Part shown: positions 1-64,000 of the stretch, one piece after another
How the letters are laid out: the number at the start of each line of letters is the position of its first letter
How positions within the stretch are numbered: position 1 is the first letter of the stretch
Source: a virus
Virus record (IMG/VR): IMGVR_UViG_3300021364_000001
Coordinates: 123,194-187,193 of that record
Length of the DNA: 64,000 nucleotides
Strand: one strand, 5' to 3'
The notes under the pieces: model-generated
The model's database searches: none
The model's input: the letters and a program-made list of their open reading frames with translations, nothing else
Told to the model about the DNA's origin: nothing
Translations under genes and position numbers: made by a program

Positions 1-137
1 GCACTGGTGACACAAGTCTGGGTGTATGTTACACCACCCAGAATGCTAGTCAGTTCTGCAATCAATTCTCTGGTGCGGTCTTCGGCAGTGCCACCCCGCC
101 AATAGTTCTCCATGTAGTTGTCTGACATGTGTGCCAT
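1..137 (-). CDS. Unknown protein, cut by the left window edge
   Basis: An open frame starts with ATG at 137 and runs off the window after about 45 codons (MAHMSDNYMENYWRGG...). Its start shares one base with the gp55 stop codon (TGATG), which is the tight coupling seen elsewhere here. A second ATG three codons in (MSDNYMEN) could be the real start. The visible part is acidic and polar, has one cysteine near the edge, and shows no motif I recognise. It is probably cotranscribed with gp55. The function is unknown. Confidence 0.55.
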   Translation of the reverse strand, partial: MAHMSDNYMENYWRGGTAEDRTRELIAELTSILGGVTYTQTCVTS

Positions 138-628
138 CAGTACCTCGTGTTGGATTCGACTCGGGACTTAATGTAGTTCATGTCTGCCATGTTGTCAAGG
201 TCGTCACTATGCATGACTTCCTCCCATCCCTTACGTTCTAGGATCTTCTCTCTAATTGACTGCTGCCTCTTCTCTTTGGCAATCCTACGCAGGTATGCAT
301 AGTACACAATCTGTGTGAAGTATGCAAACGGGTTGGATGATTTCTCTGGATCAAAGTTATGGATGTACTGAATACAGTTCTCGATACCATCACCAATCAT
401 GTCCTCACGGTACATGTAGTTGATGAAGTTGGGACGATAAGAGAGGTGCGTAGCAATTTTAAGGAAGCATTCACCAATATAGTTCGACACACGAGGTTTG
501 GGTTCACCCTTCTCTGCTGCCTGAGCACACTTGTTACGGTAGATAATCAGTTCATGAAGGAACTGCTTGTTATCTACATAGTGTTCTTTCTTTTTGGCGT
601 TCTTCCGTGCTGGCATAGAAATAGTCAT
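137..628 (-). CDS. 55: Late-transcription sigma factor, T4 gp55-like
   Basis: This 163-aa protein resembles T4 gp55 (185 aa), the small sigma factor that directs host RNA polymerase to late promoters. The best matching part is the middle: MIGDGIENCIQYIHNFDPEK followed by NPFAYFTQIVYYAYLRRI corresponds to the T4 segment with ADGIEASIKGLHNFDETK and NPHAYITQA. This is the sigma region-2-like core that binds polymerase and the -10 element. ATG at 628 is preferred because AAGGA lies about 6 nt upstream. A host-type promoter lies at 653-681. Its expected targets are the TAAATA sites mapped across this window. The C-terminus is shorter than in T4, where a hydrophobic tail contacts the sliding clamp; the end here (NYIKSRVESNTRY) does not obviously match that tail. 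Confidence 0.88.
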   Translation of the reverse strand: MTISMPARKNAKKKEHYVDNKQFLHELIIYRNKCAQAAEKGEPKPRVSNYIGECFLKIATHLSYRPNFINYMYREDMIGDGIENCIQYIHNFDPEKSSNPFAYFTQIVYYAYLRRIAKEKRQQSIREKILERKGWEEVMHSDDLDNMADMNYIKSRVESNTRY

Positions 629-652
629 AGTGGTCCTTCACGGATAGCATAA

Positions 653-681
653 TGTTAACTTATGGTGACAAAAAAGTCAAG
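653..681 (-). promoter_or_regulatory. Host sigma70-type promoter for gp55
   Basis: On the minus strand TTGACT (676-681) is followed after 17 nt by TAACAT (653-658). These match the -35 and -10 consensus at 5/6 and 4/6 positions with ideal spacing. The site lies 25 nt upstream of the gp55 start, in the largest intergenic gap of the window (629-764). No TAAATA late motif is present in this gap, so the late sigma gene seems to be read by the host holoenzyme earlier than its neighbours. Confidence 0.55.
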
Positions 682-764
682 TGACAAAGTGACGGCTTGA
701 CAAGAAGAAGAATTATAATTATAGTAACACAGTCAGGGTTCAGAGACAGAGTACCTTTAAGTTA

Positions 765-1214
765 TTACTTAGAGGATGACTCACTATTGAATATCTTCTC
801 TAAGAAAGATCTTGCTTCATCAACCTTAGACACCAGACCCATACTCTTGTTCATTGGAACTTCGGTCTCAGTGTCTTCTTCATTCATAATCTCTTTTCTA
901 ACCCAACGCTTATACATCATCACTGCTTCCTTTGACATAGGAGCAATGGTAGTAACAGAGGATTCATCTAACACATAGAAGTCTTCATCAGAGAAGTTCA
1001 TCCAGCGGATGAATGCCATAGCAACTTTCTGGTTCTTTGCATCTTCATCAGGATCCAACTCAATGACTTTTGTCTTAGCAGGATTCTGAATGAAGATCAT
1101 ATCTGTCTGAGTATCAGGATCTGTACTAACGAGGATCTCACCTAAGACCTCCTCCCCTGATGTCAGTTTGACTGTGCCGTAGAACTGTTCGTCGTGTCGA
1201 ATGTAATTAATCAT
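765..1214 (-). CDS. Conserved phage protein of unknown function downstream of uvsW
   Basis: This is a 149-aa protein. The N-terminal part (residues about 10-75) has alternating hydrophobic residues typical of a small beta barrel, beginning YGTVKLTSGEEVLGEILV and continuing through IFIQNPAKTKVIEL. The pattern recalls an Sm-like or SH3-like barrel, but that is only an impression of pattern. The C-terminal third is charged and helical (KSMGLVSKVDEARSFLEKIF). The start overlaps the uvsW stop by 8 nt, so the two are probably translated from one message. The position next to recombination genes and gp55 suggests a role in nucleic-acid metabolism, but nothing in the sequence proves it. Confidence 0.75.
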   Translation of the reverse strand: MINYIRHDEQFYGTVKLTSGEEVLGEILVSTDPDTQTDMIFIQNPAKTKVIELDPDEDAKNQKVAMAFIRWMNFSDEDFYVLDESSVTTIAPMSKEAVMMYKRWVRKEIMNEEDTETEVPMNKSMGLVSKVDEARSFLEKIFNSESSSK

Positions 1215-2685
1215 GTTTTAGTTTGATCTCCTTGATTTCGTAATTGAATGACTCTTCTTGATAGATCTTGATTCTTTCAGCAAGATGACGAAGGGTATAA
1301 TTACTTCTGGATCCTCGGGAGCAGTTGTCTGCAATGTCATACAACACTGCCTGCGCCTTGTTTTCACCTTTACGAAGGACACGTCCAATAGATTGAAGGT
1401 TCCTTACTCTCGACTTGGATGGACTAGCAAAAATTACATTGTGTAGATTCTTGATATTGATACCAGTAGAGAAAGTTCCATACGATGCCAGGATGATGGC
1501 ATTGTTTTCTTTCTCACAGATAGATCGTGCTTGTTCACGATCGTAGGCGTCAATGCCACCGTGGATAAAGAAAGTCCTGCGTGGTTCAGGACCGCTCTTG
1601 ACCTTATTATTTAGCATCTCCCACAAAGGGTCCCCGTGCTTCTCCACGTAGTTGAACAGGATGAGAGTGTTACCTTTCAGATCACACGCTAGATTGGTGA
1701 TCAGATTATTTCTCTTACCATGACTGATGATGTAGTCCATCTCCTGATGGTAATCATCGAAAGGAACATACCCATGATTCAGCAGTAGGATATTTACTTT
1801 CAGTGGGGTGAGGTGTCCCTTCTTCATAAGGTCAGCAGTCTTTGTCACCTTGTCACATCGACCAAACAAACCTTCTAACACCAACTGATGAGTGTGCATA
1901 CCATCGAGAGTACCTGTCAGTCCTACGCGGTATTTTGCATCATGGCACTTGGTGAGAATACCTGACAGACTTTTCGCTTTGTATAGGTGTGCCTCGTCAC
2001 CGATGACTACATCAAAGTCCTTGAAGAACTTACGAGGTTCTTTGTAGATACTCTGCCAGGTAGAGATGACCACAGGTGCGTTTGTGTACTTCTCTGTGCC
2101 ACCCATGATCTTGTGACAGTATGCATCTGCCTTCCACCCATATTGTTGGAAGTCTTTGTACATCTGTTCAACCAGAGATACAGTAGGTACAATGATCAGC
2201 ACACGACGATCTAGACCTAGGTGCCAACGCACCAGAGCGTAGATGATCAGAGACTTTCCTGATCCTGTCGGGGATAGTAGAAGTCTGCGATTGTACCTAA
2301 GTGCCTGGTAAATTGCTCGTAACTGGTAATCTCTTGCTTTGAAAGGGAGTCCGAGAGATCTAACAAACCCCGCAGTTGCCTCAGGAGATACGAGTAGTTC
2401 ACATTCATTTGGTTTACCATAGAACTTGCTGTCTTCAACTTCCCATTCATATCCCTTCTCATCCAGAAACTCACACAGATAATCAAAAAGACCCGCATAT
2501 ATCTCCCCAGTAGCAGGAGAGTATAAGCGGATCTTGCCATCCCATTTCCATTTTTGATACTGAGGCATGTACTTTGCCTGAGGAACTTCAAACTGGAAGT
2601 GATCACTCAGTTCTTGATGTACATGTGGTTCTGCTGTTACCTTGACATAGACTTCATTCTTTTTTTCAATCTTAGTAATCACCAT
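1207..2685 (-). CDS. uvsW: UvsW recombination helicase
   Basis: This 492-aa superfamily 2 helicase is close in length to T4 UvsW (about 500 aa). T4 UvsW unwinds branched DNA and R-loops, and helps the switch from origin-dependent to recombination-dependent replication. The N-terminal 110 residues match the extra substrate-binding domain (KWKWDGKIRLYS at 45-56). Motif I is SPTGSGKS (138-145), motif Ia IIVPTVSLVEQM (164-175), motif II DEAH (230-233), motif III VGLTGTLDG (254-262), and motif VI QSIGRVLRKGENK near residue 450. All key residues are present, so it should be active. It overlaps uvsY by 14 nt; the uvsY-uvsW pairing also occurs in T4, in a different gene order. Confidence 0.93.
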   Translation of the reverse strand: MVITKIEKKNEVYVKVTAEPHVHQELSDHFQFEVPQAKYMPQYQKWKWDGKIRLYSPATGEIYAGLFDYLCEFLDEKGYEWEVEDSKFYGKPNECELLVSPEATAGFVRSLGLPFKARDYQLRAIYQALRYNRRLLLSPTGSGKSLIIYALVRWHLGLDRRVLIIVPTVSLVEQMYKDFQQYGWKADAYCHKIMGGTEKYTNAPVVISTWQSIYKEPRKFFKDFDVVIGDEAHLYKAKSLSGILTKCHDAKYRVGLTGTLDGMHTHQLVLEGLFGRCDKVTKTADLMKKGHLTPLKVNILLLNHGYVPFDDYHQEMDYIISHGKRNNLITNLACDLKGNTLILFNYVEKHGDPLWEMLNNKVKSGPEPRRTFFIHGGIDAYDREQARSICEKENNAIILASYGTFSTGINIKNLHNVIFASPSKSRVRNLQSIGRVLRKGENKAQAVLYDIADNCSRGSRSNYTLRHLAERIKIYQEESFNYEIKEIKLKHD

Positions 2686-3094
2686 GTCGTCTCAGATCAA
2701 TGAAATTCTTAATCTGGAACCCACGAGAGGAACACTGTTTAAGAATCTGTTCTAAGTAATTTATACAAGTTTCAAGGTAGTCGATCTTCTGCTTGTTTCT
2801 CAACCAGTCTTCGTCTGCCCAGATGTATGTGGTGATGTCAGTTTTGAGTACCTTATGATTGAATGGTTTCTCAGCGTATACCTTAGCGGGTGCCTTGCCT
2901 GAGTAGTATTCAAACTTCTGTTTGTACAGCATCTTTGCTTTGGTCTCAGCATCCGATAGCATCAGTTTGAACTGGGACCAGATGTTCAGGTACTTCTCGT
3001 GGATAACAGTGACCTTGAAGTTTTCAGTGTCGAGATCGTTCTGGTCTACAACACAGTCCTCTCTCCACATCTCACGGATTTCATCTAATGTCAT
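2672..3094 (-). CDS. uvsY: UvsY recombination mediator protein
   Basis: This 140-aa protein matches T4 UvsY (137 aa) in length, in the central YYSGKAP-type segment (T4 has YYSGRGD), and in the C-terminal SRGFQIKNFIDLRR, which parallels SRGFAIKHIQDMR in T4. UvsY is a hexameric mediator that displaces gp32 and loads UvsX recombinase on single-stranded DNA. The start forms an ATGA overlap with the stop of the upstream gp3-like gene, and the end overlaps uvsW. The neighbours fit recombination-dependent replication and repair. No uvsX or gp32 gene is inside this window. Confidence 0.9.
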   Translation of the reverse strand: MTLDEIREMWREDCVVDQNDLDTENFKVTVIHEKYLNIWSQFKLMLSDAETKAKMLYKQKFEYYSGKAPAKVYAEKPFNHKVLKTDITTYIWADEDWLRNKQKIDYLETCINYLEQILKQCSSRGFQIKNFIDLRRHGDY

Positions 3095-3663
3095 TCAAGT
3101 GTGGTCCTCCTTGCACCTTCTTTGTCTACGATGTCATACGAAGTATACCTGAACTCGACTGATGCCGTGGCATACTCTGTACCATCAATAGTAGCATTAA
3201 ATTCCAGAGCATTCAACGACACAGGGAACAAGTCCTTGAAGTTGACAAAGAAGTTAGTCTGCATGTTAGAGTTCATGACAGCAAGAGAACCATCACAACG
3301 TGGTGTGTACTGCTCTTCATAGTCTCCACGTTCCCACGTATGGTTACCACCACTGATACCACGCATCCAGTTGTGGATAATCAAATAATTTTCTAAGTCT
3401 TCGTCTACCAGGAACGTCAGTGTGAACGGTTCGTAGTTCAAACCATGAGCATCCCACGGTACAGGGCGACCCAGCATAGTAGGTTGCTCGATCGTGTTCA
3501 GTCCGATACCAGGAATGTTTGCAGACTGTGAGAAGTAAGGCACCTTGGGGAACTGTTCCAACAGCATCTTAAACCCAATAGGCGACAAGAAGTTTCTGTT
3601 ATCCAGCTGCTTGGTCCACAGTGCTGTAAGATCCTGGTTGTTCTCTACGCCATACAGTGCCAT
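3091..3663 (-). CDS. 3: Tail completion/sheath stabiliser protein, probably gp3-like
   Basis: This 190-aa protein begins MALYGVENNQDL and has the layout of T4-type tail-tube-fold proteins: an N-terminal segment with PYFSQSANIPGIGLNTIEQP, then YEPFTLTFLVDEDLENYLII, and a C-terminal strand region ALEFNATIDGTEYATASVEF. gp3 (176 aa in T4) caps the tail tube before head joining. The position between gp23 and uvsY agrees with what I recall of cyanomyovirus gene order. The tube fold is shared by gp19 and gp54, so the family is better supported than the exact gp3 identity. The start shares one base with the stop of the 60-aa membrane gene. A CATAAATA element lies 38 nt upstream. Confidence 0.6.
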   Translation of the reverse strand: MALYGVENNQDLTALWTKQLDNRNFLSPIGFKMLLEQFPKVPYFSQSANIPGIGLNTIEQPTMLGRPVPWDAHGLNYEPFTLTFLVDEDLENYLIIHNWMRGISGGNHTWERGDYEEQYTPRCDGSLAVMNSNMQTNFFVNFKDLFPVSLNALEFNATIDGTEYATASVEFRYTSYDIVDKEGARRTTLE

Positions 3664-3845
3664 TACTTGTTCCTCAGGAGTTCTTCGATTCTTCTCCTGG
3701 TATTTATGGCATCCTCTTTCTCTTTTTCACAATGACGATATCCTCCCTTTGAATGGTAGATCATATGACCTTGATAGATCATAGTGATACCAAACAAAAA
3801 GAGGAGAACAACTCCAATCCAATCTATAAGTGTGGATTGATCCAT
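3663..3845 (-). CDS. Small single-pass membrane protein (60 aa)
   Basis: The protein has a hydrophobic helix at about residues 9-30 (IGVVLLFLFGITMIYQGHMI), followed by a charged cytoplasmic-looking tail rich in K, E and R that ends RRRIEELLRNK. It overlaps the upstream 72-aa membrane protein gene by 22 nt and the gp3-like gene by 1 nt, as expected for a real gene in a compact phage operon. I do not recognise the family. Pairing with another small membrane protein suggests a role at the host membrane, but this is only inference. Confidence 0.6.
   Translation of the reverse strand: MDQSTLIDWIGVVLLFLFGITMIYQGHMIYHSKGGYRHCEKEKEDAINTRRRIEELLRNK
3701..3708 (-). promoter_or_regulatory. Candidate late promoter (CATAAATA) before the gp3-like gene
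   Basis: CATAAATA differs from the T4 late consensus TATAAATA at one position. It sits inside the 60-aa gene, 38 nt upstream of the gp3-like start, a spacing similar to other candidate sites here. It is weaker evidence than the intergenic sites. Confidence 0.4.
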
Positions 3846-4042
3846 GGCACAACAGGAGGGATCACTCCAATAAGTCGAAGCAGACCCTCAGCAAAAAGTG
3901 CAAGAACAACCCACCCAACACACATAGAGATAATTGAAGCATTACGATTGTGCTTTCGTATGGCAGCATCGATCATCTCCTGTACACGTTCTTCTGTGAG
4001 TCTCTCTGGGATCTCTACATCGTTACCCCAGTTCCATTTCAT
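3824..4042 (-). CDS. Small membrane-anchored protein (72 aa)
   Basis: The first 35 residues are polar and probably helical (MKWNWGNDVEIPERLTEERV, then QEMIDAAIRKHNR). One hydrophobic segment follows at about 37-62 (IISMCVGWVVLALFAEGLLR), and the end is rich in proline and tryptophan (VIPPVVPWINPHL). The start forms an ATGA overlap with the upstream 51-aa gene. No family is recognised. The soluble N-terminal helix with a C-terminal anchor suggests a membrane-tethered accessory factor. Confidence 0.6.
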   Translation of the reverse strand: MKWNWGNDVEIPERLTEERVQEMIDAAIRKHNRNASIISMCVGWVVLALFAEGLLRLIGVIPPVVPWINPHL

Positions 4043-4194
4043 GCTTCTTCTCCATACCAGAAGTCTGCCCAGTCCTCAGCATCTCCTTCGTATACTGGAC
4101 AGGGTTCTTCCATAAGGATGTCTGTCTTCATCCTCAGAGTTCTCTCGTGCAACTCAGGAAGCATTTCGTCGATGAAGTCTAGATCCTTGTTCAT
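4039..4194 (-). CDS. Small acidic protein (51 aa), unknown
   Basis: This short frame reads MNKDLDFIDEMLPELHERTL and ends EDWADFWYGEEA. It is strongly acidic with a probable amphipathic helix in the first half and aromatic residues at the C-terminus. Its start forms an ATGA overlap with the upstream 49-aa frame, and its stop forms another with the 72-aa gene. This chain of coupled frames is the main reason to call it real. The function is unknown. Confidence 0.55.
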   Translation of the reverse strand: MNKDLDFIDEMLPELHERTLRMKTDILMEEPCPVYEGDAEDWADFWYGEEA

Positions 4195-4340
4195 TGGCGG
4201 TACTCATTCAGAATATCTAGGACTGCATTATAGGCGGCATGGGCACCGTCGTGCCATTCCCCACTTTTGTCTTTATGTTCTCCGTCATAGAGAGCAGTCT
4301 TTAACTTGTAGATCCTCGCCTGAATTTCTGGTTTCAGCAT
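4191..4340 (-). CDS. Small protein (49 aa), first gene after the gp23 terminator
   Basis: The frame reads MLKPEIQARIYKLKTALYDG and continues to HAAYNAVLDILNEYRQ, and it looks helical. The ATG at 4340 is chosen because AGAGGA lies just upstream; an in-frame ATG at 4355 would add five residues. A late-type element (GTTAAATA) lies 37 nt upstream, and the gene starts the coupled string of small frames that leads to the gp3-like gene. No family is recognised. Confidence 0.55.
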   Translation of the reverse strand: MLKPEIQARIYKLKTALYDGEHKDKSGEWHDGAHAAYNAVLDILNEYRQ

Positions 4341-4376
4341 GATTCCTCTCGGCATGGTCTTCCATAGTATAATTAC

Positions 4377-4384
4377 TATTTAAC
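4377..4384 (-). promoter_or_regulatory. Candidate late promoter (GTTAAATA) after gp23
   Basis: On the minus strand GTTAAATA is followed by GTAATTATAC. The core TAAATA followed by GTA is shared with several other sites in the window. The site lies directly after the gp23 terminator and 37 nt before the 49-aa gene, which is the expected place for a restart of transcription. Confidence 0.55.
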
Positions 4385-4409
4385 AAAAAAGGGGTCCCGA
4401 AGGACCCCC
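4385..4409 (-). terminator. Intrinsic terminator after gp23
   Basis: The minus-strand RNA would form a 7-bp stem GGGGUCC/GGACCCC closed by a UUCG tetraloop, followed directly by UUUUUUG. It lies 27 nt past the gp23 stop codon. A stable C(UUCG)G loop plus a run of six U is a textbook rho-independent terminator, and it would insulate the very highly expressed capsid message from the genes beyond. Confidence 0.9.
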
Positions 4410-4435
4410 AAGAAGACTCGTTTGTGAGCAATCGA

Positions 4436-5782
4436 TCACATGAGGTTATCGACCAGCACACGACGATAGTAGCGGTTGGCGTTAGCAGTAAGAGCACCGC
4501 TCCCCTGCGTTGTTCCTTCTGCAAACGGGTTCGCAACCATGCCGTAGCGGGTCTTGAAGCCGATCTTGGGCTGGAATGTATCCTGTCCAACGGCGCGAAC
4601 CATTTGGAGGGGCACATAGGGGCAGTAGAACAGACCAGCATCGTAGGCGCTAGAACCTTTGTAACCAGCCACATAGAAGTGACGGTCAGAAACGTTAGCG
4701 GAATAGGGGTCAACGTAGACCTTGATGCGTCCGTTCAGTGTACCAGCCAGGGTGCTGCTGTTGTCATCGGGAAGCAGGTTGCTATTACCCGAGAGAGCAG
4801 GGGTGTAATCCAGAACACCTGCCATGGACAGTGCCGAAGCAACGTCAGCAGAACAGATGAGGATGTTACCCTTCCCGCGACGAGTCTCATGACCGATAGC
4901 GTTCATGTCGCGCTCGATCTGGAAAAGGAGACCCTTGAACTTCTCAACCGACCAGCGACCGTTGGAATCAACGTCGAGGTCAAAGATGCCAGCAGTAGCT
5001 GTGTTGTTCTGAGCGCCAGGGCGAGCAATGCGGTATACGGTACGTACAACTTCGCGGTTGATCTCAGCCAGAACCTCAGTAGAGAGGATGTTGGCAAGCT
5101 CAGACTCAGCATCGAGACCATGAACAGCTTTCAGGTCTTGGGCGAGTTCAAGCGAGTATTCTGCTTTCAGAGCACGGGACTTGGCGGTGACGGTGACCTT
5201 CTCGATGGAGAAGTTCATTTCAGCGAAGGCATTGCCTGCTGCATCGCCCAGTGCCTCAGCCTCAGCAGTCGGCATACCGTCAGAGACGGTGTAGGTGCCG
5301 CTGTCATTCAGCAGACCAGGGTTGGTGCCGCTCTGGGCGGTACGACCGAGGTTCGATGCTGCGTTCTCAGCAGAGAACTCCGAATCGGCTTCGTTGAAGA
5401 AGGCTTCGGTGCCAGCGGTACGGTTGGTGCCATAGCGTGAACGCATGGCAAAGATGAGACCAGTAGGACCAGTCATCGGTTGAACGCCTGCGATATCATA
5501 GGCGATCAGCTTAGGCATCGAGCGACGGATCAGCGAGATCAGTACGGGGTCGAAACCAGCGACAGGACCAGTGGCAGTGCTGCTACCAGAGAAACCAGCG
5601 GTGCCAGCACTCATGGTGGGGGCGGCTTCACTCAGCACGCCTGCTTCCTCACGGAGGAACTTTTCTTGGTTTTCGAGCAGGATAGAGGTGACAGCCTTTC
5701 TATATTTGTCCGAAATGTTGTTCAGTTCGGAGTGTTCCAGAATGGGTGCCCACTTTTCCTGCAAAGATTCAGAGTTGAACAT
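4436..5782 (-). CDS. 23: Major capsid protein gp23
   Basis: This 448-aa protein is the expected size for cyanomyovirus gp23 (T4 521 aa). It has the HK97-type capsid layout: N-terminal propeptide, then conserved VLISLIRRSMPKLIAYDIAG and QPMTGPTGLIFAMRSRYG. Later segments include SRALKAEYSLELAQDLKAVH and the C-terminal QPKIGFKTRYGMVANPFAEG. The gp21 cleavage rule (L/I-x-E before a small residue) predicts processing at LSE-A, after residue 52, to give a mature start at AAPTMSAG. The gene sits downstream of gp22 and is closed by a strong terminator. I find no TAAATA element directly upstream, so it is probably read through from the gp22 promoter. Confidence 0.96.
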   Translation of the reverse strand: MFNSESLQEKWAPILEHSELNNISDKYRKAVTSILLENQEKFLREEAGVLSEAAPTMSAGTAGFSGSSTATGPVAGFDPVLISLIRRSMPKLIAYDIAGVQPMTGPTGLIFAMRSRYGTNRTAGTEAFFNEADSEFSAENAASNLGRTAQSGTNPGLLNDSGTYTVSDGMPTAEAEALGDAAGNAFAEMNFSIEKVTVTAKSRALKAEYSLELAQDLKAVHGLDAESELANILSTEVLAEINREVVRTVYRIARPGAQNNTATAGIFDLDVDSNGRWSVEKFKGLLFQIERDMNAIGHETRRGKGNILICSADVASALSMAGVLDYTPALSGNSNLLPDDNSSTLAGTLNGRIKVYVDPYSANVSDRHFYVAGYKGSSAYDAGLFYCPYVPLQMVRAVGQDTFQPKIGFKTRYGMVANPFAEGTTQGSGALTANANRYYRRVLVDNLM

Positions 5783-5820
5783 TTGCTTTTTTACCTTTAT
5801 TGGATAGTGGAACTAGTAAA

Positions 5821-6858
5821 TCACTTAGCCCAGCGGGAAAGTGCTTGGACGTAGGCAGACATAGTGTCGCCAACTTCCTGATTCTCAACCTGAACGTCCT
5901 CAGTAACCTCAGTTACTTCGGGCTTGGTGGAGAAATACGACTCACGAAGGGTCGCAACCTTCCCACGGAAGGATTCTTCATCATCAAACTCAACTCCCTC
6001 AGCAAGAGATGCCATCTTTTCGCGTTGCGAAAGGGACAGACCCTCACTCAGTTCGCTCACAATCCCATTCTTGATATAACCGCCGATCTCCTTAGTGAGA
6101 CCAACGTTCTCTTCGATTTGTTCGTTGAGTTTATTTTGCATGATGTCAAGTTGCTCGGTCATTTCGTCAACCAAGTCAACTTTCTCGTCGGGAAGTTCGA
6201 TAGAATTCTCGACGAAAACCTGTTTGAGTCCAGCAAGGACAGACTCAGCCATCTCGGTCTTGATACCGTGCTCGATAGCGAGTTCATTGTCCTTTGCCCA
6301 CTTGTTGACAGCAAACGAAAGATACTCGTCTACTTGCTCAGCAAGTTCAGCCTTGACAGACTCAATTTCTTCTTCAAGAACCTTAGCGTAATCGCCATGG
6401 ATACGATCCAGTTCTTCGTTGAGGCGGGAAACAACTGCCGCTTCAAAGATGGTAGCAGCCTTCTCCTTGAATGCTTCGCTCAGGTCTTCACCTTCGGTCA
6501 GCGCAGCAACGTCAGCAGAGAGGTCGATAGCAATGGTTTCGACTTCTTCTTCCTCAGCAATCACTTCCTCGCCTTCGTTCTCAACGTGATCGAAGGTAGG
6601 TTTCTTGGAGAGAGTGTCTTGCTTGTTACCCGAAGCATCGGAAGGCTTAGTGGTAGGAGCGGAAGCACTCTTGGCGACGATCTTATACTTGTTGCTCTCG
6701 TCGTCAGGCTTGCTGTTTTGAGGAGTAGGACCACCCAGGTCCTGAACGCCACCCAGGGAGGAACCGTCGTCCGACAGTTTACCCTGCGGGTCGGCAGGCT
6801 TGGCACCAGCAGTCACGCTGGATTCTTCAATGGTTGTTTCTTCAATCTTGTCAGACAT
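5821..6858 (-). CDS. 22: Prohead core scaffolding protein gp22
   Basis: This 345-aa acidic protein is the main internal scaffold of the T4-type prohead, later digested by gp21. Residues 1-115 are a low-complexity acidic extension rich in P, S, E and D. Residues about 115-290 are predicted helical with coiled-coil character (EEELDRIHGDYAKVLEEEIE, later DIMQNKLNEQIEENVGLTKE). The C-terminus (SAYVQALSRWAK) is basic and aromatic, like the capsid-contacting end of T4 gp22. It is longer than T4 gp22 (269 aa) because of the N-terminal extension. It lies between gp21 and gp23 as in T4, with a late-type element just upstream. Confidence 0.9.
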   Translation of the reverse strand: MSDKIEETTIEESSVTAGAKPADPQGKLSDDGSSLGGVQDLGGPTPQNSKPDDESNKYKIVAKSASAPTTKPSDASGNKQDTLSKKPTFDHVENEGEEVIAEEEEVETIAIDLSADVAALTEGEDLSEAFKEKAATIFEAAVVSRLNEELDRIHGDYAKVLEEEIESVKAELAEQVDEYLSFAVNKWAKDNELAIEHGIKTEMAESVLAGLKQVFVENSIELPDEKVDLVDEMTEQLDIMQNKLNEQIEENVGLTKEIGGYIKNGIVSELSEGLSLSQREKMASLAEGVEFDDEESFRGKVATLRESYFSTKPEVTEVTEDVQVENQEVGDTMSAYVQALSRWAK

Positions 6859-6897
6859 TGTGTTCCTCTTGCTGTGGTTGCTGTGATTGCTACTAAT

Positions 6898-6905
6898 TAT
6901 TTATG
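6898..6905 (-). promoter_or_regulatory. Candidate late promoter (CATAAATA) for gp22-gp23
   Basis: CATAAATA followed by ATTAGTAG lies in the short gap between the gp21 stop and the gp22 start, 40 nt before the ATG. It is the nearest late-type element upstream of the major capsid gene. Confidence 0.6.
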
Positions 6906-6906
6906 A

Positions 6907-7554
6907 TTACAGATTTTTCAGAAACTCTGAAAACGCGGAGATCTTTCTCTCTTCCAACTGGGTTTGCGCGGCATTATCGATTCGTCTTTTGATCTCATCG
7001 ATTTTAGATTCGGCAATGTTACCATTTGCCCACACCCATTCCTTACCTTCCATAATCCCGTTGACAAATGCCTCAGGGGCAGAAGGATCTGCTACGATGT
7101 CAGCAGCAGTGGCGAGCATAAAATCCTCACCAACGATCTTGACACCGTTCTCTTCCTTGATAGAACCGAGACCGCGTGAAGACACACCCAACTTCACACC
7201 CTCGTCAAGCAGTTGCTTAGCGATCTTACCCATCGGTGTTTCTAGCAGTCTTGCTTTACCGATGAAGTTATTACCTTCTCTTTGGAGAGATGTAATAAGG
7301 TGGGAAGCACGATCCAAATTAATAGTAGGACCATCGGGATGACCCAGTTCACCCAGAGCACGACCAGTTTTAACGAAATTTTCGTTATACTTCTGAACCT
7401 CACGCTCCATGGTTCTCATGGGATACATGCGACCGTTACGGTTGGTGATTTCTGCTTGAAGAAAAACACCTTCAATAAAGGTGTTACGCTTGCCGTTCTT
7501 ACCCTCGGTAATTACGATTCTTGCGTCTTCAATCTTCTCCGTTATCAGTTTCAT
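6907..7554 (-). CDS. 21: Prohead core protease gp21
   Basis: This 215-aa serine protease matches the T4 length (212 aa). It matures the prohead by cutting scaffold, capsid and internal proteins after L/I-x-E. Start: the open frame extends upstream to 7656, but ATG at 7554 (MKLITEKIEDARIV) is preceded by AGAGGA and gives the normal N-terminus. Probable catalytic histidine and serine lie in GELGHPDGPT (H72) and GVSSRGLG (S125 or S126). The C-terminus (AFSEFLKNL) is conserved in T4-like phages as I recall. The start overlaps the gp67-like gene by 26 nt, which suggests translational coupling. Likely substrates in this window include gp22, gp23 and the basic proteins at 20057-21979. Confidence 0.92.
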   Translation of the reverse strand: MKLITEKIEDARIVITEGKNGKRNTFIEGVFLQAEITNRNGRMYPMRTMEREVQKYNENFVKTGRALGELGHPDGPTINLDRASHLITSLQREGNNFIGKARLLETPMGKIAKQLLDEGVKLGVSSRGLGSIKEENGVKIVGEDFMLATAADIVADPSAPEAFVNGIMEGKEWVWANGNIAESKIDEIKRRIDNAAQTQLEERKISAFSEFLKNL

Positions 7555-7780
7555 CAGTGGGTTCCTCTGTGGGTTGGTCGGGGGGAATGGCGTCTTCGGG
7601 TTGCTCAGTGTTCTCAGGTCCCTCTTCTGGGGTTGCGAACATCTTTGCACCGACATCCTTTTTCATGTCACCAATTTTGTCCATGGCAAGGGATTTCATT
7701 TGCTGATCAACATAGTCAGAAAGATCTTTCTGTCCAGCAAACAGCGCATTTACAATTTCAAGGGATGTGTCGGAAGGCAT
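7529..7780 (-). CDS. Prohead core protein, gp67-like by position
   Basis: This 83-aa protein has a helical basic N-terminal half (IVNALFAGQKDLSDYVDQQM, then KSLAMDKIGDMKKDVGAKMF) and a very acidic, proline-rich tail ending DETDNGED. T4 gp67 (80 aa) has the same design, helix then acidic tail, and the same place between gp20 and gp21. T4 gp67 is a minor prohead core component that affects head shape and is later degraded. Sequence identity is low, so the assignment rests on size, composition and synteny; gp68 is an alternative. Confidence 0.65.
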   Translation of the reverse strand: MPSDTSLEIVNALFAGQKDLSDYVDQQMKSLAMDKIGDMKKDVGAKMFATPEEGPENTEQPEDAIPPDQPTEEPTDETDNGED

Positions 7781-7802
7781 AATGATAAGTTTCCAGTAAT
7801 AC

Positions 7803-7810
7803 TATTTAGA
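7803..7810 (-). promoter_or_regulatory. Candidate late promoter (TCTAAATA) before the gp67-like gene
   Basis: TCTAAATA is followed by GTATTACTGG. It overlaps the gp20 stop codon and lies 23 nt before the gp67-like start. It would drive the head module gp67-like, gp21 and gp22. Confidence 0.6.
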
Positions 7811-9413
7811 TGTTTCCTTTTTCAAAGTCTTTGGGATCAATACCTTGTTCCTCTTCTTGCGGAGGTTCGGGTGGCATCAGAGACAATTCCATCTGTGCTT
7901 TCTCCATTTGCTGCATCTCAGCAGGAGAGACAACCAGACCTGCTTCAATCTCTGCTTCCATCTGCTTATCAATCTCGTTGAACTCCGCATCAGACTGACG
8001 CAGAATGTTACGACGAAGATATTCCAGAGAGAAATACTTACCAGCGTAAGGATCCATCTGTTGCAAGAGAGCGAGTCTCTCGTTCATGACTTCCTTCTCC
8101 TTCATTTCGGAGAAGTAGTTGTCAGCAATGAAGGAATACTGAATGTGCTCCTTCATTTCGTCCCACTCATCAAGAGTGATGACGCCTTTGAGAACCAGTT
8201 GAGTTCTCAGAAGATCGTTAAAGAGATCACTGAACTTCTTACGAAGTCTGGTGACGAACTTCTGGAACTTAACTTCGTCTCTGGTGATTTCGGCACTACG
8301 ACCGACGTTGAAACTGCTTTCAGATTCCAATCTAGACTCTGGGACATTCAGAGATCTATACAGTTTCTTCTGGAAATACTTAACGTCTTCCAGTTCTCCA
8401 AGGTTTTGCCCGCCAGGAAGGGTAGAAATTTCTGTACCGCGCCCGCCCTCGCGTCTCGGAAGCCAGAAGTCTTCCAACATAGACATAAATTTCTTATCGT
8501 CTCTGATCTCGCCAGTGTCAGCATTGTATACTAACTTATTACGATAGCGAGACATCACTTCACGCAGGTATTGTTCTGCCTTCTGCTTAGGCAGGTTACC
8601 CACATCAATGTAGAAGATGCGACGTTCAGGTGCTCTGCTCAGACGATAAATGACCAGAGAGTCCTCAATCATGCGAAGTTGATTGAGTGCCTTAATTGCC
8701 TTGTGAAGGTGTGACAACACATAATTGCGTTGCATATCCAACTGACCAGAGTGGCAGTATGTGATAGCATCTGGCGCAATTTTGATGCCATTGTTCTCGT
8801 AACCTTTCAGACCCTTGGGTGAGTAGATGTAATACTCCACAGACTTAGGCACGATAGATGCTGTCTGAGGATCGATAGGTTGGAGACGATCTTTGGGTTT
8901 GTCGAATTCGACAACCTTCTTGATCTTACGAGGATCGATATATCTAAGTTCCGTAATACCAGCAGCGGGATTCTTAGTGTCGATCATCTTATGATAGAAC
9001 AGGCGTCCATCGATATACCAGCGACGGAAGATATCGTATGCCTTTCTATCAAAGTCTAGAAGAACCAGAACGTTCTCAAACTCTTCGCGGATTCTATTGC
9101 GAAGTGTCTGGGACACTTTCAGGTGTTGAAGGTCAATGTCAACGGGGTGATCATTCAGATCCCCAGCGATCGCTTCATTGACAACATCATTAATTGCAGC
9201 ATCACACTCAGGGTGGAGAGACATCTCACGATATCTACCGATCAGGTCTGCTTCCGATGCCTTGTTAGCGGCATCACCCATCTCAACATACTGTCCAAAA
9301 TATCCACCAGCAACGATGGGTTGGGCAGCGTCATCCGACTCTTTACGAACAAAAGAAGGACCAGTTCCCTGATCCTTCTTTCTCTCTAACGAATAACCAA
9401 ATAGTTGAGACAT
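7806..9413 (-). CDS. 20: Portal vertex protein gp20
   Basis: This 535-aa protein (T4 524 aa) forms the dodecameric portal through which DNA is packaged and to which neck and tail attach. Conserved portal segments are visible: LIGRYREMSLHPECDAAIND near residue 60, VLLDFDRKAYDIFRRWYIDG, LRMIEDSLVIYRLSRAPERR, and GRGTEISTLPGGQNLGELED. gp20 is the widely used cyanomyovirus diversity marker, and these motifs are the typical ones. ATG at 9413 is preferred to the TTG one codon upstream. The C-terminus is acidic and glutamine/proline rich (PPEPPQEEEQGIDPKD). Confidence 0.95.
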   Translation of the reverse strand: MSQLFGYSLERKKDQGTGPSFVRKESDDAAQPIVAGGYFGQYVEMGDAANKASEADLIGRYREMSLHPECDAAINDVVNEAIAGDLNDHPVDIDLQHLKVSQTLRNRIREEFENVLVLLDFDRKAYDIFRRWYIDGRLFYHKMIDTKNPAAGITELRYIDPRKIKKVVEFDKPKDRLQPIDPQTASIVPKSVEYYIYSPKGLKGYENNGIKIAPDAITYCHSGQLDMQRNYVLSHLHKAIKALNQLRMIEDSLVIYRLSRAPERRIFYIDVGNLPKQKAEQYLREVMSRYRNKLVYNADTGEIRDDKKFMSMLEDFWLPRREGGRGTEISTLPGGQNLGELEDVKYFQKKLYRSLNVPESRLESESSFNVGRSAEITRDEVKFQKFVTRLRKKFSDLFNDLLRTQLVLKGVITLDEWDEMKEHIQYSFIADNYFSEMKEKEVMNERLALLQQMDPYAGKYFSLEYLRRNILRQSDAEFNEIDKQMEAEIEAGLVVSPAEMQQMEKAQMELSLMPPEPPQEEEQGIDPKDFEKGNI

Positions 9414-9438
9414 CAACGTGAGCGCAATTTCTTCTCTA

Positions 9439-9446
9439 CTATTTAG
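9439..9446 (-). promoter_or_regulatory. Candidate late promoter (GCTAAATA) for gp20
   Basis: GCTAAATA followed by GTAGAGAAG lies in the 45-nt gap between the gp19 stop and the gp20 start, 26 nt before the ATG. It has the same TAAATAGTA extension as the sites before the gp67-like gene and the 49-aa gene. Confidence 0.6.
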
Positions 9447-9458
9447 CAGGGTTAAATA

Positions 9459-10193
9459 TCAACCCCCTCTTTGACCTCTACCGCGACGGTTGCGGTTGCG
9501 ACGATTACGCTCACGACCGTGAGGTTGGTTGTTATCCGTGGTGGGCTCCCAGTATTGTACTTGGAACTCAACGGTGTACTCTTCTGCGGTGTCGTTGCTA
9601 TCCCATGCCAGGTCGATGGCAGAGATGTTAGAAGGCCAGATACCTTCAAACTGGTAGGCACCATTAGCACCGTTCTGTCTGTCGTAGTGGAACACACGAG
9701 CAGTTGCCTGGTAGTCAGCAATCGTATCAGCACGCTGATAGTTCATGCTCAGTTCCTGAATGGCACGAGCCCATGCTTCAAACTTAGTACGAAGTTGCAT
9801 TGCTTCGTCGTTCATCACAGTAACAGTCCACGGTTCAAACGTTCTGTCACCAGCGATTTTCAACTGACGACCACGGAACGGAACTTCGATCACACCGATA
9901 GTAGAAGCGGGCAGGTTTGCTGCTTTAACCAGGAAGGTGGACAGGTTGGTCTCTTGGTTACGGTTTCTGCCGCGACGACCACGACGACCTCTACCGCGAT
10001 CTCTACCGCCATCGGGACGACCAGAGTCGCCATCATCGATGTCGGGGAACTCGATAGCAACTTGGAACAGATTAGGTCTTGCCAGATCCTGAATCTGATT
10101 CCTAAAATTCATGATTGACAGTGAGGTTTCAGTTCCCTCCTGCCTTGCTTGGTTGCGGCGGCGGTTGCCACCTCTTCTCATTGGGGATGACAT
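9459..10193 (-). CDS. 19: Tail tube protein gp19 with three arginine-rich segments
   Basis: The core matches T4 gp19 (163 aa), the subunit of the inner tail tube: IMNFRNQIQDLARPNLFQVA at 27-46, FLVKAANLPASTIGVIEVPF at 87-106, and the C-terminal EEYTVEFQVQYWEPT. The protein is 244 aa because of three basic insertions: RRGGNRRRNQAR at 6-17, an RG-rich loop at 58-79 (key run DRGRGRRGRRGRNRNQ), and a tail at 226-243 (GRERNRRNRNRRGRGQRGG). An AGGAG site 10 nt before ATG 10193 supports the long N-terminus; the alternative start at 10112 (MNFRNQ) has no such site. It lies between gp18 and gp20 as in T4. Confidence 0.92.
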   Translation of the reverse strand: MSSPMRRGGNRRRNQARQEGTETSLSIMNFRNQIQDLARPNLFQVAIEFPDIDDGDSGRPDGGRDRGRGRRGRRGRNRNQETNLSTFLVKAANLPASTIGVIEVPFRGRQLKIAGDRTFEPWTVTVMNDEAMQLRTKFEAWARAIQELSMNYQRADTIADYQATARVFHYDRQNGANGAYQFEGIWPSNISAIDLAWDSNDTAEEYTVEFQVQYWEPTTDNNQPHGRERNRRNRNRRGRGQRGG

Positions 10194-10239
10194 TGTTATT
10201 TTACTCCTGGGGAATTAAGATTGAAAGGGTGGGGAGAAG

Positions 10240-10257
10240 GGGGTCCCGAAGGACCCC
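10240..10257 (-). terminator. C(UUCG)G hairpin between gp18 and gp19
   Basis: The minus-strand RNA forms GGGGUCC-UUCG-GGACCCC, the same hairpin as after gp23, but the downstream bases are CUUCUCCCC, so there is no U run. It lies just past the gp18 stop. It may be a weak terminator, an attenuator that sets the sheath to tube ratio, or a 3' stability element protecting the gp18 message. Confidence 0.6.
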
Positions 10258-10263
10258 GATAAA

Positions 10264-13065
10264 TCAACCGACGATCTCAGCGAACGAAGCGCCAGTACGG
10301 GTTGCAGTGAAGCGCAGTGTGATGAAGTTGATGGAGCGGGTGGGCTTCACGAAGATCTCCGCGAAGAACTCACCACGATCAACGGCATCATCAGGGTTGT
10401 TGCTGCTATCACAAACCACCAGATAATCTTCAATACCACGACGAGACTGAACGCCTCTCAGGTATGGGTCAACGATGTCCTTGAAGGACTGACGAGTAAA
10501 CTCATCGTTGATTTCAAACAACATGCTCTTGGCAGCATCACTGATTGCTCTCTCGATAACCAGGAACAGACGACGGACGTTGATTCTGTCGAATGCGCTA
10601 GGTTGAGCAAGACCAGTCTTGTCACCGAAGAGTACAATGCCTTCGCCAGGGAATGCGACGATAGGATTGACGCGAGAGGTGTAGAGACGATCTCTCTCTT
10701 CTTTCAGAGGAGAGTATGCCAGTTTCACAGCGTTACGGATCTGACCTCTGCTGAAACCAGCAGGGGAGAACCAGGGTTCTGCTTCGATTGCGGTATCAAG
10801 AATGAGACCAGCAACGTCAGGGTTCATAGGCAGATAACGATACTTGTCGTTATACTTGTCATAGATGTACTTGTAGTTGTTATCGAAGACAACGTACGAA
10901 GAACTAGACAGTTTGTCGAAGTATTCGACAGTCTTGTTGACGATCTCGCCGCTGCTAGGAACACCAATGATGGCGTCGCGAGGAGCAGAAACGAATGCCA
11001 TGCAGTCCTGACGGGTTTCGGCAAGGTCGATCATCTTCTGTGCCTTGGCGACAGAATCATCATCGTTGCTCATGGCAGGACCCATGATCACATAATCGAT
11101 TTCCTCAGTCTCGGGATCAGAGAACAGATCGTAGGAATCGAACAGTTTGTCACGCTCAGCAGAGTAACCGTCAACACCACCGCGAAGTTCATACTTCAAG
11201 GTAGCGGTGCCCTTGGTGTTAACCAGAGCAATAGACAGGAGGTTGCTGCCAGTGGGATCGTCGATAGACTTGATCGCTTCGGTGTTCTTGAACAGGTCAA
11301 ACTTACGGTTCAGAACAGCACCACCAATGTCACCAGTCAGGTTGGCGTCAACATCAAACAGTTTGATGTTCTCGTGAGCACCCCAGAACAGGAAAGCGGA
11401 GTTTGCCTTGATGACATCCTTGTAGTACAGGTTGGAACCCTGAGGAGTCTTGGCGTCGCGTGCCTTGGATACGTTCAGGAACTTTTCAAGAACAGCACCA
11501 GGTGTGCCAGTGATACCACCGTCGCCATCAAGGACGAGGATGTGCATCAGGTCGCGGAAACCACCACGCTCAGAAGCGTAAACGGAAGTACCAGGACGCT
11601 CACCGATGGCAGACCACTTCTGGTTAGGACCATACAGTCTGCTGATGTACTCGTTCTCAACAGCAGTGATAACCACGTTATCACCTTCGTTGATACCAGA
11701 ATTAACAGTCGAGGAATCCTTGATGGTCAGGTTAGCAGCGAACTGCTTAGAACCTTCGTTCAGGACAACGGCGAGACGACGTTGTACGGCAGAAACCACG
11801 GCGCTATCACCAGTAGCAGCACCAGCAACCCCACCATTGTTACCCAGTTCGGTGATGGTGTTACCAACAGACAGGTGATCGGAAGAGGTTGAGTCAACAG
11901 TCAGTTCAACTTGTCTCTTAGCAGCGTCGTATGCAACAACGCGACCAGTTACGTTACCGCTGTTAGCAGTAAAGAAGTTGTCAGCGTTGAACTCACCAAC
12001 CAGAGTAGAACCAGCAGCGAGGGTTACGATCAAGGAGTAAGAATACACCTTGGAGTAGATGTTACCATTAGAGAAGTTAACAGCAGCACCAGTGGTCATC
12101 TGCCACTCAGCGGCACCGTCAGCAGGCTCAGCGAGGGAGAGGATCTGGTCAGGACCAGCGTCAGTCATCACCACGCGGATGCTGTTGCCATAAGTACCAG
12201 GAGTACGGGCAGCCCACTTCCAGTTGTTAGAAGCATCTTCTACGTTTGCTTCATACTCATCAACGTTCTTGATCTTAGGAGGAGTAACACCAGTGCTGGT
12301 TTCCTCATCGATGGCGGTCTTGGCAGTAGTAACAGTTCTCAGGTCAACGGCAACACCGTCAGTGTGAGAAGCAGCAGCAGTACCAAGTTGAGCACGAGTA
12401 ACAGTCAGGTCATTGCCATTAACAGCAGTAACCTGCAAGATCTCGTCGTCGATCTCGATGTAAGAGTTGGTGGTAGCACCCAGAGTAGGAACCGAGGTAA
12501 CCGTGATGGTGGTATCGGTATCGTTCAGAGTGGCACCTTGGTTCAAGGTGGTAGCAGAACCAGCAGGTTCAATCAGAGTGATGTTAGCACCAGCAGCGTG
12601 AGAAGCAGCAGATGTGCTGTACTGACCGCGAGTAACTGAAATGTCCTTACCAGAAATTGCAGTGATAACCAGGATTTCAGCATCAATCAGGAGGAGGTCA
12701 CCAACATCAAATCCAGTAGCATCGGCAACGGTCAGGGTCGTGTCGATAGCGGTAAAGTTTGTTTGGGTGAAGGTCGCAGTGTCGATTGCGTTCTTCAAAG
12801 AGGAGTTGTCAGCACGGACAACTTTAACGGTTCCGCCGTACAGCATAAACTGTGCGACAGAGAACCAGTATTCGTAGTTCTGGTCATTGGGCTCACCGAA
12901 GATCTCGATGAGTTGGCGTTCGGAAGAGATGTCTACGATCTCTTCAACAGGTCCTTGGGCGAAAGTTCCAACAAAAGCACCGACGTTATCAATCGTCGCG
13001 TTAATAGTGTTGGTAAGATCTCTCTCCTGGACCAATACACCTGGTGATACTTGTGTGTTGGCCAT
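10264..13065 (-). CDS. 18: Contractile tail sheath protein gp18, enlarged
   Basis: This 933-aa protein is much longer than T4 gp18 (659 aa). The N-terminus is typical of sheaths (VSPGVLVQERDLTNTINAT at 6-24; VGAFVGTFAQGPVEE at 28-42). The C-terminal polymerisation domain is also typical (NAVKLAYSPLKEERDRLYTS, IVAFPGEGIVLFGDKTGLAQ, RRLFLVIERAISDAAKSMLF). The extra length includes two tandem modules at 105-165 and 172-242, each with the pattern TTxTVxxxxxxxxGD/NxxxIDxEILxVTAxxGxDxxVTR and ending AASHxxG. They probably form beta domains on the outer surface. An AGGAGA site lies 10 nt before the ATG, and TCTAAATA lies 41 nt upstream. The protein contracts to drive the tube into the cell. Confidence 0.94.
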   Translation of the reverse strand: MANTQVSPGVLVQERDLTNTINATIDNVGAFVGTFAQGPVEEIVDISSERQLIEIFGEPNDQNYEYWFSVAQFMLYGGTVKVVRADNSSLKNAIDTATFTQTNFTAIDTTLTVADATGFDVGDLLLIDAEILVITAISGKDISVTRGQYSTSAASHAAGANITLIEPAGSATTLNQGATLNDTDTTITVTSVPTLGATTNSYIEIDDEILQVTAVNGNDLTVTRAQLGTAAASHTDGVAVDLRTVTTAKTAIDEETSTGVTPPKIKNVDEYEANVEDASNNWKWAARTPGTYGNSIRVVMTDAGPDQILSLAEPADGAAEWQMTTGAAVNFSNGNIYSKVYSYSLIVTLAAGSTLVGEFNADNFFTANSGNVTGRVVAYDAAKRQVELTVDSTSSDHLSVGNTITELGNNGGVAGAATGDSAVVSAVQRRLAVVLNEGSKQFAANLTIKDSSTVNSGINEGDNVVITAVENEYISRLYGPNQKWSAIGERPGTSVYASERGGFRDLMHILVLDGDGGITGTPGAVLEKFLNVSKARDAKTPQGSNLYYKDVIKANSAFLFWGAHENIKLFDVDANLTGDIGGAVLNRKFDLFKNTEAIKSIDDPTGSNLLSIALVNTKGTATLKYELRGGVDGYSAERDKLFDSYDLFSDPETEEIDYVIMGPAMSNDDDSVAKAQKMIDLAETRQDCMAFVSAPRDAIIGVPSSGEIVNKTVEYFDKLSSSSYVVFDNNYKYIYDKYNDKYRYLPMNPDVAGLILDTAIEAEPWFSPAGFSRGQIRNAVKLAYSPLKEERDRLYTSRVNPIVAFPGEGIVLFGDKTGLAQPSAFDRINVRRLFLVIERAISDAAKSMLFEINDEFTRQSFKDIVDPYLRGVQSRRGIEDYLVVCDSSNNPDDAVDRGEFFAEIFVKPTRSINFITLRFTATRTGASFAEIVG

Positions 13066-13105
13066 TGCGGTTTTGTCTCCTGATGAATTCAGTGGATGCT
13101 ACTAT

Positions 13106-13113
13106 TATTTAGA
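13106..13113 (-). promoter_or_regulatory. Candidate late promoter (TCTAAATA) for gp18
   Basis: TCTAAATA followed by ATAGTAGC lies in the 86-nt gap between the 76-aa gene and gp18, 41 nt before the start codon. This gap otherwise holds only the gp18 ribosome binding site. Confidence 0.6.
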
Positions 13114-13151
13114 AAAATACACCTTTTCATTGGGGAAACAGGCCGTGAACA

Positions 13152-13382
13152 TTACCAGTCTGGGTACTCCCACTTGTTGTAAACTTTGTTCGCCATCCTA
13201 TTTGCCGTGACTCTTATGATGGTACAACTTCTACATTCATATGAAAATGCACCAGGGTTAGATCCTCTGTCTTTTCTTGTTCGATAGAATCCATCAATGA
13301 GATCTTTTGTTTTGCCACACGTCTTACATGTGCGTTGTGCAAGTAAGATATGTTCTAGTTCAAATTCGTTTTCTAATTCCAC
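13152..13382 (-). CDS. Small zinc-ribbon protein (76 aa)
   Basis: Two CxxC pairs (C19/C22 in RTCKTCGKTK and C50/C53 in YECRSCTIIRV) spaced 27 residues apart form a probable zinc ribbon, with the basic aromatic stretch GFYRTRKDRG between them. This pattern occurs in small phage nucleic-acid-binding proteins and in HNH-like folds, but no HNH catalytic histidine is seen. The start overlaps the gp17 stop by one base, so it is coupled to the terminase. A role as a packaging or DNA-binding helper is plausible but unproven. Confidence 0.65.
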   Translation of the reverse strand: MELENEFELEHILLAQRTCKTCGKTKDLIDGFYRTRKDRGSNPGAFSYECRSCTIIRVTANRMANKVYNKWEYPDW

Positions 13383-15043
13383 TACCTATAATCCCACATA
13401 TAGGACATGTCGCCATACTCTCCTACGGTAGAAGCATTACTCCACACTTGCCCCTCTGGATCTACAAATGACTCTTCGTCTAGACCATCAGAGATAAAAC
13501 CAAACGGTGCCATGTCTGCTTCAATCTGTTCCTTCTGTTCCAGATACATCCTATGTCTGACATCAGCATCATTTAGTTCTCGGAAATAGTCAGACGTTGC
13601 CAACCAAGAGAACATAACCAAGCACATAGCAAGGTCATCATTACATCCGTCCTCTGCTTCCCATGCCTGACCCTTCTGAATGAACGTAGTTAGTTCTGCA
13701 ATTACGTCGTAGTCATTGATAATGAGTTTGTCATCCTCAATCAACTGCTTCATGTTTGCACACCCAGTCTTCTTAACTGTGGTGGACATCTTGACGCCCA
13801 TCTGTGTCTTGTTACCAGAGAAACCCTGTCCTACAACCTGCCCTGCTCTACCACGCATGGCACACATCAGAAGGTTATCGTATTCAAGATCAAACTGTAA
13901 GATGTCTGCTACCTGTCCACCGATGTCATTGACTTCACAGAGCACATATGCATGGTTGTATGCTGTGGCAACTTGGTGTATGATATTGGGGAACAACAGA
14001 GGTTTGATCTGGTTGTTCCTATACTTGGCAACCATCTTATATGGGATAGTCGAGGTATCAATAACCGTGAACGCTGAATAATCTTTTGTTACGCCTCTTG
14101 CAACGTCAACAGTGATCACGTATTGAGCACCTTCTTTGGGTTCTTCAAATACATCTAGACCCTTGTTCCTAGTAAGTGGTTCCTCATAGACCATCGTCCT
14201 AAGTTTAGAAGCAGAGATAAGGGTATCAACTGATCCTAAGAACTCGCATTCAAACTCGACCCTGAACTGCTCTTCTGACGTGTTCTTAATAGTCTGTTCT
14301 TTCCAGACTTCATCACGACCAGGAACTTCTGACCAGTGAACCTCTGTTGTTGTATACTCGTTCTTCCCACGCTCTGCGTCATGCCACAGTTTGTAGAACA
14401 TGTTCATCCCGTGTGGCGTAGAGATGATGATTACTTTGGTTGATTTACCAGAAGAAATAGTAGGATAAACAGAACTGAAAAACTGGTCAGCGATATGATT
14501 CGGAATGAACGCGAATTCGTCCAGAAAAATGACGTTAAAAGACATGCCCCTGACAGCAGAAGCGGAAGTAGATGCAGCCATGATCTTACTTCCATTCTCC
14601 AATTCCAGAGATCCTCTGTTCCACTGATTGATGCCTTGTTGCATCCACTTGGGGAGGTTTTCATAACTAAGTTGAAGTCTTTGTAGCATCTCGCGAGCAG
14701 TTGCTGCTTTGTTCGCGAGGATTGCTACGTTTACGTTGTCGTTAAAAATAACATACCACAACAGGTACGAGGTAACGATGGTGGACTTACCCGACTGTCG
14801 TGGTAGTTTTGCGATGTTGAATCTATGTTCGTGAAACTTCCTAGTCATATCGACTTGGAAGTCATACATGTCAAAGGGGATCAGACCTTTGTCAAGTGAG
14901 ATAATCCTAATATACTTTTTAATGAAATATACTGGGTCTTTTGAACACTTGACGAATTCTTCAACCTGCTCAGGGGTGAACGACATTCCGACGTTCGCCT
15001 TTTTGAGATTAGGATTACCAAGATAGATCTGATCTGAACTCAT
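13382..15043 (-). CDS. 17: Large terminase subunit gp17 (packaging ATPase/nuclease)
   Basis: This 553-aa protein (T4 610 aa) powers DNA packaging and cuts concatemers. Walker A is PRQSGKST (81-88), Walker B VIFLDEFAFI (171-180, D175 and E176), and the coupling motif IISTPHG lies at about 206-212. The C-terminal RNase H-like nuclease begins with VITVDVARGVTKDYSAFTVI near residue 312, where the first aspartate is a metal ligand. A further acidic residue lies in CEVNDIGGQVADIL. It is intact. In T4 gp16 and gp17 are adjacent; here about 7.5 kb of accessory genes separate them. The start overlaps the petE stop (TAATG). Confidence 0.95.
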   Translation of the reverse strand: MSSDQIYLGNPNLKKANVGMSFTPEQVEEFVKCSKDPVYFIKKYIRIISLDKGLIPFDMYDFQVDMTRKFHEHRFNIAKLPRQSGKSTIVTSYLLWYVIFNDNVNVAILANKAATAREMLQRLQLSYENLPKWMQQGINQWNRGSLELENGSKIMAASTSASAVRGMSFNVIFLDEFAFIPNHIADQFFSSVYPTISSGKSTKVIIISTPHGMNMFYKLWHDAERGKNEYTTTEVHWSEVPGRDEVWKEQTIKNTSEEQFRVEFECEFLGSVDTLISASKLRTMVYEEPLTRNKGLDVFEEPKEGAQYVITVDVARGVTKDYSAFTVIDTSTIPYKMVAKYRNNQIKPLLFPNIIHQVATAYNHAYVLCEVNDIGGQVADILQFDLEYDNLLMCAMRGRAGQVVGQGFSGNKTQMGVKMSTTVKKTGCANMKQLIEDDKLIINDYDVIAELTTFIQKGQAWEAEDGCNDDLAMCLVMFSWLATSDYFRELNDADVRHRMYLEQKEQIEADMAPFGFISDGLDEESFVDPEGQVWSNASTVGEYGDMSYMWDYR

Positions 15044-15366
15044 TATTCTACGTGTACCGTACCAATCATGCCAGCACCCTTATGGGGACCACACCAGTAT
15101 GTATAATCACCTGCCTCAGCAAAAGTGACATCAAACTCTTCACCAGGTAGCATTGCCAGACCCTCGTGAGAGATCTCAGGATGGTCCTCAACCACCACGT
15201 TATGAGGTGGGAGCATATTATTAACGAAATGAACTGATTCCCCAGCGGAGATAGTAACCTCAGCAGGATCGAATACTAGGTTCCCACCAGAACCCATCTG
15301 AACGTCTACTGCCCATGCAGGAGCAGCAAGGAAAAGTGTAGCAAGAAACGCGAATAGAAATTTCAT
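15043..15366 (-). CDS. petE: Plastocyanin
   Basis: This 107-aa blue copper protein carries electrons from cytochrome b6f to photosystem I in the thylakoid lumen. Residues 1-19 are a signal peptide (MKFLFAFLATLFLAAPAWA, cut before VDV). The four copper ligands are all present: H55 in LPPHNVV, and C92, H95 and M100 in WCGPHKGAGM. Length and spacing are normal. AGAGGT lies just before the ATG. Phage petE is common in cyanomyoviruses and is thought to sustain photosynthetic electron flow during infection. It sits directly before gp17 and follows a 27-aa hydrophobic peptide gene. Confidence 0.95.
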   Translation of the reverse strand: MKFLFAFLATLFLAAPAWAVDVQMGSGGNLVFDPAEVTISAGESVHFVNNMLPPHNVVVEDHPEISHEGLAMLPGEEFDVTFAEAGDYTYWCGPHKGAGMIGTVHVE

Positions 15367-15367
15367 T

Positions 15368-15451
15368 TTAACCTCTGTATCTAACAGGCCAAGTCGCTTC
15401 CATACCAGCGACTAGTAACATGACAAAGGTGAACACGAAGAGTGCGGTCAT
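15368..15451 (-). CDS. 27-aa hydrophobic peptide upstream of petE
   Basis: The frame reads MTALFVFTFVMLLVAGMEAT and ends WPVRYRG. It has one transmembrane-length helix and a short basic tail. It starts in an ATGA overlap with the nuclease stop and ends one base before the petE ATG, so it exactly fills the gap. This tiling and the helix support it, but at this length chance cannot be excluded. Confidence 0.45.
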   Translation of the reverse strand: MTALFVFTFVMLLVAGMEATWPVRYRG

Positions 15452-15909
15452 TCGACCAAGGTGCCATGAGCACGACGAATCTCTCTAAGTTCTTCAAAAT
15501 CTTTTTGTTTGGTTCCACCATCGTATGCCCAAGCGTAACCCTCCTCAATCATTTGTTCGTTGAGGGACACATCTCCGTCGCCAATGTAAAGCCAACCCAG
15601 AAGACGCCCATATTTCCCAACGCCACCAACAAGTTCAGTCCTGATAACAAGATCATCATCACCAGCCACCGCGCCTTCCAGTTTTTCTTTGAGCCAGTTG
15701 GTTGCATCTTTACCTAACTCCTTTTCTTCAAGGTCTCTGGTACGCTTTTCAGGTGTGTCCACCCCAGCAACACGGACTCTCTCTTTCTTATAAAGATCGA
15801 ACCCCAAGTCGATGGTCACATCGATTGTGTCTCCGTCGAGAACTCTATTGATCTCGATCACTCGGAAGTTGTAACAACTCTTCCTGTTCGGTGGCACCAT
15901 TGCTCCCAT
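15448..15909 (-). CDS. Staphylococcal nuclease-like (thermonuclease) protein
   Basis: This 153-aa protein is an SNase/TNase-fold nuclease. The catalytic set of staphylococcal nuclease is intact: D27 in VLDGDTIDV, R46, D51, T52 and E54 in VRVAGVDTPEK, and R102 in YGRLLGWLYI. Members hydrolyse DNA and RNA with calcium. ATG 15909 is chosen because AAGGAG lies 7 nt upstream. There is no signal peptide, so it should act in the cytoplasm, perhaps in host DNA breakdown or nucleotide recycling. It overlaps the 66-aa membrane protein gene by 65 nt. Confidence 0.88.
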   Translation of the reverse strand: MGAMVPPNRKSCYNFRVIEINRVLDGDTIDVTIDLGFDLYKKERVRVAGVDTPEKRTRDLEEKELGKDATNWLKEKLEGAVAGDDDLVIRTELVGGVGKYGRLLGWLYIGDGDVSLNEQMIEEGYAWAYDGGTKQKDFEELREIRRAHGTLVE

Positions 15910-16045
15910 CTTCTAACTCCTTATATGCTAGTTGTAATATGGTATATATGTAATAAGCAACGCCCGCCAGAAGGATTAAGAGACACCAGATAATAGACCA
16001 GGTGACATCATTAATATCTTCTAACGGGCGTAGTATTAAATTCAA
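15845..16045 (-). CDS. Small single-pass membrane protein (66 aa), TTG start
   Basis: A strong hydrophobic segment at about residues 15-36 (VTWSIIWCLLILLAGVAYYI) is followed by an acidic tail (ELEDGSNGATEQEELLQLPS). No ATG exists in the frame; the only usable start is TTG at 16045, which overlaps the previous stop as TTGA, the same geometry as the ATGA couplings nearby. The last 65 nt overlap the nuclease gene. No family is recognised. Confidence 0.5.
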   Translation of the reverse strand: MNLILRPLEDINDVTWSIIWCLLILLAGVAYYIYTILQLAYKELEDGSNGATEQEELLQLPSDRDQ

Positions 16046-16266
16046 GGATTACGTGGATCAATACCTAAACTATGTAGGTACTCAGTCCACCATTCTGGAT
16101 CCTTTCGTTTCCATTTCGGGACATCTTTTCCACGTTCGGAGTACCACTCGTAGAGGGACTTATCGATAGTCTGTGCGATCTCCAAATTCCTCTTCTTCTT
16201 CATCAACATCTGCATATGGGTTCTCCAAATAGGGTCCTCGTTTTCGTAGAGGTTCTTTTCGGACAT
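16042..16266 (-). CDS. Small basic tryptophan-rich protein (74 aa)
   Basis: Starting at ATG 16266 (MSEKNLYENEDPIWRTHMQM) the protein is helical and basic, with aromatic residues in YEWYSERGKDVPKWKRKDPE and WWTEYLHSLGIDPRNP. GAGAAGG lies just before the ATG. The first 107 nt overlap the 70-aa membrane gene in another frame. Both products look like real proteins, so this seems to be a true long overlap; a later start (MQMLMKKK) would shorten it. The function is unknown. Confidence 0.55.
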   Translation of the reverse strand: MSEKNLYENEDPIWRTHMQMLMKKKRNLEIAQTIDKSLYEWYSERGKDVPKWKRKDPEWWTEYLHSLGIDPRNP

Positions 16267-16372
16267 AATCCTTCTCAGTATTGACTGCACTAAGTAGAAC
16301 AGCTAACTTCATTACTATGTAGATAATTGCCAATGGCGCAAAACATAACAACAGAGTTAGTTGATACTTCAT
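16160..16372 (-). CDS. Small membrane protein (70 aa) coupled to gnd
   Basis: An N-terminal hydrophobic helix (residues about 4-29, LTLLLCFAPLAIIYIVMKLA) is followed by a polar tail with YVRKEPLRKRGPYLENPYAD and DEEEEEFGD. The start forms an ATGA overlap with the gnd stop. The tail is encoded in the region that overlaps the 74-aa gene. The helix could be a membrane anchor or an uncleaved signal. No family is recognised. Confidence 0.55.
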   Translation of the reverse strand: MKYQLTLLLCFAPLAIIYIVMKLAVLLSAVNTEKDYVRKEPLRKRGPYLENPYADVDEEEEEFGDRTDYR

Positions 16373-17412
16373 CTTACGTCGTGTCCTCCAAACATTGCTC
16401 TCATTCCATTCAGAACCTTGGCAGCGAAAGCACCAAGACGGCGCGACTCAAAACGAGACCACAACGCACTGCTGATGACAGGAGCGGGTACGCCAAGATC
16501 CACAGCAGCGTGAACCGTCCAACGACCCTCACCACTGTCTGATACTCCACCATCGAATTTGCTAAGTTCTCGATCACGGCTAAGTACATCAGCGGTAAGA
16601 TCGAGTAACCAAGAACCAACCACAGAACCACGACGCCAACACTCAGCAACCTTAGCAACGTCAATGTCGTAGCAATAATCGGCAGGGTTGTCCATTGGGG
16701 CGACCTCTGCGTCTCCTTCCTTGACATACTTAGATCCTGCATTTGCTTCGTGTAGGATGTTGAATCCTTCGGCATACGCCTGCATGATACCATACTCGAT
16801 ACCATTGTGGACCATCTTTACAAAATGCCCAGCACCTGCTTTGCCAGCGTAAATCCATCCATACTCCTCAGGGTAGAGGGTGTAACCATCTCGCTCACGG
16901 GTGCGTGGGGCAGCAGCAATGCCTGGTGAGAGGGCGTCGAAGATAGGACGGCAGACGGATACTGCATGATCTGCACCACCAACCATAAGACAGTATCCAC
17001 GCTCCAAACCATAAACACCGCCACTAGTGCCACAGTCAAGATACGAGATGCCAAGTTTAGACAACCTTTCTGCCCTCCTGCGAGAGTCCTTAAAATTGCT
17101 ATTGCCATGATCAATAATAATATCTCCCTCCACACAAAATTGTAGTAACTCATTGAGTGTGTCCTCTACTGTTTCTGCTGGTACAACCATCATGAAAACA
17201 CCTGGCACTTCGCCAGTCATGGGTGATCCTGCGTGTACTACTTGAACAAGGCTTTCCACAGAAGTGGTATATCCACTGATATAACCCTTCTCATATTGTT
17301 CCTCAGCCTTTTTAACATTGTTTCTAAATCCATGAACTTCGTGTCCTGCTGCGATAAGACGGCGGGACATACCCTCACCCATCCTACCTAGTCCGATCAT
17401 TCCTACTTTCAT
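16369..17412 (-). CDS. gnd: 6-phosphogluconate dehydrogenase, decarboxylating
   Basis: This 347-aa enzyme converts 6-phosphogluconate to ribulose 5-phosphate and CO2 with NADPH formation, the third step of the oxidative pentose phosphate pathway. The Rossmann motif is GLGRMG (7-12). The substrate region has DHGNSNFKDSRRRAERL (101-117) and LDCGTSGGVYGLERGYCLMV (125-144). The catalytic lysine is K199 in FVKMVHNGIEYG, with N203 and E206 also conserved. It belongs to the short class (about 300-350 aa), not the 470-aa class. It follows zwf and a 52-aa membrane protein with ATGA overlaps, so zwf and gnd products are likely made together. Confidence 0.93.
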   Translation of the reverse strand: MKVGMIGLGRMGEGMSRRLIAAGHEVHGFRNNVKKAEEQYEKGYISGYTTSVESLVQVVHAGSPMTGEVPGVFMMVVPAETVEDTLNELLQFCVEGDIIIDHGNSNFKDSRRRAERLSKLGISYLDCGTSGGVYGLERGYCLMVGGADHAVSVCRPIFDALSPGIAAAPRTRERDGYTLYPEEYGWIYAGKAGAGHFVKMVHNGIEYGIMQAYAEGFNILHEANAGSKYVKEGDAEVAPMDNPADYCYDIDVAKVAECWRRGSVVGSWLLDLTADVLSRDRELSKFDGGVSDSGEGRWTVHAAVDLGVPAPVISSALWSRFESRRLGAFAAKVLNGMRAMFGGHDVR

Positions 17413-17567
17413 TTGTGTTTCTTAGTAAAAGGTTCCCAGTGTTCCCACCCATAATGGTGGACTGCCCACATCCCTACGATAGGGACGAAGACTAAACAGA
17501 ATCCCATGACACCTAAGCACCATGGGGTATTCATAACTGCTCTAACGAACAGTTGTATGTGACTCAT
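17409..17567 (-). CDS. Small membrane protein (52 aa) between zwf and gnd
   Basis: The frame reads MSHIQLFVRAVMNTPWCLGV, then MGFCLVFVPIVGMWAVHHYG, ending in a basic tail (EPFTKKHK). There is one hydrophobic span at about 14-36 and a histidine/tryptophan-rich end (HHYGWEHWE). It is joined by ATGA overlaps to both zwf upstream and gnd downstream, which strongly supports translation. Three histidines close to a membrane span could bind metal or haem, but that is speculation. Confidence 0.6.
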   Translation of the reverse strand: MSHIQLFVRAVMNTPWCLGVMGFCLVFVPIVGMWAVHHYGWEHWEPFTKKHK

Positions 17568-18904
17568 GATGGATAATCCCAGTGTGTAATGTACTCAGTC
17601 TTGTGCAAAGGACCCCAGAGACCACCATGATAGATGTAGGGTGCAGTACGCACTTTACAAGTATCGCCAGTACAGAGAAGATCGTCAACAATACGCCAGG
17701 ATTCCAACACTTCCTCAGAATGAACGAAGTGTGACTGGTCTCCATGGATGGCATCATAAAGTAACTTCTCATAACCATCGACAGCATTGTCACCATAACT
17801 ATGTGTTAGAGTTGCTGCTTCCACGTCATCCTTGTAACCAGGTTTCTTCATCTCGATACGAATATCCAGATGAGGATTTGGTTGCAGTCTCATAGTAATA
17901 CGATCATTAGTTAAATGATTGAAGAGTGACAGAGCAGGTGCTTTCAGTTTGATGACGACCTCTACACATTGGTAGGGCATCTTCTTTCCTGTGAGAAAAT
18001 AGAACGGAACACCTTGCCACCGCCAGTTGTCGATGTAGATGTCCCCAGCGGCGAACGTAGGGGTCTGTGTGTTCTTTGGTACACCCTCTTCCTCACTGTA
18101 TCCATGATACTGACCTGCCACATATTTTTCTCCAAGTCTTGCAGCAGACAAGACCTTGACCTTCTCTCTACGGATCTCCTTTGCAGTATTCTTGCAAGGT
18201 GGTTCCATACTGATCAATGCTAGGACTTGGAGTACATGGTTCTGTAACATGTCTCGGATAGCACCAGCACCGTCATAGTATTGAGCACGACCTTCACAAC
18301 CGATAGTCTCGGTAGCATAGATCTGTACTTCCTCTATGTACTCCCTGTTCCAAAGTGGTTCCAGTAGTACATTGCTAAAACGGGTGGCAAGGATATTATT
18401 AACAGTATCTTTACCGAGATAATGATCAATGCGATATACTTGTTTCTCGCGTAGACATCGAGAAACCACAGATGATAAATGATCAGCAGATTTAAGATCG
18501 TACCCAAAGGGTTTCTCAATAACCACACGGGATTTTTCTGGGTCGTCGATGAGTCCTGATGCTTTGAGATTGGTGATTGCATCTTCATACCTCTCTGGTG
18601 GAACAGATAAAAAGTACGTTGTGTTCCCTTCTAGTGGGAGAGCACGCAGACTGTCTACATCACTTAGGTTACATGGGATGTAGTCCAGATGTTCCTTGAA
18701 TGCTTCACAATAACGAGCATTGTCTAGATGATCTATCCAAGACTCCTTCGTGTGTTCTGTACGTGAAGCACCAATGATTCTAAAATTCTCAGGCAGTTCT
18801 TTCTTGTGCCACAGTTTGTAAAGTGCTGGGATCAGTTTGCGTCTACAAAGATCCCCAGTGGCACCAAAGATTACTATGGTATCAGTGAGCAGTTCCGTTT
18901 CCAT
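17564..18904 (-). CDS. zwf: Glucose-6-phosphate 1-dehydrogenase
   Basis: This 446-aa enzyme oxidises glucose 6-phosphate to 6-phosphogluconolactone and makes NADPH. ATG 18904 (METELLTDTIVIFG) is the start that fits the family; the open frame extends to 19006, but that extension looks non-coding. The NADP site is GATGDL (14-19), with EKPFG at 130-134. The substrate motif is RIDHYLGK (158-165), and the catalytic histidine is probably H223 in RDMLQNH. The C-terminal domain is complete. No OpcA activator gene is nearby. The start overlaps the 43-aa membrane gene by 23 nt. With gnd it supplies NADPH and pentose for phage nucleotide synthesis. Confidence 0.95.
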   Translation of the reverse strand: METELLTDTIVIFGATGDLCRRKLIPALYKLWHKKELPENFRIIGASRTEHTKESWIDHLDNARYCEAFKEHLDYIPCNLSDVDSLRALPLEGNTTYFLSVPPERYEDAITNLKASGLIDDPEKSRVVIEKPFGYDLKSADHLSSVVSRCLREKQVYRIDHYLGKDTVNNILATRFSNVLLEPLWNREYIEEVQIYATETIGCEGRAQYYDGAGAIRDMLQNHVLQVLALISMEPPCKNTAKEIRREKVKVLSAARLGEKYVAGQYHGYSEEEGVPKNTQTPTFAAGDIYIDNWRWQGVPFYFLTGKKMPYQCVEVVIKLKAPALSLFNHLTNDRITMRLQPNPHLDIRIEMKKPGYKDDVEAATLTHSYGDNAVDGYEKLLYDAIHGDQSHFVHSEEVLESWRIVDDLLCTGDTCKVRTAPYIYHGGLWGPLHKTEYITHWDYPS

Positions 18905-19013
18905 TATAGTCGTCCGATTCGTAGTAGTTATTCTCACCCTTTCGTATCCCGAAATATATCGTGGATAGTACAAAGGGTATTGCTGTCCAAAGTAAGACAT
19001 CGGCAAAGGTCAT
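18882..19013 (-). CDS. Small membrane protein (43 aa) between PTOX and zwf
   Basis: The frame reads MTFADVLLWTAIPFVLSTIY followed by FGIRKGENNYYESDDYNG. An N-terminal transmembrane helix (about 5-22) has a polar tyrosine/asparagine-rich tail. GGAG lies 5 nt before the ATG, inside the end of the PTOX gene. ATGA coupling links it to PTOX, and it overlaps the zwf start by 23 nt. The site and the ribosome binding signal make it likely to be translated. The family is not recognised. Confidence 0.6.
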   Translation of the reverse strand: MTFADVLLWTAIPFVLSTIYFGIRKGENNYYESDDYNGNGTAH

Positions 19014-19510
19014 ATTTTCTCCATGGCAAGTTTTAGTTCGCGTGAGTGTTCTAGTTCATCGTTCAGGATCTCTAAGATCTTTTCGTCATGCCCATTCAAA
19101 GCAAGATACTTTGCATAAGTCTCTGCTGCATGAATCTCTACTTCATAGGACAGATGGTAAGCAAGGCGAGGAGCCAACCAATAATAAACCACGTTGCTCC
19201 AATAGTAGATAAGAACGAGGTGCTTGGCAACAAAGCGATCAACAAAATAAGCATTACCGCCCCGACTTTCCATGTATTCCAGATGTTCTGTTTCATTGAC
19301 TGACTGTGCAAAGTGTTCTTTCATCAGATAAAGGTGCTCGGGACCACGTAATCCCATGCTCTCCCTGAAATGCAATACACTCAAAAATGCAAAATAGGGT
19401 GCCCGAGCAATTTCTTCGAGCACCCAAAAACGTTGATAGTCTCGACCTTTATACAGGAAGTCGAGTATGGCGACGGTCCAATTAAGTACCAGGCAGTTTA
19501 AGTTCTCCAT
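19010..19510 (-). CDS. Plastoquinol terminal oxidase (PTOX, AOX family)
   Basis: This 166-aa di-iron oxidase transfers electrons from plastoquinol to oxygen, a safety valve for the photosynthetic chain. Predicted iron ligands are complete: E32 (VLEEIARAPYF), E73 and H76 (VNETEHLEYM), E125 (SYEVEIHAAETY), and E152 and H155 (NDELEHSREL). Hydrophobic faces at about 36-48 and 97-120 would insert in one leaflet of the membrane. It is shorter than plant PTOX, as is usual for phage forms. The start overlaps the 93-aa gene by 29 nt and no clear ribosome site is seen, so coupling is likely. Confidence 0.92.
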   Translation of the reverse strand: MENLNCLVLNWTVAILDFLYKGRDYQRFWVLEEIARAPYFAFLSVLHFRESMGLRGPEHLYLMKEHFAQSVNETEHLEYMESRGGNAYFVDRFVAKHLVLIYYWSNVVYYWLAPRLAYHLSYEVEIHAAETYAKYLALNGHDEKILEILNDELEHSRELKLAMEKI

Positions 19511-19763
19511 CTTGGGGAAAATCTTTGTCTAACATATCTAGGCGATCTACCCATGTTTGACCCCCCTCTTGCCCTTTACATGGGTTAATACAGTCAGCGT
19601 TCCCTAACTTGTTGCAGACCAGACCAGCAAGATCCAGTTCACTTCCTTTGTTGCCAGTGCCAGACCAGATGTGCTGTCCATTGATCCAGACTGCACCACA
19701 GTGGGCACATTCCTTCCTACTTAAAGATAAGTCTGATAACTCTCTTCCTGACTCACTCTCCAT
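19482..19763 (-). CDS. Small cysteine-rich protein (93 aa) upstream of PTOX
   Basis: Five cysteines (C19 and C22 in KECAHCGAVW; C50, C58 and C62 in LVCNKLGNADCINPCKGQ) suggest a zinc or other metal site. The region HIWSGTGNKGSELDLAGL between them looks folded. GGAG lies 7 nt before ATG 19763, inside the end of the 75-aa gene. I have the impression that similar small proteins occur in other cyanophages, but no function is known. Being coupled to PTOX, it could be involved in redox chemistry or metal delivery, which is inference only. Confidence 0.6.
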   Translation of the reverse strand: MESESGRELSDLSLSRKECAHCGAVWINGQHIWSGTGNKGSELDLAGLVCNKLGNADCINPCKGQEGGQTWVDRLDMLDKDFPQDGELKLPGT

Positions 19764-19980
19764 GGTTGATCTCCTTGATTAGATTTTTGTACTCCGCTGT
19801 CTCTTTAAGAAGTTGATACTTCAACTTTCTTGCCATCAGGTACATCCTAAACCTAATCCAAGCGTAACGTAAGGATAAGTCTAGATACGCGAAAACTCTC
19901 ATGGTCCCCTCCCAACCAGCATAGTAAACCATGCCAACCAGGATGAGGACCATCAGATAGAATGCAAGCATTGGTATCAT
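19753..19980 (-). CDS. Small membrane protein (75 aa), first gene of the PTOX-zwf-gnd string
   Basis: A hydrophobic N-terminal helix (residues about 2-22, MLAFYLMVLILVGMVYYAGW) is followed by an amphipathic, arginine/lysine-rich region (RYAWIRFRMYLMARKLKYQL). GGAG lies 8 nt before the ATG, and a late-type element GGTAAATA lies 23 nt upstream. It therefore seems to open the operon that contains PTOX, zwf, gnd and petE. No family is recognised. Confidence 0.65.
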   Translation of the reverse strand: MIPMLAFYLMVLILVGMVYYAGWEGTMRVFAYLDLSLRYAWIRFRMYLMARKLKYQLLKETAEYKNLIKEINHGE

Positions 19981-20002
19981 GCGGATACTCCAAGTATACC
20001 AC

Positions 20003-20010
20003 TATTTACC
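20003..20010 (-). promoter_or_regulatory. Candidate late promoter (GGTAAATA) for the metabolic cassette
   Basis: GGTAAATA followed by GTGGTATAC lies in the 76-nt gap before the 75-aa membrane gene. It has the TAAATAGT extension seen at other sites. If it is used, the metabolic genes are expressed late with the virion genes, at least in part. Confidence 0.55.
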
Positions 20011-20056
20011 AATTTGAGACATTCATAAGACTTATTTAAGACATCAGTAGGAATGA

Positions 20057-20533
20057 TTAACACTTCCACTTTCTTAGGGCGAGTGCCTTACGAGTGGGTT
20101 CACCATTGGGTTTCTTCATAGGACCTTTCACACCACCCATACGGGCACAGAAGGATCTCTTACGAGGACCGCCTTCTGGTTGTGGTGCTTTGAGATCAGA
20201 ACCAGGGTTCTCACGCTCGTAGGACTTACGTCCTTTTTCATTCAGACCACCAGTCTTGTTCTTACCTTCTTTACGTTGCCAAGCACTTTCTTTCATGTGC
20301 ATATCCTGAGACTGATCCTTCTTCTGTACTGCCTTCATTTGCAGTTGCAGTTTCTGACGGTTCAGTTGAAGTTGGCGACGTTGAAGTTGCTGTTTCTTAT
20401 TAGCGACAGCATCTTCTTTCAGTGCCGCCTTCTCTTCGCATGTCTTCTCGACACACATCTGACACTTGTTGCAATACTTCTTGCCCTCAGGGCAGTTGTT
20501 TGCTTCGTTTAGGTATTCCTTGAAACTAATCAT
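20057..20533 (-). CDS. Basic DUF6321-like protein with a capsid-targeting-like leader
   Basis: This is a 158-aa protein. The N-terminus MISFKEYLNEA resembles the leader of T4 internal head proteins (for example MKTYQEFIAEA), and LNE-A fits the gp21 cleavage rule after residue 10. Cysteines C14, C21, C24, C27 and C32 follow (NCPEGKKYCNKCQMC), then a lysine/glutamine-rich helix (RRQLQLNRQKLQLQMKAVQK). The C-terminal half matches what I recall as DUF6321 (KTGGLNEKGRKSYERENPGS, then KRSFCARMGGVKGPMKKPNG). The protein is very basic. Inference: it could be packaged with or around DNA in the head. The start forms an ATGA overlap with the 42-aa gene. Confidence 0.72.
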   Translation of the reverse strand: MISFKEYLNEANNCPEGKKYCNKCQMCVEKTCEEKAALKEDAVANKKQQLQRRQLQLNRQKLQLQMKAVQKKDQSQDMHMKESAWQRKEGKNKTGGLNEKGRKSYERENPGSDLKAPQPEGGPRKRSFCARMGGVKGPMKKPNGEPTRKALALRKWKC

Positions 20534-20658
20534 CTTGGTTTCTTGGGGCAGTTTTCTTCATGCTTTTCGATCCATGCCCTAGGACGCCAGTGCCCTTTGG
20601 GGGAGGTCAGACCGCAGTGCTGACACTTCCAAGTTCCGTTGCTCTGTTGTTCAGCCAT
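20530..20658 (-). CDS. Mini zinc-finger protein (42 aa)
   Basis: The frame reads MAEQQSNGTWKCQHCGLTSP and continues KGHWRPRAWIEKHEENCP. C12 and C15 (CQHC) with H33 and C37 form a possible CCHC zinc finger, with H23 as an alternative ligand. It overlaps the 442-aa gene by 8 nt and the 158-aa gene by ATGA, so it tiles perfectly between them. Such small fingers often bind nucleic acid, but the target is unknown. Confidence 0.6.
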   Translation of the reverse strand: MAEQQSNGTWKCQHCGLTSPKGHWRPRAWIEKHEENCPKKPR

Positions 20659-21979
20659 AATGGAAAGATCCCTTGTTAGTTTTCTTAGGCAGTTTCTTGC
20701 TTCTCACCTTGGTTCCAGATGTTTCACCGTACCCTTCGGGATGCTTACCTGCTTTGGTTTTACCGATAGAGTCGGACTTAGCCTTACTACCCTTCTCAGT
20801 GTAGTGTAGTTTAGCAGATTTGTCCTTATCTTTGGTAATGACGGATTCTTGTCCATGCTTGCGACCGAGACGACGCATCACTTTGCCGAAACGACGCTTG
20901 GACATCTTATCAGGTTTTGAAGTCTGATAGGATACCTCACGACCAGTTTCGCCACTACCATACTTATACTCACCGACACCTTTCTTATGACCGATGCCAT
21001 GCTTTTTGAGATCCTTCTCTAAGTTCTTGCGACCTTCCTTGTTCTTCTTCTCATCAGAACCACGGTCAGCAGAGATATGACCAGTAACCTGGGTGTTAGA
21101 CTTGTGCATCATACGACCAGTGCGGTTACCCTCTTCGAGGAAACTCTTGAAGGACTTACCTTCCTTTCTCAGACCCAACTTACCTAACAAAGATTTCTTC
21201 TTAGGTTTAGCGGACAGAGAAGAACCTCCCTTCTGGCGCTTGGCATAGTCCATGTAAGACTCACCAGGACGCAGTTTCTTGGGGTCAGACTTGGGTTTAG
21301 ATGCAGCAGCACGATCCTCGCGAGCACGTTGGTTAGCACCAGGACCACCCAACTTCTTATCTTTCTCAGGATCGGGATGCCAGAAGTCACCACGCTCAGC
21401 GATCACTTCTTCTTTTGCCAACTTTGCTTTACGCTTTGCCTTGGTCTTGGCAAGGATTCTTGCACGAGCATCATCTTGTTCCTTCTTAGGAATAGCAGTG
21501 ACAGCACCAACTTTCTGGTCAACGTCACCAGGTGCATAACCTTCATTCTTTTTCTTAGAAGTATCCATAATGGCACCTTTGCCATGCTTCTTACGGATCT
21601 CTGCTTTCACAATGTCAAGAGCAGAGGCACCTTTGCCGTGCTTCTTCTCCATATCTTTTTGGAGTTGAGTCTTGCCAGGTTTGATACCTAACTCTGCATT
21701 GGTTGCTTTTCTAGCAGGAGGGCGATCGTAACGTTTGTTTCCACCAACACCACCACGTTCCATACGACGATCTTTCATGCGATCGTAGTCTTCCTCGTTG
21801 ATAAATTCTTCTTTCTTCATTGGTAAACCTTTGTGTTTGGTAGAAGCAAAATCTTTTACTGCTTTTTTCTTCATGCTGGCAGCAACTTCGGCAACCTCAG
21901 GCGATGACGCCCCCTCACCTTTCTGAGCAGCTCGGACCATCCCGAAAAATCTTTGTTGTTTTTTAGAGACGGCAGGCAT
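20651..21979 (-). CDS. Large lysine-rich DUF3008-like protein (442 aa)
   Basis: The N-terminus (VSKKQQRFFGMVRAAQKGEG, then SMKKKAVKDFASTKHKGLP) matches what I recall of DUF3008, usually a small protein of about 60-70 aa. Here it is extended by low-complexity basic sequence with repeated KKHGKGA motifs near residues 113 and 133, and a second repeated part (KHGKGAS... and KHGKGAI...). Near residue 283 the sequence SFKSFLEEG resembles a T4 internal protein leader with an LEE-G cleavage site for gp21. Residues 290-442 are again basic and look like a separate domain (TGHISADRGSDEKKNKEGRK, RFGKVMRRLGRKHGQES). It may be a DNA-binding internal head protein; that is inference. Confidence 0.7.
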   Translation of the reverse strand: MPAVSKKQQRFFGMVRAAQKGEGASSPEVAEVAASMKKKAVKDFASTKHKGLPMKKEEFINEEDYDRMKDRRMERGGVGGNKRYDRPPARKATNAELGIKPGKTQLQKDMEKKHGKGASALDIVKAEIRKKHGKGAIMDTSKKKNEGYAPGDVDQKVGAVTAIPKKEQDDARARILAKTKAKRKAKLAKEEVIAERGDFWHPDPEKDKKLGGPGANQRAREDRAAASKPKSDPKKLRPGESYMDYAKRQKGGSSLSAKPKKKSLLGKLGLRKEGKSFKSFLEEGNRTGRMMHKSNTQVTGHISADRGSDEKKNKEGRKNLEKDLKKHGIGHKKGVGEYKYGSGETGREVSYQTSKPDKMSKRRFGKVMRRLGRKHGQESVITKDKDKSAKLHYTEKGSKAKSDSIGKTKAGKHPEGYGETSGTKVRSKKLPKKTNKGSFHYG

Positions 21980-21983
21980 GTTA

Positions 21984-22526
21984 TCAACCCGATACTTGGA
22001 CTTCGTTGATATACATGTTCATGCCATTAGTGCTATCACCCTTTGCCTGAATCTTGATGCTGTTAGCAACAGTAGCGGCACCTGCAAAAGCAGCACTAGC
22101 AGACTGGTCGGAGTCAATGGTGATAGTTGTGCTAGTTACAGCAGTAACCTCAACATGAGTTACGTTGTAAGCAGCAGTATCACCACCTGTGAGAGTAACG
22201 TAATCACCAACCACAAAAGGATGAGCGGGAGTGCCACCGCCACCAACAGTCAGGACACAAGGACTAGCAGCAGTAGCAGCAATGATGTTTGCTCTTTTGG
22301 GTTTGGCAAGTTTGAAGATTTCAGCACCATTGACGGGCATATGGACTACCTGATCCGTCGTTACATCAGGAGCACCACCCCATGCAAAGTGATTGCTATG
22401 TGCATCAGCATTGATAAATCTGTAATATCCAGTTTGCACTGAATATGCAGCAGTTGTTTGGGGATCGTCACTATTATCAGTGAGACTACCCAAATCCTGC
22501 ACGGGTGTGGTTACATTCGATGACAT
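21984..22526 (-). CDS. Putative virion beta-structured protein (180 aa)
   Basis: The protein starts MSSNVTTPVQDLGSLTDNSD and is rich in T, V, A and G with alternating strands, for example HPFVVGDYVTLTGGDTAAYN and EVTAVTSTTITIDSDQSASA. The VGDYVTL...ITID pattern resembles the beta module found in gp18 and gp15 here. The C-terminus (GMNMYINEVQVSG) could be a strand. A GATAAATA element lies 25 nt upstream. It sits directly after gp16. I suggest a minor capsid or decoration role, but no homolog is recognised. Confidence 0.6.
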   Translation of the reverse strand: MSSNVTTPVQDLGSLTDNSDDPQTTAAYSVQTGYYRFINADAHSNHFAWGGAPDVTTDQVVHMPVNGAEIFKLAKPKRANIIAATAASPCVLTVGGGGTPAHPFVVGDYVTLTGGDTAAYNVTHVEVTAVTSTTITIDSDQSASAAFAGAATVANSIKIQAKGDSTNGMNMYINEVQVSG

Positions 22527-22549
22527 GGTAATTGATTACTCCTACTATG

Positions 22550-22996
22550 TTATTTATCTTGTTGTTGTTTTAGGAACTTAGCGAGATCCGCTGTACTACC
22601 AACAAACATAGTGTTGTTTGTGGTGTTGACTTCCTTGGTAGATCCTTTTGGATTCTCAATGTCGGCAACTTTCTTTTGAAGATCGACCAGTTTGTCAGCA
22701 ACGTCACCGACGTGCTTGATTAACTGACCAGCAACCTCATATGCACGGGGTTGATCAGACTCCTGTGCTAGTTCGAGGATGCCATCAACTGCTTCCTGTC
22801 CTTTCTCGATCAGTGAATATAGATTCCCACGAGTATACTCATAGTCTTTCTTTAACTGCTCCTTTGTAGCAGTCGTATCAACGATCTCAGTTTTAGGTGT
22901 TTCGGATTTGACGATTTCAGTAGATACATCGAGTGCTTCCCCGATGCCATCAAACTTACTCGTCAACTCCTGTTGTGGGGTTTCGGGAGAGTCCAT
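22550..22996 (-). CDS. 16: Small terminase subunit gp16
   Basis: Called from ATG 22996 (MDSPETPQQELTSKFDGIG) it is 148 aa (T4 164 aa). It forms the ring that recognises DNA and stimulates gp17. The central coiled coil (YEYTRGNLYSLIEKGQEAVD, QLIKHVGDVADKLVDLQKKV) and the C-terminal NNTMFVGSTADLAKFLKQQQ match the T4 pattern (NATVFMGSPTELMDEIG). The start is uncertain: in-frame ATGs at 23020 and 23038 would lengthen it, and none has a clear ribosome site. The chosen start overlaps gp15 by 41 nt. It is separated from gp17 by the accessory region. Confidence 0.85.
   Translation of the reverse strand: MDSPETPQQELTSKFDGIGEALDVSTEIVKSETPKTEIVDTTATKEQLKKDYEYTRGNLYSLIEKGQEAVDGILELAQESDQPRAYEVAGQLIKHVGDVADKLVDLQKKVADIENPKGSTKEVNTTNNTMFVGSTADLAKFLKQQQDK
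22551..22558 (-). promoter_or_regulatory. Candidate late promoter (GATAAATA) before the 180-aa gene
   Basis: GATAAATA followed by ACATAGTAGGAG overlaps the gp16 stop codon and lies 25 nt before the 180-aa gene. The downstream GTAGGAG also provides a Shine-Dalgarno sequence. Confidence 0.6.
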
Positions 22997-23999
22997 CTGT
23001 AAATTCACTGTAAAGTTCATTGAAACCGAAGTTGTCATCACTATCAACAAAGGTATGGTCTACCTCGTTGATCTTATGCACAGCAGCACCATTCAAGTGT
23101 GATGCTTCGGTTGTGTTGTTCCATGCACGAGTCACGTACAACTTGTTGCCATCGATCTTCGAGATACGCATGACTTCACTATCAATCTGGATGTTAGTAT
23201 TGGTAGTGAATGCAGATGCGTCTGCTACGTTGATGATGCCATCGTTGTCGTCCATTGCAGCGGACAATGTTGTCGTTGCATCGGAGTTCCTGTCGGTAAG
23301 AGAGGTAGGTGTAACTTGGTAACGTACCTCTCTCGGTGCAGTCTTGACTGCATCGGTGGCATAATCCACGATGACCTTCTTGATCTCTTCGCCACTCTTG
23401 TCCTGAACAGGACCATACAGGAATGTCTTTGCCGTAAACTGCAATGTGTAGATCAGGGTACGACGTGTGTCATAGTCGCCTTCATACTGATCGTCATACT
23501 GAATGTCAGTAAGCGTTACGGGATAGTCTCTCTTCTCACCCAGGTCAGGCACCAGGTTCATAGTGATGTTGAAACTTGGTTGGAAGAATGGTAGAATCTG
23601 CTCAATAATTTGCAGAGCGTCATCTTGGTTCTTACTCAGAATAGCAAGTTCAAAGTTGATGTTGTAAGGGATCGGCATGAATCCCTTCATCAGGGAACCA
23701 TCTGCTTTCGTATTTCTGATATACTGCGTGGGCGATACCTTACGAGTAGGATCATAGGTGATCGCTTGAATCTCAAATGACAATCTAGGTAGAGTAATCT
23801 GCACCTGATCCTTGGTAGACAGATCACCAACTTGACGCAGACGTGCCAAGAACTTGTCCTTAGGACCATATGCCAGAGGCACCTTCATCACTTCCGTCTT
23901 GCTGCCCTGAGAGCGACGGATTTCGATGTTGTTGAATAGTGTGCCGAAGCCCACCACGGTCTTCTTGATAATACCGTGATATGAGTATGTTCCTAACAT
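22956..23999 (-). CDS. 15: Tail sheath stabiliser/completion protein gp15
   Basis: This 347-aa protein (T4 272 aa) caps the finished tail and joins it to the neck. Matches to T4 gp15 include GTLFNNIEIRRSQGS near the start (T4 GDLFSNIQIKRQLES), DDALQIIEQILPFFQPSFNI (T4 DDMFQIVEQILPYFQPHFNT) and YDTRRTLIYTLQFTAKTFLYGP. The extra length is a C-terminal module at about 240-310 (TTLSAAMDDNDGIINVADAS, then NIQIDSEVMRISKIDGNKLY and VTRAW...ASHLNGA), closely like the modules inserted in gp18. It shares one base with the gp14 stop. Confidence 0.92.
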   Translation of the reverse strand: MLGTYSYHGIIKKTVVGFGTLFNNIEIRRSQGSKTEVMKVPLAYGPKDKFLARLRQVGDLSTKDQVQITLPRLSFEIQAITYDPTRKVSPTQYIRNTKADGSLMKGFMPIPYNINFELAILSKNQDDALQIIEQILPFFQPSFNITMNLVPDLGEKRDYPVTLTDIQYDDQYEGDYDTRRTLIYTLQFTAKTFLYGPVQDKSGEEIKKVIVDYATDAVKTAPREVRYQVTPTSLTDRNSDATTTLSAAMDDNDGIINVADASAFTTNTNIQIDSEVMRISKIDGNKLYVTRAWNNTTEASHLNGAAVHKINEVDHTFVDSDDNFGFNELYSEFTDGLSRNPTTGVDE

Positions 24000-24874
24000 T
24001 AGATAGTGCTCCCTTTATTGCCATACTCACCGAACGGATTAGACTGTGTGAAGTCTATAATTTCATCCGCATCGTATTCAATGGCAAAGTTTTGATCGTA
24101 TTCTGAGTTCAAATTATTTATAGTATTATAAGTAAACGTTGACCAGACAGCAGAACTTGTGTCTCCTGTCATAGTCTCGCCAGAGGAGAATCTACCACTA
24201 CGGTTGATGACGATAAGAGTCCTAGTGGTGGCATCCCAGGACTTAACTTCGGCAGTTGTATTCGTGGTTCCACCAGTAACGATTTCACCAACTGTAAATG
24301 TTCCACTACCACCTTCTGCCATGACCACACCCACAGCGTTGGCAAAATTAGTTTCAATAGCATCCACTTCTGCCACGCCAGTATCAAAGTCTTCGTCGCT
24401 GTACTCGAACAGTTCGCAGCGCAGACCCCAGGTGTAGATCTTCCCCAACTGGAAGAAAGGTTGTTCGTGCTCTACATACTGGATCTGGAATGTCTTACCC
24501 ACCATAGGGAAGTGAATCAGATCTCCTTCATTAGGACGACCCTCTACAATGAGAGTAGCATTGTCATCTACTGCTGCTGTGAAGCGTCGCTTGGATAGTA
24601 TGAAGGTAACCTGATCTTGAATTCTGACACCAAACTTTGAGAAAATATCGCCATCACCCCTAAAACCACCAGCATCTTCAAGATAGACTTCCACTTCAAA
24701 GGCACCTGTGTATTTTGACAAGGTGTCTTCTCCGAAGACGCTATCTTCCTTGACGAGCGTTCTTGGAATGTAATAGACGTTCTTGCCGAACATCTTAATT
24801 TGCTCATCGACGAGATCCTGCACGAGATCTTGCTCGCCCGTTGTACCCTGGGTGAAGAAACTGTTAAGTGCCAT
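23999..24874 (-). CDS. 14: Neck protein gp14
   Basis: This 291-aa protein (T4 256 aa) forms the head-completion neck with gp13. The N-terminus (QDLVDEQIKMFGKNVYYIPR and EDSVFGEDTLSKYTGAFEVE) and the middle (FGVRIQDQVTFILSKRRF, HFPMVGKTFQIQYVEHEQPF) are typical of T4-like gp14. Between about 185 and 250 it carries an extra beta module with FTVGEIVTGGTTNTTAEVKS and FSSGETMTGDTSSAVW, also seen in gp8 and other virion proteins here. The C-terminus ends NPFGEYGNKGSTI. It starts one base after the gp13 stop. Confidence 0.9.
   Translation of the reverse strand: MALNSFFTQGTTGEQDLVQDLVDEQIKMFGKNVYYIPRTLVKEDSVFGEDTLSKYTGAFEVEVYLEDAGGFRGDGDIFSKFGVRIQDQVTFILSKRRFTAAVDDNATLIVEGRPNEGDLIHFPMVGKTFQIQYVEHEQPFFQLGKIYTWGLRCELFEYSDEDFDTGVAEVDAIETNFANAVGVVMAEGGSGTFTVGEIVTGGTTNTTAEVKSWDATTRTLIVINRSGRFSSGETMTGDTSSAVWSTFTYNTINNLNSEYDQNFAIEYDADEIIDFTQSNPFGEYGNKGSTI
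24115..24122 (-). promoter_or_regulatory. Perfect T4 late promoter octamer inside gp14
   Basis: TATAAATA is an exact match to the T4 late -10 consensus. It lies in the 3' part of gp14, 116 nt before the gp15 start. It could drive gp15 and gp16 separately, although its coding location and longer leader make it less sure than the intergenic sites. Confidence 0.45.
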
Positions 24875-24875
24875 A

Positions 24876-25676
24876 TCATCCGATCATGTCTAGGGGTGGG
24901 GTTTCCCAAGTGGTACGCAGTTGTTCGTCGAGTATCTTTAATTCTTCGACAGCATCGTTATAGATCATCTCTCCATTGAGAGTGACACCACCTGGCATTT
25001 GTACATTCTGGAACTTGGTCAGGTTCTGACCCCACTGCTTCTTGATCTTGGCAGTGGCGTAATCCTTCAACCACATCTGGTTATAGATCTCTGTCCATGT
25101 GGTAGGATCGAGAGCACGATAGCATTTGATAATGATGTACTGATCTTCCAGAGCATCCTCAGACCAGTCGAAGTCCAGATAAACTTTGTTCTGCACCTGT
25201 TGGTATCTAATCGGTTTCATACCTTCTAGGATGAAATCGATACTTTCCAGGTGTTGTTGAATCATGTAGTAGTGATAGAACTGTGTGGACGTAAAGTCGT
25301 ACAGATCATTCAGTCGCATTTGATAGCGAATGTCAAACATGTTACGAGTACCTTTGTCGGTAAACGTAAAGATACCTTCCACAGAAGTCACATGATCAGG
25401 CACCGACAAGAACGTACTCTGCTCCAACCACTGTGTCGTTCCATCCTTACCTAGACTACTGACGTTAGTCTTACCTGCCTGAATATCAGCAGCAGTGAAG
25501 AGGTGTTTCAAATAAACACGCTCGGCACCTTCGTAGTGATAGGTCTGGAACTTTTGAATAGCATAGTCGATGGCATCATCACATTGGTCATCGGATACAT
25601 TGACCTCCAAGACTGGTTTGCCCAGCCTACGGAGGCAGTATTCTTTTAGTTCTGCCTTAGAAGTTGGAATTGCCAT
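24876..25676 (-). CDS. 13: Neck protein gp13
   Basis: This 266-aa protein (T4 309 aa) is part of the neck that seals the packaged head. The N-terminus (KAELKEYCLRRLGKPVLEVN, then CDDAIDYAIQKFQTYHYEGA) is the hallmark of the T4-like gp13 family. Later parts include YLDFDWSEDALEDQYIIIKC and QMWLKDYATAKIKKQWGQNL, then KFQNVQMPGGVTLNGEMIYN, which I recall as conserved. It lies 6 nt after the fibre gene stop and directly before gp14, as in T4. Confidence 0.92.
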   Translation of the reverse strand: MAIPTSKAELKEYCLRRLGKPVLEVNVSDDQCDDAIDYAIQKFQTYHYEGAERVYLKHLFTAADIQAGKTNVSSLGKDGTTQWLEQSTFLSVPDHVTSVEGIFTFTDKGTRNMFDIRYQMRLNDLYDFTSTQFYHYYMIQQHLESIDFILEGMKPIRYQQVQNKVYLDFDWSEDALEDQYIIIKCYRALDPTTWTEIYNQMWLKDYATAKIKKQWGQNLTKFQNVQMPGGVTLNGEMIYNDAVEELKILDEQLRTTWETPPLDMIG

Positions 25677-25682
25677 TAGTTA

Positions 25683-28600
25683 TCAGCGAGTGAGTGCGGC
25701 GAGAGCAGCTTTGAGTTGAGTAACAGTAGTGATTGAAACATCAGTACCGATGTTATTCAGAGCGGTATAGAGGTCATCAATGTCACCATCATTAGTATCA
25801 GCAGTGGTGCCCTGAGCAGCAGTTGCATATGCAGTGCTGTTTGTAGTAGCAGCAGTACCCAAACCAAGAGTGGTGCGAGCAGTTGCCGCATCAGCATCAT
25901 CAATCAGAGTGCCACCGAAGGTGCTAATTGTGGGTGTACCAGTCAGATCGCTATAAGCACCTGAGGTAGCAACAGTTGCCAGATCTCCTGGTTGAACAGC
26001 AGAATCTGCAAGTGTACCCTGAGCAGCAGTTGCATATGCAGTGCTGTCAGTTGCAGCGGCAGTACCCAGAGTAGGTTTGCCAGTCAGATCTGCATAGGCA
26101 CCAGAGAAGAGTGTCGGCAGACCAGACAAGTCAGAATAAGCACCAGTGGTTGCAACGGTTGCAAGGTCAGCAGGTTGGATGGCAGTGTCTGCCAGTGCGC
26201 CTTGTGCAGCAGTTGCATAGTCAGTCGAAGCAGTTGCAGCAGCAGTGCCCAGTGTGGGCAGACCAGACAGGTCGCTGTAAGCGCCTGTGGTAGCAACGTT
26301 AGCGAGAGATGTGGTAAGTGCTCTTGCCTCAACAGCAGTCTCCAACTCACCCAGAGCACCCTTGATGGTGTTGTTGTCAGAGATGGTGCTGCCACCAAAT
26401 GCTGCCAGGTGGGTAGCACCGTTAGCACGACCTGTCAACGTGATCAGATCATCAACATTCAGATCAGACTGACTGATGCTAAATTCACCCGTGGAGGCGT
26501 TATAGTTGAGATCACCACCAGCACTCAGGTGTCCGCGAGTTCTAGCGGCAGTGATGAACAGGTTGGTAGAACCCTCAGTGATGTTGTCAGTATTGATGTC
26601 ACTTTGAACAACAGACAGAGTATTGGTAACCAGTTGAATACCAGTACCATAGGTGAAGTGCGACTGGGTACGTGCTTGTGTGGTGAACAGGTTAGTGACA
26701 CCCTCAGTCAGGTCATCGGTGTTGATCTCACCGAAGTCAACTGCCAGAGACAGCAGGTTGCCAGCATCATTGTACGTTGCCGAAATACCTGTGCCGCCAT
26801 CAATCAGTGCAGCAACACGATCATCAACTCTCTCATCAGTGAAGTAGAGGTTGGTGACGCCTTCTGCCAGAGCATCAGTATCGTGGTTGCTGATATCACC
26901 AACCTGCGATTGACCATAGGTGATGTTACCAGTGATGGTCAAGTTACCAGCAATCTCAAAGTCAGTAGTAGACTTGAAGTTAGCAACCGTCAGTCTGTTC
27001 TCGAAAGGATTGTAGGTAAGGTTAGTAGAGTCAGTACGAATCTCAGTGTATCCAGTGGTCGCAGAAACGAATGTAGGATAGTAAGTAAGGTTAGAAGTTG
27101 TGGTATCGGTGACATCAGCAAGATCCGATTTGTCAGCAGTACCAGTCAGGTCGCCAGTTACGTTACCAGTGATCTGTCCAGTGACACCCAGAGTTCCACC
27201 GATGGTGGAGTTGTTGGTGACTGCAAGAGTTCCAAGAGTTGCAGTGCCAGTGATCTCTGCATTACCAGTGGTGGAGTGCAGGGTGATCTTGTCGGTAGCA
27301 GAACCATTTTGCAGGATCAGAGTCTTAGAAGCACCACGCAGGATGATATTATCCTTGAAGAGTGATGTGCTGTTCTGAGTCAAAGCAGCGTTCAGTGTGG
27401 TAGCACCATCAACGTTGAGTGTGCTATCAAAGTCAACTGCACCAGTGACGTTAAACACGTCATCGATGATTGTGCCACCGCTGACATTCAAAGTACCTTG
27501 AATGTTGGTATTACCAGAAGCAGCAACCACAGTGAAGTTAGTTGTGCCAACACTAAACGTACCACCGATGTTCGTAGCACCAGTAGTGCTGATAGTGGAG
27601 GTGTTGAGAGTTGTAAGTGTGGTTGTACCAGTGACGCCGAGTGTGCCACCGATAGTAGAATTACCTGTTGTGCCATCCAGTGTGATGGTAGTGGCATTGT
27701 TAGCGCCCAGGAACAGGTTCTGACCGATGTATACATCCTCAGCGACGGTCATACCACCGTTGGGGATCATGATCGGAGCATCATCTGACAGTCTGTCAGG
27801 GTTCTCATTCTTGGAGAACTCAACACGACCACGGAATTCCTGATTACCTTTTTGGACAACGTTACCATCTACCTCAAAGTCACCATAGACCTTGAAGTCT
27901 TCGCCAACTGCCAGATCTCTGGCGATTGAAACACCACCAGATACTCTCAGGGCACCATCATTAATGTCAAAGTTACTACCAGTAGATGCGTTATCTGTAT
28001 TAGTGATAGTGGTTATGCCATCCACATTCAATGTGCTATCAAAGTCAACAGCACCAGTGACGTTCAGTGTGTCGTCGATGACAGAAGCACCATTGACATT
28101 TAGAGTTCCGTCAATCAGTGTGTTGCCAGTGCTAGAAGCAACAGTGAAGACGTTGACAGCAGAACCATTCTGAATAGCGAAGGTTCTAGCAGCGACGTTC
28201 ATCGTCACGTTTTCGGTGAAGACCGAAGCAGCGGCAACGTCGAGTGTTCCAGCAACAGTCAGGTTGTCATCAACCACAACCTCGCCAGTAGCAGAGTCAA
28301 GAGTCAGGTTACCAGAGACTGTACTGATTTCACTATTGCTGTCAACAGCAATTTTGATGTTATCTGCTGTAATATCAGTAGAAGTAATCGCCTGGTTGAA
28401 TGTAACTGCACCATTTACTGTATGAGTATCAGTGCCAGCATTACCAAGAGTGGCATTGCCGTTGACTGTCAAGTTGTTAGAGACAGTTGCGTTGGCAGTA
28501 ATGCTTACAGAGTTATTGGACGAGTCGAGGACTAGCGTTCCGCCGTTTGCAAAGATCGCTCTGGACCCACTGGTAGTACCAAGACGCAAGTCATTGACAT

Positions 28601-31600
28601 GGATACCGTCGTTAGCAGTGATGCGTTGGTTAGCAGTAACAGTACCTGTAACGACATGAGCGTCAGTAGAAGCGTTACCGATAGTGGCATTACCATCTAC
28701 GGTCAGAGTGCCATCTACCTGAGCGTTACCATCAACATTCAGGTTGAGATCAACGTCAAGGTTGTCGGTAACATTAACTGTGCCACCGAACGAATCCAAA
28801 ATCAAATTGCCAACAGTGGTGCTGATTTCGCTAGCACCATCAACACCAATCTTAACGTTATCGGCAGTGATGTCTGTTGACGTAATTGCAGCAGTAAATG
28901 TGGAAGTTGCATTGACTGTCAGGGCATCAGTGGATGCATCGCCAAGTGTGGTGTTACCATCAACTTCAAGGTTGACCTTGACTTCCAGAGAGTCGTCAAC
29001 GATAGTCTGACCAGTAGCAGAGTCAATAGTCAGGTTACCAGCAGTTGTGCTGATCTCACCTGTACCGTCAACACCAATCTTGATGTTATTAGCAGTAATA
29101 TCTTCCGATGTAATCGATGCCGTGTAAGTTGACGTTGCGTTCACGGTTAACGTATCCGCGTCGCTGTCACCAAGAGTGGTGTTGCCGTCTACTTGTAGGA
29201 AACCATCGATCTCAGCATTGTCTGTGATGTGAACCTTGCCACCAAAAGAGTCAAGGATCAGGTTTCCTGCTGTGGTGGAGATTTCGGTCGCACCATCAAC
29301 GCCGATCTTGATGTCGTCCGCCGTGATGTCGGTGGAAGTAATCGCCTGGTTGAAGGTGACAGTGCCTGTAACGACATGTGCATCGCCCGCAGCATTACCG
29401 ATAGTCGTGTTGCCATCAACCGTGAGCGTTCCATCAATCTGTGTATTGCCATCAACATTGAGGTTACCGTCTACGTCAGCGTTGTCTGTGATGTTGACAG
29501 TGCCAGCAGCGGAGTCAAGGATGAGGTTACCAGACAGAGTGCCAATCTCGTTAGCAGCATCTGTGCCGATTTTCAGATCACGAATGTTTGCTCGTGCAGC
29601 ACCAGTCAGTGCATGATTAAACTGAACTGTGCCATTTACAGTATGAGAGTCGGTTCCAGCATTACCAATAACGCTGTTGCCGTTAACAGTAAATGTACCG
29701 TTAGCGAAAGTATTACCAGTCTGTGCATCGACTGTGAAGGTCGTAGATACAGCGAAGTCATCGCCAACATCAAGAGTGCCAGCAATATCAGTGTTGCCAT
29801 CGATGTCAACATTTCTGGTTACGAATAGGTCTTGTCCAACTCTCAGGTCGATACCGATGCCAGCACCACCACCAACAATCAGAGCACCACTGGAAGAACT
29901 GGAAGTATTAGTAGTGTCAAAGAGTTTGATGCTACCAGCATCGATGCCAGAACGTGTACCAGTGAATGCCTCAGAAGCATTGGTTGCATTGTGGAACAGA
30001 GCAAATCTGCTAGCAGAGTTGTCCCAACCGAAGAAACCAATCTTAGCGGATCCAGAGTAGTAACGGAACTCAATACCACGGTCCTTAGCATCTGCCTGAG
30101 TAGGAGCAGTGTCGCCACCCAGAGTGAAGATAGGATCGTCGAGAGTTTGGGTTGTCGAATTAATTGTAGTGGTAGAACCGTTAACTGTCAGGTTTCCTTC
30201 AAGGACAGTGTTACCATCTACTGTAAAATCCCCATTAACAGTAACGTTGTCAGTAAATGTACTGACGCTGTTAACAGTAAGAGTATCAGTGTTTGCATCG
30301 CCAATCGTTACGTTGTTGGTGAACGACGCAGGGAAGTTGAAGGTCGAAGCACCATGTACAGTCAGTGTACCAGTTCCCAGACCAGCACGACCGATTACAG
30401 TATTACCGTTATCAAAGTCAATAGAGAACTGAGTCTGTGCAGCACCATTGTTGATGTTGAAGACTTCATTGTTGCTCTGTAAGATTACAGAATCGTAGAT
30501 AGTTGTCTGACCATCGACAACCAAAGTAGAATTGAAATCAACGGCACCGTCAACATTAAGAGTGGAATCGAAATCAACAGGTTGGTTGACCGTAACGTTG
30601 TCGGTGAAAGTAGTATCTGAATTAATAGTGAGGGTGTCAGTAGAAGCATTACCCAGAGTAATGTTTCCGTCAACTTGGAGAGTAGATTCAAAATGTACGG
30701 CAGATCCTACGTCCAGTGTACCACGGATGTCAGTTGCACCATTGGTAGACAGGACAGTAAACTTGTCTTGGGATCCATTGGTAATCTTGAAATACTTACC
30801 AGTGGTATCCAGAGTGATGTCATCATGGAAAGTAGAGTCCAGATCAACATCAAGAGTATTGTTGAGAGTCGTAGCACCATCTACATCCAACGTGCTGTTG
30901 AACGTTACTCCACTATCAACATCAAGTGTACCATCAGAATGAATGTTACCGTTGTCAGTATCAATGACAAACTTCTCAGTAGTGCCGTCAGTGATGGAGA
31001 AGACAGTGTTAGGTCCAACAACTCTTACGTCGTCTTCAAATGTGGTGTCAGAGTTGACCAGTACAGTATCAGTTGATGCGTTACCCAGAGTGACATTGCT
31101 GTCAACTTGCAGGTCGCCTTGTGTATAGATGTTGCCGTTAGTAGCAGTGACAATAAACTCACCACTACCAATGTCCAGATCATTGGCGATGTCAACAGTA
31201 CCACCGATGTATACATTCTCGGAGATGCCAACACCACCAGTGACTACCAGGGTGCCAGTTGTGGTAGATGTGGATCCTGTGTTGGTTGTGAGCCTGAGGT
31301 TACCAGCAATGAGAGGAGCGTCAGTGCCAGCATAGACTTCATTCGTGTTGGTCGCATTGTAGAGGAAGCGATAGCCGCCAGTGCCATTCCATATGTTGCT
31401 GTCTGCATAATCTTCGTCCCAACCATAGAAACCAAATCGCTCTTGTGTATCATAGTATCTAAACTCGATACCACGGTCTTTATTGTCATCAAGTGTTAGG
31501 GTGTCTTCACCCCCCAGTGTCATGATGGGGTCTTGGATAGTCGTGGTTACCGAGTTGACTGTGGTTGTCGTACCGTCAACTTGCAGGTCACCACGGATCT

Positions 31601-33275
31601 GTACCAGACCAGTTACATCGTCATCGTCATTAGGATCCAGGACCATTGTGGAGTTGGTCGTGGACAGGACGTTTGCTTGGAAGTGATAGTCTTCAATATT
31701 GACTCGGGAGTCAACATCAGTAGCGTAGATAGTAATATCATTATCTGCTGAAATGTCGAGCAGTGCTTGACCAGTACCAGCGTTGGTAGAAGCAATACTA
31801 AACTGACGATTGCTAGCAGAATTTTGTGTAAGGAAGAGGTTTAGGTTGCCATCTCCATACTTATCAATGAGTTGATCCAGAGCGCCATCCAGATCGATAT
31901 TGGGATCAGAAAAATAGGAACGGACGTTGACATCAATCTCGCCAGCGCCAGAGTCCCCTGTATTGTTAGCCCCAAACAGAAGATTACCGCTCGTATCGTT
32001 AACTTTAACGTAGTTAAGATAATTGAATCCTCTGTATCCAGTGGTTGCAGTAAGTTCCTGATCAAGTTCAAAGTCTTCTTTTGTATTTCCATCAGCAAAG
32101 GAGACTCTATTGTTTTGTAGTTGGAGGTTGTCAACACCACGCTCAGCAATCTTGACGTAACCACCTTGGATACCACCAGCGTGATCCCACTCAGTTACAT
32201 CAAAGTCTTCTTGGGAGAAGGATGCAAGACCCTTCTGAGGTGTCAGAGCAGATCCGAGATATCTCCAAGACCCTGTATCGGAGGTATCTGTGTGTGTCGG
32301 TTCACCGCCGCCAGCGTTAATAGGAAGGATAGCCTCATACAGGCGATCATCTCCATTCTTGACCTTATCATAACGAGCGTAAGCGGTGGCATTATCATAG
32401 ACGGGTGCCAGAGTACCTTCTCTTGCAGTAGAGATAGGTGCAGTGACGGCATAGGTCAGACGACCATATCTGTCAACATTAAACTCAGTTGTGTTGACTG
32501 TCTGGTGAATTGTACCAGACTCTGCAACAGAAGTCTCAGGTTGATCTAGGGAGACAGAACCAGTCGGGTTGTAAGAACCAACCACAACAGGAGTATCAGC
32601 AAGGTCCACCAGCGGGTTGCCAGTCTGACCATTAGCATTAGAGGTGACAATACGACCAGGAGCACCAGTTACCTGACGTGTGGCATATGTACCAGAACCA
32701 GTTCTGGTCAGCATTCCGATTGTAGAAATGCCAACAATAGAAGTTAGGTTGGGGTCTAACGTCTGTGCGTCAGTAATACCATACCCTGCAAGAGTTGTGG
32801 GTGAAGAACCAGTAACAACACGACCACGAGAGTCAATGGTCAACTGCGTGTATGTACCAGTAGCAGTCAGATCTTCCTCATCATAGTGAGGGAGACCAGG
32901 TTGGTAGTTCAGTTCTGCGGTGATGTTGATGTTGGCAGAACCATCAAACGATGCAGAACCAGACATGTCACCCGTCAGGGTGAAGTTTCTAGCGTTGGCA
33001 AGTCTAGTAGCAGTAGCAGCGTTACCGATAAGTGAGGCAGTAATGGCACCTGCTTCAAAGTTACCGTCAGCGTCTCTCTTTACCAGAGTGTTGGCAATGT
33101 TAGAGTCTGCTTCCAATGGTCGCTCATATTTAAGCGAGTTCCATTGTGTAACACCATCACCGATTTTCAGACGCGAGGTATCAAGTTCGATACCAAGTTC
33201 GCCTTGGGCGAGGATAGGGTTGACGTTTGCCCACTGCTGAGCGCCGTCACGTCTTAATTGGATTCTATTTGCCAT
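25683..33275 (-). CDS. Giant repetitive tail-fibre-like protein (2530 aa)
   Basis: The N-terminus (NRIQLRRDGAQQWANVNPIL, AQGELGIELDTSRLKIGDG) is the MTD-type attachment domain of many phage fibres. Next come tail-fibre-like segments (LTIDSRGRVVTGSSPTTLAG) and a module with GGGEPTHTDTSDTGSWRYLG. The long middle consists of short degenerate repeats such as LDVDGATTLNNTLDVD and ITADNIKIGVDGASEISTTA, likely a beta-solenoid. A block with DRGIEFRYY and GFYGWD occurs twice. The last 200 residues repeat TGAYSDLSGLPTLGTAAATA. It sits where T4 has gp12/wac, before gp13. TATAAATA lies 39 nt upstream. No clear receptor-binding tip is seen at the C-terminus. Confidence 0.85.
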   Translation of the reverse strand: MANRIQLRRDGAQQWANVNPILAQGELGIELDTSRLKIGDGVTQWNSLKYERPLEADSNIANTLVKRDADGNFEAGAITASLIGNAATATRLANARNFTLTGDMSGSASFDGSANINITAELNYQPGLPHYDEEDLTATGTYTQLTIDSRGRVVTGSSPTTLAGYGITDAQTLDPNLTSIVGISTIGMLTRTGSGTYATRQVTGAPGRIVTSNANGQTGNPLVDLADTPVVVGSYNPTGSVSLDQPETSVAESGTIHQTVNTTEFNVDRYGRLTYAVTAPISTAREGTLAPVYDNATAYARYDKVKNGDDRLYEAILPINAGGGEPTHTDTSDTGSWRYLGSALTPQKGLASFSQEDFDVTEWDHAGGIQGGYVKIAERGVDNLQLQNNRVSFADGNTKEDFELDQELTATTGYRGFNYLNYVKVNDTSGNLLFGANNTGDSGAGEIDVNVRSYFSDPNIDLDGALDQLIDKYGDGNLNLFLTQNSASNRQFSIASTNAGTGQALLDISADNDITIYATDVDSRVNIEDYHFQANVLSTTNSTMVLDPNDDDDVTGLVQIRGDLQVDGTTTTVNSVTTTIQDPIMTLGGEDTLTLDDNKDRGIEFRYYDTQERFGFYGWDEDYADSNIWNGTGGYRFLYNATNTNEVYAGTDAPLIAGNLRLTTNTGSTSTTTGTLVVTGGVGISENVYIGGTVDIANDLDIGSGEFIVTATNGNIYTQGDLQVDSNVTLGNASTDTVLVNSDTTFEDDVRVVGPNTVFSITDGTTEKFVIDTDNGNIHSDGTLDVDSGVTFNSTLDVDGATTLNNTLDVDLDSTFHDDITLDTTGKYFKITNGSQDKFTVLSTNGATDIRGTLDVGSAVHFESTLQVDGNITLGNASTDTLTINSDTTFTDNVTVNQPVDFDSTLNVDGAVDFNSTLVVDGQTTIYDSVILQSNNEVFNINNGAAQTQFSIDFDNGNTVIGRAGLGTGTLTVHGASTFNFPASFTNNVTIGDANTDTLTVNSVSTFTDNVTVNGDFTVDGNTVLEGNLTVNGSTTTINSTTQTLDDPIFTLGGDTAPTQADAKDRGIEFRYYSGSAKIGFFGWDNSASRFALFHNATNASEAFTGTRSGIDAGSIKLFDTTNTSSSSSGALIVGGGAGIGIDLRVGQDLFVTRNVDIDGNTDIAGTLDVGDDFAVSTTFTVDAQTGNTFANGTFTVNGNSVIGNAGTDSHTVNGTVQFNHALTGAARANIRDLKIGTDAANEIGTLSGNLILDSAAGTVNITDNADVDGNLNVDGNTQIDGTLTVDGNTTIGNAAGDAHVVTGTVTFNQAITSTDITADDIKIGVDGATEISTTAGNLILDSFGGKVHITDNAEIDGFLQVDGNTTLGDSDADTLTVNATSTYTASITSEDITANNIKIGVDGTGEISTTAGNLTIDSATGQTIVDDSLEVKVNLEVDGNTTLGDASTDALTVNATSTFTAAITSTDITADNVKIGVDGASEISTTVGNLILDSFGGTVNVTDNLDVDLNLNVDGNAQVDGTLTVDGNATIGNASTDAHVVTGTVTANQRITANDGIHVNDLRLGTTSGSRAIFANGGTLVLDSSNNSVSITANATVSNNLTVNGNATLGNAGTDTHTVNGAVTFNQAITSTDITADNIKIAVDSNSEISTVSGNLTLDSATGEVVVDDNLTVAGTLDVAAASVFTENVTMNVAARTFAIQNGSAVNVFTVASSTGNTLIDGTLNVNGASVIDDTLNVTGAVDFDSTLNVDGITTITNTDNASTGSNFDINDGALRVSGGVSIARDLAVGEDFKVYGDFEVDGNVVQKGNQEFRGRVEFSKNENPDRLSDDAPIMIPNGGMTVAEDVYIGQNLFLGANNATTITLDGTTGNSTIGGTLGVTGTTTLTTLNTSTISTTGATNIGGTFSVGTTNFTVVAASGNTNIQGTLNVSGGTIIDDVFNVTGAVDFDSTLNVDGATTLNAALTQNSTSLFKDNIILRGASKTLILQNGSATDKITLHSTTGNAEITGTATLGTLAVTNNSTIGGTLGVTGQITGNVTGDLTGTADKSDLADVTDTTTSNLTYYPTFVSATTGYTEIRTDSTNLTYNPFENRLTVANFKSTTDFEIAGNLTITGNITYGQSQVGDISNHDTDALAEGVTNLYFTDERVDDRVAALIDGGTGISATYNDAGNLLSLAVDFGEINTDDLTEGVTNLFTTQARTQSHFTYGTGIQLVTNTLSVVQSDINTDNITEGSTNLFITAARTRGHLSAGGDLNYNASTGEFSISQSDLNVDDLITLTGRANGATHLAAFGGSTISDNNTIKGALGELETAVEARALTTSLANVATTGAYSDLSGLPTLGTAAATASTDYATAAQGALADTAIQPADLATVATTGAYSDLSGLPTLFSGAYADLTGKPTLGTAAATDSTAYATAAQGTLADSAVQPGDLATVATSGAYSDLTGTPTISTFGGTLIDDADAATARTTLGLGTAATTNSTAYATAAQGTTADTNDGDIDDLYTALNNIGTDVSITTVTQLKAALAALTR
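25690..26330 (-). repeat. Tandem in-frame repeats at the 3' end of the fibre gene
   Basis: About four near-identical units encode variants of GAYSDLSGLPTLGTAAATAS followed by YATAAQGALADTAIQPADLA. They are coding repeats, in register with the reading frame, and could expand or contract by recombination. Confidence 0.8.
28270..29600 (-). repeat. In-frame repeats in the middle of the fibre gene
   Basis: Five or more units of about 70-90 codons encode variants of ITADNIKIGVDGASEISTTA then GNLILDSFGGTVNVTDNLDV and DGNTTLGDASTDALTVNATS. They are degenerate at the DNA level but clearly from one unit. The regular length suggests coils of a beta-solenoid shaft. Confidence 0.75.
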
Positions 33276-33313
33276 TGCTTATCGAACGCTAGCAGGATCA
33301 GGTGTCTCTTGTC

Positions 33314-33321
33314 TATTTATA
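33314..33321 (-). promoter_or_regulatory. Perfect T4 late promoter (TATAAATA) for the fibre gene
   Basis: TATAAATA on the minus strand is followed by GACAAGAGACACC. It lies immediately after the terminator at 33325-33351 and 39 nt before the fibre start, so transcription appears to end and restart here. Confidence 0.7.
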
Positions 33322-33324
33322 CCC

Positions 33325-33351
33325 AAAACAAAAGGGGACCCGAAGGTCCCC
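33325..33351 (-). terminator. Intrinsic terminator before the fibre gene
   Basis: The minus-strand RNA forms GGGGACC-UUCG-GGUCCCC followed by UUUUGUUUUGGG. It lies 5 nt past the stop of the 70-aa gene. It is the third C(UUCG)G hairpin in the window; its stem has one compensatory A/U swap relative to the other two (GACC for GUCC). Confidence 0.88.
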
Positions 33352-33355
33352 TTAC

Positions 33356-33568
33356 TCATTCTTCGGTTGTTTCTTCTGGTGTGTCTTCGTCGGGTGGATG
33401 AAGGTATTCCAGAGTTTCGATTGCTCCCATGAGTTTCAGAGCGGTCTGTTCGTTCTCACGAATCTTTTGTTGCATCTCTTTCGTCTCTTGAATGATGTTG
33501 TTATAACGAGTACGAAAGTTATTCAGAAGATCCTGGGGATCTTGTGTTTCAGTCACGTCAGCAGGCAT
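33356..33568 (-). CDS. Small coiled-coil protein (70 aa)
   Basis: The middle (residues about 10-50) is a helical heptad-like segment (NNFRTRYNNIIQETKEMQQK, then RENEQTALKLMGAIETLEYL). The C-terminus is acidic (PPDEDTPEETTEE). It shares one base with the stop of the 84-aa gene and ends at the terminator. The two small coiled-coil proteins may form a complex. Its position between a baseplate-region protein and the fibre gene suggests an assembly factor, similar in idea to the T4 gp57A or gp38 chaperones, but there is no sequence proof. Confidence 0.6.
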   Translation of the reverse strand: MPADVTETQDPQDLLNNFRTRYNNIIQETKEMQQKIRENEQTALKLMGAIETLEYLHPPDEDTPEETTEE

Positions 33569-33822
33569 TACTTACTCTCCTTGTTTACTAATTGCAAAAG
33601 TAGACTCTTGATGTCCGACACATCAGATTTTAGATCATTCACCTCTTGTTGTAAAGAGGAGAAGTCTTCCTTTTTCTTTTGTCTTTCTCGATAGGACTGC
33701 ATGTAACTATCATAGACATCCTTATCGCGGAGGAGGATAGCATTAGAATCCTTGTCTCGGTAGAGACCACGGTTCTCGTCCCCCTCCACTGGTATATATT
33801 TAGGTACTCCGAACTTGCTCAT
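33568..33822 (-). CDS. Small coiled-coil protein (84 aa)
   Basis: The N-terminal half (FGVPKYIPVEGDENRGLYRD, then KDSNAILLRDKDVYDSYMQS) looks like a small folded region. The C-terminal half is a coiled coil with leucine/valine heptads (FSSLQQEVNDLKSDVSDIKS, then LLLQLVNKESK). It begins in an ATGA overlap with the 2470-aa gene stop. The function is not recognised; a trimeric assembly role is plausible because fibre-related phage proteins often trimerise in this way. Confidence 0.65.
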   Translation of the reverse strand: MSKFGVPKYIPVEGDENRGLYRDKDSNAILLRDKDVYDSYMQSYRERQKKKEDFSSLQQEVNDLKSDVSDIKSLLLQLVNKESK

Positions 33823-36800
33823 GATGCGAATGCGATTGCTCTCATATCTTTGATCAGTGGTACTTTCGCTTGGTTCTTAGACTTCATTACGATCTTGATC
33901 TGGAATGCTTGGAACTCCTCGCCTTCGACCACGTATTCAAAGTCTTCCCACTCTTCCTCACCGACGTTAGTTGAACCGATATCGGGGACTGGGATCTTCT
34001 GGAAACCAATATCATTCATCTGTTTCTCGGAACCAGGTTTCTGGATACGATAGTAGATGTCAATGTTAGAGTCACCATAGCGTTGCATGGAGACCATCAC
34101 ACGGATAGATCTGGAAACGTTAGCAAGTCTAGCAACTCTTGTCAAATAAACAGCGTCGTTCTGATCACCGTAAGGCAGTGTGGACACATCGCCTTGTGGG
34201 TTGATCTCAGATTGCAGACCCAGTACCTGAGGTCCACCTTCCCAACTGTTAATCTTGTTAGATGTTGTGATCACAGACACACGGTCGAGGTCAACCACAG
34301 GAGAGAGGTTGTTCTTACTGGTGTCGAAAGCGATCTTCATGGTCAAGGACTTGTTACCTTCCAGTTTGTTTGCTTCATTAATCTTGGAGCAAATGATTCT
34401 GGGGTTGTCGAAGTAGTTCTCATCATTAAGTTGGATGTCATCATATACACCGTTGTTCACGAAGGATGCTTGGTCAACAACAGTTCCACCGTTACCGATA
34501 GATGTACCAGATGTAGTGTTCAGTGTCGGAGAAACACCAGTCTCCTTGAACTGCATGATCTGGATGGTAGGTGTGATCAATTCAAACGGGATGTTCTTAG
34601 TTGCCGACACTCTATAACCACCAGTTCTAATACCAGCAGTTGCAACAGAAGTGGTAACCAAAGTGTAAGAATCAGTTGTGGGATCTTGGATGCTGGTGTG
34701 TACCTTGTTGATTTCCGTCAGAGGAATGCCATCCAGGTTGTAACAGGCAACCGTAGTACCAGTAGGCCACTCGGCGGCAGCAGTGCCGTCATTTGCTCTA
34801 CCAGAAGGTGCGACAGTAATAGTCTGACCGTCATCACTGATAGCAGAGTATGCGATCACTTCCTTAGTGACCAGAGGCAGGATCTCAAACCAACCCTCAG
34901 TAGCACCGTCAGAACCAGGCAGAGCGCCCACACGAGGAGGTGCAGGTCTAGACGTGAGCATAACATAACCAGGGTTGGTGGTAGAGATTGCTCTACCATT
35001 CACAATCTTATGGAAAGATCCAGCATTAGCGACACTAATTGTAGTAGCACTACTAGACAGAGTTGCAGTCAACTCGGTCGGCGGAATCTCAGACTCAACG
35101 TTCTTGATCTCAACGTTGTTGGATCTGTTGTGCATACCATGGTTCGGATGGATAACTGCAACCTTTCTATCTTCTGTACGAGTAGAAGGAGCAACGGCAG
35201 GGTATGCAACGTAGGAGTCACCACTGTATACAGCGGAAGTCATTGTGCCTGACACACCACCTGGTTCAGACAGGGTGTCATTAGCGGTATCAAACTGACT
35301 ATCAACATAGTTAGCAGTGATAGTCTGTGTTCCTGCATCGTAGGCAGTAACCACAGCAGTAGCACCAGAAGAAGAACCAGTGATAACGTTACCTGCTTCA
35401 AATGTGCCGTTGTTGACGGTGGACATTACAATAGTAACGATAGACTGAGAAGACTTCAATGCTTGGAACGGATCTCCGTTACCATCGAGGAAACCTTGCT
35501 CAAAGTCACCGACGATACCCGTCACAGTCATTGTCTGTGGGTTCGAGGTGGAGTCAAACTCTTCGATTGTGCCCTCAGCACCAGAAGGAGTCTGGATAAC
35601 ACGAGCACCAATCGTGAAGTTGTAGGATGCACCAGTCGGGAATGTGATCTGTTGCTTGGGTTGAATAGTAACGAGAGGGTTGACGTTCAGAGAACTGATA
35701 CCATCGTTACCAAGACCCAGTTCGGCGTTGGTAAATGTTGCATTACCAATCGTACTCGTATTGAAGACAGCACGATATAGATTGAACTTCAAGTCTTCAT
35801 ACTGGTCAGCGGTCCACGTAGATGCGTTCTGTGATTTGAACAGAACACCAGCGTAAGGCTGTTCAGAGATCGTTCTTGTACCAGTGATGTCAATGTCACC
35901 CATACGTGAGATCCAAACCTTATATTCATTAGAGTCAGAGAACAGCACGAAGCAATGTTCCTCAGACTCAGGGATGAATACAGGTGCAGGGAAGTTAAAT
36001 CTGGTAGCGATAGAAGCGTTATCAGAAACTTCAACCTCACTGGGTTTCAGAGTAACATCAGAGAAGGGCAGGATGTCCTTGGTCGGATAACCATTTTCCA
36101 TAGGACGGATCTGCATAGAGATGGGAATCTTGGTATCCTTTGTACCGAAGAAGATATCCACACCTGTCACAAATGTACCACCTTGCTCTTCCAGCAAGAA
36201 GGATTGTGCCAGAGGGTCCCACCAACCAACCTGTCTGGTGTTGGTACGAACAGAACGAACTGTTCTTCTTTGTGTAACGGTGTCTCTAACAACACTGGCG
36301 TTACGAACAGCAAGGATGTTTTCTTGCAGAGTGTTGAGTGTACCTCTTGCTGTGTATTCTGCCTCAGCCGCAGAGTCAACAGCACCTGGCAGTCTGCTAT
36401 CTTCCTCAGAAGAAGACAGACGGAAGACTCTGGAACCAGTTGCCCAACGAGGGTTAGCATCGTTAGCGGGGTTAGGAATCCAGAAGGCACCCTTGATGAT
36501 ACCAACCAGGTCAGATACAAGACGACGGTCCTTGACCACAGCACGAGCACCAGATGTCTGACCTTGCAGAACCTCACCAACTTGGAAGTTACCGAAGAAG
36601 TTGGGGTTCACAGTAGCAGAGAGAACTTCGGTGTCGATGTTCAGAACACTAGTCTGTGATGCATAAGAGTCGGGCAGAGCATCATTGGTTGCACTGTATG
36701 GGTTGGTTGTCAAACCATCATTAGGTGCAGCAACACGGAATCTGCAACCAGACTTACGACCAAAGACAGTCTCACCGATCACAAACGGTGTTTCGTTAGT

Positions 36801-39800
36801 GTCACTATCCTCAGAAGAGTTCTTAACGATCTCGATCAACTTAGGAATAATGTAGTTCTGTACGTTGTCGTTATCGAAGAATGCATACATTCTGGTCTTA
36901 GGCTTCACACGCTCAACGTCGAAACCGACGTTACGAGAGCGGATCCATGGGATGAATGTGCTATCGATAATGCTGTCACCCAGTGAGCGACGGTCAATTC
37001 TAGGAACAACTCTGAGTCGAGTACCAGATCTAACCTGACGACGTGTGGTAACAGTGGTCTGAGACGCCATAACACGTCTAGGCACACCACGAGCAAAGGA
37101 GGTCTCTCTCCATGTTCTGCCGTTTTGTCTTCTAGTACCAGTCCAGGTAGTTCTCCAAGCACGCCACTGTACAGGTGCGAAACCTTGGTTGTTGACATTC
37201 AGTCTCTGTCTGGTTGCTTGGAAGTTACCTTCAATAGTGGTAACACGAACAGGAGCACGACGTGTGTCAGTCCAGTCATCCGATGCAGGCAGAAGGTCGA
37301 TACGACCGATGAAAGTAAACACGTTGAACGGGTTCACGTTCTCCAATCTAGAAGCATACGGTTGAACGATGATTGCTTCGTTTTCGTATGGCAGTGTCAG
37401 GACGTTAGCGCCGATCTTACCACCCAGTGCAGGGTTGTCTCTCCACCAGACCAGGTTGCTAGACAGATCGGTTCTGTATTGCAGAGCAACGTTGGTAGTA
37501 TAGTGTGACGGTCTGAGGATGCCCTCAGTAAAGTCCATCGAACACTTGAAGTCCTGATTATTAACATCAGAAGAAGAGTGATCGGTGAAGTCATCTACTA
37601 GGAATCCATTCTTCAATCTATCGAAACCATCAGAGTCAAACGCTTTGAGGTTTCTAGCGTCAGATTCCAGCAGTGACAGAGAAGTATAGTATTCCAGGGA
37701 CTGCAAGCGGCGGTCCATGTTACCGATGTCTTCCATCGTGTAACGACGCTGCTGGTGCAGTGTGATCAGGATATCTTCATCTACATCATAAACATACGGT
37801 TCGTACTGGATCTTCGCCAGCAGCATAGCGTTGTCAATGTCATCTGCTTCTGGGGGATCCTCAGCAGGGACACCCTTAGACAGTTTCAGATCACCATCAT
37901 GTGCCATGAACAGTTTATCCTGTCTAGGCAGATAGTATTCATAGTCAAGACGAATCTGCTCTTCTACCTTAGGAATGTTGAAGATGGTAGAACCACCTGC
38001 ACCACCAGCAGAAGTGAAGACACGAGAATCAAAGTCAAGAGACTTACAGTTTGTATAGTAAGGTTGTTCAACTGTACCAGATCCAGAAGCAAGTTCACCA
38101 ACAGCAGGACGGAAGTCCAGAGTATCAGTCAGATACTTGGTGTTACGATCAGTTCTTTCTCTGGGGATCTCAGCAAAGTTGATACCAGTATAAGATTGGT
38201 TGGTAAAGTAATCACCAGATGCTTCGTGGATGAAGTAGTCAAACACAACTGCCAACTTACGCTTGGGTTCAGATGTGCCTGCCTTTCTCACCAGTTTGGA
38301 GACGCTGTAATAGAAAGATGTCTTGTTGGCATCGAGTTCAAAGTCAGCAGTGATGTTCTTAGAACCTTGTTCCAGAGCACCATCGCCGTCATCAATAACA
38401 GCAACGAGGTTGTTCAGATCATCATCGAAACCATCGATTGTTTCACCAGTGTTGAAGAACTCAGTAGAAACAGGTACAACATACAGTCTGTTATTAGCAG
38501 CGTTGAAGGATACCACACGCGCTCTGGCGTTAGAAGTACGACCAACAACCACAGAACCATTGTCAAAGAAGACGTTTTCTGTCAGGGTGATGTAAGGAAC
38601 CTTAGCATCTTCATCGTTCTCAGACTCATAAACGGCGTGCAGTTTATACACATCGTTCAGAGCAAAAGAGATTTCTTCGTCTTCGATACGAGTACCATAC
38701 AGGTTACCGTATGCCAGACCATAAAGAATAACGTCATTCTGATTTCTGGTGCGAATGACCTTCATGGTCCTCATCTTCGCAGCAGTCTTAATCTTCTTAG
38801 ATACTGTGTTCACAGACACAGCAGCGTTCAGAGTTACCTTAGTGATGTTGTTTACTGAACCACCAGAACCATCATTCAGACCAGTAATCAGCAGAGACTG
38901 TCTGTTAGCACCAAAGGACACACCGATAGTCGGGTTCTGCTTTTCAGATTCCTCTTCAATGTCAAGGTTAGTGCCAACTGCCCAACCATAACCAGTGTTG
39001 TCGTTAGCACCCTGGGTAATAGTCAGGTTATAGTTCTCACCATCAAGGGTAGTAAACTGCTCGTTCTCAGGCAGCGTGAAGGTCACGTCACCAGAGGAGA
39101 GGGGCTTGTCCTTAAACGTCTTGATAACAACGAACGATTCGTCAGATACCGACTTGATAGCACGCTTCGGCATGTCGATAGCAAGTTCACCATCTCTGTT
39201 AATCTTCTCAGTGAAGTAAGGACGGAGACGTGTTACCTGGGTGGCAGGATATTCACCATCAGTAATACTACCCTTTGTCAGAGAAGTATCAAGTTCTGCG
39301 GTCTGTGTACCGAAGTCAAAGACAGGTGATAGACCAGTATTCTTTCTATTGAGTGCTGTGAATGCGATGTTGGCAGGATCAATACGCTTAATACGAAGTG
39401 AAGTGCTACCTTTATTATCTGTCGCAGTTGGTGAAATGACATCACCAGCACGAAGGTCAGCAGAGAATACAGTATCGAAACCAACAACGTCTTGATCGCC
39501 TGCCTGATCAACAGTAAGAGTCTTACCAATCAAAGACAGAGATTCTGTCAGGGCAAGAGAAGCAGTGAAGATAACTGTGCTGTTGGTGCTGGACTCATAT
39601 CCAACCAGTTGTCTGACATCAGATCTCTCATAAGGATATACTGCATTCAGTACGTCCAGAACACGTCCGTCACGTTCGATAACTTCACCTTGCTGGAACT
39701 GACCAGACACCTGGTGAACCATTGCATAGTCAGCAGCGGCAGAGTGTACATAACCTCTGGCACCAGAAGAACGACCCACCAGCATCTCACCATCAATGAT

Positions 39801-41231
39801 GGTCTGAGAGGAAGCGAAGTTCAACGCAGTGAACATCTGGATATCGAAGAGGAAGCAATTATACTTATTGCCATCCTTTTCAAGTTGCAGGACTCTTGCC
39901 TTACCAATCAGATTACCCCTGACAGTATTAGAAGGACCAGTACCCAACCAGTCATCTCTAAGGTCAACAACCTGATAGCATTCTGTTACGTTCTCACCAG
40001 AGATACGAGGCCAACCCCAGACATCATATACCTGAACTGCCTGTGACAGATCGACAGGTACAATCTGGTTCTGACGACCAACAAAAGTACGAGGTTTAGG
40101 AGTATCAACATAGGTAGGTGCCAGAATCTGTGTTCTGTAACCTTTTACATATGCTCTACCAGGACCAACTTCAAGGGCAGCCCAGTTCTCAGATGCTGGT
40201 TGTCCCTCAGCAGAGGTCTCACCAGGTGTATAGACACCATTGTTAAAGTTATCATTCAGGTGCTCTCTGGCACGTACGTCGAACGTATCGACAACATAGT
40301 CACCATGCGTTTCATATGTCCTACGAGCAATCGACTTCTCGATCTCGTTATATTCCGTACGGTCAACAAAGTTCTCAACAGTCGAGTTCCTGATGCGAAG
40401 CAGTTCGATGAAGTTTTTGTCTGTCTCGTCATCGATTGGCTTCTTAACAAGTTGAGTCTTAATTCTGAATCGGTGAGCACCAGGAGCCGAGTAATTGGAT
40501 GCACCAATGGCGTTGTCTGTGAGAGACGGGTCATCCTCAGGTGTGATAATTGACTCGCTAACTTCAAATCCAACTCGGTAGGACGGGTTGTTGGTGTATT
40601 GGTCAAGGATAATGTACTCTGATTGGATATCAACAAAGTGTCCACGAATGAAGTAAACACCTTCACTGATGTAAGCAGTAGAACCTATCTGAGCAGCGTC
40701 TACGGGCAGAAGTTGAGCAAACGGAGAACCAGTCTCGATCAGAGTATTACCAAAGGTAATCTCCTGTTCAGCAACCAACTGTTCATTGTTTTGGAACTTC
40801 TTAGTTGTTACATCAGATGTAGTATCCCCAGATTCTACGTACTTGATGTAAAACGTGATGTAACCACGATCACTAGATGTGGCAGGAATAGAGTAAAGAA
40901 CCTTTGCCTTAATACCTGTGGTGAGACCTTCAATGATCTTACCTTCAAGTTGAGTTCTATAAGTTTCAACGTCCACACCCAGGAATGCCTGCTGGATGAG
41001 GATACAATCAACGTTCAAGTCATAACCGACCTGACCAGGGATGACCATCGCACCCTCTTTGAAGAGGTGCTGACCCATTGCTTCGATCTGATTCTGCAAG
41101 ATCGACTGCATGGTCGTAAGTTCCCTTGCCTGAATCGGGAACCCAGGGCGGAAGAGAACTCTGTAAAAGTTCTTGTCCTTATCGAAATCGTCGAAGTAAG
41201 GAGCAATGTTTAGATTAGTATTCTGGGGCAT
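33819..41231 (-). CDS. Very large DUF4815-type virion protein (2470 aa)
   Basis: The N-terminal ~560 residues match what I recall as DUF4815 of phage structural proteins (YFDDFDKDKNFYRVLFRPGF, PIQARELTTMQSILQNQIEA). The middle includes an arginine-rich part near residues 1360-1440 and then FIPWIRSRNVGFDVERVKP with YAFFDNDNVQNYI, a conserved element of this protein type. Several beta modules of the pattern GExxxGxTSGAxAxV are scattered through it (for example FQVGEVLQGQTSGARAVVKD). The C-terminus has YRIQKPGSEKQMNDIGFQKI. It follows gp8 by 3 nt, the place of T4 gp9/gp10, so it probably belongs to the baseplate periphery or connects fibres. No enzyme motif is seen. Confidence 0.82.
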   Translation of the reverse strand: MPQNTNLNIAPYFDDFDKDKNFYRVLFRPGFPIQARELTTMQSILQNQIEAMGQHLFKEGAMVIPGQVGYDLNVDCILIQQAFLGVDVETYRTQLEGKIIEGLTTGIKAKVLYSIPATSSDRGYITFYIKYVESGDTTSDVTTKKFQNNEQLVAEQEITFGNTLIETGSPFAQLLPVDAAQIGSTAYISEGVYFIRGHFVDIQSEYIILDQYTNNPSYRVGFEVSESIITPEDDPSLTDNAIGASNYSAPGAHRFRIKTQLVKKPIDDETDKNFIELLRIRNSTVENFVDRTEYNEIEKSIARRTYETHGDYVVDTFDVRAREHLNDNFNNGVYTPGETSAEGQPASENWAALEVGPGRAYVKGYRTQILAPTYVDTPKPRTFVGRQNQIVPVDLSQAVQVYDVWGWPRISGENVTECYQVVDLRDDWLGTGPSNTVRGNLIGKARVLQLEKDGNKYNCFLFDIQMFTALNFASSQTIIDGEMLVGRSSGARGYVHSAAADYAMVHQVSGQFQQGEVIERDGRVLDVLNAVYPYERSDVRQLVGYESSTNSTVIFTASLALTESLSLIGKTLTVDQAGDQDVVGFDTVFSADLRAGDVISPTATDNKGSTSLRIKRIDPANIAFTALNRKNTGLSPVFDFGTQTAELDTSLTKGSITDGEYPATQVTRLRPYFTEKINRDGELAIDMPKRAIKSVSDESFVVIKTFKDKPLSSGDVTFTLPENEQFTTLDGENYNLTITQGANDNTGYGWAVGTNLDIEEESEKQNPTIGVSFGANRQSLLITGLNDGSGGSVNNITKVTLNAAVSVNTVSKKIKTAAKMRTMKVIRTRNQNDVILYGLAYGNLYGTRIEDEEISFALNDVYKLHAVYESENDEDAKVPYITLTENVFFDNGSVVVGRTSNARARVVSFNAANNRLYVVPVSTEFFNTGETIDGFDDDLNNLVAVIDDGDGALEQGSKNITADFELDANKTSFYYSVSKLVRKAGTSEPKRKLAVVFDYFIHEASGDYFTNQSYTGINFAEIPRERTDRNTKYLTDTLDFRPAVGELASGSGTVEQPYYTNCKSLDFDSRVFTSAGGAGGSTIFNIPKVEEQIRLDYEYYLPRQDKLFMAHDGDLKLSKGVPAEDPPEADDIDNAMLLAKIQYEPYVYDVDEDILITLHQQRRYTMEDIGNMDRRLQSLEYYTSLSLLESDARNLKAFDSDGFDRLKNGFLVDDFTDHSSSDVNNQDFKCSMDFTEGILRPSHYTTNVALQYRTDLSSNLVWWRDNPALGGKIGANVLTLPYENEAIIVQPYASRLENVNPFNVFTFIGRIDLLPASDDWTDTRRAPVRVTTIEGNFQATRQRLNVNNQGFAPVQWRAWRTTWTGTRRQNGRTWRETSFARGVPRRVMASQTTVTTRRQVRSGTRLRVVPRIDRRSLGDSIIDSTFIPWIRSRNVGFDVERVKPKTRMYAFFDNDNVQNYIIPKLIEIVKNSSEDSDTNETPFVIGETVFGRKSGCRFRVAAPNDGLTTNPYSATNDALPDSYASQTSVLNIDTEVLSATVNPNFFGNFQVGEVLQGQTSGARAVVKDRRLVSDLVGIIKGAFWIPNPANDANPRWATGSRVFRLSSSEEDSRLPGAVDSAAEAEYTARGTLNTLQENILAVRNASVVRDTVTQRRTVRSVRTNTRQVGWWDPLAQSFLLEEQGGTFVTGVDIFFGTKDTKIPISMQIRPMENGYPTKDILPFSDVTLKPSEVEVSDNASIATRFNFPAPVFIPESEEHCFVLFSDSNEYKVWISRMGDIDITGTRTISEQPYAGVLFKSQNASTWTADQYEDLKFNLYRAVFNTSTIGNATFTNAELGLGNDGISSLNVNPLVTIQPKQQITFPTGASYNFTIGARVIQTPSGAEGTIEEFDSTSNPQTMTVTGIVGDFEQGFLDGNGDPFQALKSSQSIVTIVMSTVNNGTFEAGNVITGSSSGATAVVTAYDAGTQTITANYVDSQFDTANDTLSEPGGVSGTMTSAVYSGDSYVAYPAVAPSTRTEDRKVAVIHPNHGMHNRSNNVEIKNVESEIPPTELTATLSSSATTISVANAGSFHKIVNGRAISTTNPGYVMLTSRPAPPRVGALPGSDGATEGWFEILPLVTKEVIAYSAISDDGQTITVAPSGRANDGTAAAEWPTGTTVACYNLDGIPLTEINKVHTSIQDPTTDSYTLVTTSVATAGIRTGGYRVSATKNIPFELITPTIQIMQFKETGVSPTLNTTSGTSIGNGGTVVDQASFVNNGVYDDIQLNDENYFDNPRIICSKINEANKLEGNKSLTMKIAFDTSKNNLSPVVDLDRVSVITTSNKINSWEGGPQVLGLQSEINPQGDVSTLPYGDQNDAVYLTRVARLANVSRSIRVMVSMQRYGDSNIDIYYRIQKPGSEKQMNDIGFQKIPVPDIGSTNVGEEEWEDFEYVVEGEEFQAFQIKIVMKSKNQAKVPLIKDMRAIAFAS

Positions 41232-41234
41232 CTC

Positions 41235-42770
41235 TTAGAACTCGATTACGATTTTGATATCTTCAATTTGGTCACCAGCACGAGAAATCGCGCCTCTGTT
41301 ATCTATATAGATGATTTCGCCAGAGTTAGGTTCGATCTCTGACTTTGCATAACCATTGGTGAAGGACATACCAAGATCGTACTCAGTATTATTAATAATA
41401 CGAGTAGATGTACCAGACACAACAGGGAAGTTAATGTCGGGGTCAGCAGATGTACCCGATGTAGAACCAGTTACGGGGTTACCGCCTTCAAACTCTGTGA
41501 GGTTACCAGTAATCTCAGGGAACACACCGTCGATTCTGTTCTGGTAGTATTTCAGAACCTTGGTTGTGGCATTCCAGGAGATAACACGACCACGAGCAGT
41601 TACCTGCTGACCACCCACAGTTCTGGACTGTGTGATGATTTCGTCAGTCTGGAACTGTCCAGTGAACGTGGGAGAGAAGATCACTGCCTTTGTAGCGGAC
41701 AGTGTGATAGCAGATGTCAGTTCTGTCGTGCCATACTGATTGGGGTTGATCACCAAACCGATGCGACGGTAGTCGTTATCAGTCGGGAAGTCACCTGAAC
41801 CTTCGTCGTAGGTGAACTTAGTGTTGATCATCACACGATAACCGCCAAGTTCTTTGGCAGGGTCAGAACCATGACCAGTGTCGGGAGGAATGATAACGTC
41901 GATAGCAGCACCAGTACCTGTACCAGCACCAATACCATTGACTTCATCAATAACGACCTTACCGAAAGTGTATCCAGAACCACCCGAGGTCACCGTAGCA
42001 GAAACGATCTTACCACCGTCAACCACCAGAGAAACACGACCACCAACGCCATCACCCTTGATGGGAACGTTCTCATAAGTACCGTTGTTATAACCAGTAC
42101 CAGATGCTTGGATCACAACACTGTCAATCTCACCGCCAACAGCGTCACCAGTCACGGCAACGTCGCTAAGCACTGGCATATAGTCGTTCGAGAAGAACTT
42201 CAAAACCTGACCCACAGGGATCGTATACAGATACTTCCAACGATAGCCATCAGAAGTTGTGATAATACTAGTGGAGGTGCCAGTAGGCTCCACAGTAGAA
42301 GGTTTACCGTTAGGATCAGAAGGACTGGTGCCGTTATAGATGCACTTATAGACCTGATACTGCGAGTTAACGACGTAGAAGTCTGCGTCATACAGTTTCG
42401 TAGCACCTGACGATGCCGTCTTGGTCGAAGAGTAGTCATGACGATACATATCATAAACGTAACCCAGACCACCAGTAGTTTGCTCTGGGGGAGTCCAGTC
42501 AATACGACGAACAACCTGAATGGTATCCGAAGCAAGAACACGCTTCAAAGAGATCATGTCGGAATAGGTATCCGAAAACTCTTGGAACGAGTCAACAGGA
42601 GTCGGTGGTGCATTCTCGTTGTCCCATTCTTGGGGACGACCGATAAACACATAGAGACGATCTCTATTAGCGCCTGCAACCAAGTCGGACTGCGTGGGAT
42701 CAGCACCTTCCAAAGATTTAATGAATCTCTTCGCAGTGAAAATCCTAAATTGATCTGTTAGAAGTGCCAT
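41235..42770 (-). CDS. 8: Baseplate wedge protein gp8
   Basis: This 511-aa protein aligns with T4 gp8 (334 aa) at both ends. N-terminal RLYVFIGRPQEWDNENAPPT followed by PVDSFQEF corresponds to T4 ITFGRSEPWSSNE... and PPYPTDS; SDGYRWKYLYTIPVGQVLKF corresponds to GDGYVWEYLFEIPPDVSINR; and the C-terminal SGEIIYIDNRGAISRAGDQI corresponds to SGEMIYMENRPPIIMAMDQT. The extra length is in the middle, where glycine-rich beta segments appear (GTGYNNGTYENVPIKGDGVG, VTSGGSGYTFGKVVIDEVNG) that also occur in the 617-aa and giant proteins. gp8 links wedge and tail-fibre parts of the baseplate. CATAAATA lies 23 nt upstream. Confidence 0.9.
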   Translation of the reverse strand: MALLTDQFRIFTAKRFIKSLEGADPTQSDLVAGANRDRLYVFIGRPQEWDNENAPPTPVDSFQEFSDTYSDMISLKRVLASDTIQVVRRIDWTPPEQTTGGLGYVYDMYRHDYSSTKTASSGATKLYDADFYVVNSQYQVYKCIYNGTSPSDPNGKPSTVEPTGTSTSIITTSDGYRWKYLYTIPVGQVLKFFSNDYMPVLSDVAVTGDAVGGEIDSVVIQASGTGYNNGTYENVPIKGDGVGGRVSLVVDGGKIVSATVTSGGSGYTFGKVVIDEVNGIGAGTGTGAAIDVIIPPDTGHGSDPAKELGGYRVMINTKFTYDEGSGDFPTDNDYRRIGLVINPNQYGTTELTSAITLSATKAVIFSPTFTGQFQTDEIITQSRTVGGQQVTARGRVISWNATTKVLKYYQNRIDGVFPEITGNLTEFEGGNPVTGSTSGTSADPDINFPVVSGTSTRIINNTEYDLGMSFTNGYAKSEIEPNSGEIIYIDNRGAISRAGDQIEDIKIVIEF

Positions 42771-42792
42771 CTTTCAGCAATTACCTTCCTTT

Positions 42793-42800
42793 TATTTATG
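42793..42800 (-). promoter_or_regulatory. Candidate late promoter (CATAAATA) for gp8
   Basis: CATAAATA followed by AAAGGAAGG lies in the 34-nt gap between the 617-aa gene and gp8, 23 nt before the ATG. The downstream AAGGAAGG gives the ribosome binding site. Confidence 0.6.
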
Positions 42801-42804
42801 GGGT

Positions 42805-44658
42805 TTACTCAGGTTCAGTTCTGACGAGATTAGTGTACTCTTGTTTGACAAACTCACCAGTAGCACCTGACGACTGACCAGAGAGAGTGTCGGAAGTCGT
42901 GAACTTATAAGTGTTGCCATTGTTGGTAATCTCTTTCAACTTGATATAGTGATATCCAAAGGAGTCTGCCTCTGGATTGATTGCCTCAGCAACAACAGCA
43001 GTGACACCTGTCGAGGATCCAGTGACGGTTTCTCCGACAGAGAACAAGGTATTGTTCCAGTTCTTAATTTGAATAGTGGTTGTAGCAATATGCTCAATAC
43101 CATCACCCAGTTCACCAGCAGTAGAAATAGTTGCAGTCAGAGGAACCAGGTTGGAGTCATAGATTTGATCGCCTTGCTGGAACAGAGTAGTGTTCTGACC
43201 ACCAACTGTTTCTTCAATACCATACAGAGAGGAAGCAATACCGCCGTCAAGACTGATCTCGTTCTCGAAGTCTGTATCAGTATTTACCAAGTCGATGATA
43301 CCGTCACCTGCACCATCTAATTCATCATCATCTTCAAAACGGAATCCTTCTAATGTAGAGAGAGGATCTGTAAAAGTGACAATACTCCCGTTTTCATCTT
43401 CAATCAAAACGTGAGGTTCAACACCTGTACCAGACGAAGCAGAAGAACCTGCAATGAACTGAATCACAGCAGTGCTTTCATTGGATCTACCACCATCAAT
43501 GAAGGCCAGTTCATCAACTTGGAATGTCAGGAACAGTTCTCTGGTATTAGGACGCCAGTCGTAAACGATAGCAACCTTGTTACTCTTATCTTCTTCAACT
43601 CTTCTAACACGGTCAGACACCGTGAAGGAATATCCAGAGATACCTGTATTGGGATCCGTAGCAAGATTATCAAGGATCACACGCTGGTCATAACGGAAGT
43701 TGATACCTCTATCACATCCAGTAAAGGAAATCGCTGTTTTACCTGTATATCTAACAATCTCCGTTCCAACTTGAAACTTACCAGAACCAGGGAACGCATT
43801 TGTGGTTTCTACATATATTGTTCCATCATTTGCCTCAACATCTCTGATGATGGCAGTCATATTGTAGAAGTCAGAGACAAGAGATGTTCTGTTTCTCTGC
43901 GCTCTGATCAGGTTGGTATCACGAGTAAAGATAACCTGAGGTGCAGAAGTATATCCACCACCAGGATTTAGTAGGTTGATATTAGTGATTCTACCTAGAT
44001 TGATCTCTGCCTCAGCGGCAGCACCAGATCCACCACCACCGATGATTTGTAGAATAGGAGGAGTCTCGAAGAACTCACCTTCTTCCGATACCGTAATACT
44101 TTCAATAACACCGAATTGGTTGACCTCAGCAACACCTTCGGCACCTGAACCACCGCCACCACCAGAGATAACAATAGTAATATCTTCGGAGGTATAGTTT
44201 CTGCCGTTGTTCTCAACAGCAAGACCAGTCACACCACCAGTGACAGGAACTAGTTCTGCACCAGATCCACCACCACCTCTGAGGTATGCCTCAGCGTTGA
44301 AGTATCCATCACCAGGTTGATTGACCTGCAAGAAACTAACAGAACCATCAGCATTTAGGTAAATGTTAGCATCTGCATCAGTAACACCTGGGTCATTACT
44401 AACGATATCTAAACGAAGAGGATCGTACCCTTCACCAGGATCGATTACATCAACAGAAAGAATTTCACCGTTATCGGCAATATTTGCCCTAAGAACGGCG
44501 TCTCTGATAGGGGTGCCACAATTACCAATAGACAACCTTGGTGGGTTGTTGGGGTCATACCCACTACCACCATTCGTTACGATAACGTCCTTAACTCCAT
44601 ATACAGAGTTAAAGACGGGCTCGATAGTTGCACCTGATCCTGGGACTGTTCTTGGCAT
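42805..44658 (-). CDS. Virion structural protein with glycine-rich beta repeats (617 aa)
   Basis: The first 260 residues consist of repeated units of about 45-60 aa with the core GGxGYxxxPP, such as VIVTNGGSGYDPNNPPRLSI and NLLNPGGGYTSAPQVIFTRD, with GGGGSGAxAEAEI connectors. The same units occur in gp8 and in the giant protein. Later parts have VGTEIVRYTGKTAISFTGCD and FSVGETVTGSSTGVTAVVAE. There is no enzyme motif. It shares one base with the stop of the 494-aa gene and precedes gp8, so it is probably a baseplate-associated protein. Confidence 0.75.
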   Translation of the reverse strand: MPRTVPGSGATIEPVFNSVYGVKDVIVTNGGSGYDPNNPPRLSIGNCGTPIRDAVLRANIADNGEILSVDVIDPGEGYDPLRLDIVSNDPGVTDADANIYLNADGSVSFLQVNQPGDGYFNAEAYLRGGGGSGAELVPVTGGVTGLAVENNGRNYTSEDITIVISGGGGGSGAEGVAEVNQFGVIESITVSEEGEFFETPPILQIIGGGGSGAAAEAEINLGRITNINLLNPGGGYTSAPQVIFTRDTNLIRAQRNRTSLVSDFYNMTAIIRDVEANDGTIYVETTNAFPGSGKFQVGTEIVRYTGKTAISFTGCDRGINFRYDQRVILDNLATDPNTGISGYSFTVSDRVRRVEEDKSNKVAIVYDWRPNTRELFLTFQVDELAFIDGGRSNESTAVIQFIAGSSASSGTGVEPHVLIEDENGSIVTFTDPLSTLEGFRFEDDDELDGAGDGIIDLVNTDTDFENEISLDGGIASSLYGIEETVGGQNTTLFQQGDQIYDSNLVPLTATISTAGELGDGIEHIATTTIQIKNWNNTLFSVGETVTGSSTGVTAVVAEAINPEADSFGYHYIKLKEITNNGNTYKFTTSDTLSGQSSGATGEFVKQEYTNLVRTEPE

Positions 44659-46142
44659 TAGACCACTACGATATTACCGACCATGAGAGAGTGAATGTTG
44701 CACTGATACACATATGTTGTACCAGCAGCAAGCGTCTGAGGAACTGTCCAGTATTGGACTCCATTGATAGAACCAGTAGTTCCACTAATCTGAGAACCAC
44801 CGTCAGAAACTCTCAGTTCCAAGGGGTGTCCAGCACCAGTCTGATTATCAAATCTGTATGTAAATCCACGATACACATAGATCGTAGGATCACTTGCATT
44901 GGAAAGACCAGGACCATTCACAGTATATGCTGTGCTACCAGAAGCAGTGAAAGCATAACTGATAGCGGGGGACGCTACTCCTTCATATGCAGATGCTCCC
45001 CGAATGAGGGACTGTCCTTCGTTGATACTGGGTAGCGCGACAGTGTTAGTAATAGTAAGCGTTGACCCAGAAAGCGCAGTAGTGATCCCAGTGCCACCAG
45101 CAATCGTGAAAGAAGAATCAGCGGCGTCAGCAGTATACGAACCAGTGTCTCCCGACAGACTTTGAAGGACATTTTGAACTACGTTAGGTGCGTTGTTGGT
45201 GATAGTGATAGCACCAGCATTCAAGTTAGTAGTAATTCCAGTACCACCAGTAAATGTCAGTTGGTCGGTGGTAGTTGTTGCAGTCGTAGTGCCGTTATCA
45301 GCGCCGAAGGTGGTGAACACATTCTGGTCCAGGTCACCCAGGGTGCCTGTCATATCAATAGTAAGAGTATCACCAACCAGAGTAGTGGAGATGTTAGTGC
45401 CACCTGCAATAATGAGGGTATCATTAGGAGCAGAAGCAGTGGTAGTGCCAGTATCAGCATTGACAGTCTCGAAGAGATTCTGTGTGGTGCCACCGCTACC
45501 ACCTGTTCCTTGCTCATCATTAGCAGGAGACCACTTACCAGTGGATTCAACCCATTTCAGAACCTGACCGTCAGACGGACCACCATTTACTGTGGTGTCT
45601 ACATCAGCGAGAACAGTGATGCTCTGGGTTTCATCTACCAGAGGGATCCAAGCAGCAGAGTGAGCGAAATATCCTTTACCTGTGCCATGTACATGGGCAA
45701 ACATACCATGATGGTTAGTTGCATCAGGTAGATCTGCTAATTCGGCATAAGGTGCATACCATTTGAGGTATCCATCATCACCATCAATATAGGTATATGC
45801 AGAACCAGATCCACCTGCCCACAGTTGGATGTCGCCAGTGCCAGTCTGTTTAAGTACGATGGCATCTGCACCATCAGACTGAATCTCATTACCATTGGTA
45901 TCAAGATTACCAGTCAGCAGGTTATAGTCTGCCCCACGGAAGGCAGGAGTAGGAGTGGTGCTCCATTGGAGAACCTGTCCCTCAGTAATACCAGCACCGA
46001 TATCAATTAGAATCTCAGTGTTGTTACCAAGACGTTCATATAGTTCATCAAAGTTAGCATTATATTTGATAGCACCGTCTCTTAGGGTATCACCTGTCCC
46101 ATCATTTGCCGAAGATCCAATACCGACTAACTGCTTTGTCAT
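44658..46142 (-). CDS. Fibre-type protein with a C-terminal cupredoxin-like domain (494 aa)
   Basis: The N-terminus (LVGIGSSANDGTGDTLRDGA, then IKYNANFDELYERLG) is a common attachment domain of cyanophage fibre-like proteins. The middle has four repeats of the type GDTGxxTAxxxxDxLxIxGGTGIxTxxxGxxLTI. The C-terminal ~100 residues resemble a blue copper fold: strand IYVYRGFTYRFDNQTGAGHP, then YVYQCNIHSLMVGNIVVV. The potential copper ligands H439, C481, H484 and M487 follow the plastocyanin order H...CxxH...M, with a shorter H-M gap. Whether copper is bound is unknown. CATAAATA lies 23 nt upstream. Confidence 0.75.
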   Translation of the reverse strand: MTKQLVGIGSSANDGTGDTLRDGAIKYNANFDELYERLGNNTEILIDIGAGITEGQVLQWSTTPTPAFRGADYNLLTGNLDTNGNEIQSDGADAIVLKQTGTGDIQLWAGGSGSAYTYIDGDDGYLKWYAPYAELADLPDATNHHGMFAHVHGTGKGYFAHSAAWIPLVDETQSITVLADVDTTVNGGPSDGQVLKWVESTGKWSPANDEQGTGGSGGTTQNLFETVNADTGTTTASAPNDTLIIAGGTNISTTLVGDTLTIDMTGTLGDLDQNVFTTFGADNGTTTATTTTDQLTFTGGTGITTNLNAGAITITNNAPNVVQNVLQSLSGDTGSYTADAADSSFTIAGGTGITTALSGSTLTITNTVALPSINEGQSLIRGASAYEGVASPAISYAFTASGSTAYTVNGPGLSNASDPTIYVYRGFTYRFDNQTGAGHPLELRVSDGGSQISGTTGSINGVQYWTVPQTLAAGTTYVYQCNIHSLMVGNIVVV

Positions 46143-46164
46143 GATCGTTCTTTTTTTACAGTTC

Positions 46165-46172
46165 TATTTATG
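46165..46172 (-). promoter_or_regulatory. Candidate late promoter (CATAAATA) before the 494-aa gene
   Basis: CATAAATA followed by GAACTGTAAAAAAAG lies at the 535-aa gene stop, 23 nt before the 494-aa gene. Spacing is the same as at gp8, the gp67-like gene and the 75-aa gene. Confidence 0.6.
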
Positions 46173-47775
46173 TTGCGTCAAACGAGGTCTGAGTAGTAGA
46201 GAACTTAACCTCAGTAGATGAGAAGTCTGCATCACCCTGACCGTCACCGAATCCAGTTACGGTGAGTGTCGCAACGTCAGATGTCAGTGGTGAGTTTTGT
46301 GCAGGTGTTACACCCAGACCCAAGGGACCACGCACTTCACATCTGAATCTATATCCAGACATGTAGTTAAGTGCGGTGAACTGATAGGTCGCATCAGTTG
46401 CACCAGTAAGCACAGCAAAGGAGAATCCACCATCAGTAGATCTATACCACTGATAGGACTTGGGTCCGTCTTCTGGAATAATAGAAGCGGTAATGCTGAA
46501 TGTGACTGTTTGTCCAACGTTGATGGTAACATTCTGCGGTTGCAGAGCGATCTGGATCGTTGCTGGGACAACAGTTCCACCACCACCACCTTGATCTGGG
46601 GGAGGGGGTGTAGCAGCACCATTGTTTGGTGGTTGATCTAATACCTCACGAGACGTGGTTCCCATGAGATATGGAAACACTGCTTCTAGGTTATTCTCAC
46701 TGTCTAATTCAGTGGTTAGAAAGTAAGCATATGTACCATCTTGGAACTCTGGTGTAACACAGAATCTTCCATTATGGATGTCCATGTTACCAAGACCCTC
46801 AGAGTATTCCCAGTCTTGAATCAGAGACCCAGCAGGGGGGTTCTGCTGACTATCACCATAGATAGGTCTGCCTTCTATTTCTTCTGATCTAACTCGGTAA
46901 GAACTAGTTGCAAGACCTATGTCACTATCGTTGTCCCAAGGATCTGAATACAGATAAGGACCATAGATGGGAAATCCATCGAAAGCATAACCAAGAATCT
47001 TAGAGTGACCATCTGGATGTCTCATATTGTCGCCATTGTACTGAGATGATCCATAGTAGTCGTTATACGATGCCATGACGGAGTTATCCTTCCAGCATTC
47101 TAGGAAGTGAGTGTCATGGTAGTGATATTGTCCTGTGTTCTCTGGGTGACCACCACAGTTGTCATCACCAAAACTTACGGGTGAATCTTCGTAGTGGGCA
47201 TTCCAGTTGAATCCTGATGGTGGGTTTCCACCTGCACCTGCTGAGGGGTTGAAAAATACGACACCATTAGCAGCCACCCCAATAGCACCGAGAGGTGTAT
47301 TAGTGCGTCCATTCCTTTGATCATAATAAGTGTATGTGCCAGCATGACCAGATCTAGTAAAGTCCATGATCAGTTCCAAATACTGATCACTGGCACGCCA
47401 GAACTCACCTGCCACAGCAGTCTGCTGTGTTCCTCTATATGTAAACACTGCCTTGTGTTCATCAGGAGTGCCTTCATCAAACACAAATAGAATCTTATCA
47501 CCGACTCTGATAGCAGAACCCAACAGAGTGTTGTCATCTACTGATAATGGAATCGTGATAAAGAAACCATCATGAGCAAAACTATTGTCGTCAAATGTTC
47601 TAGTAACACCAAAGGTGCCACCTCTATAATAAAAGTCGTGATTAAAATCCTGCTCAGTTACCTGATTTGGATTATTGACGTTAGGAAACGTACCGTAGAG
47701 GACGGGATCGGGAAGACCATCGCCATCTACGGTGAGCGTTCTAGTGCCAGCGTTATATTCAGCGGTTGCTGTCAT
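46168..47775 (-). CDS. YHYH-domain and Ig-like virion protein (535 aa)
   Basis: Residues about 60-360 form a YHYH domain, named from the motif seen here in TGQYHYHDTHFLECW; it continues with KILGYAFDGFPIYGPYLYSD and DIHNGRFCVTPEFQDGTYAY. A conserved cysteine pair is likely. A proline-rich linker (GAATPPPPDQGGGGG) follows, then an Ig-like domain (IQIALQPQNVTINVGQTVTF, KSYQWYRSTDGG, YRFRCEVRG). Such domains are typical of exposed adhesive parts of phage virions. It resembles both ends of the giant protein encoded just upstream. AATAAATA lies at 47789-47796. Confidence 0.8.
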   Translation of the reverse strand: MTATAEYNAGTRTLTVDGDGLPDPVLYGTFPNVNNPNQVTEQDFNHDFYYRGGTFGVTRTFDDNSFAHDGFFITIPLSVDDNTLLGSAIRVGDKILFVFDEGTPDEHKAVFTYRGTQQTAVAGEFWRASDQYLELIMDFTRSGHAGTYTYYDQRNGRTNTPLGAIGVAANGVVFFNPSAGAGGNPPSGFNWNAHYEDSPVSFGDDNCGGHPENTGQYHYHDTHFLECWKDNSVMASYNDYYGSSQYNGDNMRHPDGHSKILGYAFDGFPIYGPYLYSDPWDNDSDIGLATSSYRVRSEEIEGRPIYGDSQQNPPAGSLIQDWEYSEGLGNMDIHNGRFCVTPEFQDGTYAYFLTTELDSENNLEAVFPYLMGTTSREVLDQPPNNGAATPPPPDQGGGGGTVVPATIQIALQPQNVTINVGQTVTFSITASIIPEDGPKSYQWYRSTDGGFSFAVLTGATDATYQFTALNYMSGYRFRCEVRGPLGLGVTPAQNSPLTSDVATLTVTGFGDGQGDADFSSTEVKFSTTQTSFDAT

Positions 47776-47788
47776 TGGACTTTTTGAC

Positions 47789-47796
47789 TATTTATT
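47789..47796 (-). promoter_or_regulatory. Candidate late promoter (AATAAATA) before the 535-aa gene
   Basis: AATAAATA followed by GTCAAAAAGTCC overlaps the stop codon region of the giant gene and lies only 14 nt before the 535-aa start. The leader would be very short, so this is a weaker candidate. Confidence 0.45.
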
Positions 47797-50700
47797 GGAA
47801 GATCTGAGTCGGGTTGAAGTTGGTGATGATAGTAGCACCAGTCTGAACTGTGAGGATCACAGAGTTGGAGTAGACAGGTGTAGCACCAGCAGCAGTGATT
47901 GCCACGCGGAATTCATCACCGTCATCTGCCTGTTCAGCAGCATTAGATGTGTAGACCGCAGTGTTCTGACCAGTAATGTTGTTCCAGTCAGTTTCGCCAT
48001 ACTGCTTACGCTGCCACTGATAGTTCAGAGGTGTAGTTCCAACTTGGTTATCAGAACTGTTCACAAACTGACCGACAACAGTGAACTGAGCAGTCTGACC
48101 CTGGTTCACAGTCACGTTCACAGGTTGTGTCACGATGTTGATGTAACCAGGTGTGATGACAATCGGGTTGCCCTGAGGGTCAGTACCTTCGCCAGCGTAG
48201 GTATCAAAACCTTGGTTGACAGCAGGTCCAGTCGGGGGCACGAAGTCATCATCAACAGTAGTCTCAACTGTGACAACTGGTTGTGCATAACCAATACCAG
48301 GAGTCTTCACGTCGATTCTCAGGAGACCCATCAGGGCGCGAATACGACCGTCGAAACCAGTAGAGGAAACCACGTCCACGTTCGGGCGCGAGGTATAACC
48401 ATCGCCAGGTGAGGTGATGATTGCTTTTGTGATCTCACCAGACTTGATGCTGGCAAGAGCAGAAGCACCACGACCCTTGACGGTTCCTGTGTACTCAAAG
48501 GTGATCAGAGAGTTCGAGGATTCAATCAGAGCGACTTCACGTTCGTCTGCCTCACCTTCGATTTGCAGAATATCACCTGCTTCGATCGGAGGTACGACAG
48601 TTGCTGCGATCACGTCAGCGTCAGAACCGATGTAGGAGAAGGCAACAAATGTAGATCCTGCACGAGGAATCTCAGCGAAGATGATTCTAGAACCAACCAG
48701 TTCGTAACCAACACCAGGTTCCTGAATCACACCATTGAGCGAGACGATGATGTTGTTCTCAGGCAGGATAGTGTTGGACGACACACCTTCTGTCAGAGTC
48801 AGGGAGTAGAAACCACCCTGATACTTCAAGTTGAAGGACGAACGCAGAGAGTCAAACTCGAAACTGATGTCATCGAGTTGTCTCAGTTTACCCACGTAGT
48901 AACCAATGAACTCAGAACCAATAGTGGGAGGTTCAGTGAAGGAGATCGAGTCAGAGAACGCTGTGTAGGCGTAGTTTGCACCAGGAGGTTGCAGCACACC
49001 GTTGACGAACACGAGCATGTGTCCAGCAGGATCTGGGAAGTATGCTTCGCCGTTGCTGACAGTAAGTTTGAAGGATGTCTCGGTGCCATCGAAACCACGG
49101 AAGTAACGATCGCAACGACCCAGCAGACCCTTCGCCTGCGTGACACCAGCAGACCAACCATAGTCAGACTTGATAGTCAGGTTAGAGGGGAAGTCTCCAT
49201 TGACATCTTCCAACCAGATGCGACCAGTGTCACCACTGATTGCCTTACCTGCGACCTTACCATAAGAGGTGTAGTTGGTAACCTGAACGCCAATGATGTC
49301 ACACTGAATAATAGGGAAGTTGTTGAGGTTCTCAAACTTACCAAGACCACCAGTCAGGAGTTCATTAGGATCTGTGGTTGTAGTACCATCAGCAGCAGCA
49401 CCATAGGGAGTCAGGTTAGCGATCCAGATCTTGTGGATGCTGTTGTCAGGATCGTAGATGTAATCGGTAACAACGGCGGTCCAACCAGGGATCTTAGGAG
49501 TAGAACCTGCGAGCAGATAAACCAGATCTCCCTTCTTGAAGTCGCCCTCAAAACCTTGGTCTCTCAGGACATTACCAACATCACACTCGATAACTTTCTC
49601 AGCATGTACGAACTGGTTGAGTTCGATTTGCTGGAATCCCTGAGCGGTGATGTAGGCGATATCGAGGATTCTGTCAGTGATAGAACCGTAGATGATGTCA
49701 CCATCGATGAAGTCATCTTGCAGTGTCTCAATGTCGATCGTAATACGACCACCCAGGTTGCTAGTCAAAGAACCAGCAGAGTTTTCATAAGAAACGATGT
49801 CTGCCTCAGCACTATTTCCCTTGTTGAAGATAATTTCGCCGTTAGAAAATGCGCCACGATCAATGTTGACTAGCATACGATCTTCGTTAGTGCCAGTCAC
49901 GACTGCTGTCTGAGCACTATCTACACCTTCCAGGATGTCAGCAGCAGTAAAGGAACCTGTGACATTCTCAACGTAGATCCAACCCTCATCCTCATTATCG
50001 CCCGTGAGGACAGAGGTTTGAAGGACTGTACCGAAGTTTGTACCAGCACCTTGGACCTGAACTCTTTCACCCACGGTGAAGCGACCAGTTGCAGTGTTGA
50101 TGTAGATCTTCTGGTAGAGTTTGACGATCTCTGCTTCGTTGTTTCTAGTTCTAACAATCTCAGAAGAGGCGTTAGAAGTAGCACCCACAACCACGTCTGC
50201 GAGACCAAATGTACCGCTGATGGGGTTGTCAATGTCAGGTTGACCGTAAGTTTTGGCAGTACGAGTAATGCCTGTTCGTACGGGAAGACTCAGTTGCTGT
50301 GTGCCTGTCAGAGAAGTGTCAAGAGCGAAGTCACGGAAGCGAGCATCATGACGGATCTCCTTAGTGATCTCAAACTGTGTTGGCGTAGCATTGAGAACGT
50401 AGACATAATCTACATTAGCAAATGCAGGTTCAACGTCGCTAGATGCAATCGCGTACGTGAGAACATCACCACGAGAGTAGAAGTTAGGACGCTGAATAAT
50501 GACTCTGTTCTCTCTTCTCTCGAATGCCGTTTCGATATTCGGAGTATTGATGATCAGGTCAGGATCAGTGTTCCAGTCAGTACCTTCGTCATAGAGATTC
50601 TGTTGGTTTGTAACGTGAGTATTGTTAGTCCACTGAACAGTGTTCTGAGTGGGAGGTGTGCCTCTGCTAATCGCATAATATGCGAGGTTCAGAGAACTAT

Positions 50701-53700
50701 CAATCTTGAATTGTGTAGATTCCTTCTCATATTCATAACGATTTTCGATCGCATTTGTACCTTCGTGCGTGGGATCAAGATAAATGTCATAACCATACCA
50801 CTCACCACCAACACTACGATCGTTGTAATCATCAAGAACACGCTTGCAGTATTCACTGATTCTTGTTACAAACCACAGAAGATGCTGCTTAGTAACATCA
50901 GGGAACGCGATGAAGTTACCCTCACCATCAAACCACGTATTGACGATTCTCAGGATACCATTGTTACCGCCAGTGTTCATGTCGATGAGCAACCCATTGA
51001 GTAGGGTGTCAGCGAAGGACTGTTCGGCAAGAGTTGCTGGATATGCAGTTTGCACCTCAGCGAACGACTTAGCAGAAACAGCGTGCTTGTTGAAGAGAAT
51101 TCTTCTTGCAGCAGACTTGTCAGAGTTGCTGCCACCACCAAGACTGCTGGTCATCAGATCGAACAGAGTCTCAACAGCACTGGTCACGTTCTCGCAAGTG
51201 TAGAACTGATATTCGCTGTTGCCGTTGTAACCTGCGTCACGAGTAATTGTAGTCAGGTAACTAGGAGCAGGAGAGTTGGATGCAGCAGTTGTGATGGTCT
51301 GAATGATAACATCAAACAAGTTCTCGATAGTTGCTGCTTGTGATGCACATGCTTGGTTCCAGTCGCTGCCAGAGTCATAGGTGATAGAAGTATCACGCAG
51401 AACCATCTCAGGCGAATACTTGACAGGCCAGATGTTGGGCAGTGTCTTGGAGATTGTGCCATCAGTAATGCTAGCGGGCGTGGTAATTGTGTCAGTCACA
51501 ATCGACATCAAAGATGTCATGGCAGCCGCTACGTCGGCACAAGGAGTTACAGTGTCAGTATCAGCAGTTACGACATACCCACCCTGGTTATAGGGGAAGA
51601 AGTCGAGATCAGCAAAATACTTCTGAGTGTAACCATGACCAGCAGTGATGGTGATCGGTTGATCTCTCATCACAGTGATGGCAAGGTCTCTTGCCTTCTC
51701 GAAGATCCAGATAGACTCAGCACTTTGAGAAGTAATATGATCGAGACTGCCATTGGTGACATAGAACTCAGCAGCACGGAACATCTTGTTGTTACCACCA
51801 AAGCGGAGGTTCCAGACCATAGCGTGCAGCACATCAGTTACGTCATGGACACAGTTGATGTTGCCGCCAGGAATAGTCAGACCTGGGAATTGTGCCAGAC
51901 CCTGTGCGACTGCTTCCTCAGCAATCAGTCTGATGTTTCTCTCAATGATGTGTGAAGCATCAATGTATCTGTCGTCAGCACCGTTCTGCTCATAAGTCTC
52001 TACATCAACAGCATCGATCGAAGATGTGCCAACTCCACCAGGAGAGACAGTACCACCAGCACCACCTTCTGCCTGATAAATGTAGAGATTGTCACGTCCG
52101 AAACCATTACGCATGGTCAGGATGCAAATCTCAGCAGCAATCTTATACACGTCGATAGACGCTTCAACTTCTGACTCAATGTGCGAGATGCTGGAATCCT
52201 CAGGGTTCAGATAAAGCAGGGCAGCATCATAAACGGCAGAGTTGCCACCATATCTCAGGTCATGAATGATTGCATCGATAACACCCATCACGTCATCGAT
52301 GCAGTTTTGAGCGCCACCAGGAACAACGAAGTCGAGATACTTCGACAAGTCGTTCATTGTGTAAACTGCCTCGCGAGCAATTACGTGCTTGTTAGCGTCG
52401 AGCAGGTCAGCAGCGTCGATATTTCTGTTAGAAGAAGGATCAGCGTAGTTGTAACCCTTAGTGTCAATAGTGATAGTATCATCTCTATATGCTGTGCGGG
52501 TTGTCCACTGCGCCACATAGTAATCATCATGAGTCTCAGCAGGAACACCCAGTTCAGAAGCAGTGGTGCCAAAGGTCAGCAGAGTGTTGTTGACAGCGTG
52601 GAGAACCAGTTTCTTGACGTAGTTGAAAGCGTCAAGCATTGCACCGATTTCATTTTCAACGTAGATGATATTATTATTATTGTCAAGATAGAAATCAATA
52701 ACATACTGAGTGGCAGAGTTGCCACCAGTAATCAAATCGGTAATAACAGCAGGCAAGATGTACTGCTTGATATCACGCTCACACTTAGAATCGCCACCAG
52801 GAATTGTAAGGAAGTCATAGAAAGTAGTTTCCTGAGTAATCTCATTCAGGATATTTGCCGAATAGTAATCATTCAGATAACCAGTAGTCTCTTCTGCGAT
52901 GTAATCGCGGTTTTTCCAAATGAGGTCACCAGCGTCACGGAATCTGTTGCCCGTGGGACCAAGGATGTCAGCGATAGTGTTAGAAAGAAGAACAATCTCA
53001 TCTTGAATTGCCTGAGAAGCAGGTGCTGTGAAGTTGTTCGGAATACGAAGGATGTCAGTGTACTTAGTGCCATTGTAGGTTTCCAAGTCGCTGCTAGTAG
53101 TGGTAATGACATAGTTGATTACCTCTGCTACTTCGGTCCAAGTGAAGATCGATTGCAGCAGTTCGTTACCAACGTATGCCAGGTCACCAGTCTTAGTCAG
53201 ATAACCTCTACCAGCGATAACGCTGTTGTAGTTACCACCATAACGAATGTCTTCGATGATTGCTTTGAGGATATACTCCTTAGTATCACGCAGACAGAAG
53301 TTTGTACCTTGCTGGACACCAACACCATCAGCGGTGTCACCAGGCATCACAAAGTCAGGATACTTCTCCTTCATCAGACCAACAGCGGTCTCAGCGATCC
53401 AGTCGAGGTTCAGTTCGATTGTGTCAGCACACTTACGATACTCATCACGGGAAAGGTTGATATCCTCAACAATGATGGTCTTCTCGTCATAGTCGATCTT
53501 CTTGGCAGTAGCAGAAGAGTTAGTCTGACCAGTATAGGTAGCAAGTCTCTCCTGAGTGCTCATGATGATCGGCAGTTCAAAACTGAGACCGAAACTTACA
53601 TCATTGAGTCCTGTGCCACTAGGATATGTGAATCCAGGTGTGAAGGTGGCGCTGTAATCAGAGACACCCTTCTTGAAGATGATATTGTCAAGGTGTCCAA

Positions 53701-56700
53701 CAAAATTGTTGCTACCTGCTTCGTCAGCACCAATCTTGAATGCACGTTCCAGATAAGCATTGTTGTCAGTGTAATCACCACCAACTTGTGTACCATCAAC
53801 CCACACCTTAGTGATGTTGGTAGTTCTGGTAACAGCAACGTGATGCCAATCAGTGGTAGTCATGTTGTGAGTACCAGTGATTTGATCACTGCCGTTATAC
53901 CACCAGTTGATAGTTCCACCGTTGAGATAGAGAACAGGAGAACCATTCTCAGTAGGACCACTGGTGCGTGTATCCCACAGATATTGCAGACCAGTCAATG
54001 TGGTGGGTTTAACCCACATTTCGATAGTGAAGTCATCAGTGCCAAACTTGTTAACGTCACTCAGAGGATGAGAGAGGTAACCGCCAGCGTCGATTCTCAG
54101 AGACTTAGTGCCAGACTTGTATTCCAGGATTGTCTGAACAGCGTTAGTGGCAGTAAGTTTGGTGTTAGTGATGTACTCTCTGTTTTGCAGAGTACCAGTG
54201 ATAGAGTTGGTGAACAACCATTTCAGACCAGCGTTAGCACCTTTCAGAGAGAGGCTAGCGCCCGAAGTCGCACCAGTGATGGTGTCACCAGGCAGGAAGA
54301 ATCCATTACCCAGGGGTTCCTTGTAGGATATCTTAAAGACACGCAGGTTCTCATTCTCTTGGAAGGAACCATCGCTGATAACTGACAGAGCATTGATGTT
54401 GTTCAGGTTACCTGCATTGATTGCAGTAGTGGCAATCGAGGTCAGAGTATCCAGAGCAGCCTGTACGTCAGCACAAAGGGTATCGTCGTCAAAGTTAGTA
54501 CCCTGAGAGTAGTTGGGATCGTATGTATGACCTTCGCTAGAAGAGGTCAAATACGGACCAGGGTATGTAGAGGGGTCATAGACCAGTGTCAGATCTCTGT
54601 CGTACAGGAGGTTGTTGATGGCAAGTTTTGCCATGTCTCTTGCCTTGTTGAAGGCAGTGATGGATTCAGCAGTCTCACCAACCAGACCGTTGCTGATGGG
54701 AGTGCCATTAGCATCAAAGTAGAATCTAGTAAACTTGACAACACCATAGTTGCCATCACCCCTGATATCCTGAACCAAAGCATCAACAAAGTAACCGATG
54801 TCACGACGACACTTAGTCTCATTGGTGCTATATGTGCTAGGTTCAGAGAGTTCAATCAGATCAGACAAGGAACCTGCAAGCAGAACCTCAGACACGTTGT
54901 CGAACAAGGTTTGCAGGGCAGACTGAACGTCGGAGCAGTTGTTAGCACCGAAGTTATCAGTATTGCTACCAGCAGTACCATAAGGGTTCCCAGGTGAAGG
55001 ATCAGCAGTGATACCAGTGCCACTAGAACCACCAGTGCTACGCTCATCATACAGATTATAAGTTTGACCACCTGCTGTGTCTGTACCAGTCAGCATGTTG
55101 GTGAGAGCATTTTTCATGTAACCGAGTGCTTGCTCGAAAGCATACTCAGTTGCCTCTGCTTCATTATTAACATACAGGAAGGTAGTACCATCCTCACTGA
55201 AATACATCTGCAAGAACTTGCGGGTGTATACAGTGCCACCTTGGAACATGTCCATGGACAGAGCATCAACAAAGTGACCGATGTCACGAATGCACTTGGT
55301 CGTAGAAGGAATAGGAAGAGTAGGATACTCAACAACCATATCGTCATAAGACTTGGCTTTGATGTATTCCTTATTACGTTGAATCAGGCGGTATGCATCA
55401 GCGTATCTGCTGAACTGGTCAGTCTGGTTGTCACCAGGATAATAGAACCCAGGATGCTGAACAGCGATTTCAGCATTAGCAAAGTCAATGATCTCTTGCT
55501 TGTTAGCAGCAATTCTGTTGGCAGCGTCATACCATCTGTTCAACGCATCAGTTACAGGATTACCATAAGTAACGGTAATAGAACGGAGAGTATCTCCTGC
55601 TGCCATCGCACCACCTGTCAGGTTCTCATACTGAATTTCAGTAGAACGAACCTCTTCAAAGTCTAGGAAGTCAGCGTTGATACGATCAGTGCTATCGAGA
55701 ATCTCAGTAGGTGTAATCGTTGTCTTAGAAATGTCATCCAGAATGACGTTGGTGTTAGTTAGGGAGATCAGACGTTCAAAGATCATACCGAAGAAGGTAG
55801 AACCTTTGTTGATCGTTAGAGTATCCACAACGTCACCAACTCTGGGTTGACCGTTAATGGTCTCAGTCAGAGCACCAGGAATAATAGTATCAGGATCGCC
55901 AACAGCTGTGGTGTAGATCTGAATGGTTTCATTGACTTGGATGGGTTGTCCAGACTCAGCATCCAGAGTATTAGGATCGAGATTGAATGCCTGCTCAGTC
56001 TTGGGCAGATAATAGAGAACAGGAGGAGATGCCTCAAAGTCAACTCTTACAACCTCGCCTCTTGCGCCAGAGGTTACACCAAAGAATGTATCACCTTCAA
56101 CAAAGGTGTCCCAAGCACCAGAGATAGTGGCAGGACGCTCCAAGTTGATGCTAGTGATCGGATCTCTGTAAGGAGCGATACTTGTGACACGAGCAGCAAT
56201 GTTAGATGCAGCAGAGTAGAAGATGTCGTTCAGGAACAGGTTGTACTGACCCGTTTCATACTCAGCAGTACCAGAAGTCTTGGACAGAACCAGAGTGTCA
56301 GAGATGTTGCCATCGAGGTCAAGATTAGTTTCTTCGACGATAGCAGTGTCTCCATCCATGTTAGTGACAGTCTCACCAAACTCAAAGATGGTCTTGTAGT
56401 TGACACTATCAACGTTCAGGATGTTAGCGCCATAACCAGCGTTGAAGAATGTGAGGTCTTCACCACGCTCGAAGTATCCATCAGACATGTCTGTCACTTG
56501 GATGCTGTTCTCGGTCAGGTCGATAGATGTAACAGTTGCTCTCGCACCTGAGGTCTGACCAGTAATTCTGTCACCGATGAGAACTGTACCGAATGTGCCA
56601 CCAATGTTTTGGAGGAACAGTTTGGTGAAGGACTTGTCAATAGAACCAACCAGAGCACTGAAACCAGTTCTACCAACGTCAACACGCTCGTTCAGAGCAA

Positions 56701-59700
56701 AACCAGTAGAAGAACCAGAGATGTCTACAACGTCGATGCTAGTAGCGCCAGTTGCAACAACCTTAGCAGTTGTCTCAGTTGTGAAACCAGTAATAGTGTC
56801 ACCGATAGAGGGGAAGATACCAGCAATAGTGTTGAGGTTCAGTCTGGTGATCGGCATAATATCGAAGTCGATATTCCTATACACGATCTTAGAATCGGGT
56901 CTAGGTGCCTCAGAGAAGACGATGCTATTACCAACAACCTGATAAGAAGTGCCAGGAGACTGGATAACGCCATTGATAGTGACGAGCAGTTGGTTATCCT
57001 TAACGATAACCTGCTCACCTTCTACTCTAAGAGGGAACGCTTTGGTAACACCATCAAACTGAGAAGAAATATCATCAATCTTCTTAACGATAGAAGTCAG
57101 AATTTCCTCAGAGTTGGTCAGTCTCTTCTTACGGAAGAGAACTTCGGAGTTATTAAAGGTCGAGTAGATCGGTTGAGCAGCGCCAAACGAGGTGATCTCG
57201 TTAACGTTAGTGTACTCATTGATGTTTACCTGCTTGGTGAAGTCAGCAGCAACCTTACGACCAGATACGTCCTTACCACCAGTCAGTGACAGTTCACCGA
57301 ACATGTTGAAACCAACAGGGTGGTTGTTTTCAAGGATCTGCTGCTTCCAACGGTTGATAGGAATCTGAGACTTGATAACGTAGGAGAAGTTCTGGTAGAA
57401 GTAGGAGTCTTGGATCTTCTGAATGATCTCAGAAGGTTTACCTACATCATCAGTAAATCTACCAGCAGTTCTAGTGATAGCGTCAATGTTCAACACGCCC
57501 TTAGCAATGTTGATGTTGTCGATGATACCAGATGCACGAGAGATAACACCCTGCACCTTACCACCAACAACAAAGTCGCCATTGGGATTGGTAATTTTCA
57601 GGATCTTAGGTTGAATCTGCCAACCATCGTTTTCGGAAACAACACCGAAAGCAGTTGCACCTTCAAAGTCTTCACCTTGGAATACTTGCTCACCTTCCAG
57701 GAAGCGAGAAGTCTCAACCACTGCTTCTGCTTGACCACCGAATACCTCAGTGAGCAGCACCTGACGACCATCACCCTGAGTCAAGAAGGTAATGAAGTTA
57801 CCAGACTCAGCGTCAACTGGGGTCAGTGCAAAACGCAGTTGGTCAGATTCAAGACCATTTGCCTCTCCTGCAATGGCGTAGTAGGTCTGAGTAGAAGACA
57901 GACTGGTCAAACCAACGCTACTCGGTTTCGGCAGAACACCAACAGTAGAACCAATATCCTCAGCACGGAACTGAACCTCAGCACCAGTGGTAATACCATG
58001 AGGGAAGTTAAATTGCAAGTAGTTCAAGTCGAGGTTCACAACATAGGTGAACTCAGATTTCAGAGTAACAACAGGTTGTGAAGAGTAACCAGAACCAGGA
58101 TTCTTGATCAGAATCTCAGACAGTCTGTTGTTCTTAACCACTGCTTCTGCTTCGGCACCAGTACCGCCACCACCTTGGATGATAACAGCAGGTGCAGAGG
58201 TGTAACCAGCACCAGGGTTGGTGATTGTAATCTGAGACAGAATAGAAGTATTGAAGAGTTGCAGGTTGATCGGGAATGCAATCTCAGGACGTAGGGTATA
58301 GTCATGGGAGTAACCATAACCAAACTCATTGTTTTTCAGAGTCTTGATCTTACCGACTTGCTTACCAGTAAGGAACACAGCAGCGCCAGTACCCTCAGCA
58401 GGGATCACAACCTCAATCTCACCACCAGAACCCGACAGTGTGGGTCCGAGAATGCCTGGGATAGCGTCAATGTCAATAGAACCGAAAGTATACCCTTTAC
58501 CAGGATCAGTCAGAGCAACTTGACTGATGGCACCAGATCCAGTCTCTGGATCGTTTTCAACGGTGATATTACAAAGACCACCTTCACCATCACCAAGAAT
58601 CGGAACCTGAGTGTATACGCCAGGTGCATACTCAGTACCAGAGGCAGTAATACGAAGTTTCTCAATCTTACGATTAGAAGAGATGTCATCAATGACTGGG
58701 AGTTTCTTATAGAATCCACCAGGAGAAATCAACTTAATAGAGTTGATAGGACCGATTGCCTTGGTAGAAGTCGTAGAATAGATCGTATTCGGGACATCTT
58801 GGTCATCCAGACCGATTTCGGCGTTTGTGAACTCAGGTTCGTACAGAAGCGGGAATCTGAACTCAGTATCACTAATAACTTCGGAAATAGTGAATCTGCC
58901 GTCAAATGGGGTCTTGATAACGTCGATGAACGAATTAGCGCCCACAGGAGACGTTACACCAGTTCTAGACGGATCGAAGTAGTAAGTAATGTTAGTAACC
59001 TCACCACCGATCGTAAACTTGACCACAGGGGTCTCAGTAGCGGAAGAAAGTCCAGGAGTACCTTCACGCTCGATTACGTTGAAAGAATATTCCAGTTTGT
59101 ACTGGTTGTCTTGTGCAAACGACAGATAGTAACCAAAGTTGGAAGCATCACTCATATCGAAGATATAAGAGTGATTTCTGACCAGAAGCAGTGTGGGGTG
59201 CTTAGACGAGATCTTCACACGAGAAATAGCACCTTGTGCGAATGCAGGGTCAGCAGTTGCAGTTGCTCTCAGTTTGTAGATGAAATCTCTCGAAGAGAAG
59301 ACTTCTTTAACGAAGAACGAACCATTGAACTCGGCAGTAGTGAATCCTTCAACAAAGAGGATGTCATTGGTGTTGAAGTTGTGAGGAGACAGTGCAGAAC
59401 AGTAAATCAGGTCAGTTCTGTTGTCAGCAGTTCTAATGATGTCCTTATTCAAGTTTACAGTCAATCTAATCTTCTTAACGGAAGAAAGACCATTGATTTC
59501 GGCAATCTTGTCGTTAGAGTCCTCTTTGATACCAGCAGTGATACTGTTACCCAAGGAAACAACGTCACCGATGATGAAGTCAGATCCAGGGTAAGTATTG
59601 AGGATAGTTACACGATAGTCGGCAACACTGAACGGACGATAGCGAGCATAGTCAGAAAGTGGATCATATGTACTAGTGTATTGCCATGTAACGGAATTAT

Positions 59701-62700
59701 CTGTGGCAGTGCCTGCGGTATGCGTCGGAGCGACAGTACCAGACACACCAGCAACTGTACATGTATACTTGTTTCTGCCGAAGTATACGGTGTCGTCTAC
59801 ATCGTAAGAACGAGTTTCTGCCCAAGGATCAGCATCAGTAGGTGTCGGCCAAGGATAGTCTGCTAGATCGACTTCAATAGCAGGAGCAGCACTAATATAC
59901 TGCCAAACAACAGCACCATCAGTTACTGTACCGATTTCATGGGTCGGAGCAGTAGATCCAGAGGTTGCATTGTTAGTTGCATAGTAAAGTTTGCCATCAG
60001 ACCAAACTTGGTCATTTACGACATACGCTTTACCAGATTCCCAAACATCTTGGGGACGAGCAACATCAAATGAGATTTCATCGATTGTGTTCTCTTCATT
60101 TGCATCATTTTGATACAGATCGTCATTATTGAACGTACCGTAGATCTTACCAACTTTATAGGTAGTTCCAAGACCAGGATCGTCAATAGTTCCAGCAGGA
60201 GCCTCTACGATGGTGCCATATGCTTGCACAACACCATTACTGTTGACCTGTTGCAGAATGCTACCTTTCTTAAACTTAATTGCTTGATTAAAGACGAATT
60301 CTTTAACAGCGTCGATCTTCTGATAACCAGCGTCTCTAATGTAGTATTTGGGAAGAACCAGAGGTTCAATTTTCAGTTTTCTGCCCAGAGGAGTTGGAAT
60401 CGTCGAAGTCTTGGACTCATAGGTATATCTGTTCTGGACAAAGGTATAAGTGCCAGGAGCAAGAGTAGATACAACATCAGAGTAGTCAAGAATCTGCAAA
60501 CCAGAAGAACCAACGTTCCAAGTTGTAATTACAGGGTTTGAGATAGTATTAACAGTATATGCAATACCATCAGTCTCGAAATCCAAAGATTCGGTATTTC
60601 TAGTTCCATCAGGTGTGAAGTTGCCTCTCTTAGAGTGAAGACGATCAAACTTGATCAGTTCCAGAGCATCATTGGTTGTCGTGATTCTATAACGCTCAGT
60701 GGGAACCACCAGAGAAGATCCACTATATACTGCTCTGGGATCAACGACAATATCGTCAATATGACCCAAGAAGGTGTTACCAATCAAAGGACCACCCTGA
60801 GCAGCACCAATGGTCAGATCATTCATTACGATGTCATTTACAGTCGTCTGAGTAGCGACTTGAACGCCATCAAAGTAACAAGAGTAGACATAAGAACCAA
60901 GAGAAGGTTCTTCCTTCACCAGAGCGATATGGTGCCAATCTTGGTCCTGCATAGCAGTCCAATAAGTAGAACCAACAGACCAAACAGTAGTTCCACCGCC
61001 ACCAACGGGATTTGTTTGCAGACCGATCTTACCGAAGTTGCCACTACCAGAATTACCGTCAATAATGTACTGAACATCAGCACCGAGGTCATCGACGACT
61101 GTAATCATGTTAATGGTGGGATTATTAGTGGCATGGGTGTTATCCATGCGAACCCAGAACACTGTGGTCCACTCTTCAAGCAGATTGATGTCTTGCCAGA
61201 CCAAACTGTTGGTATCTTGGAATTCAAGAGATCTAGTACCGAACTTCGCTTGTGTATCACTAGAAGCGATGTTAGCAGCGTCGAAAATGGTAATTGTGCT
61301 TACCAGGTTCTGCTTAGTGTCATCAAAGGTCGGATTTGCTTGATCTTCAAATCTATGAACGATTGTTTGGACAGGATTCTGTCTGTTGGTCGCCAGAATA
61401 ACATCACCAGAGTTATCCACTGCATGAGAGTGAACTTTGAAACCAACATCGTTAGCAGACTTGGAAACATTGGTAATCTTGGAAGATTCGATGGTTCCGT
61501 CGTACTTGAATCCGAAAATAGTCGCTTGTAGGTTATTATCTTCGAGTTGGGTCTCTGTGGCGACGTTAACATTGCCAAATATGTCCAGAGTGATGCCAGC
61601 GTGCTTGATCGACTCAAATGTGGTCGAAGGAGCGATGATCTTAGCAAAATCCCACTGAGGAGTTGCAACAGTCAGTCTGATTTGATCCAAAGCGATCTTG
61701 AAGAAGGCAACACCATAATTCTTGGTGCCATTCCACATATCGCAGACAAAGAACAGATCATTGTACTCATCAAGGATAAAACGAGGTCTCTGTACATCGC
61801 CACCACTTACAGCGAGACGTTTTACATAAGACATCTCGATATTTGCACCGTCATACTCCATAACACCAAACATGAGGTCGGAGTTGTCCTGATCAATGCC
61901 ACAGAAAGCAACCTGGTTGTCTCCGAGGTAGTACAGTTGATGCATCTGCTCACCTTCGGTGTCAGAAGCAAACTTACGCTTCTCTACAACATCACCTTGG
62001 TTATTGAGTTGCATGACCCAGATATCGTCTGGATCAGGGGAGTTAGTGTCGGTCCAACCGCAGATATAGACTCTTTGCTCGTCATCCAGGTAGATATCAC
62101 CAGCATAGTCACGTCTGGTAGAACCAGACACACCAGCAATCTCTTTCTGGAATCTTACAAGACCTTCTGGATTGTTAGCATTGTCAAGACCAGATTCATA
62201 CTTAGCGACAAGGATATCAGGGTTGTAACCAGCAGTTCCTTGGGACTCGGTTTCACCAATCAAGTAAATCAGGTGATTTTCTTCGCTGGTCTCATCAAGA
62301 TACATCTTCTTCCAACGTGCAGTCTTGATAGAAGCACTAGGAAGCAGTGTTCTGTCCCAAACAACGCTACCAAGGTCATTGAACTTAGCAATGAAGGCAG
62401 AACTATCACCATTGGTCTGAGTCAGTTCACCACAGACATACAGACTACGATCAGAAGCAACAATGGAGTCAAATACTTCAAAGGTAGCACCAGTAGACTC
62501 GGAAAACTCAGTAGACCAGTAATATGTCTTCTTGAATCTCTGAGGATGGGAAACGCGGATTTCTGGGGGATTCTCAGTATCATAATTGAAACCAGAGTTG
62601 ATGATATCAACCTTATCAATCTTACCAGTCGTGGTATCCAGTTTGATATCCAGTTCAACGTCTTGACCCTGAGAACTGATGATCTCATAGGTCGGAGGAA

Positions 62701-64000
62701 TTGCCTGATTGTAACCAATACCACTTTGAGTGATAGTAATCGAATCAATGCCTGTAACAACAGACATGTAGAAACGCTTATTAGTATTCTCAGTAATAAC
62801 TCTGGAATTGACGATCAGTTCGTCTTGTGCAACTAGTTCGTGCTCTGTGGTGGTTGTGATTCTACCGTAGGGGATGTCATTGATGATTTCTTTTCTATAC
62901 TGCGAAATACCTGCACCTTGCACAGATTCAACCTGTGCGCTAGCGCCGAAACCATCTGTTCCTGTATTGTCAAAGAATAGTGTATCGTTAACCTGATAGG
63001 AAACACCAGGATTCTCGATAACGAAACCATCGATCTGAGCATTCTCGAATTTCGTCGTCGTCTCAACTTCGATATCGACTCGGGATTCTGTCGAAACTCT
63101 TGGGAAGTAATCATAGATTTGAAGTGCTGCTTCCTCCGTCATCGCCTGATTTGTGGCGATTTCCTCAGGAGAAATGATACCATCATTATCTATATCTTCA
63201 ATCTCGAAGATAATAGTGTCACCTTCACGCTCAGTGACCAGCTGGTCGGACTGTTGGTTAGGTTGACGATCAATATCGATATCAACTTCATCATAGGGAT
63301 CTCTGAAACGAGACACATCAGAGGGGATGTTCTCCTGGGTTGCTTGCTGACTCAGGTTCCAAGTATCAACCACAGAGTTGAACTGAGGTCCAATAATGTA
63401 AGGGAACACAGGAAGACCTGCTTCCGATGCATCAATAGTGATGAAGTAGGCATAAATGCCATCGGGATATTCAGGTGTCTTACAGAAACGACCGTTGTAA
63501 GGATCAAGATCGCCTTCTTGGAAAGTGTATTCGTAGTCATCAACGAACTGACCAGCAGGGTATTCGGTCAGAGAAGGTCCGTCAATACGAGCAGGGTTGG
63601 GGTTAGTATCGATATCATATACAACGTTTGCTTTCAGTTTGTAAGAAGAACGCATTCTTCTGATACCACCGCCAGCATCGGTAGGATCGATGTAACCATA
63701 AGGTCCGTAGATGGGACTTCCATCAAATGCCCAACCAATAATTGGAGAGTGGGTAATAGAAGCACCAGTCTCAGTTCCTTCTTCTTTGAACTGATTGGTC
63801 TCTGGGTCGAGAATTACGTTATCACCAACCACATAGCGGAGTTCTTTGGGATCGGATACGTGAGCATACTCACCACCATACTGGTTATTGAAACCAGTGA
63901 AAACATAACCACGAGCAATATCATACTTGGAACTCAGATCATATTCCAGGTTCTTGTTCCACTGGAACACATCTGCTTCAAATGTAGCAAGTTGACCAAC
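47792..64000 (-). CDS. Giant mosaic virion protein, 5' end beyond the window
   Basis: At least 5,402 codons; the frame is open to the window edge (upstream codons read VGQLATFEAD before a GTG at 63970), so the start is missing. Numbered from that GTG: a YHYH domain part (1-200; WAFDGSPIYGPYGY at 80-93), an EF-hand loop (259-270), a propeller-like region (about 500-865; SLYVCGELTQTNGD, VYICGWTDTNSPDP), LamG-like domain 1 (about 905-1095), two modules with APTHxxGT...VxWQY (about 1310-1430), glycine-rich GxGYxxxP repeats, six to seven helical repeats (about 2785-4340), LamG-like domain 2 (about 3285-3450), repeated NGVxQxPG modules, and a C-terminal Ig-like domain. It is probably a long adhesive fibre or tail appendage. 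No protease or hydrolase motif was recognised. Confidence 0.9.
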   Translation of the reverse strand, partial: VGQLATFEADVFQWNKNLEYDLSSKYDIARGYVFTGFNNQYGGEYAHVSDPKELRYVVGDNVILDPETNQFKEEGTETGASITHSPIIGWAFDGSPIYGPYGYIDPTDAGGGIRRMRSSYKLKANVVYDIDTNPNPARIDGPSLTEYPAGQFVDDYEYTFQEGDLDPYNGRFCKTPEYPDGIYAYFITIDASEAGLPVFPYIIGPQFNSVVDTWNLSQQATQENIPSDVSRFRDPYDEVDIDIDRQPNQQSDQLVTEREGDTIIFEIEDIDNDGIISPEEIATNQAMTEEAALQIYDYFPRVSTESRVDIEVETTTKFENAQIDGFVIENPGVSYQVNDTLFFDNTGTDGFGASAQVESVQGAGISQYRKEIINDIPYGRITTTTEHELVAQDELIVNSRVITENTNKRFYMSVVTGIDSITITQSGIGYNQAIPPTYEIISSQGQDVELDIKLDTTTGKIDKVDIINSGFNYDTENPPEIRVSHPQRFKKTYYWSTEFSESTGATFEVFDSIVASDRSLYVCGELTQTNGDSSAFIAKFNDLGSVVWDRTLLPSASIKTARWKKMYLDETSEENHLIYLIGETESQGTAGYNPDILVAKYESGLDNANNPEGLVRFQKEIAGVSGSTRRDYAGDIYLDDEQRVYICGWTDTNSPDPDDIWVMQLNNQGDVVEKRKFASDTEGEQMHQLYYLGDNQVAFCGIDQDNSDLMFGVMEYDGANIEMSYVKRLAVSGGDVQRPRFILDEYNDLFFVCDMWNGTKNYGVAFFKIALDQIRLTVATPQWDFAKIIAPSTTFESIKHAGITLDIFGNVNVATETQLEDNNLQATIFGFKYDGTIESSKITNVSKSANDVGFKVHSHAVDNSGDVILATNRQNPVQTIVHRFEDQANPTFDDTKQNLVSTITIFDAANIASSDTQAKFGTRSLEFQDTNSLVWQDINLLEEWTTVFWVRMDNTHATNNPTINMITVVDDLGADVQYIIDGNSGSGNFGKIGLQTNPVGGGGTTVWSVGSTYWTAMQDQDWHHIALVKEEPSLGSYVYSCYFDGVQVATQTTVNDIVMNDLTIGAAQGGPLIGNTFLGHIDDIVVDPRAVYSGSSLVVPTERYRITTTNDALELIKFDRLHSKRGNFTPDGTRNTESLDFETDGIAYTVNTISNPVITTWNVGSSGLQILDYSDVVSTLAPGTYTFVQNRYTYESKTSTIPTPLGRKLKIEPLVLPKYYIRDAGYQKIDAVKEFVFNQAIKFKKGSILQQVNSNGVVQAYGTIVEAPAGTIDDPGLGTTYKVGKIYGTFNNDDLYQNDANEENTIDEISFDVARPQDVWESGKAYVVNDQVWSDGKLYYATNNATSGSTAPTHEIGTVTDGAVVWQYISAAPAIEVDLADYPWPTPTDADPWAETRSYDVDDTVYFGRNKYTCTVAGVSGTVAPTHTAGTATDNSVTWQYTSTYDPLSDYARYRPFSVADYRVTILNTYPGSDFIIGDVVSLGNSITAGIKEDSNDKIAEINGLSSVKKIRLTVNLNKDIIRTADNRTDLIYCSALSPHNFNTNDILFVEGFTTAEFNGSFFVKEVFSSRDFIYKLRATATADPAFAQGAISRVKISSKHPTLLLVRNHSYIFDMSDASNFGYYLSFAQDNQYKLEYSFNVIEREGTPGLSSATETPVVKFTIGGEVTNITYYFDPSRTGVTSPVGANSFIDVIKTPFDGRFTISEVISDTEFRFPLLYEPEFTNAEIGLDDQDVPNTIYSTTSTKAIGPINSIKLISPGGFYKKLPVIDDISSNRKIEKLRITASGTEYAPGVYTQVPILGDGEGGLCNITVENDPETGSGAISQVALTDPGKGYTFGSIDIDAIPGILGPTLSGSGGEIEVVIPAEGTGAAVFLTGKQVGKIKTLKNNEFGYGYSHDYTLRPEIAFPINLQLFNTSILSQITITNPGAGYTSAPAVIIQGGGGTGAEAEAVVKNNRLSEILIKNPGSGYSSQPVVTLKSEFTYVVNLDLNYLQFNFPHGITTGAEVQFRAEDIGSTVGVLPKPSSVGLTSLSSTQTYYAIAGEANGLESDQLRFALTPVDAESGNFITFLTQGDGRQVLLTEVFGGQAEAVVETSRFLEGEQVFQGEDFEGATAFGVVSENDGWQIQPKILKITNPNGDFVVGGKVQGVISRASGIIDNINIAKGVLNIDAITRTAGRFTDDVGKPSEIIQKIQDSYFYQNFSYVIKSQIPINRWKQQILENNHPVGFNMFGELSLTGGKDVSGRKVAADFTKQVNINEYTNVNEITSFGAAQPIYSTFNNSEVLFRKKRLTNSEEILTSIVKKIDDISSQFDGVTKAFPLRVEGEQVIVKDNQLLVTINGVIQSPGTSYQVVGNSIVFSEAPRPDSKIVYRNIDFDIMPITRLNLNTIAGIFPSIGDTITGFTTETTAKVVATGATSIDVVDISGSSTGFALNERVDVGRTGFSALVGSIDKSFTKLFLQNIGGTFGTVLIGDRITGQTSGARATVTSIDLTENSIQVTDMSDGYFERGEDLTFFNAGYGANILNVDSVNYKTIFEFGETVTNMDGDTAIVEETNLDLDGNISDTLVLSKTSGTAEYETGQYNLFLNDIFYSAASNIAARVTSIAPYRDPITSINLERPATISGAWDTFVEGDTFFGVTSGARGEVVRVDFEASPPVLYYLPKTEQAFNLDPNTLDAESGQPIQVNETIQIYTTAVGDPDTIIPGALTETINGQPRVGDVVDTLTINKGSTFFGMIFERLISLTNTNVILDDISKTTITPTEILDSTDRINADFLDFEEVRSTEIQYENLTGGAMAAGDTLRSITVTYGNPVTDALNRWYDAANRIAANKQEIIDFANAEIAVQHPGFYYPGDNQTDQFSRYADAYRLIQRNKEYIKAKSYDDMVVEYPTLPIPSTTKCIRDIGHFVDALSMDMFQGGTVYTRKFLQMYFSEDGTTFLYVNNEAEATEYAFEQALGYMKNALTNMLTGTDTAGGQTYNLYDERSTGGSSGTGITADPSPGNPYGTAGSNTDNFGANNCSDVQSALQTLFDNVSEVLLAGSLSDLIELSEPSTYSTNETKCRRDIGYFVDALVQDIRGDGNYGVVKFTRFYFDANGTPISNGLVGETAESITAFNKARDMAKLAINNLLYDRDLTLVYDPSTYPGPYLTSSSEGHTYDPNYSQGTNFDDDTLCADVQAALDTLTSIATTAINAGNLNNINALSVISDGSFQENENLRVFKISYKEPLGNGFFLPGDTITGATSGASLSLKGANAGLKWLFTNSITGTLQNREYITNTKLTATNAVQTILEYKSGTKSLRIDAGGYLSHPLSDVNKFGTDDFTIEMWVKPTTLTGLQYLWDTRTSGPTENGSPVLYLNGGTINWWYNGSDQITGTHNMTTTDWHHVAVTRTTNITKVWVDGTQVGGDYTDNNAYLERAFKIGADEAGSNNFVGHLDNIIFKKGVSDYSATFTPGFTYPSGTGLNDVSFGLSFELPIIMSTQERLATYTGQTNSSATAKKIDYDEKTIIVEDINLSRDEYRKCADTIELNLDWIAETAVGLMKEKYPDFVMPGDTADGVGVQQGTNFCLRDTKEYILKAIIEDIRYGGNYNSVIAGRGYLTKTGDLAYVGNELLQSIFTWTEVAEVINYVITTTSSDLETYNGTKYTDILRIPNNFTAPASQAIQDEIVLLSNTIADILGPTGNRFRDAGDLIWKNRDYIAEETTGYLNDYYSANILNEITQETTFYDFLTIPGGDSKCERDIKQYILPAVITDLITGGNSATQYVIDFYLDNNNNIIYVENEIGAMLDAFNYVKKLVLHAVNNTLLTFGTTASELGVPAETHDDYYVAQWTTRTAYRDDTITIDTKGYNYADPSSNRNIDAADLLDANKHVIAREAVYTMNDLSKYLDFVVPGGAQNCIDDVMGVIDAIIHDLRYGGNSAVYDAALLYLNPEDSSISHIESEVEASIDVYKIAAEICILTMRNGFGRDNLYIYQAEGGAGGTVSPGGVGTSSIDAVDVETYEQNGADDRYIDASHIIERNIRLIAEEAVAQGLAQFPGLTIPGGNINCVHDVTDVLHAMVWNLRFGGNNKMFRAAEFYVTNGSLDHITSQSAESIWIFEKARDLAITVMRDQPITITAGHGYTQKYFADLDFFPYNQGGYVVTADTDTVTPCADVAAAMTSLMSIVTDTITTPASITDGTISKTLPNIWPVKYSPEMVLRDTSITYDSGSDWNQACASQAATIENLFDVIIQTITTAASNSPAPSYLTTITRDAGYNGNSEYQFYTCENVTSAVETLFDLMTSSLGGGSNSDKSAARRILFNKHAVSAKSFAEVQTAYPATLAEQSFADTLLNGLLIDMNTGGNNGILRIVNTWFDGEGNFIAFPDVTKQHLLWFVTRISEYCKRVLDDYNDRSVGGEWYGYDIYLDPTHEGTNAIENRYEYEKESTQFKIDSSLNLAYYAISRGTPPTQNTVQWTNNTHVTNQQNLYDEGTDWNTDPDLIINTPNIETAFERRENRVIIQRPNFYSRGDVLTYAIASSDVEPAFANVDYVYVLNATPTQFEITKEIRHDARFRDFALDTSLTGTQQLSLPVRTGITRTAKTYGQPDIDNPISGTFGLADVVVGATSNASSEIVRTRNNEAEIVKLYQKIYINTATGRFTVGERVQVQGAGTNFGTVLQTSVLTGDNEDEGWIYVENVTGSFTAADILEGVDSAQTAVVTGTNEDRMLVNIDRGAFSNGEIIFNKGNSAEADIVSYENSAGSLTSNLGGRITIDIETLQDDFIDGDIIYGSITDRILDIAYITAQGFQQIELNQFVHAEKVIECDVGNVLRDQGFEGDFKKGDLVYLLAGSTPKIPGWTAVVTDYIYDPDNSIHKIWIANLTPYGAAADGTTTTDPNELLTGGLGKFENLNNFPIIQCDIIGVQVTNYTSYGKVAGKAISGDTGRIWLEDVNGDFPSNLTIKSDYGWSAGVTQAKGLLGRCDRYFRGFDGTETSFKLTVSNGEAYFPDPAGHMLVFVNGVLQPPGANYAYTAFSDSISFTEPPTIGSEFIGYYVGKLRQLDDISFEFDSLRSSFNLKYQGGFYSLTLTEGVSSNTILPENNIIVSLNGVIQEPGVGYELVGSRIIFAEIPRAGSTFVAFSYIGSDADVIAATVVPPIEAGDILQIEGEADEREVALIESSNSLITFEYTGTVKGRGASALASIKSGEITKAIITSPGDGYTSRPNVDVVSSTGFDGRIRALMGLLRIDVKTPGIGYAQPVVTVETTVDDDFVPPTGPAVNQGFDTYAGEGTDPQGNPIVITPGYINIVTQPVNVTVNQGQTAQFTVVGQFVNSSDNQVGTTPLNYQWQRKQYGETDWNNITGQNTAVYTSNAAEQADDGDEFRVAITAAGATPVYSNSVILTVQTGATIITNFNPTQIFQ
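50950..55620 (-). repeat. Six to seven helical repeats in the giant gene
   Basis: Each unit encodes a helix pair ending in a motif C-x2-D-x4-hydrophobic-x2-A. Copies: CIRDIGHFVDAL (near 55290), CRRDIGYFVDAL (54810), CLRDTKEYILKA (53300), CERDIKQYILPA (52780), CIDDVMGVIDAI (52300), CVHDVTDVLHAM (51850), and a degenerate copy without cysteine, FADTLLNGLLID (51020). Most are followed by a D-(I/L)-R-x-GGN segment. Spacing is about 450-520 nt, except where the second LamG-like domain interrupts after copy two and where the last copy has drifted. Confidence 0.8.

Follow-up and report, generated by a model that had tools for sequence, protein, structure and literature searches.

Basic proteins of a T4-like cyanophage with putative T4-type capsid-targeting leaders, one of them ahead of a probable SAM lyase

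For the internal protein IPIII of phage T4, the first ten residues are enough for packaging; targeting is determined by residues 4 and 7 and processing by residues 8 and 10, and L/I-x-E marks the site behind which gp21, the prohead protease, cleaves (PMC9026906). With D in place of E10, IPIII still reaches the head but escapes cleavage (PMC9026906). In the phage SAM lyase Svi3-3, residues G56, E69 and Q104 are strictly conserved and Y58 closes the site (PMC7877911). Phage-injected polyvalent proteins (cited in PMC7824862) are multi-module proteins thought to enter with the DNA. A SAM hydrolase was already published as a component of S-CREM2 virions, and its entry into the host was suggested (PMC10665884). 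In the open-access literature, no paper was found that links capsid-targeting sequences to cyanophages.

The window analysed here is a stretch of 64,000 nucleotides, positions 123194-187193 of a 187,193-base IMG/VR record. The genome belongs to a T4-like cyanophage, the Synechococcus phage S-WAM1 being nearest among the named records. On the minus strand, gp13-gp14-gp15-gp16 and a DUF7243 gene are followed by three overlapping genes for proteins of 442, 42 and 158 aa (overlaps of 4 and 8 nt). The 442-aa/42-aa gene order is common to S-WAM1, and all three genes are present in S-SZBM1, in which the 42-aa gene also lies between the other two. An earlier note had proposed the two larger products as lysine- and arginine-rich internal head proteins. 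The three ORFs agreed with that description in coordinates, strand, residues and composition, including the richness in basic residues (pI 9.9 and K+R 24% for the 158-aa protein; pI 10.2 and K+R 26% for the 442-aa protein). The zinc finger placed between them was identified as one C-x2-C...H-x4-C knuckle, but it carries no leader, and its tie to the capsid is operon position alone. A scan for late promoters detected few sites. The features of the window are as follows.

20057..20533, minus strand: 158-aa basic protein with a CTS-type leader, Cys module and DUF6321 (ORF, Pfam)
20504..20533, minus strand: putative capsid-targeting leader MISFKEYLNE, predicted cut E10/A11 (15/15 homologous N-termini; T4 IPIII positions, PMC9026906)
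20438..20494, minus strand: Cys module CPEGKKYCNKCQMCVEKTC, residues 14-32 (conserved in the homologue alignment)
20285..20296, minus strand: second possible cut, MKE82/S83, just before DUF6321 (putative)
20066..20266, minus strand: DUF6321 domain, residues 90-156 (Pfam E 3.8e-24)
20530..20658, minus strand: 42-aa zinc-knuckle protein, overlapping both neighbours (ORF)
20651..21979, minus strand: 442-aa modular basic precursor (ORF, domain and PHROG matches)
21794..21979, minus strand: DUF3008-like module, residues 1-62 (Pfam 18.9 bits, under the 24-bit cutoff)
21791..21802, minus strand: L/I-x-E site INE62/E63 at a module border (putative cleavage)
21392..21403, minus strand: L/I-x-E site IAE195/R196 before the RGDxWHPDP module (putative cleavage)
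21131..21154, minus strand: internal leader SFKSFLEE, residues 276-283, predicted cut E283/G284 (44 unique junctions)
20654..21130, minus strand: SAM-lyase domain, residues 284-442, predicted mature product (PF23780 E 3.7e-8; Foldseek)
6907..7656, minus strand: prohead protease gp21, presumed to carry out the processing (phrog_207, E 5.8e-87)
4436..5782, minus strand: major head protein gp23, with a likely gp21 site of its own, LSE/AAPT, cut E/A (phrog_138, E 2.3e-171)

Our main reading, to which we give a probability of about 0.72, is that the two larger proteins are T4-type capsid-targeted, gp21-processed cargo of the DNA-filled head, and that the 442-aa polyprotein releases a SAM lyase, probably delivered at infection. 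We strongly infer capsid targeting and gp21 processing from the sequences, and infer packaging from the virion homologues in two relatives, while injection and use against host defence are suggested by analogy with T4 alone. Next to gp21, at window positions 5800-7700 (G000:C1:129000-130900), a frame similar to the gp22 scaffold was observed along with a small acidic protein, both resembling the prohead-core genes of T4.

The 158-aa protein starts with aromatic residues at F4 and Y7, L8 and E10, matching all four control positions of T4 IPIII, and the likeness to leaders of T4 internal proteins pointed out earlier thus holds at positions 4, 7, 8 and 10, with E10 as P1 and A11 as P1'. The locus is also similar to T4 IPI-IPIII and Alt (PMC9026906) in leader length, in the L/I-x-E rule, in the small basic products (here predicted) and in the presence of gp21 in the genome; the gp23 site of T4, FGSFLTE/A, has the same extended form. 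Both LNE/A of the 158-aa protein and LEE/G of the 442-aa protein conform to the cut rule of L/I-x-E followed by A/G/S. Unlike T4 internal proteins, the mature parts here are different, with SAM lyase and DUF6321 as the cargo. In T4 the CTS is N-terminal, as is the leader of the 158-aa protein, whereas that of the 442-aa protein is located inside a polyprotein, for which there is no T4 precedent.

Alignment of homologous N-termini, proposed in the earlier note as a check, showed that 15/15 unique homologues carrying the Cys module keep the leader pattern at the positions that govern targeting and processing in T4, and that an E/G site is present at 44/44 junctions of the 442-aa family. In the former group (n=15), 13 members have A or G as P1' and two have K, and D was found at this position in several short DUF6321 proteins. 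These short proteins often contain hardly anything beyond leader and domain (for instance MTFDEFVTEASAAWQRKEG and MKSFNEFITEDWQKKSG), and in some of them L/I-x-E is degenerate (MKTFQEFHESAWQ). The DUF6321 profile matched the 158-aa protein at 85.6 bits, against a cutoff of 28.5; ahead of the domain, most homologues have E followed by S/G/A (or E-K-S) before AWQRKEG. Cys-rich starts similar to the Cys module were found in the virion proteins S-CREM2 gp15 and S-SCSM1 ORF29. The fold model of the 158-aa protein (pTM 0.28) gave no match in PDB.

For the 442-aa protein, about 95 homologues encoded by ORFs of 178 to 1037 aa were compared. The domain on the C-terminal side is constant and the preceding modules change, with [ST][FY]xx[FY][LI]xE/G at the border. 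All 44 distinct junctions have E at P1, G at P1' and F/Y at both P4 and P7; P3 is L/I in 43 and M in one, and P8 is S/T in 41. The intervening positions are variable (2.1-2.4 bits at P2, P5 and P6; 2.4-3.4 bits at P9-P20). Since the positions relevant in T4 are kept and the flanks vary, simple shared descent is an insufficient explanation. The earlier note had located SFKSFLEEG correctly (residues 276-284, cleavage predicted behind E283), and its reading of a gp21-type basic protein agrees with the conserved site, but it had overlooked that the leader is internal, that a SAM-lyase domain follows and that the build is modular with several sites. In one relative (L076) the lyase domain follows an N-terminal MKTFSQFMAEG, and this single leader precedes a fusion of SAM lyase with DUF6321. 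Internal translation initiation at the inner leader was considered and rejected: the codon at P9 is AAG, CTT, GAG or others and rarely a start codon, indicating that the inner leader is translated within the larger protein.

The 442-aa precursor appears, from its sequence, to be a polyprotein of small basic modules that would be processed between them. Exactly three L/I-x-E sites are present (INE62, IAE195 and LEE283), each bordering modules; their P1' residues are E, R and G, the last alone falling in the A/G/S class. At the site before RGDxWHPDP, P1 is E in all homologues and P3 is I/L in nearly all, with P2 variable. Among 63 unique fusions, L/I-x-E exceeded shuffles 2.3-fold (z 18.5, compared with z 1.5 for L/I-x-D), but L/I-x-K was also raised in these related sequences (z 9.6), and the enrichment is therefore suggestive and partly compositional. 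The score of the first module against the DUF3008 profile, 18.9 against 24 bits, is under the cutoff, and the module is accordingly labelled only DUF3008-like. Polyvalent proteins (PMC7824862) are also multi-module; the modules here differ in being small, basic and separated by putative protease sites. Outside the window, a 525-aa modular basic protein (G000:C1:91782-93359) has PHROG families in common with the 442-aa protein; it adjoins a cytidylyltransferase gene, and the S-SZBM1 gene at the same position (_139) encodes a virion protein.

The domain behind the internal leader is probably a SAM lyase, as judged from sequence motifs and a predicted fold. Residues 302-410 matched PF23780 (phage SAM lyase) at 33.8 bits, against a curated cutoff of 28. 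The AlphaFold2 prediction for residues 284-442 (pLDDT 67) has a GlnB-like alpha-beta fold, and its comparison by Foldseek with 350,542 PDB chains placed the Svi3-3 SAM lyase at ranks 1 and 2 (6znb, 6zm9) and T3 SAMH (7ock) at rank 4; with E-values of about 1e-3 and TM of 0.30-0.53, the fold support is moderate taken alone. Sequence searches of PDB with the domain, both single and profile, found no phage SAM lyase, which was detected by fold comparison alone. Active-site equivalence was assigned by motif and by a weak hhalign to T3 SAMase; this forced alignment brought the G-x-Y and Q-[DE] motifs into register, at low probability. The matching G, E and Q, and the S of E-x-S, are invariant across 31 aligned sequences; G, E and Q, located in G-E-Y, E-V-S and Q-E-S, stay unchanged down to 27-36% identity. 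The Y of GEY is present here and is W in four distant members. The domain thus resembles Svi3-3 (6zm9, 6znb) and T3 SAMase (PMC7877911) in Pfam family, predicted fold and the G-x-Y/E-x-S/Q-E-S residues; unlike it, those enzymes have been described neither with a capsid leader nor within a precursor.

Virion evidence was taken from relatives: three phages whose virion proteomes have been published (S-SZBM1, S-CREM2 and S-SCSM1) were searched by BLAST with the proteins of the window. Beyond S-SZBM1, the closest of them, the matches were to virion proteins only. S-SCSM1 ORF93, a stand-alone virion protein, is 70% identical to residues 1-62 of the 442-aa protein; the virion protein S-CREM2 gp6 is 35% identical to residues 275-442, covering leader and lyase; and DUF6321 homologues are S-SCSM1 ORF29 (45%) and S-CREM2 gp137 (35%). 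The start of gp6 is MKDFDSFLEE, with LEE/S ahead of the lyase domain; its leader is N-terminal, unlike the one here, and neither leader nor cleavage site is mentioned for gp6 in the available part of PMC10665884. The earlier remark that such proteins were not obviously described as internal proteins is right as regards tag and processing, but not as regards the virion SAM hydrolase.

In S-CREM2, all four proteins with a T4-position leader were detected in virions (gp6 SAM hydrolase, gp14 kinase, gp136 and gp154 cytidylyltransferase). When the three proteomes were pooled, leader proteins were detected in 6/9 cases against 124/710 for others (Fisher p 0.0016), a value that concerns 9 leader proteins, mainly of S-CREM2, and is partly post hoc because the T4-position pattern was adopted after a weak test with loose motifs. 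Virion presence, proposed in the earlier note, was found for module homologues of S-CREM2 and S-SCSM1 but not for the S-SZBM1 orthologues _192 and _194, which were not among the 30 virion proteins detected. S-SZBM1 virions did contain the leader-bearing cytidylyltransferase (_140) and the modular basic protein (_139). Protein _194 should yield 30 usable tryptic peptides, its lyase part only 5, and poor tryptic coverage accounts only partly for the non-detection. Together with the 15/15 and 44/44 conservation, the virion homologues support the reading as T4-type internal proteins.

In the pathway that we propose, the leader would bind the prohead core through targeting residues 4 and 7, gp21 would cut after L/I-x-E, and the mature basic products would stay with the DNA inside the head. 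A product of residues 11-158 (Cys module and DUF6321) would arise from the 158-aa precursor, and the cut at LEE283/G284 of the 442-aa precursor would free the SAM lyase. The shared T4 head-loading tag and the lyase behind a conserved cut site indicate that the virus probably delivers ready-made proteins with its DNA. At infection, the products probably enter the cell along with the DNA; the lyase would remove S-adenosylmethionine prior to any phage gene expression, and this removal would blunt SAM-dependent defence or methylation.

We consider it unlikely that these proteins are instead components of the prohead core or scaffold, cut by gp21 like gp22 and gp67 and mostly degraded and expelled before packaging. 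The several L/I-x-E sites at module borders with their 2.3-fold excess, the basic, modular, low-complexity build and the S-SZBM1 virions without detected orthologues would all agree with such a role, but the site excess is partly compositional, homologous modules persist in mature virions of S-CREM2 and S-SCSM1, and a folded enzyme domain with a conserved active site is hard to reconcile with it. Clearly less probable still is an intracellular SAM lyase made after infection, with the leader-like stretch otherwise employed and the virion detections due to carry-over. T3 SAMase is indeed an early cytoplasmic protein (PMC8406200), and the proteome authors caution about carry-over after CsCl purification; the gene here, however, sits in the late head/neck cluster beside gp13-gp16, exactly the T4 targeting and processing positions are kept while their neighbours vary, and the identical leader type is found on unrelated proteins. 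Chance resemblance of a short motif in lysine-rich sequence is hardly credible and already contradicted, as the functional positions are conserved 15/15 and 44/44 across variable flanks, and aromatic-4/aromatic-7/hydrophobic-8/E10 is expected at 0.023 starts over the 204 non-overlapping ORFs of the genome, or 0.004 with A/G/S at position 11.

The 158-aa protein has this start pattern, as does, with an offset of a few residues, a cytidylyltransferase (G000:C1:93319-94377, outside the window; leader MGQMRFRQFIIEA), the sole other leader-bearing gene of this genome, whose family is repeatedly found in cyanophage virions. With a looser motif, five places were found among the 671 ORFs of the 187-kb record: both proteins, the leader of the cytidylyltransferase and two matches that are probably due to chance. 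Other leader-tagged virion proteins in relatives include an NMNAT-like protein and a kinase. A DNA-pattern scan of IMG/VR for MK[ST]FxxF/Y(hydrophobic)xEA gave at least 125 matches; among the matches listed, at least 121 were open ORFs with a length of 60 aa or more, which fell into at least 55 unrelated clusters, mostly basic (median mature pI 9.5). The Pfam names among the matches listed included cytidylyltransferase, zeta-toxin/AAA, adenylate kinase, GNAT, RNA ligase, lysozyme, DUF6321 and Acb1 anti-CBASS. The shifted control pattern was unclean, with F at position 4 in about 19/45 matches, and the scan figures are lower bounds; no clean enrichment ratio is therefore claimed.

A wider proposal, to which we give slightly less than even odds, is that MK[ST]FxxF(L/I)xE is a portable head-loading code, placed ahead of or inside chains of unrelated modules, from which gp21 would make effectors acting before expression, so that injected proteins could be listed from sequence. 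If so, the effectors would include SAM lyase, NMNAT-like enzymes, kinases, Acb1 and others. The tag makes protein delivery by cyanophages testable across thousands of marine phage genomes, several "hypothetical" virion proteins gain a first function-level reading, and the data suggest that SAM destruction and other counter-defence may be carried ready-made in the head.

Several further proteins were observed. Acb1 anti-CBASS (Pfam E 2.8e-23) follows the leader MKTFREYLAEA at L285:2104-2571 (IMGVR_UViG_3300050162_000268), which suggests a head-packaged anti-CBASS enzyme. Leader proteins at L224:3736-4149 and in L244 and L280 have a YHGTxxxxAxxIxxxGF-like start, ADP-ribosyltransferase-like by eye (compare T4 Alt), that of L224 having no Pfam match. 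S-CREM2 gp12 (OR473000 7704-10313), annotated as Cas9-like and detected in virions, has a leader-like RFASFMAE/A near its N-terminus. Small leader-bearing proteins, MKSFKSFLSESVNISGDF (S-SZBM1 122311-122628) and MKTFKQFMSESVNISGDF (S-SCSM1 44215-44535), were not detected in virions. Finally, the N-terminal arm of mature gp23 (GFTG...GPVAGYDPLM) was found duplicated in three non-gp23 proteins, S-CREM2 gp160 (OR473000 128342-129235), S-SCSM1 ORF97 (MK867354 93121-93306) and L303:14-901; two of the three were detected in virions, and the arm may thus anchor cargo to the shell.
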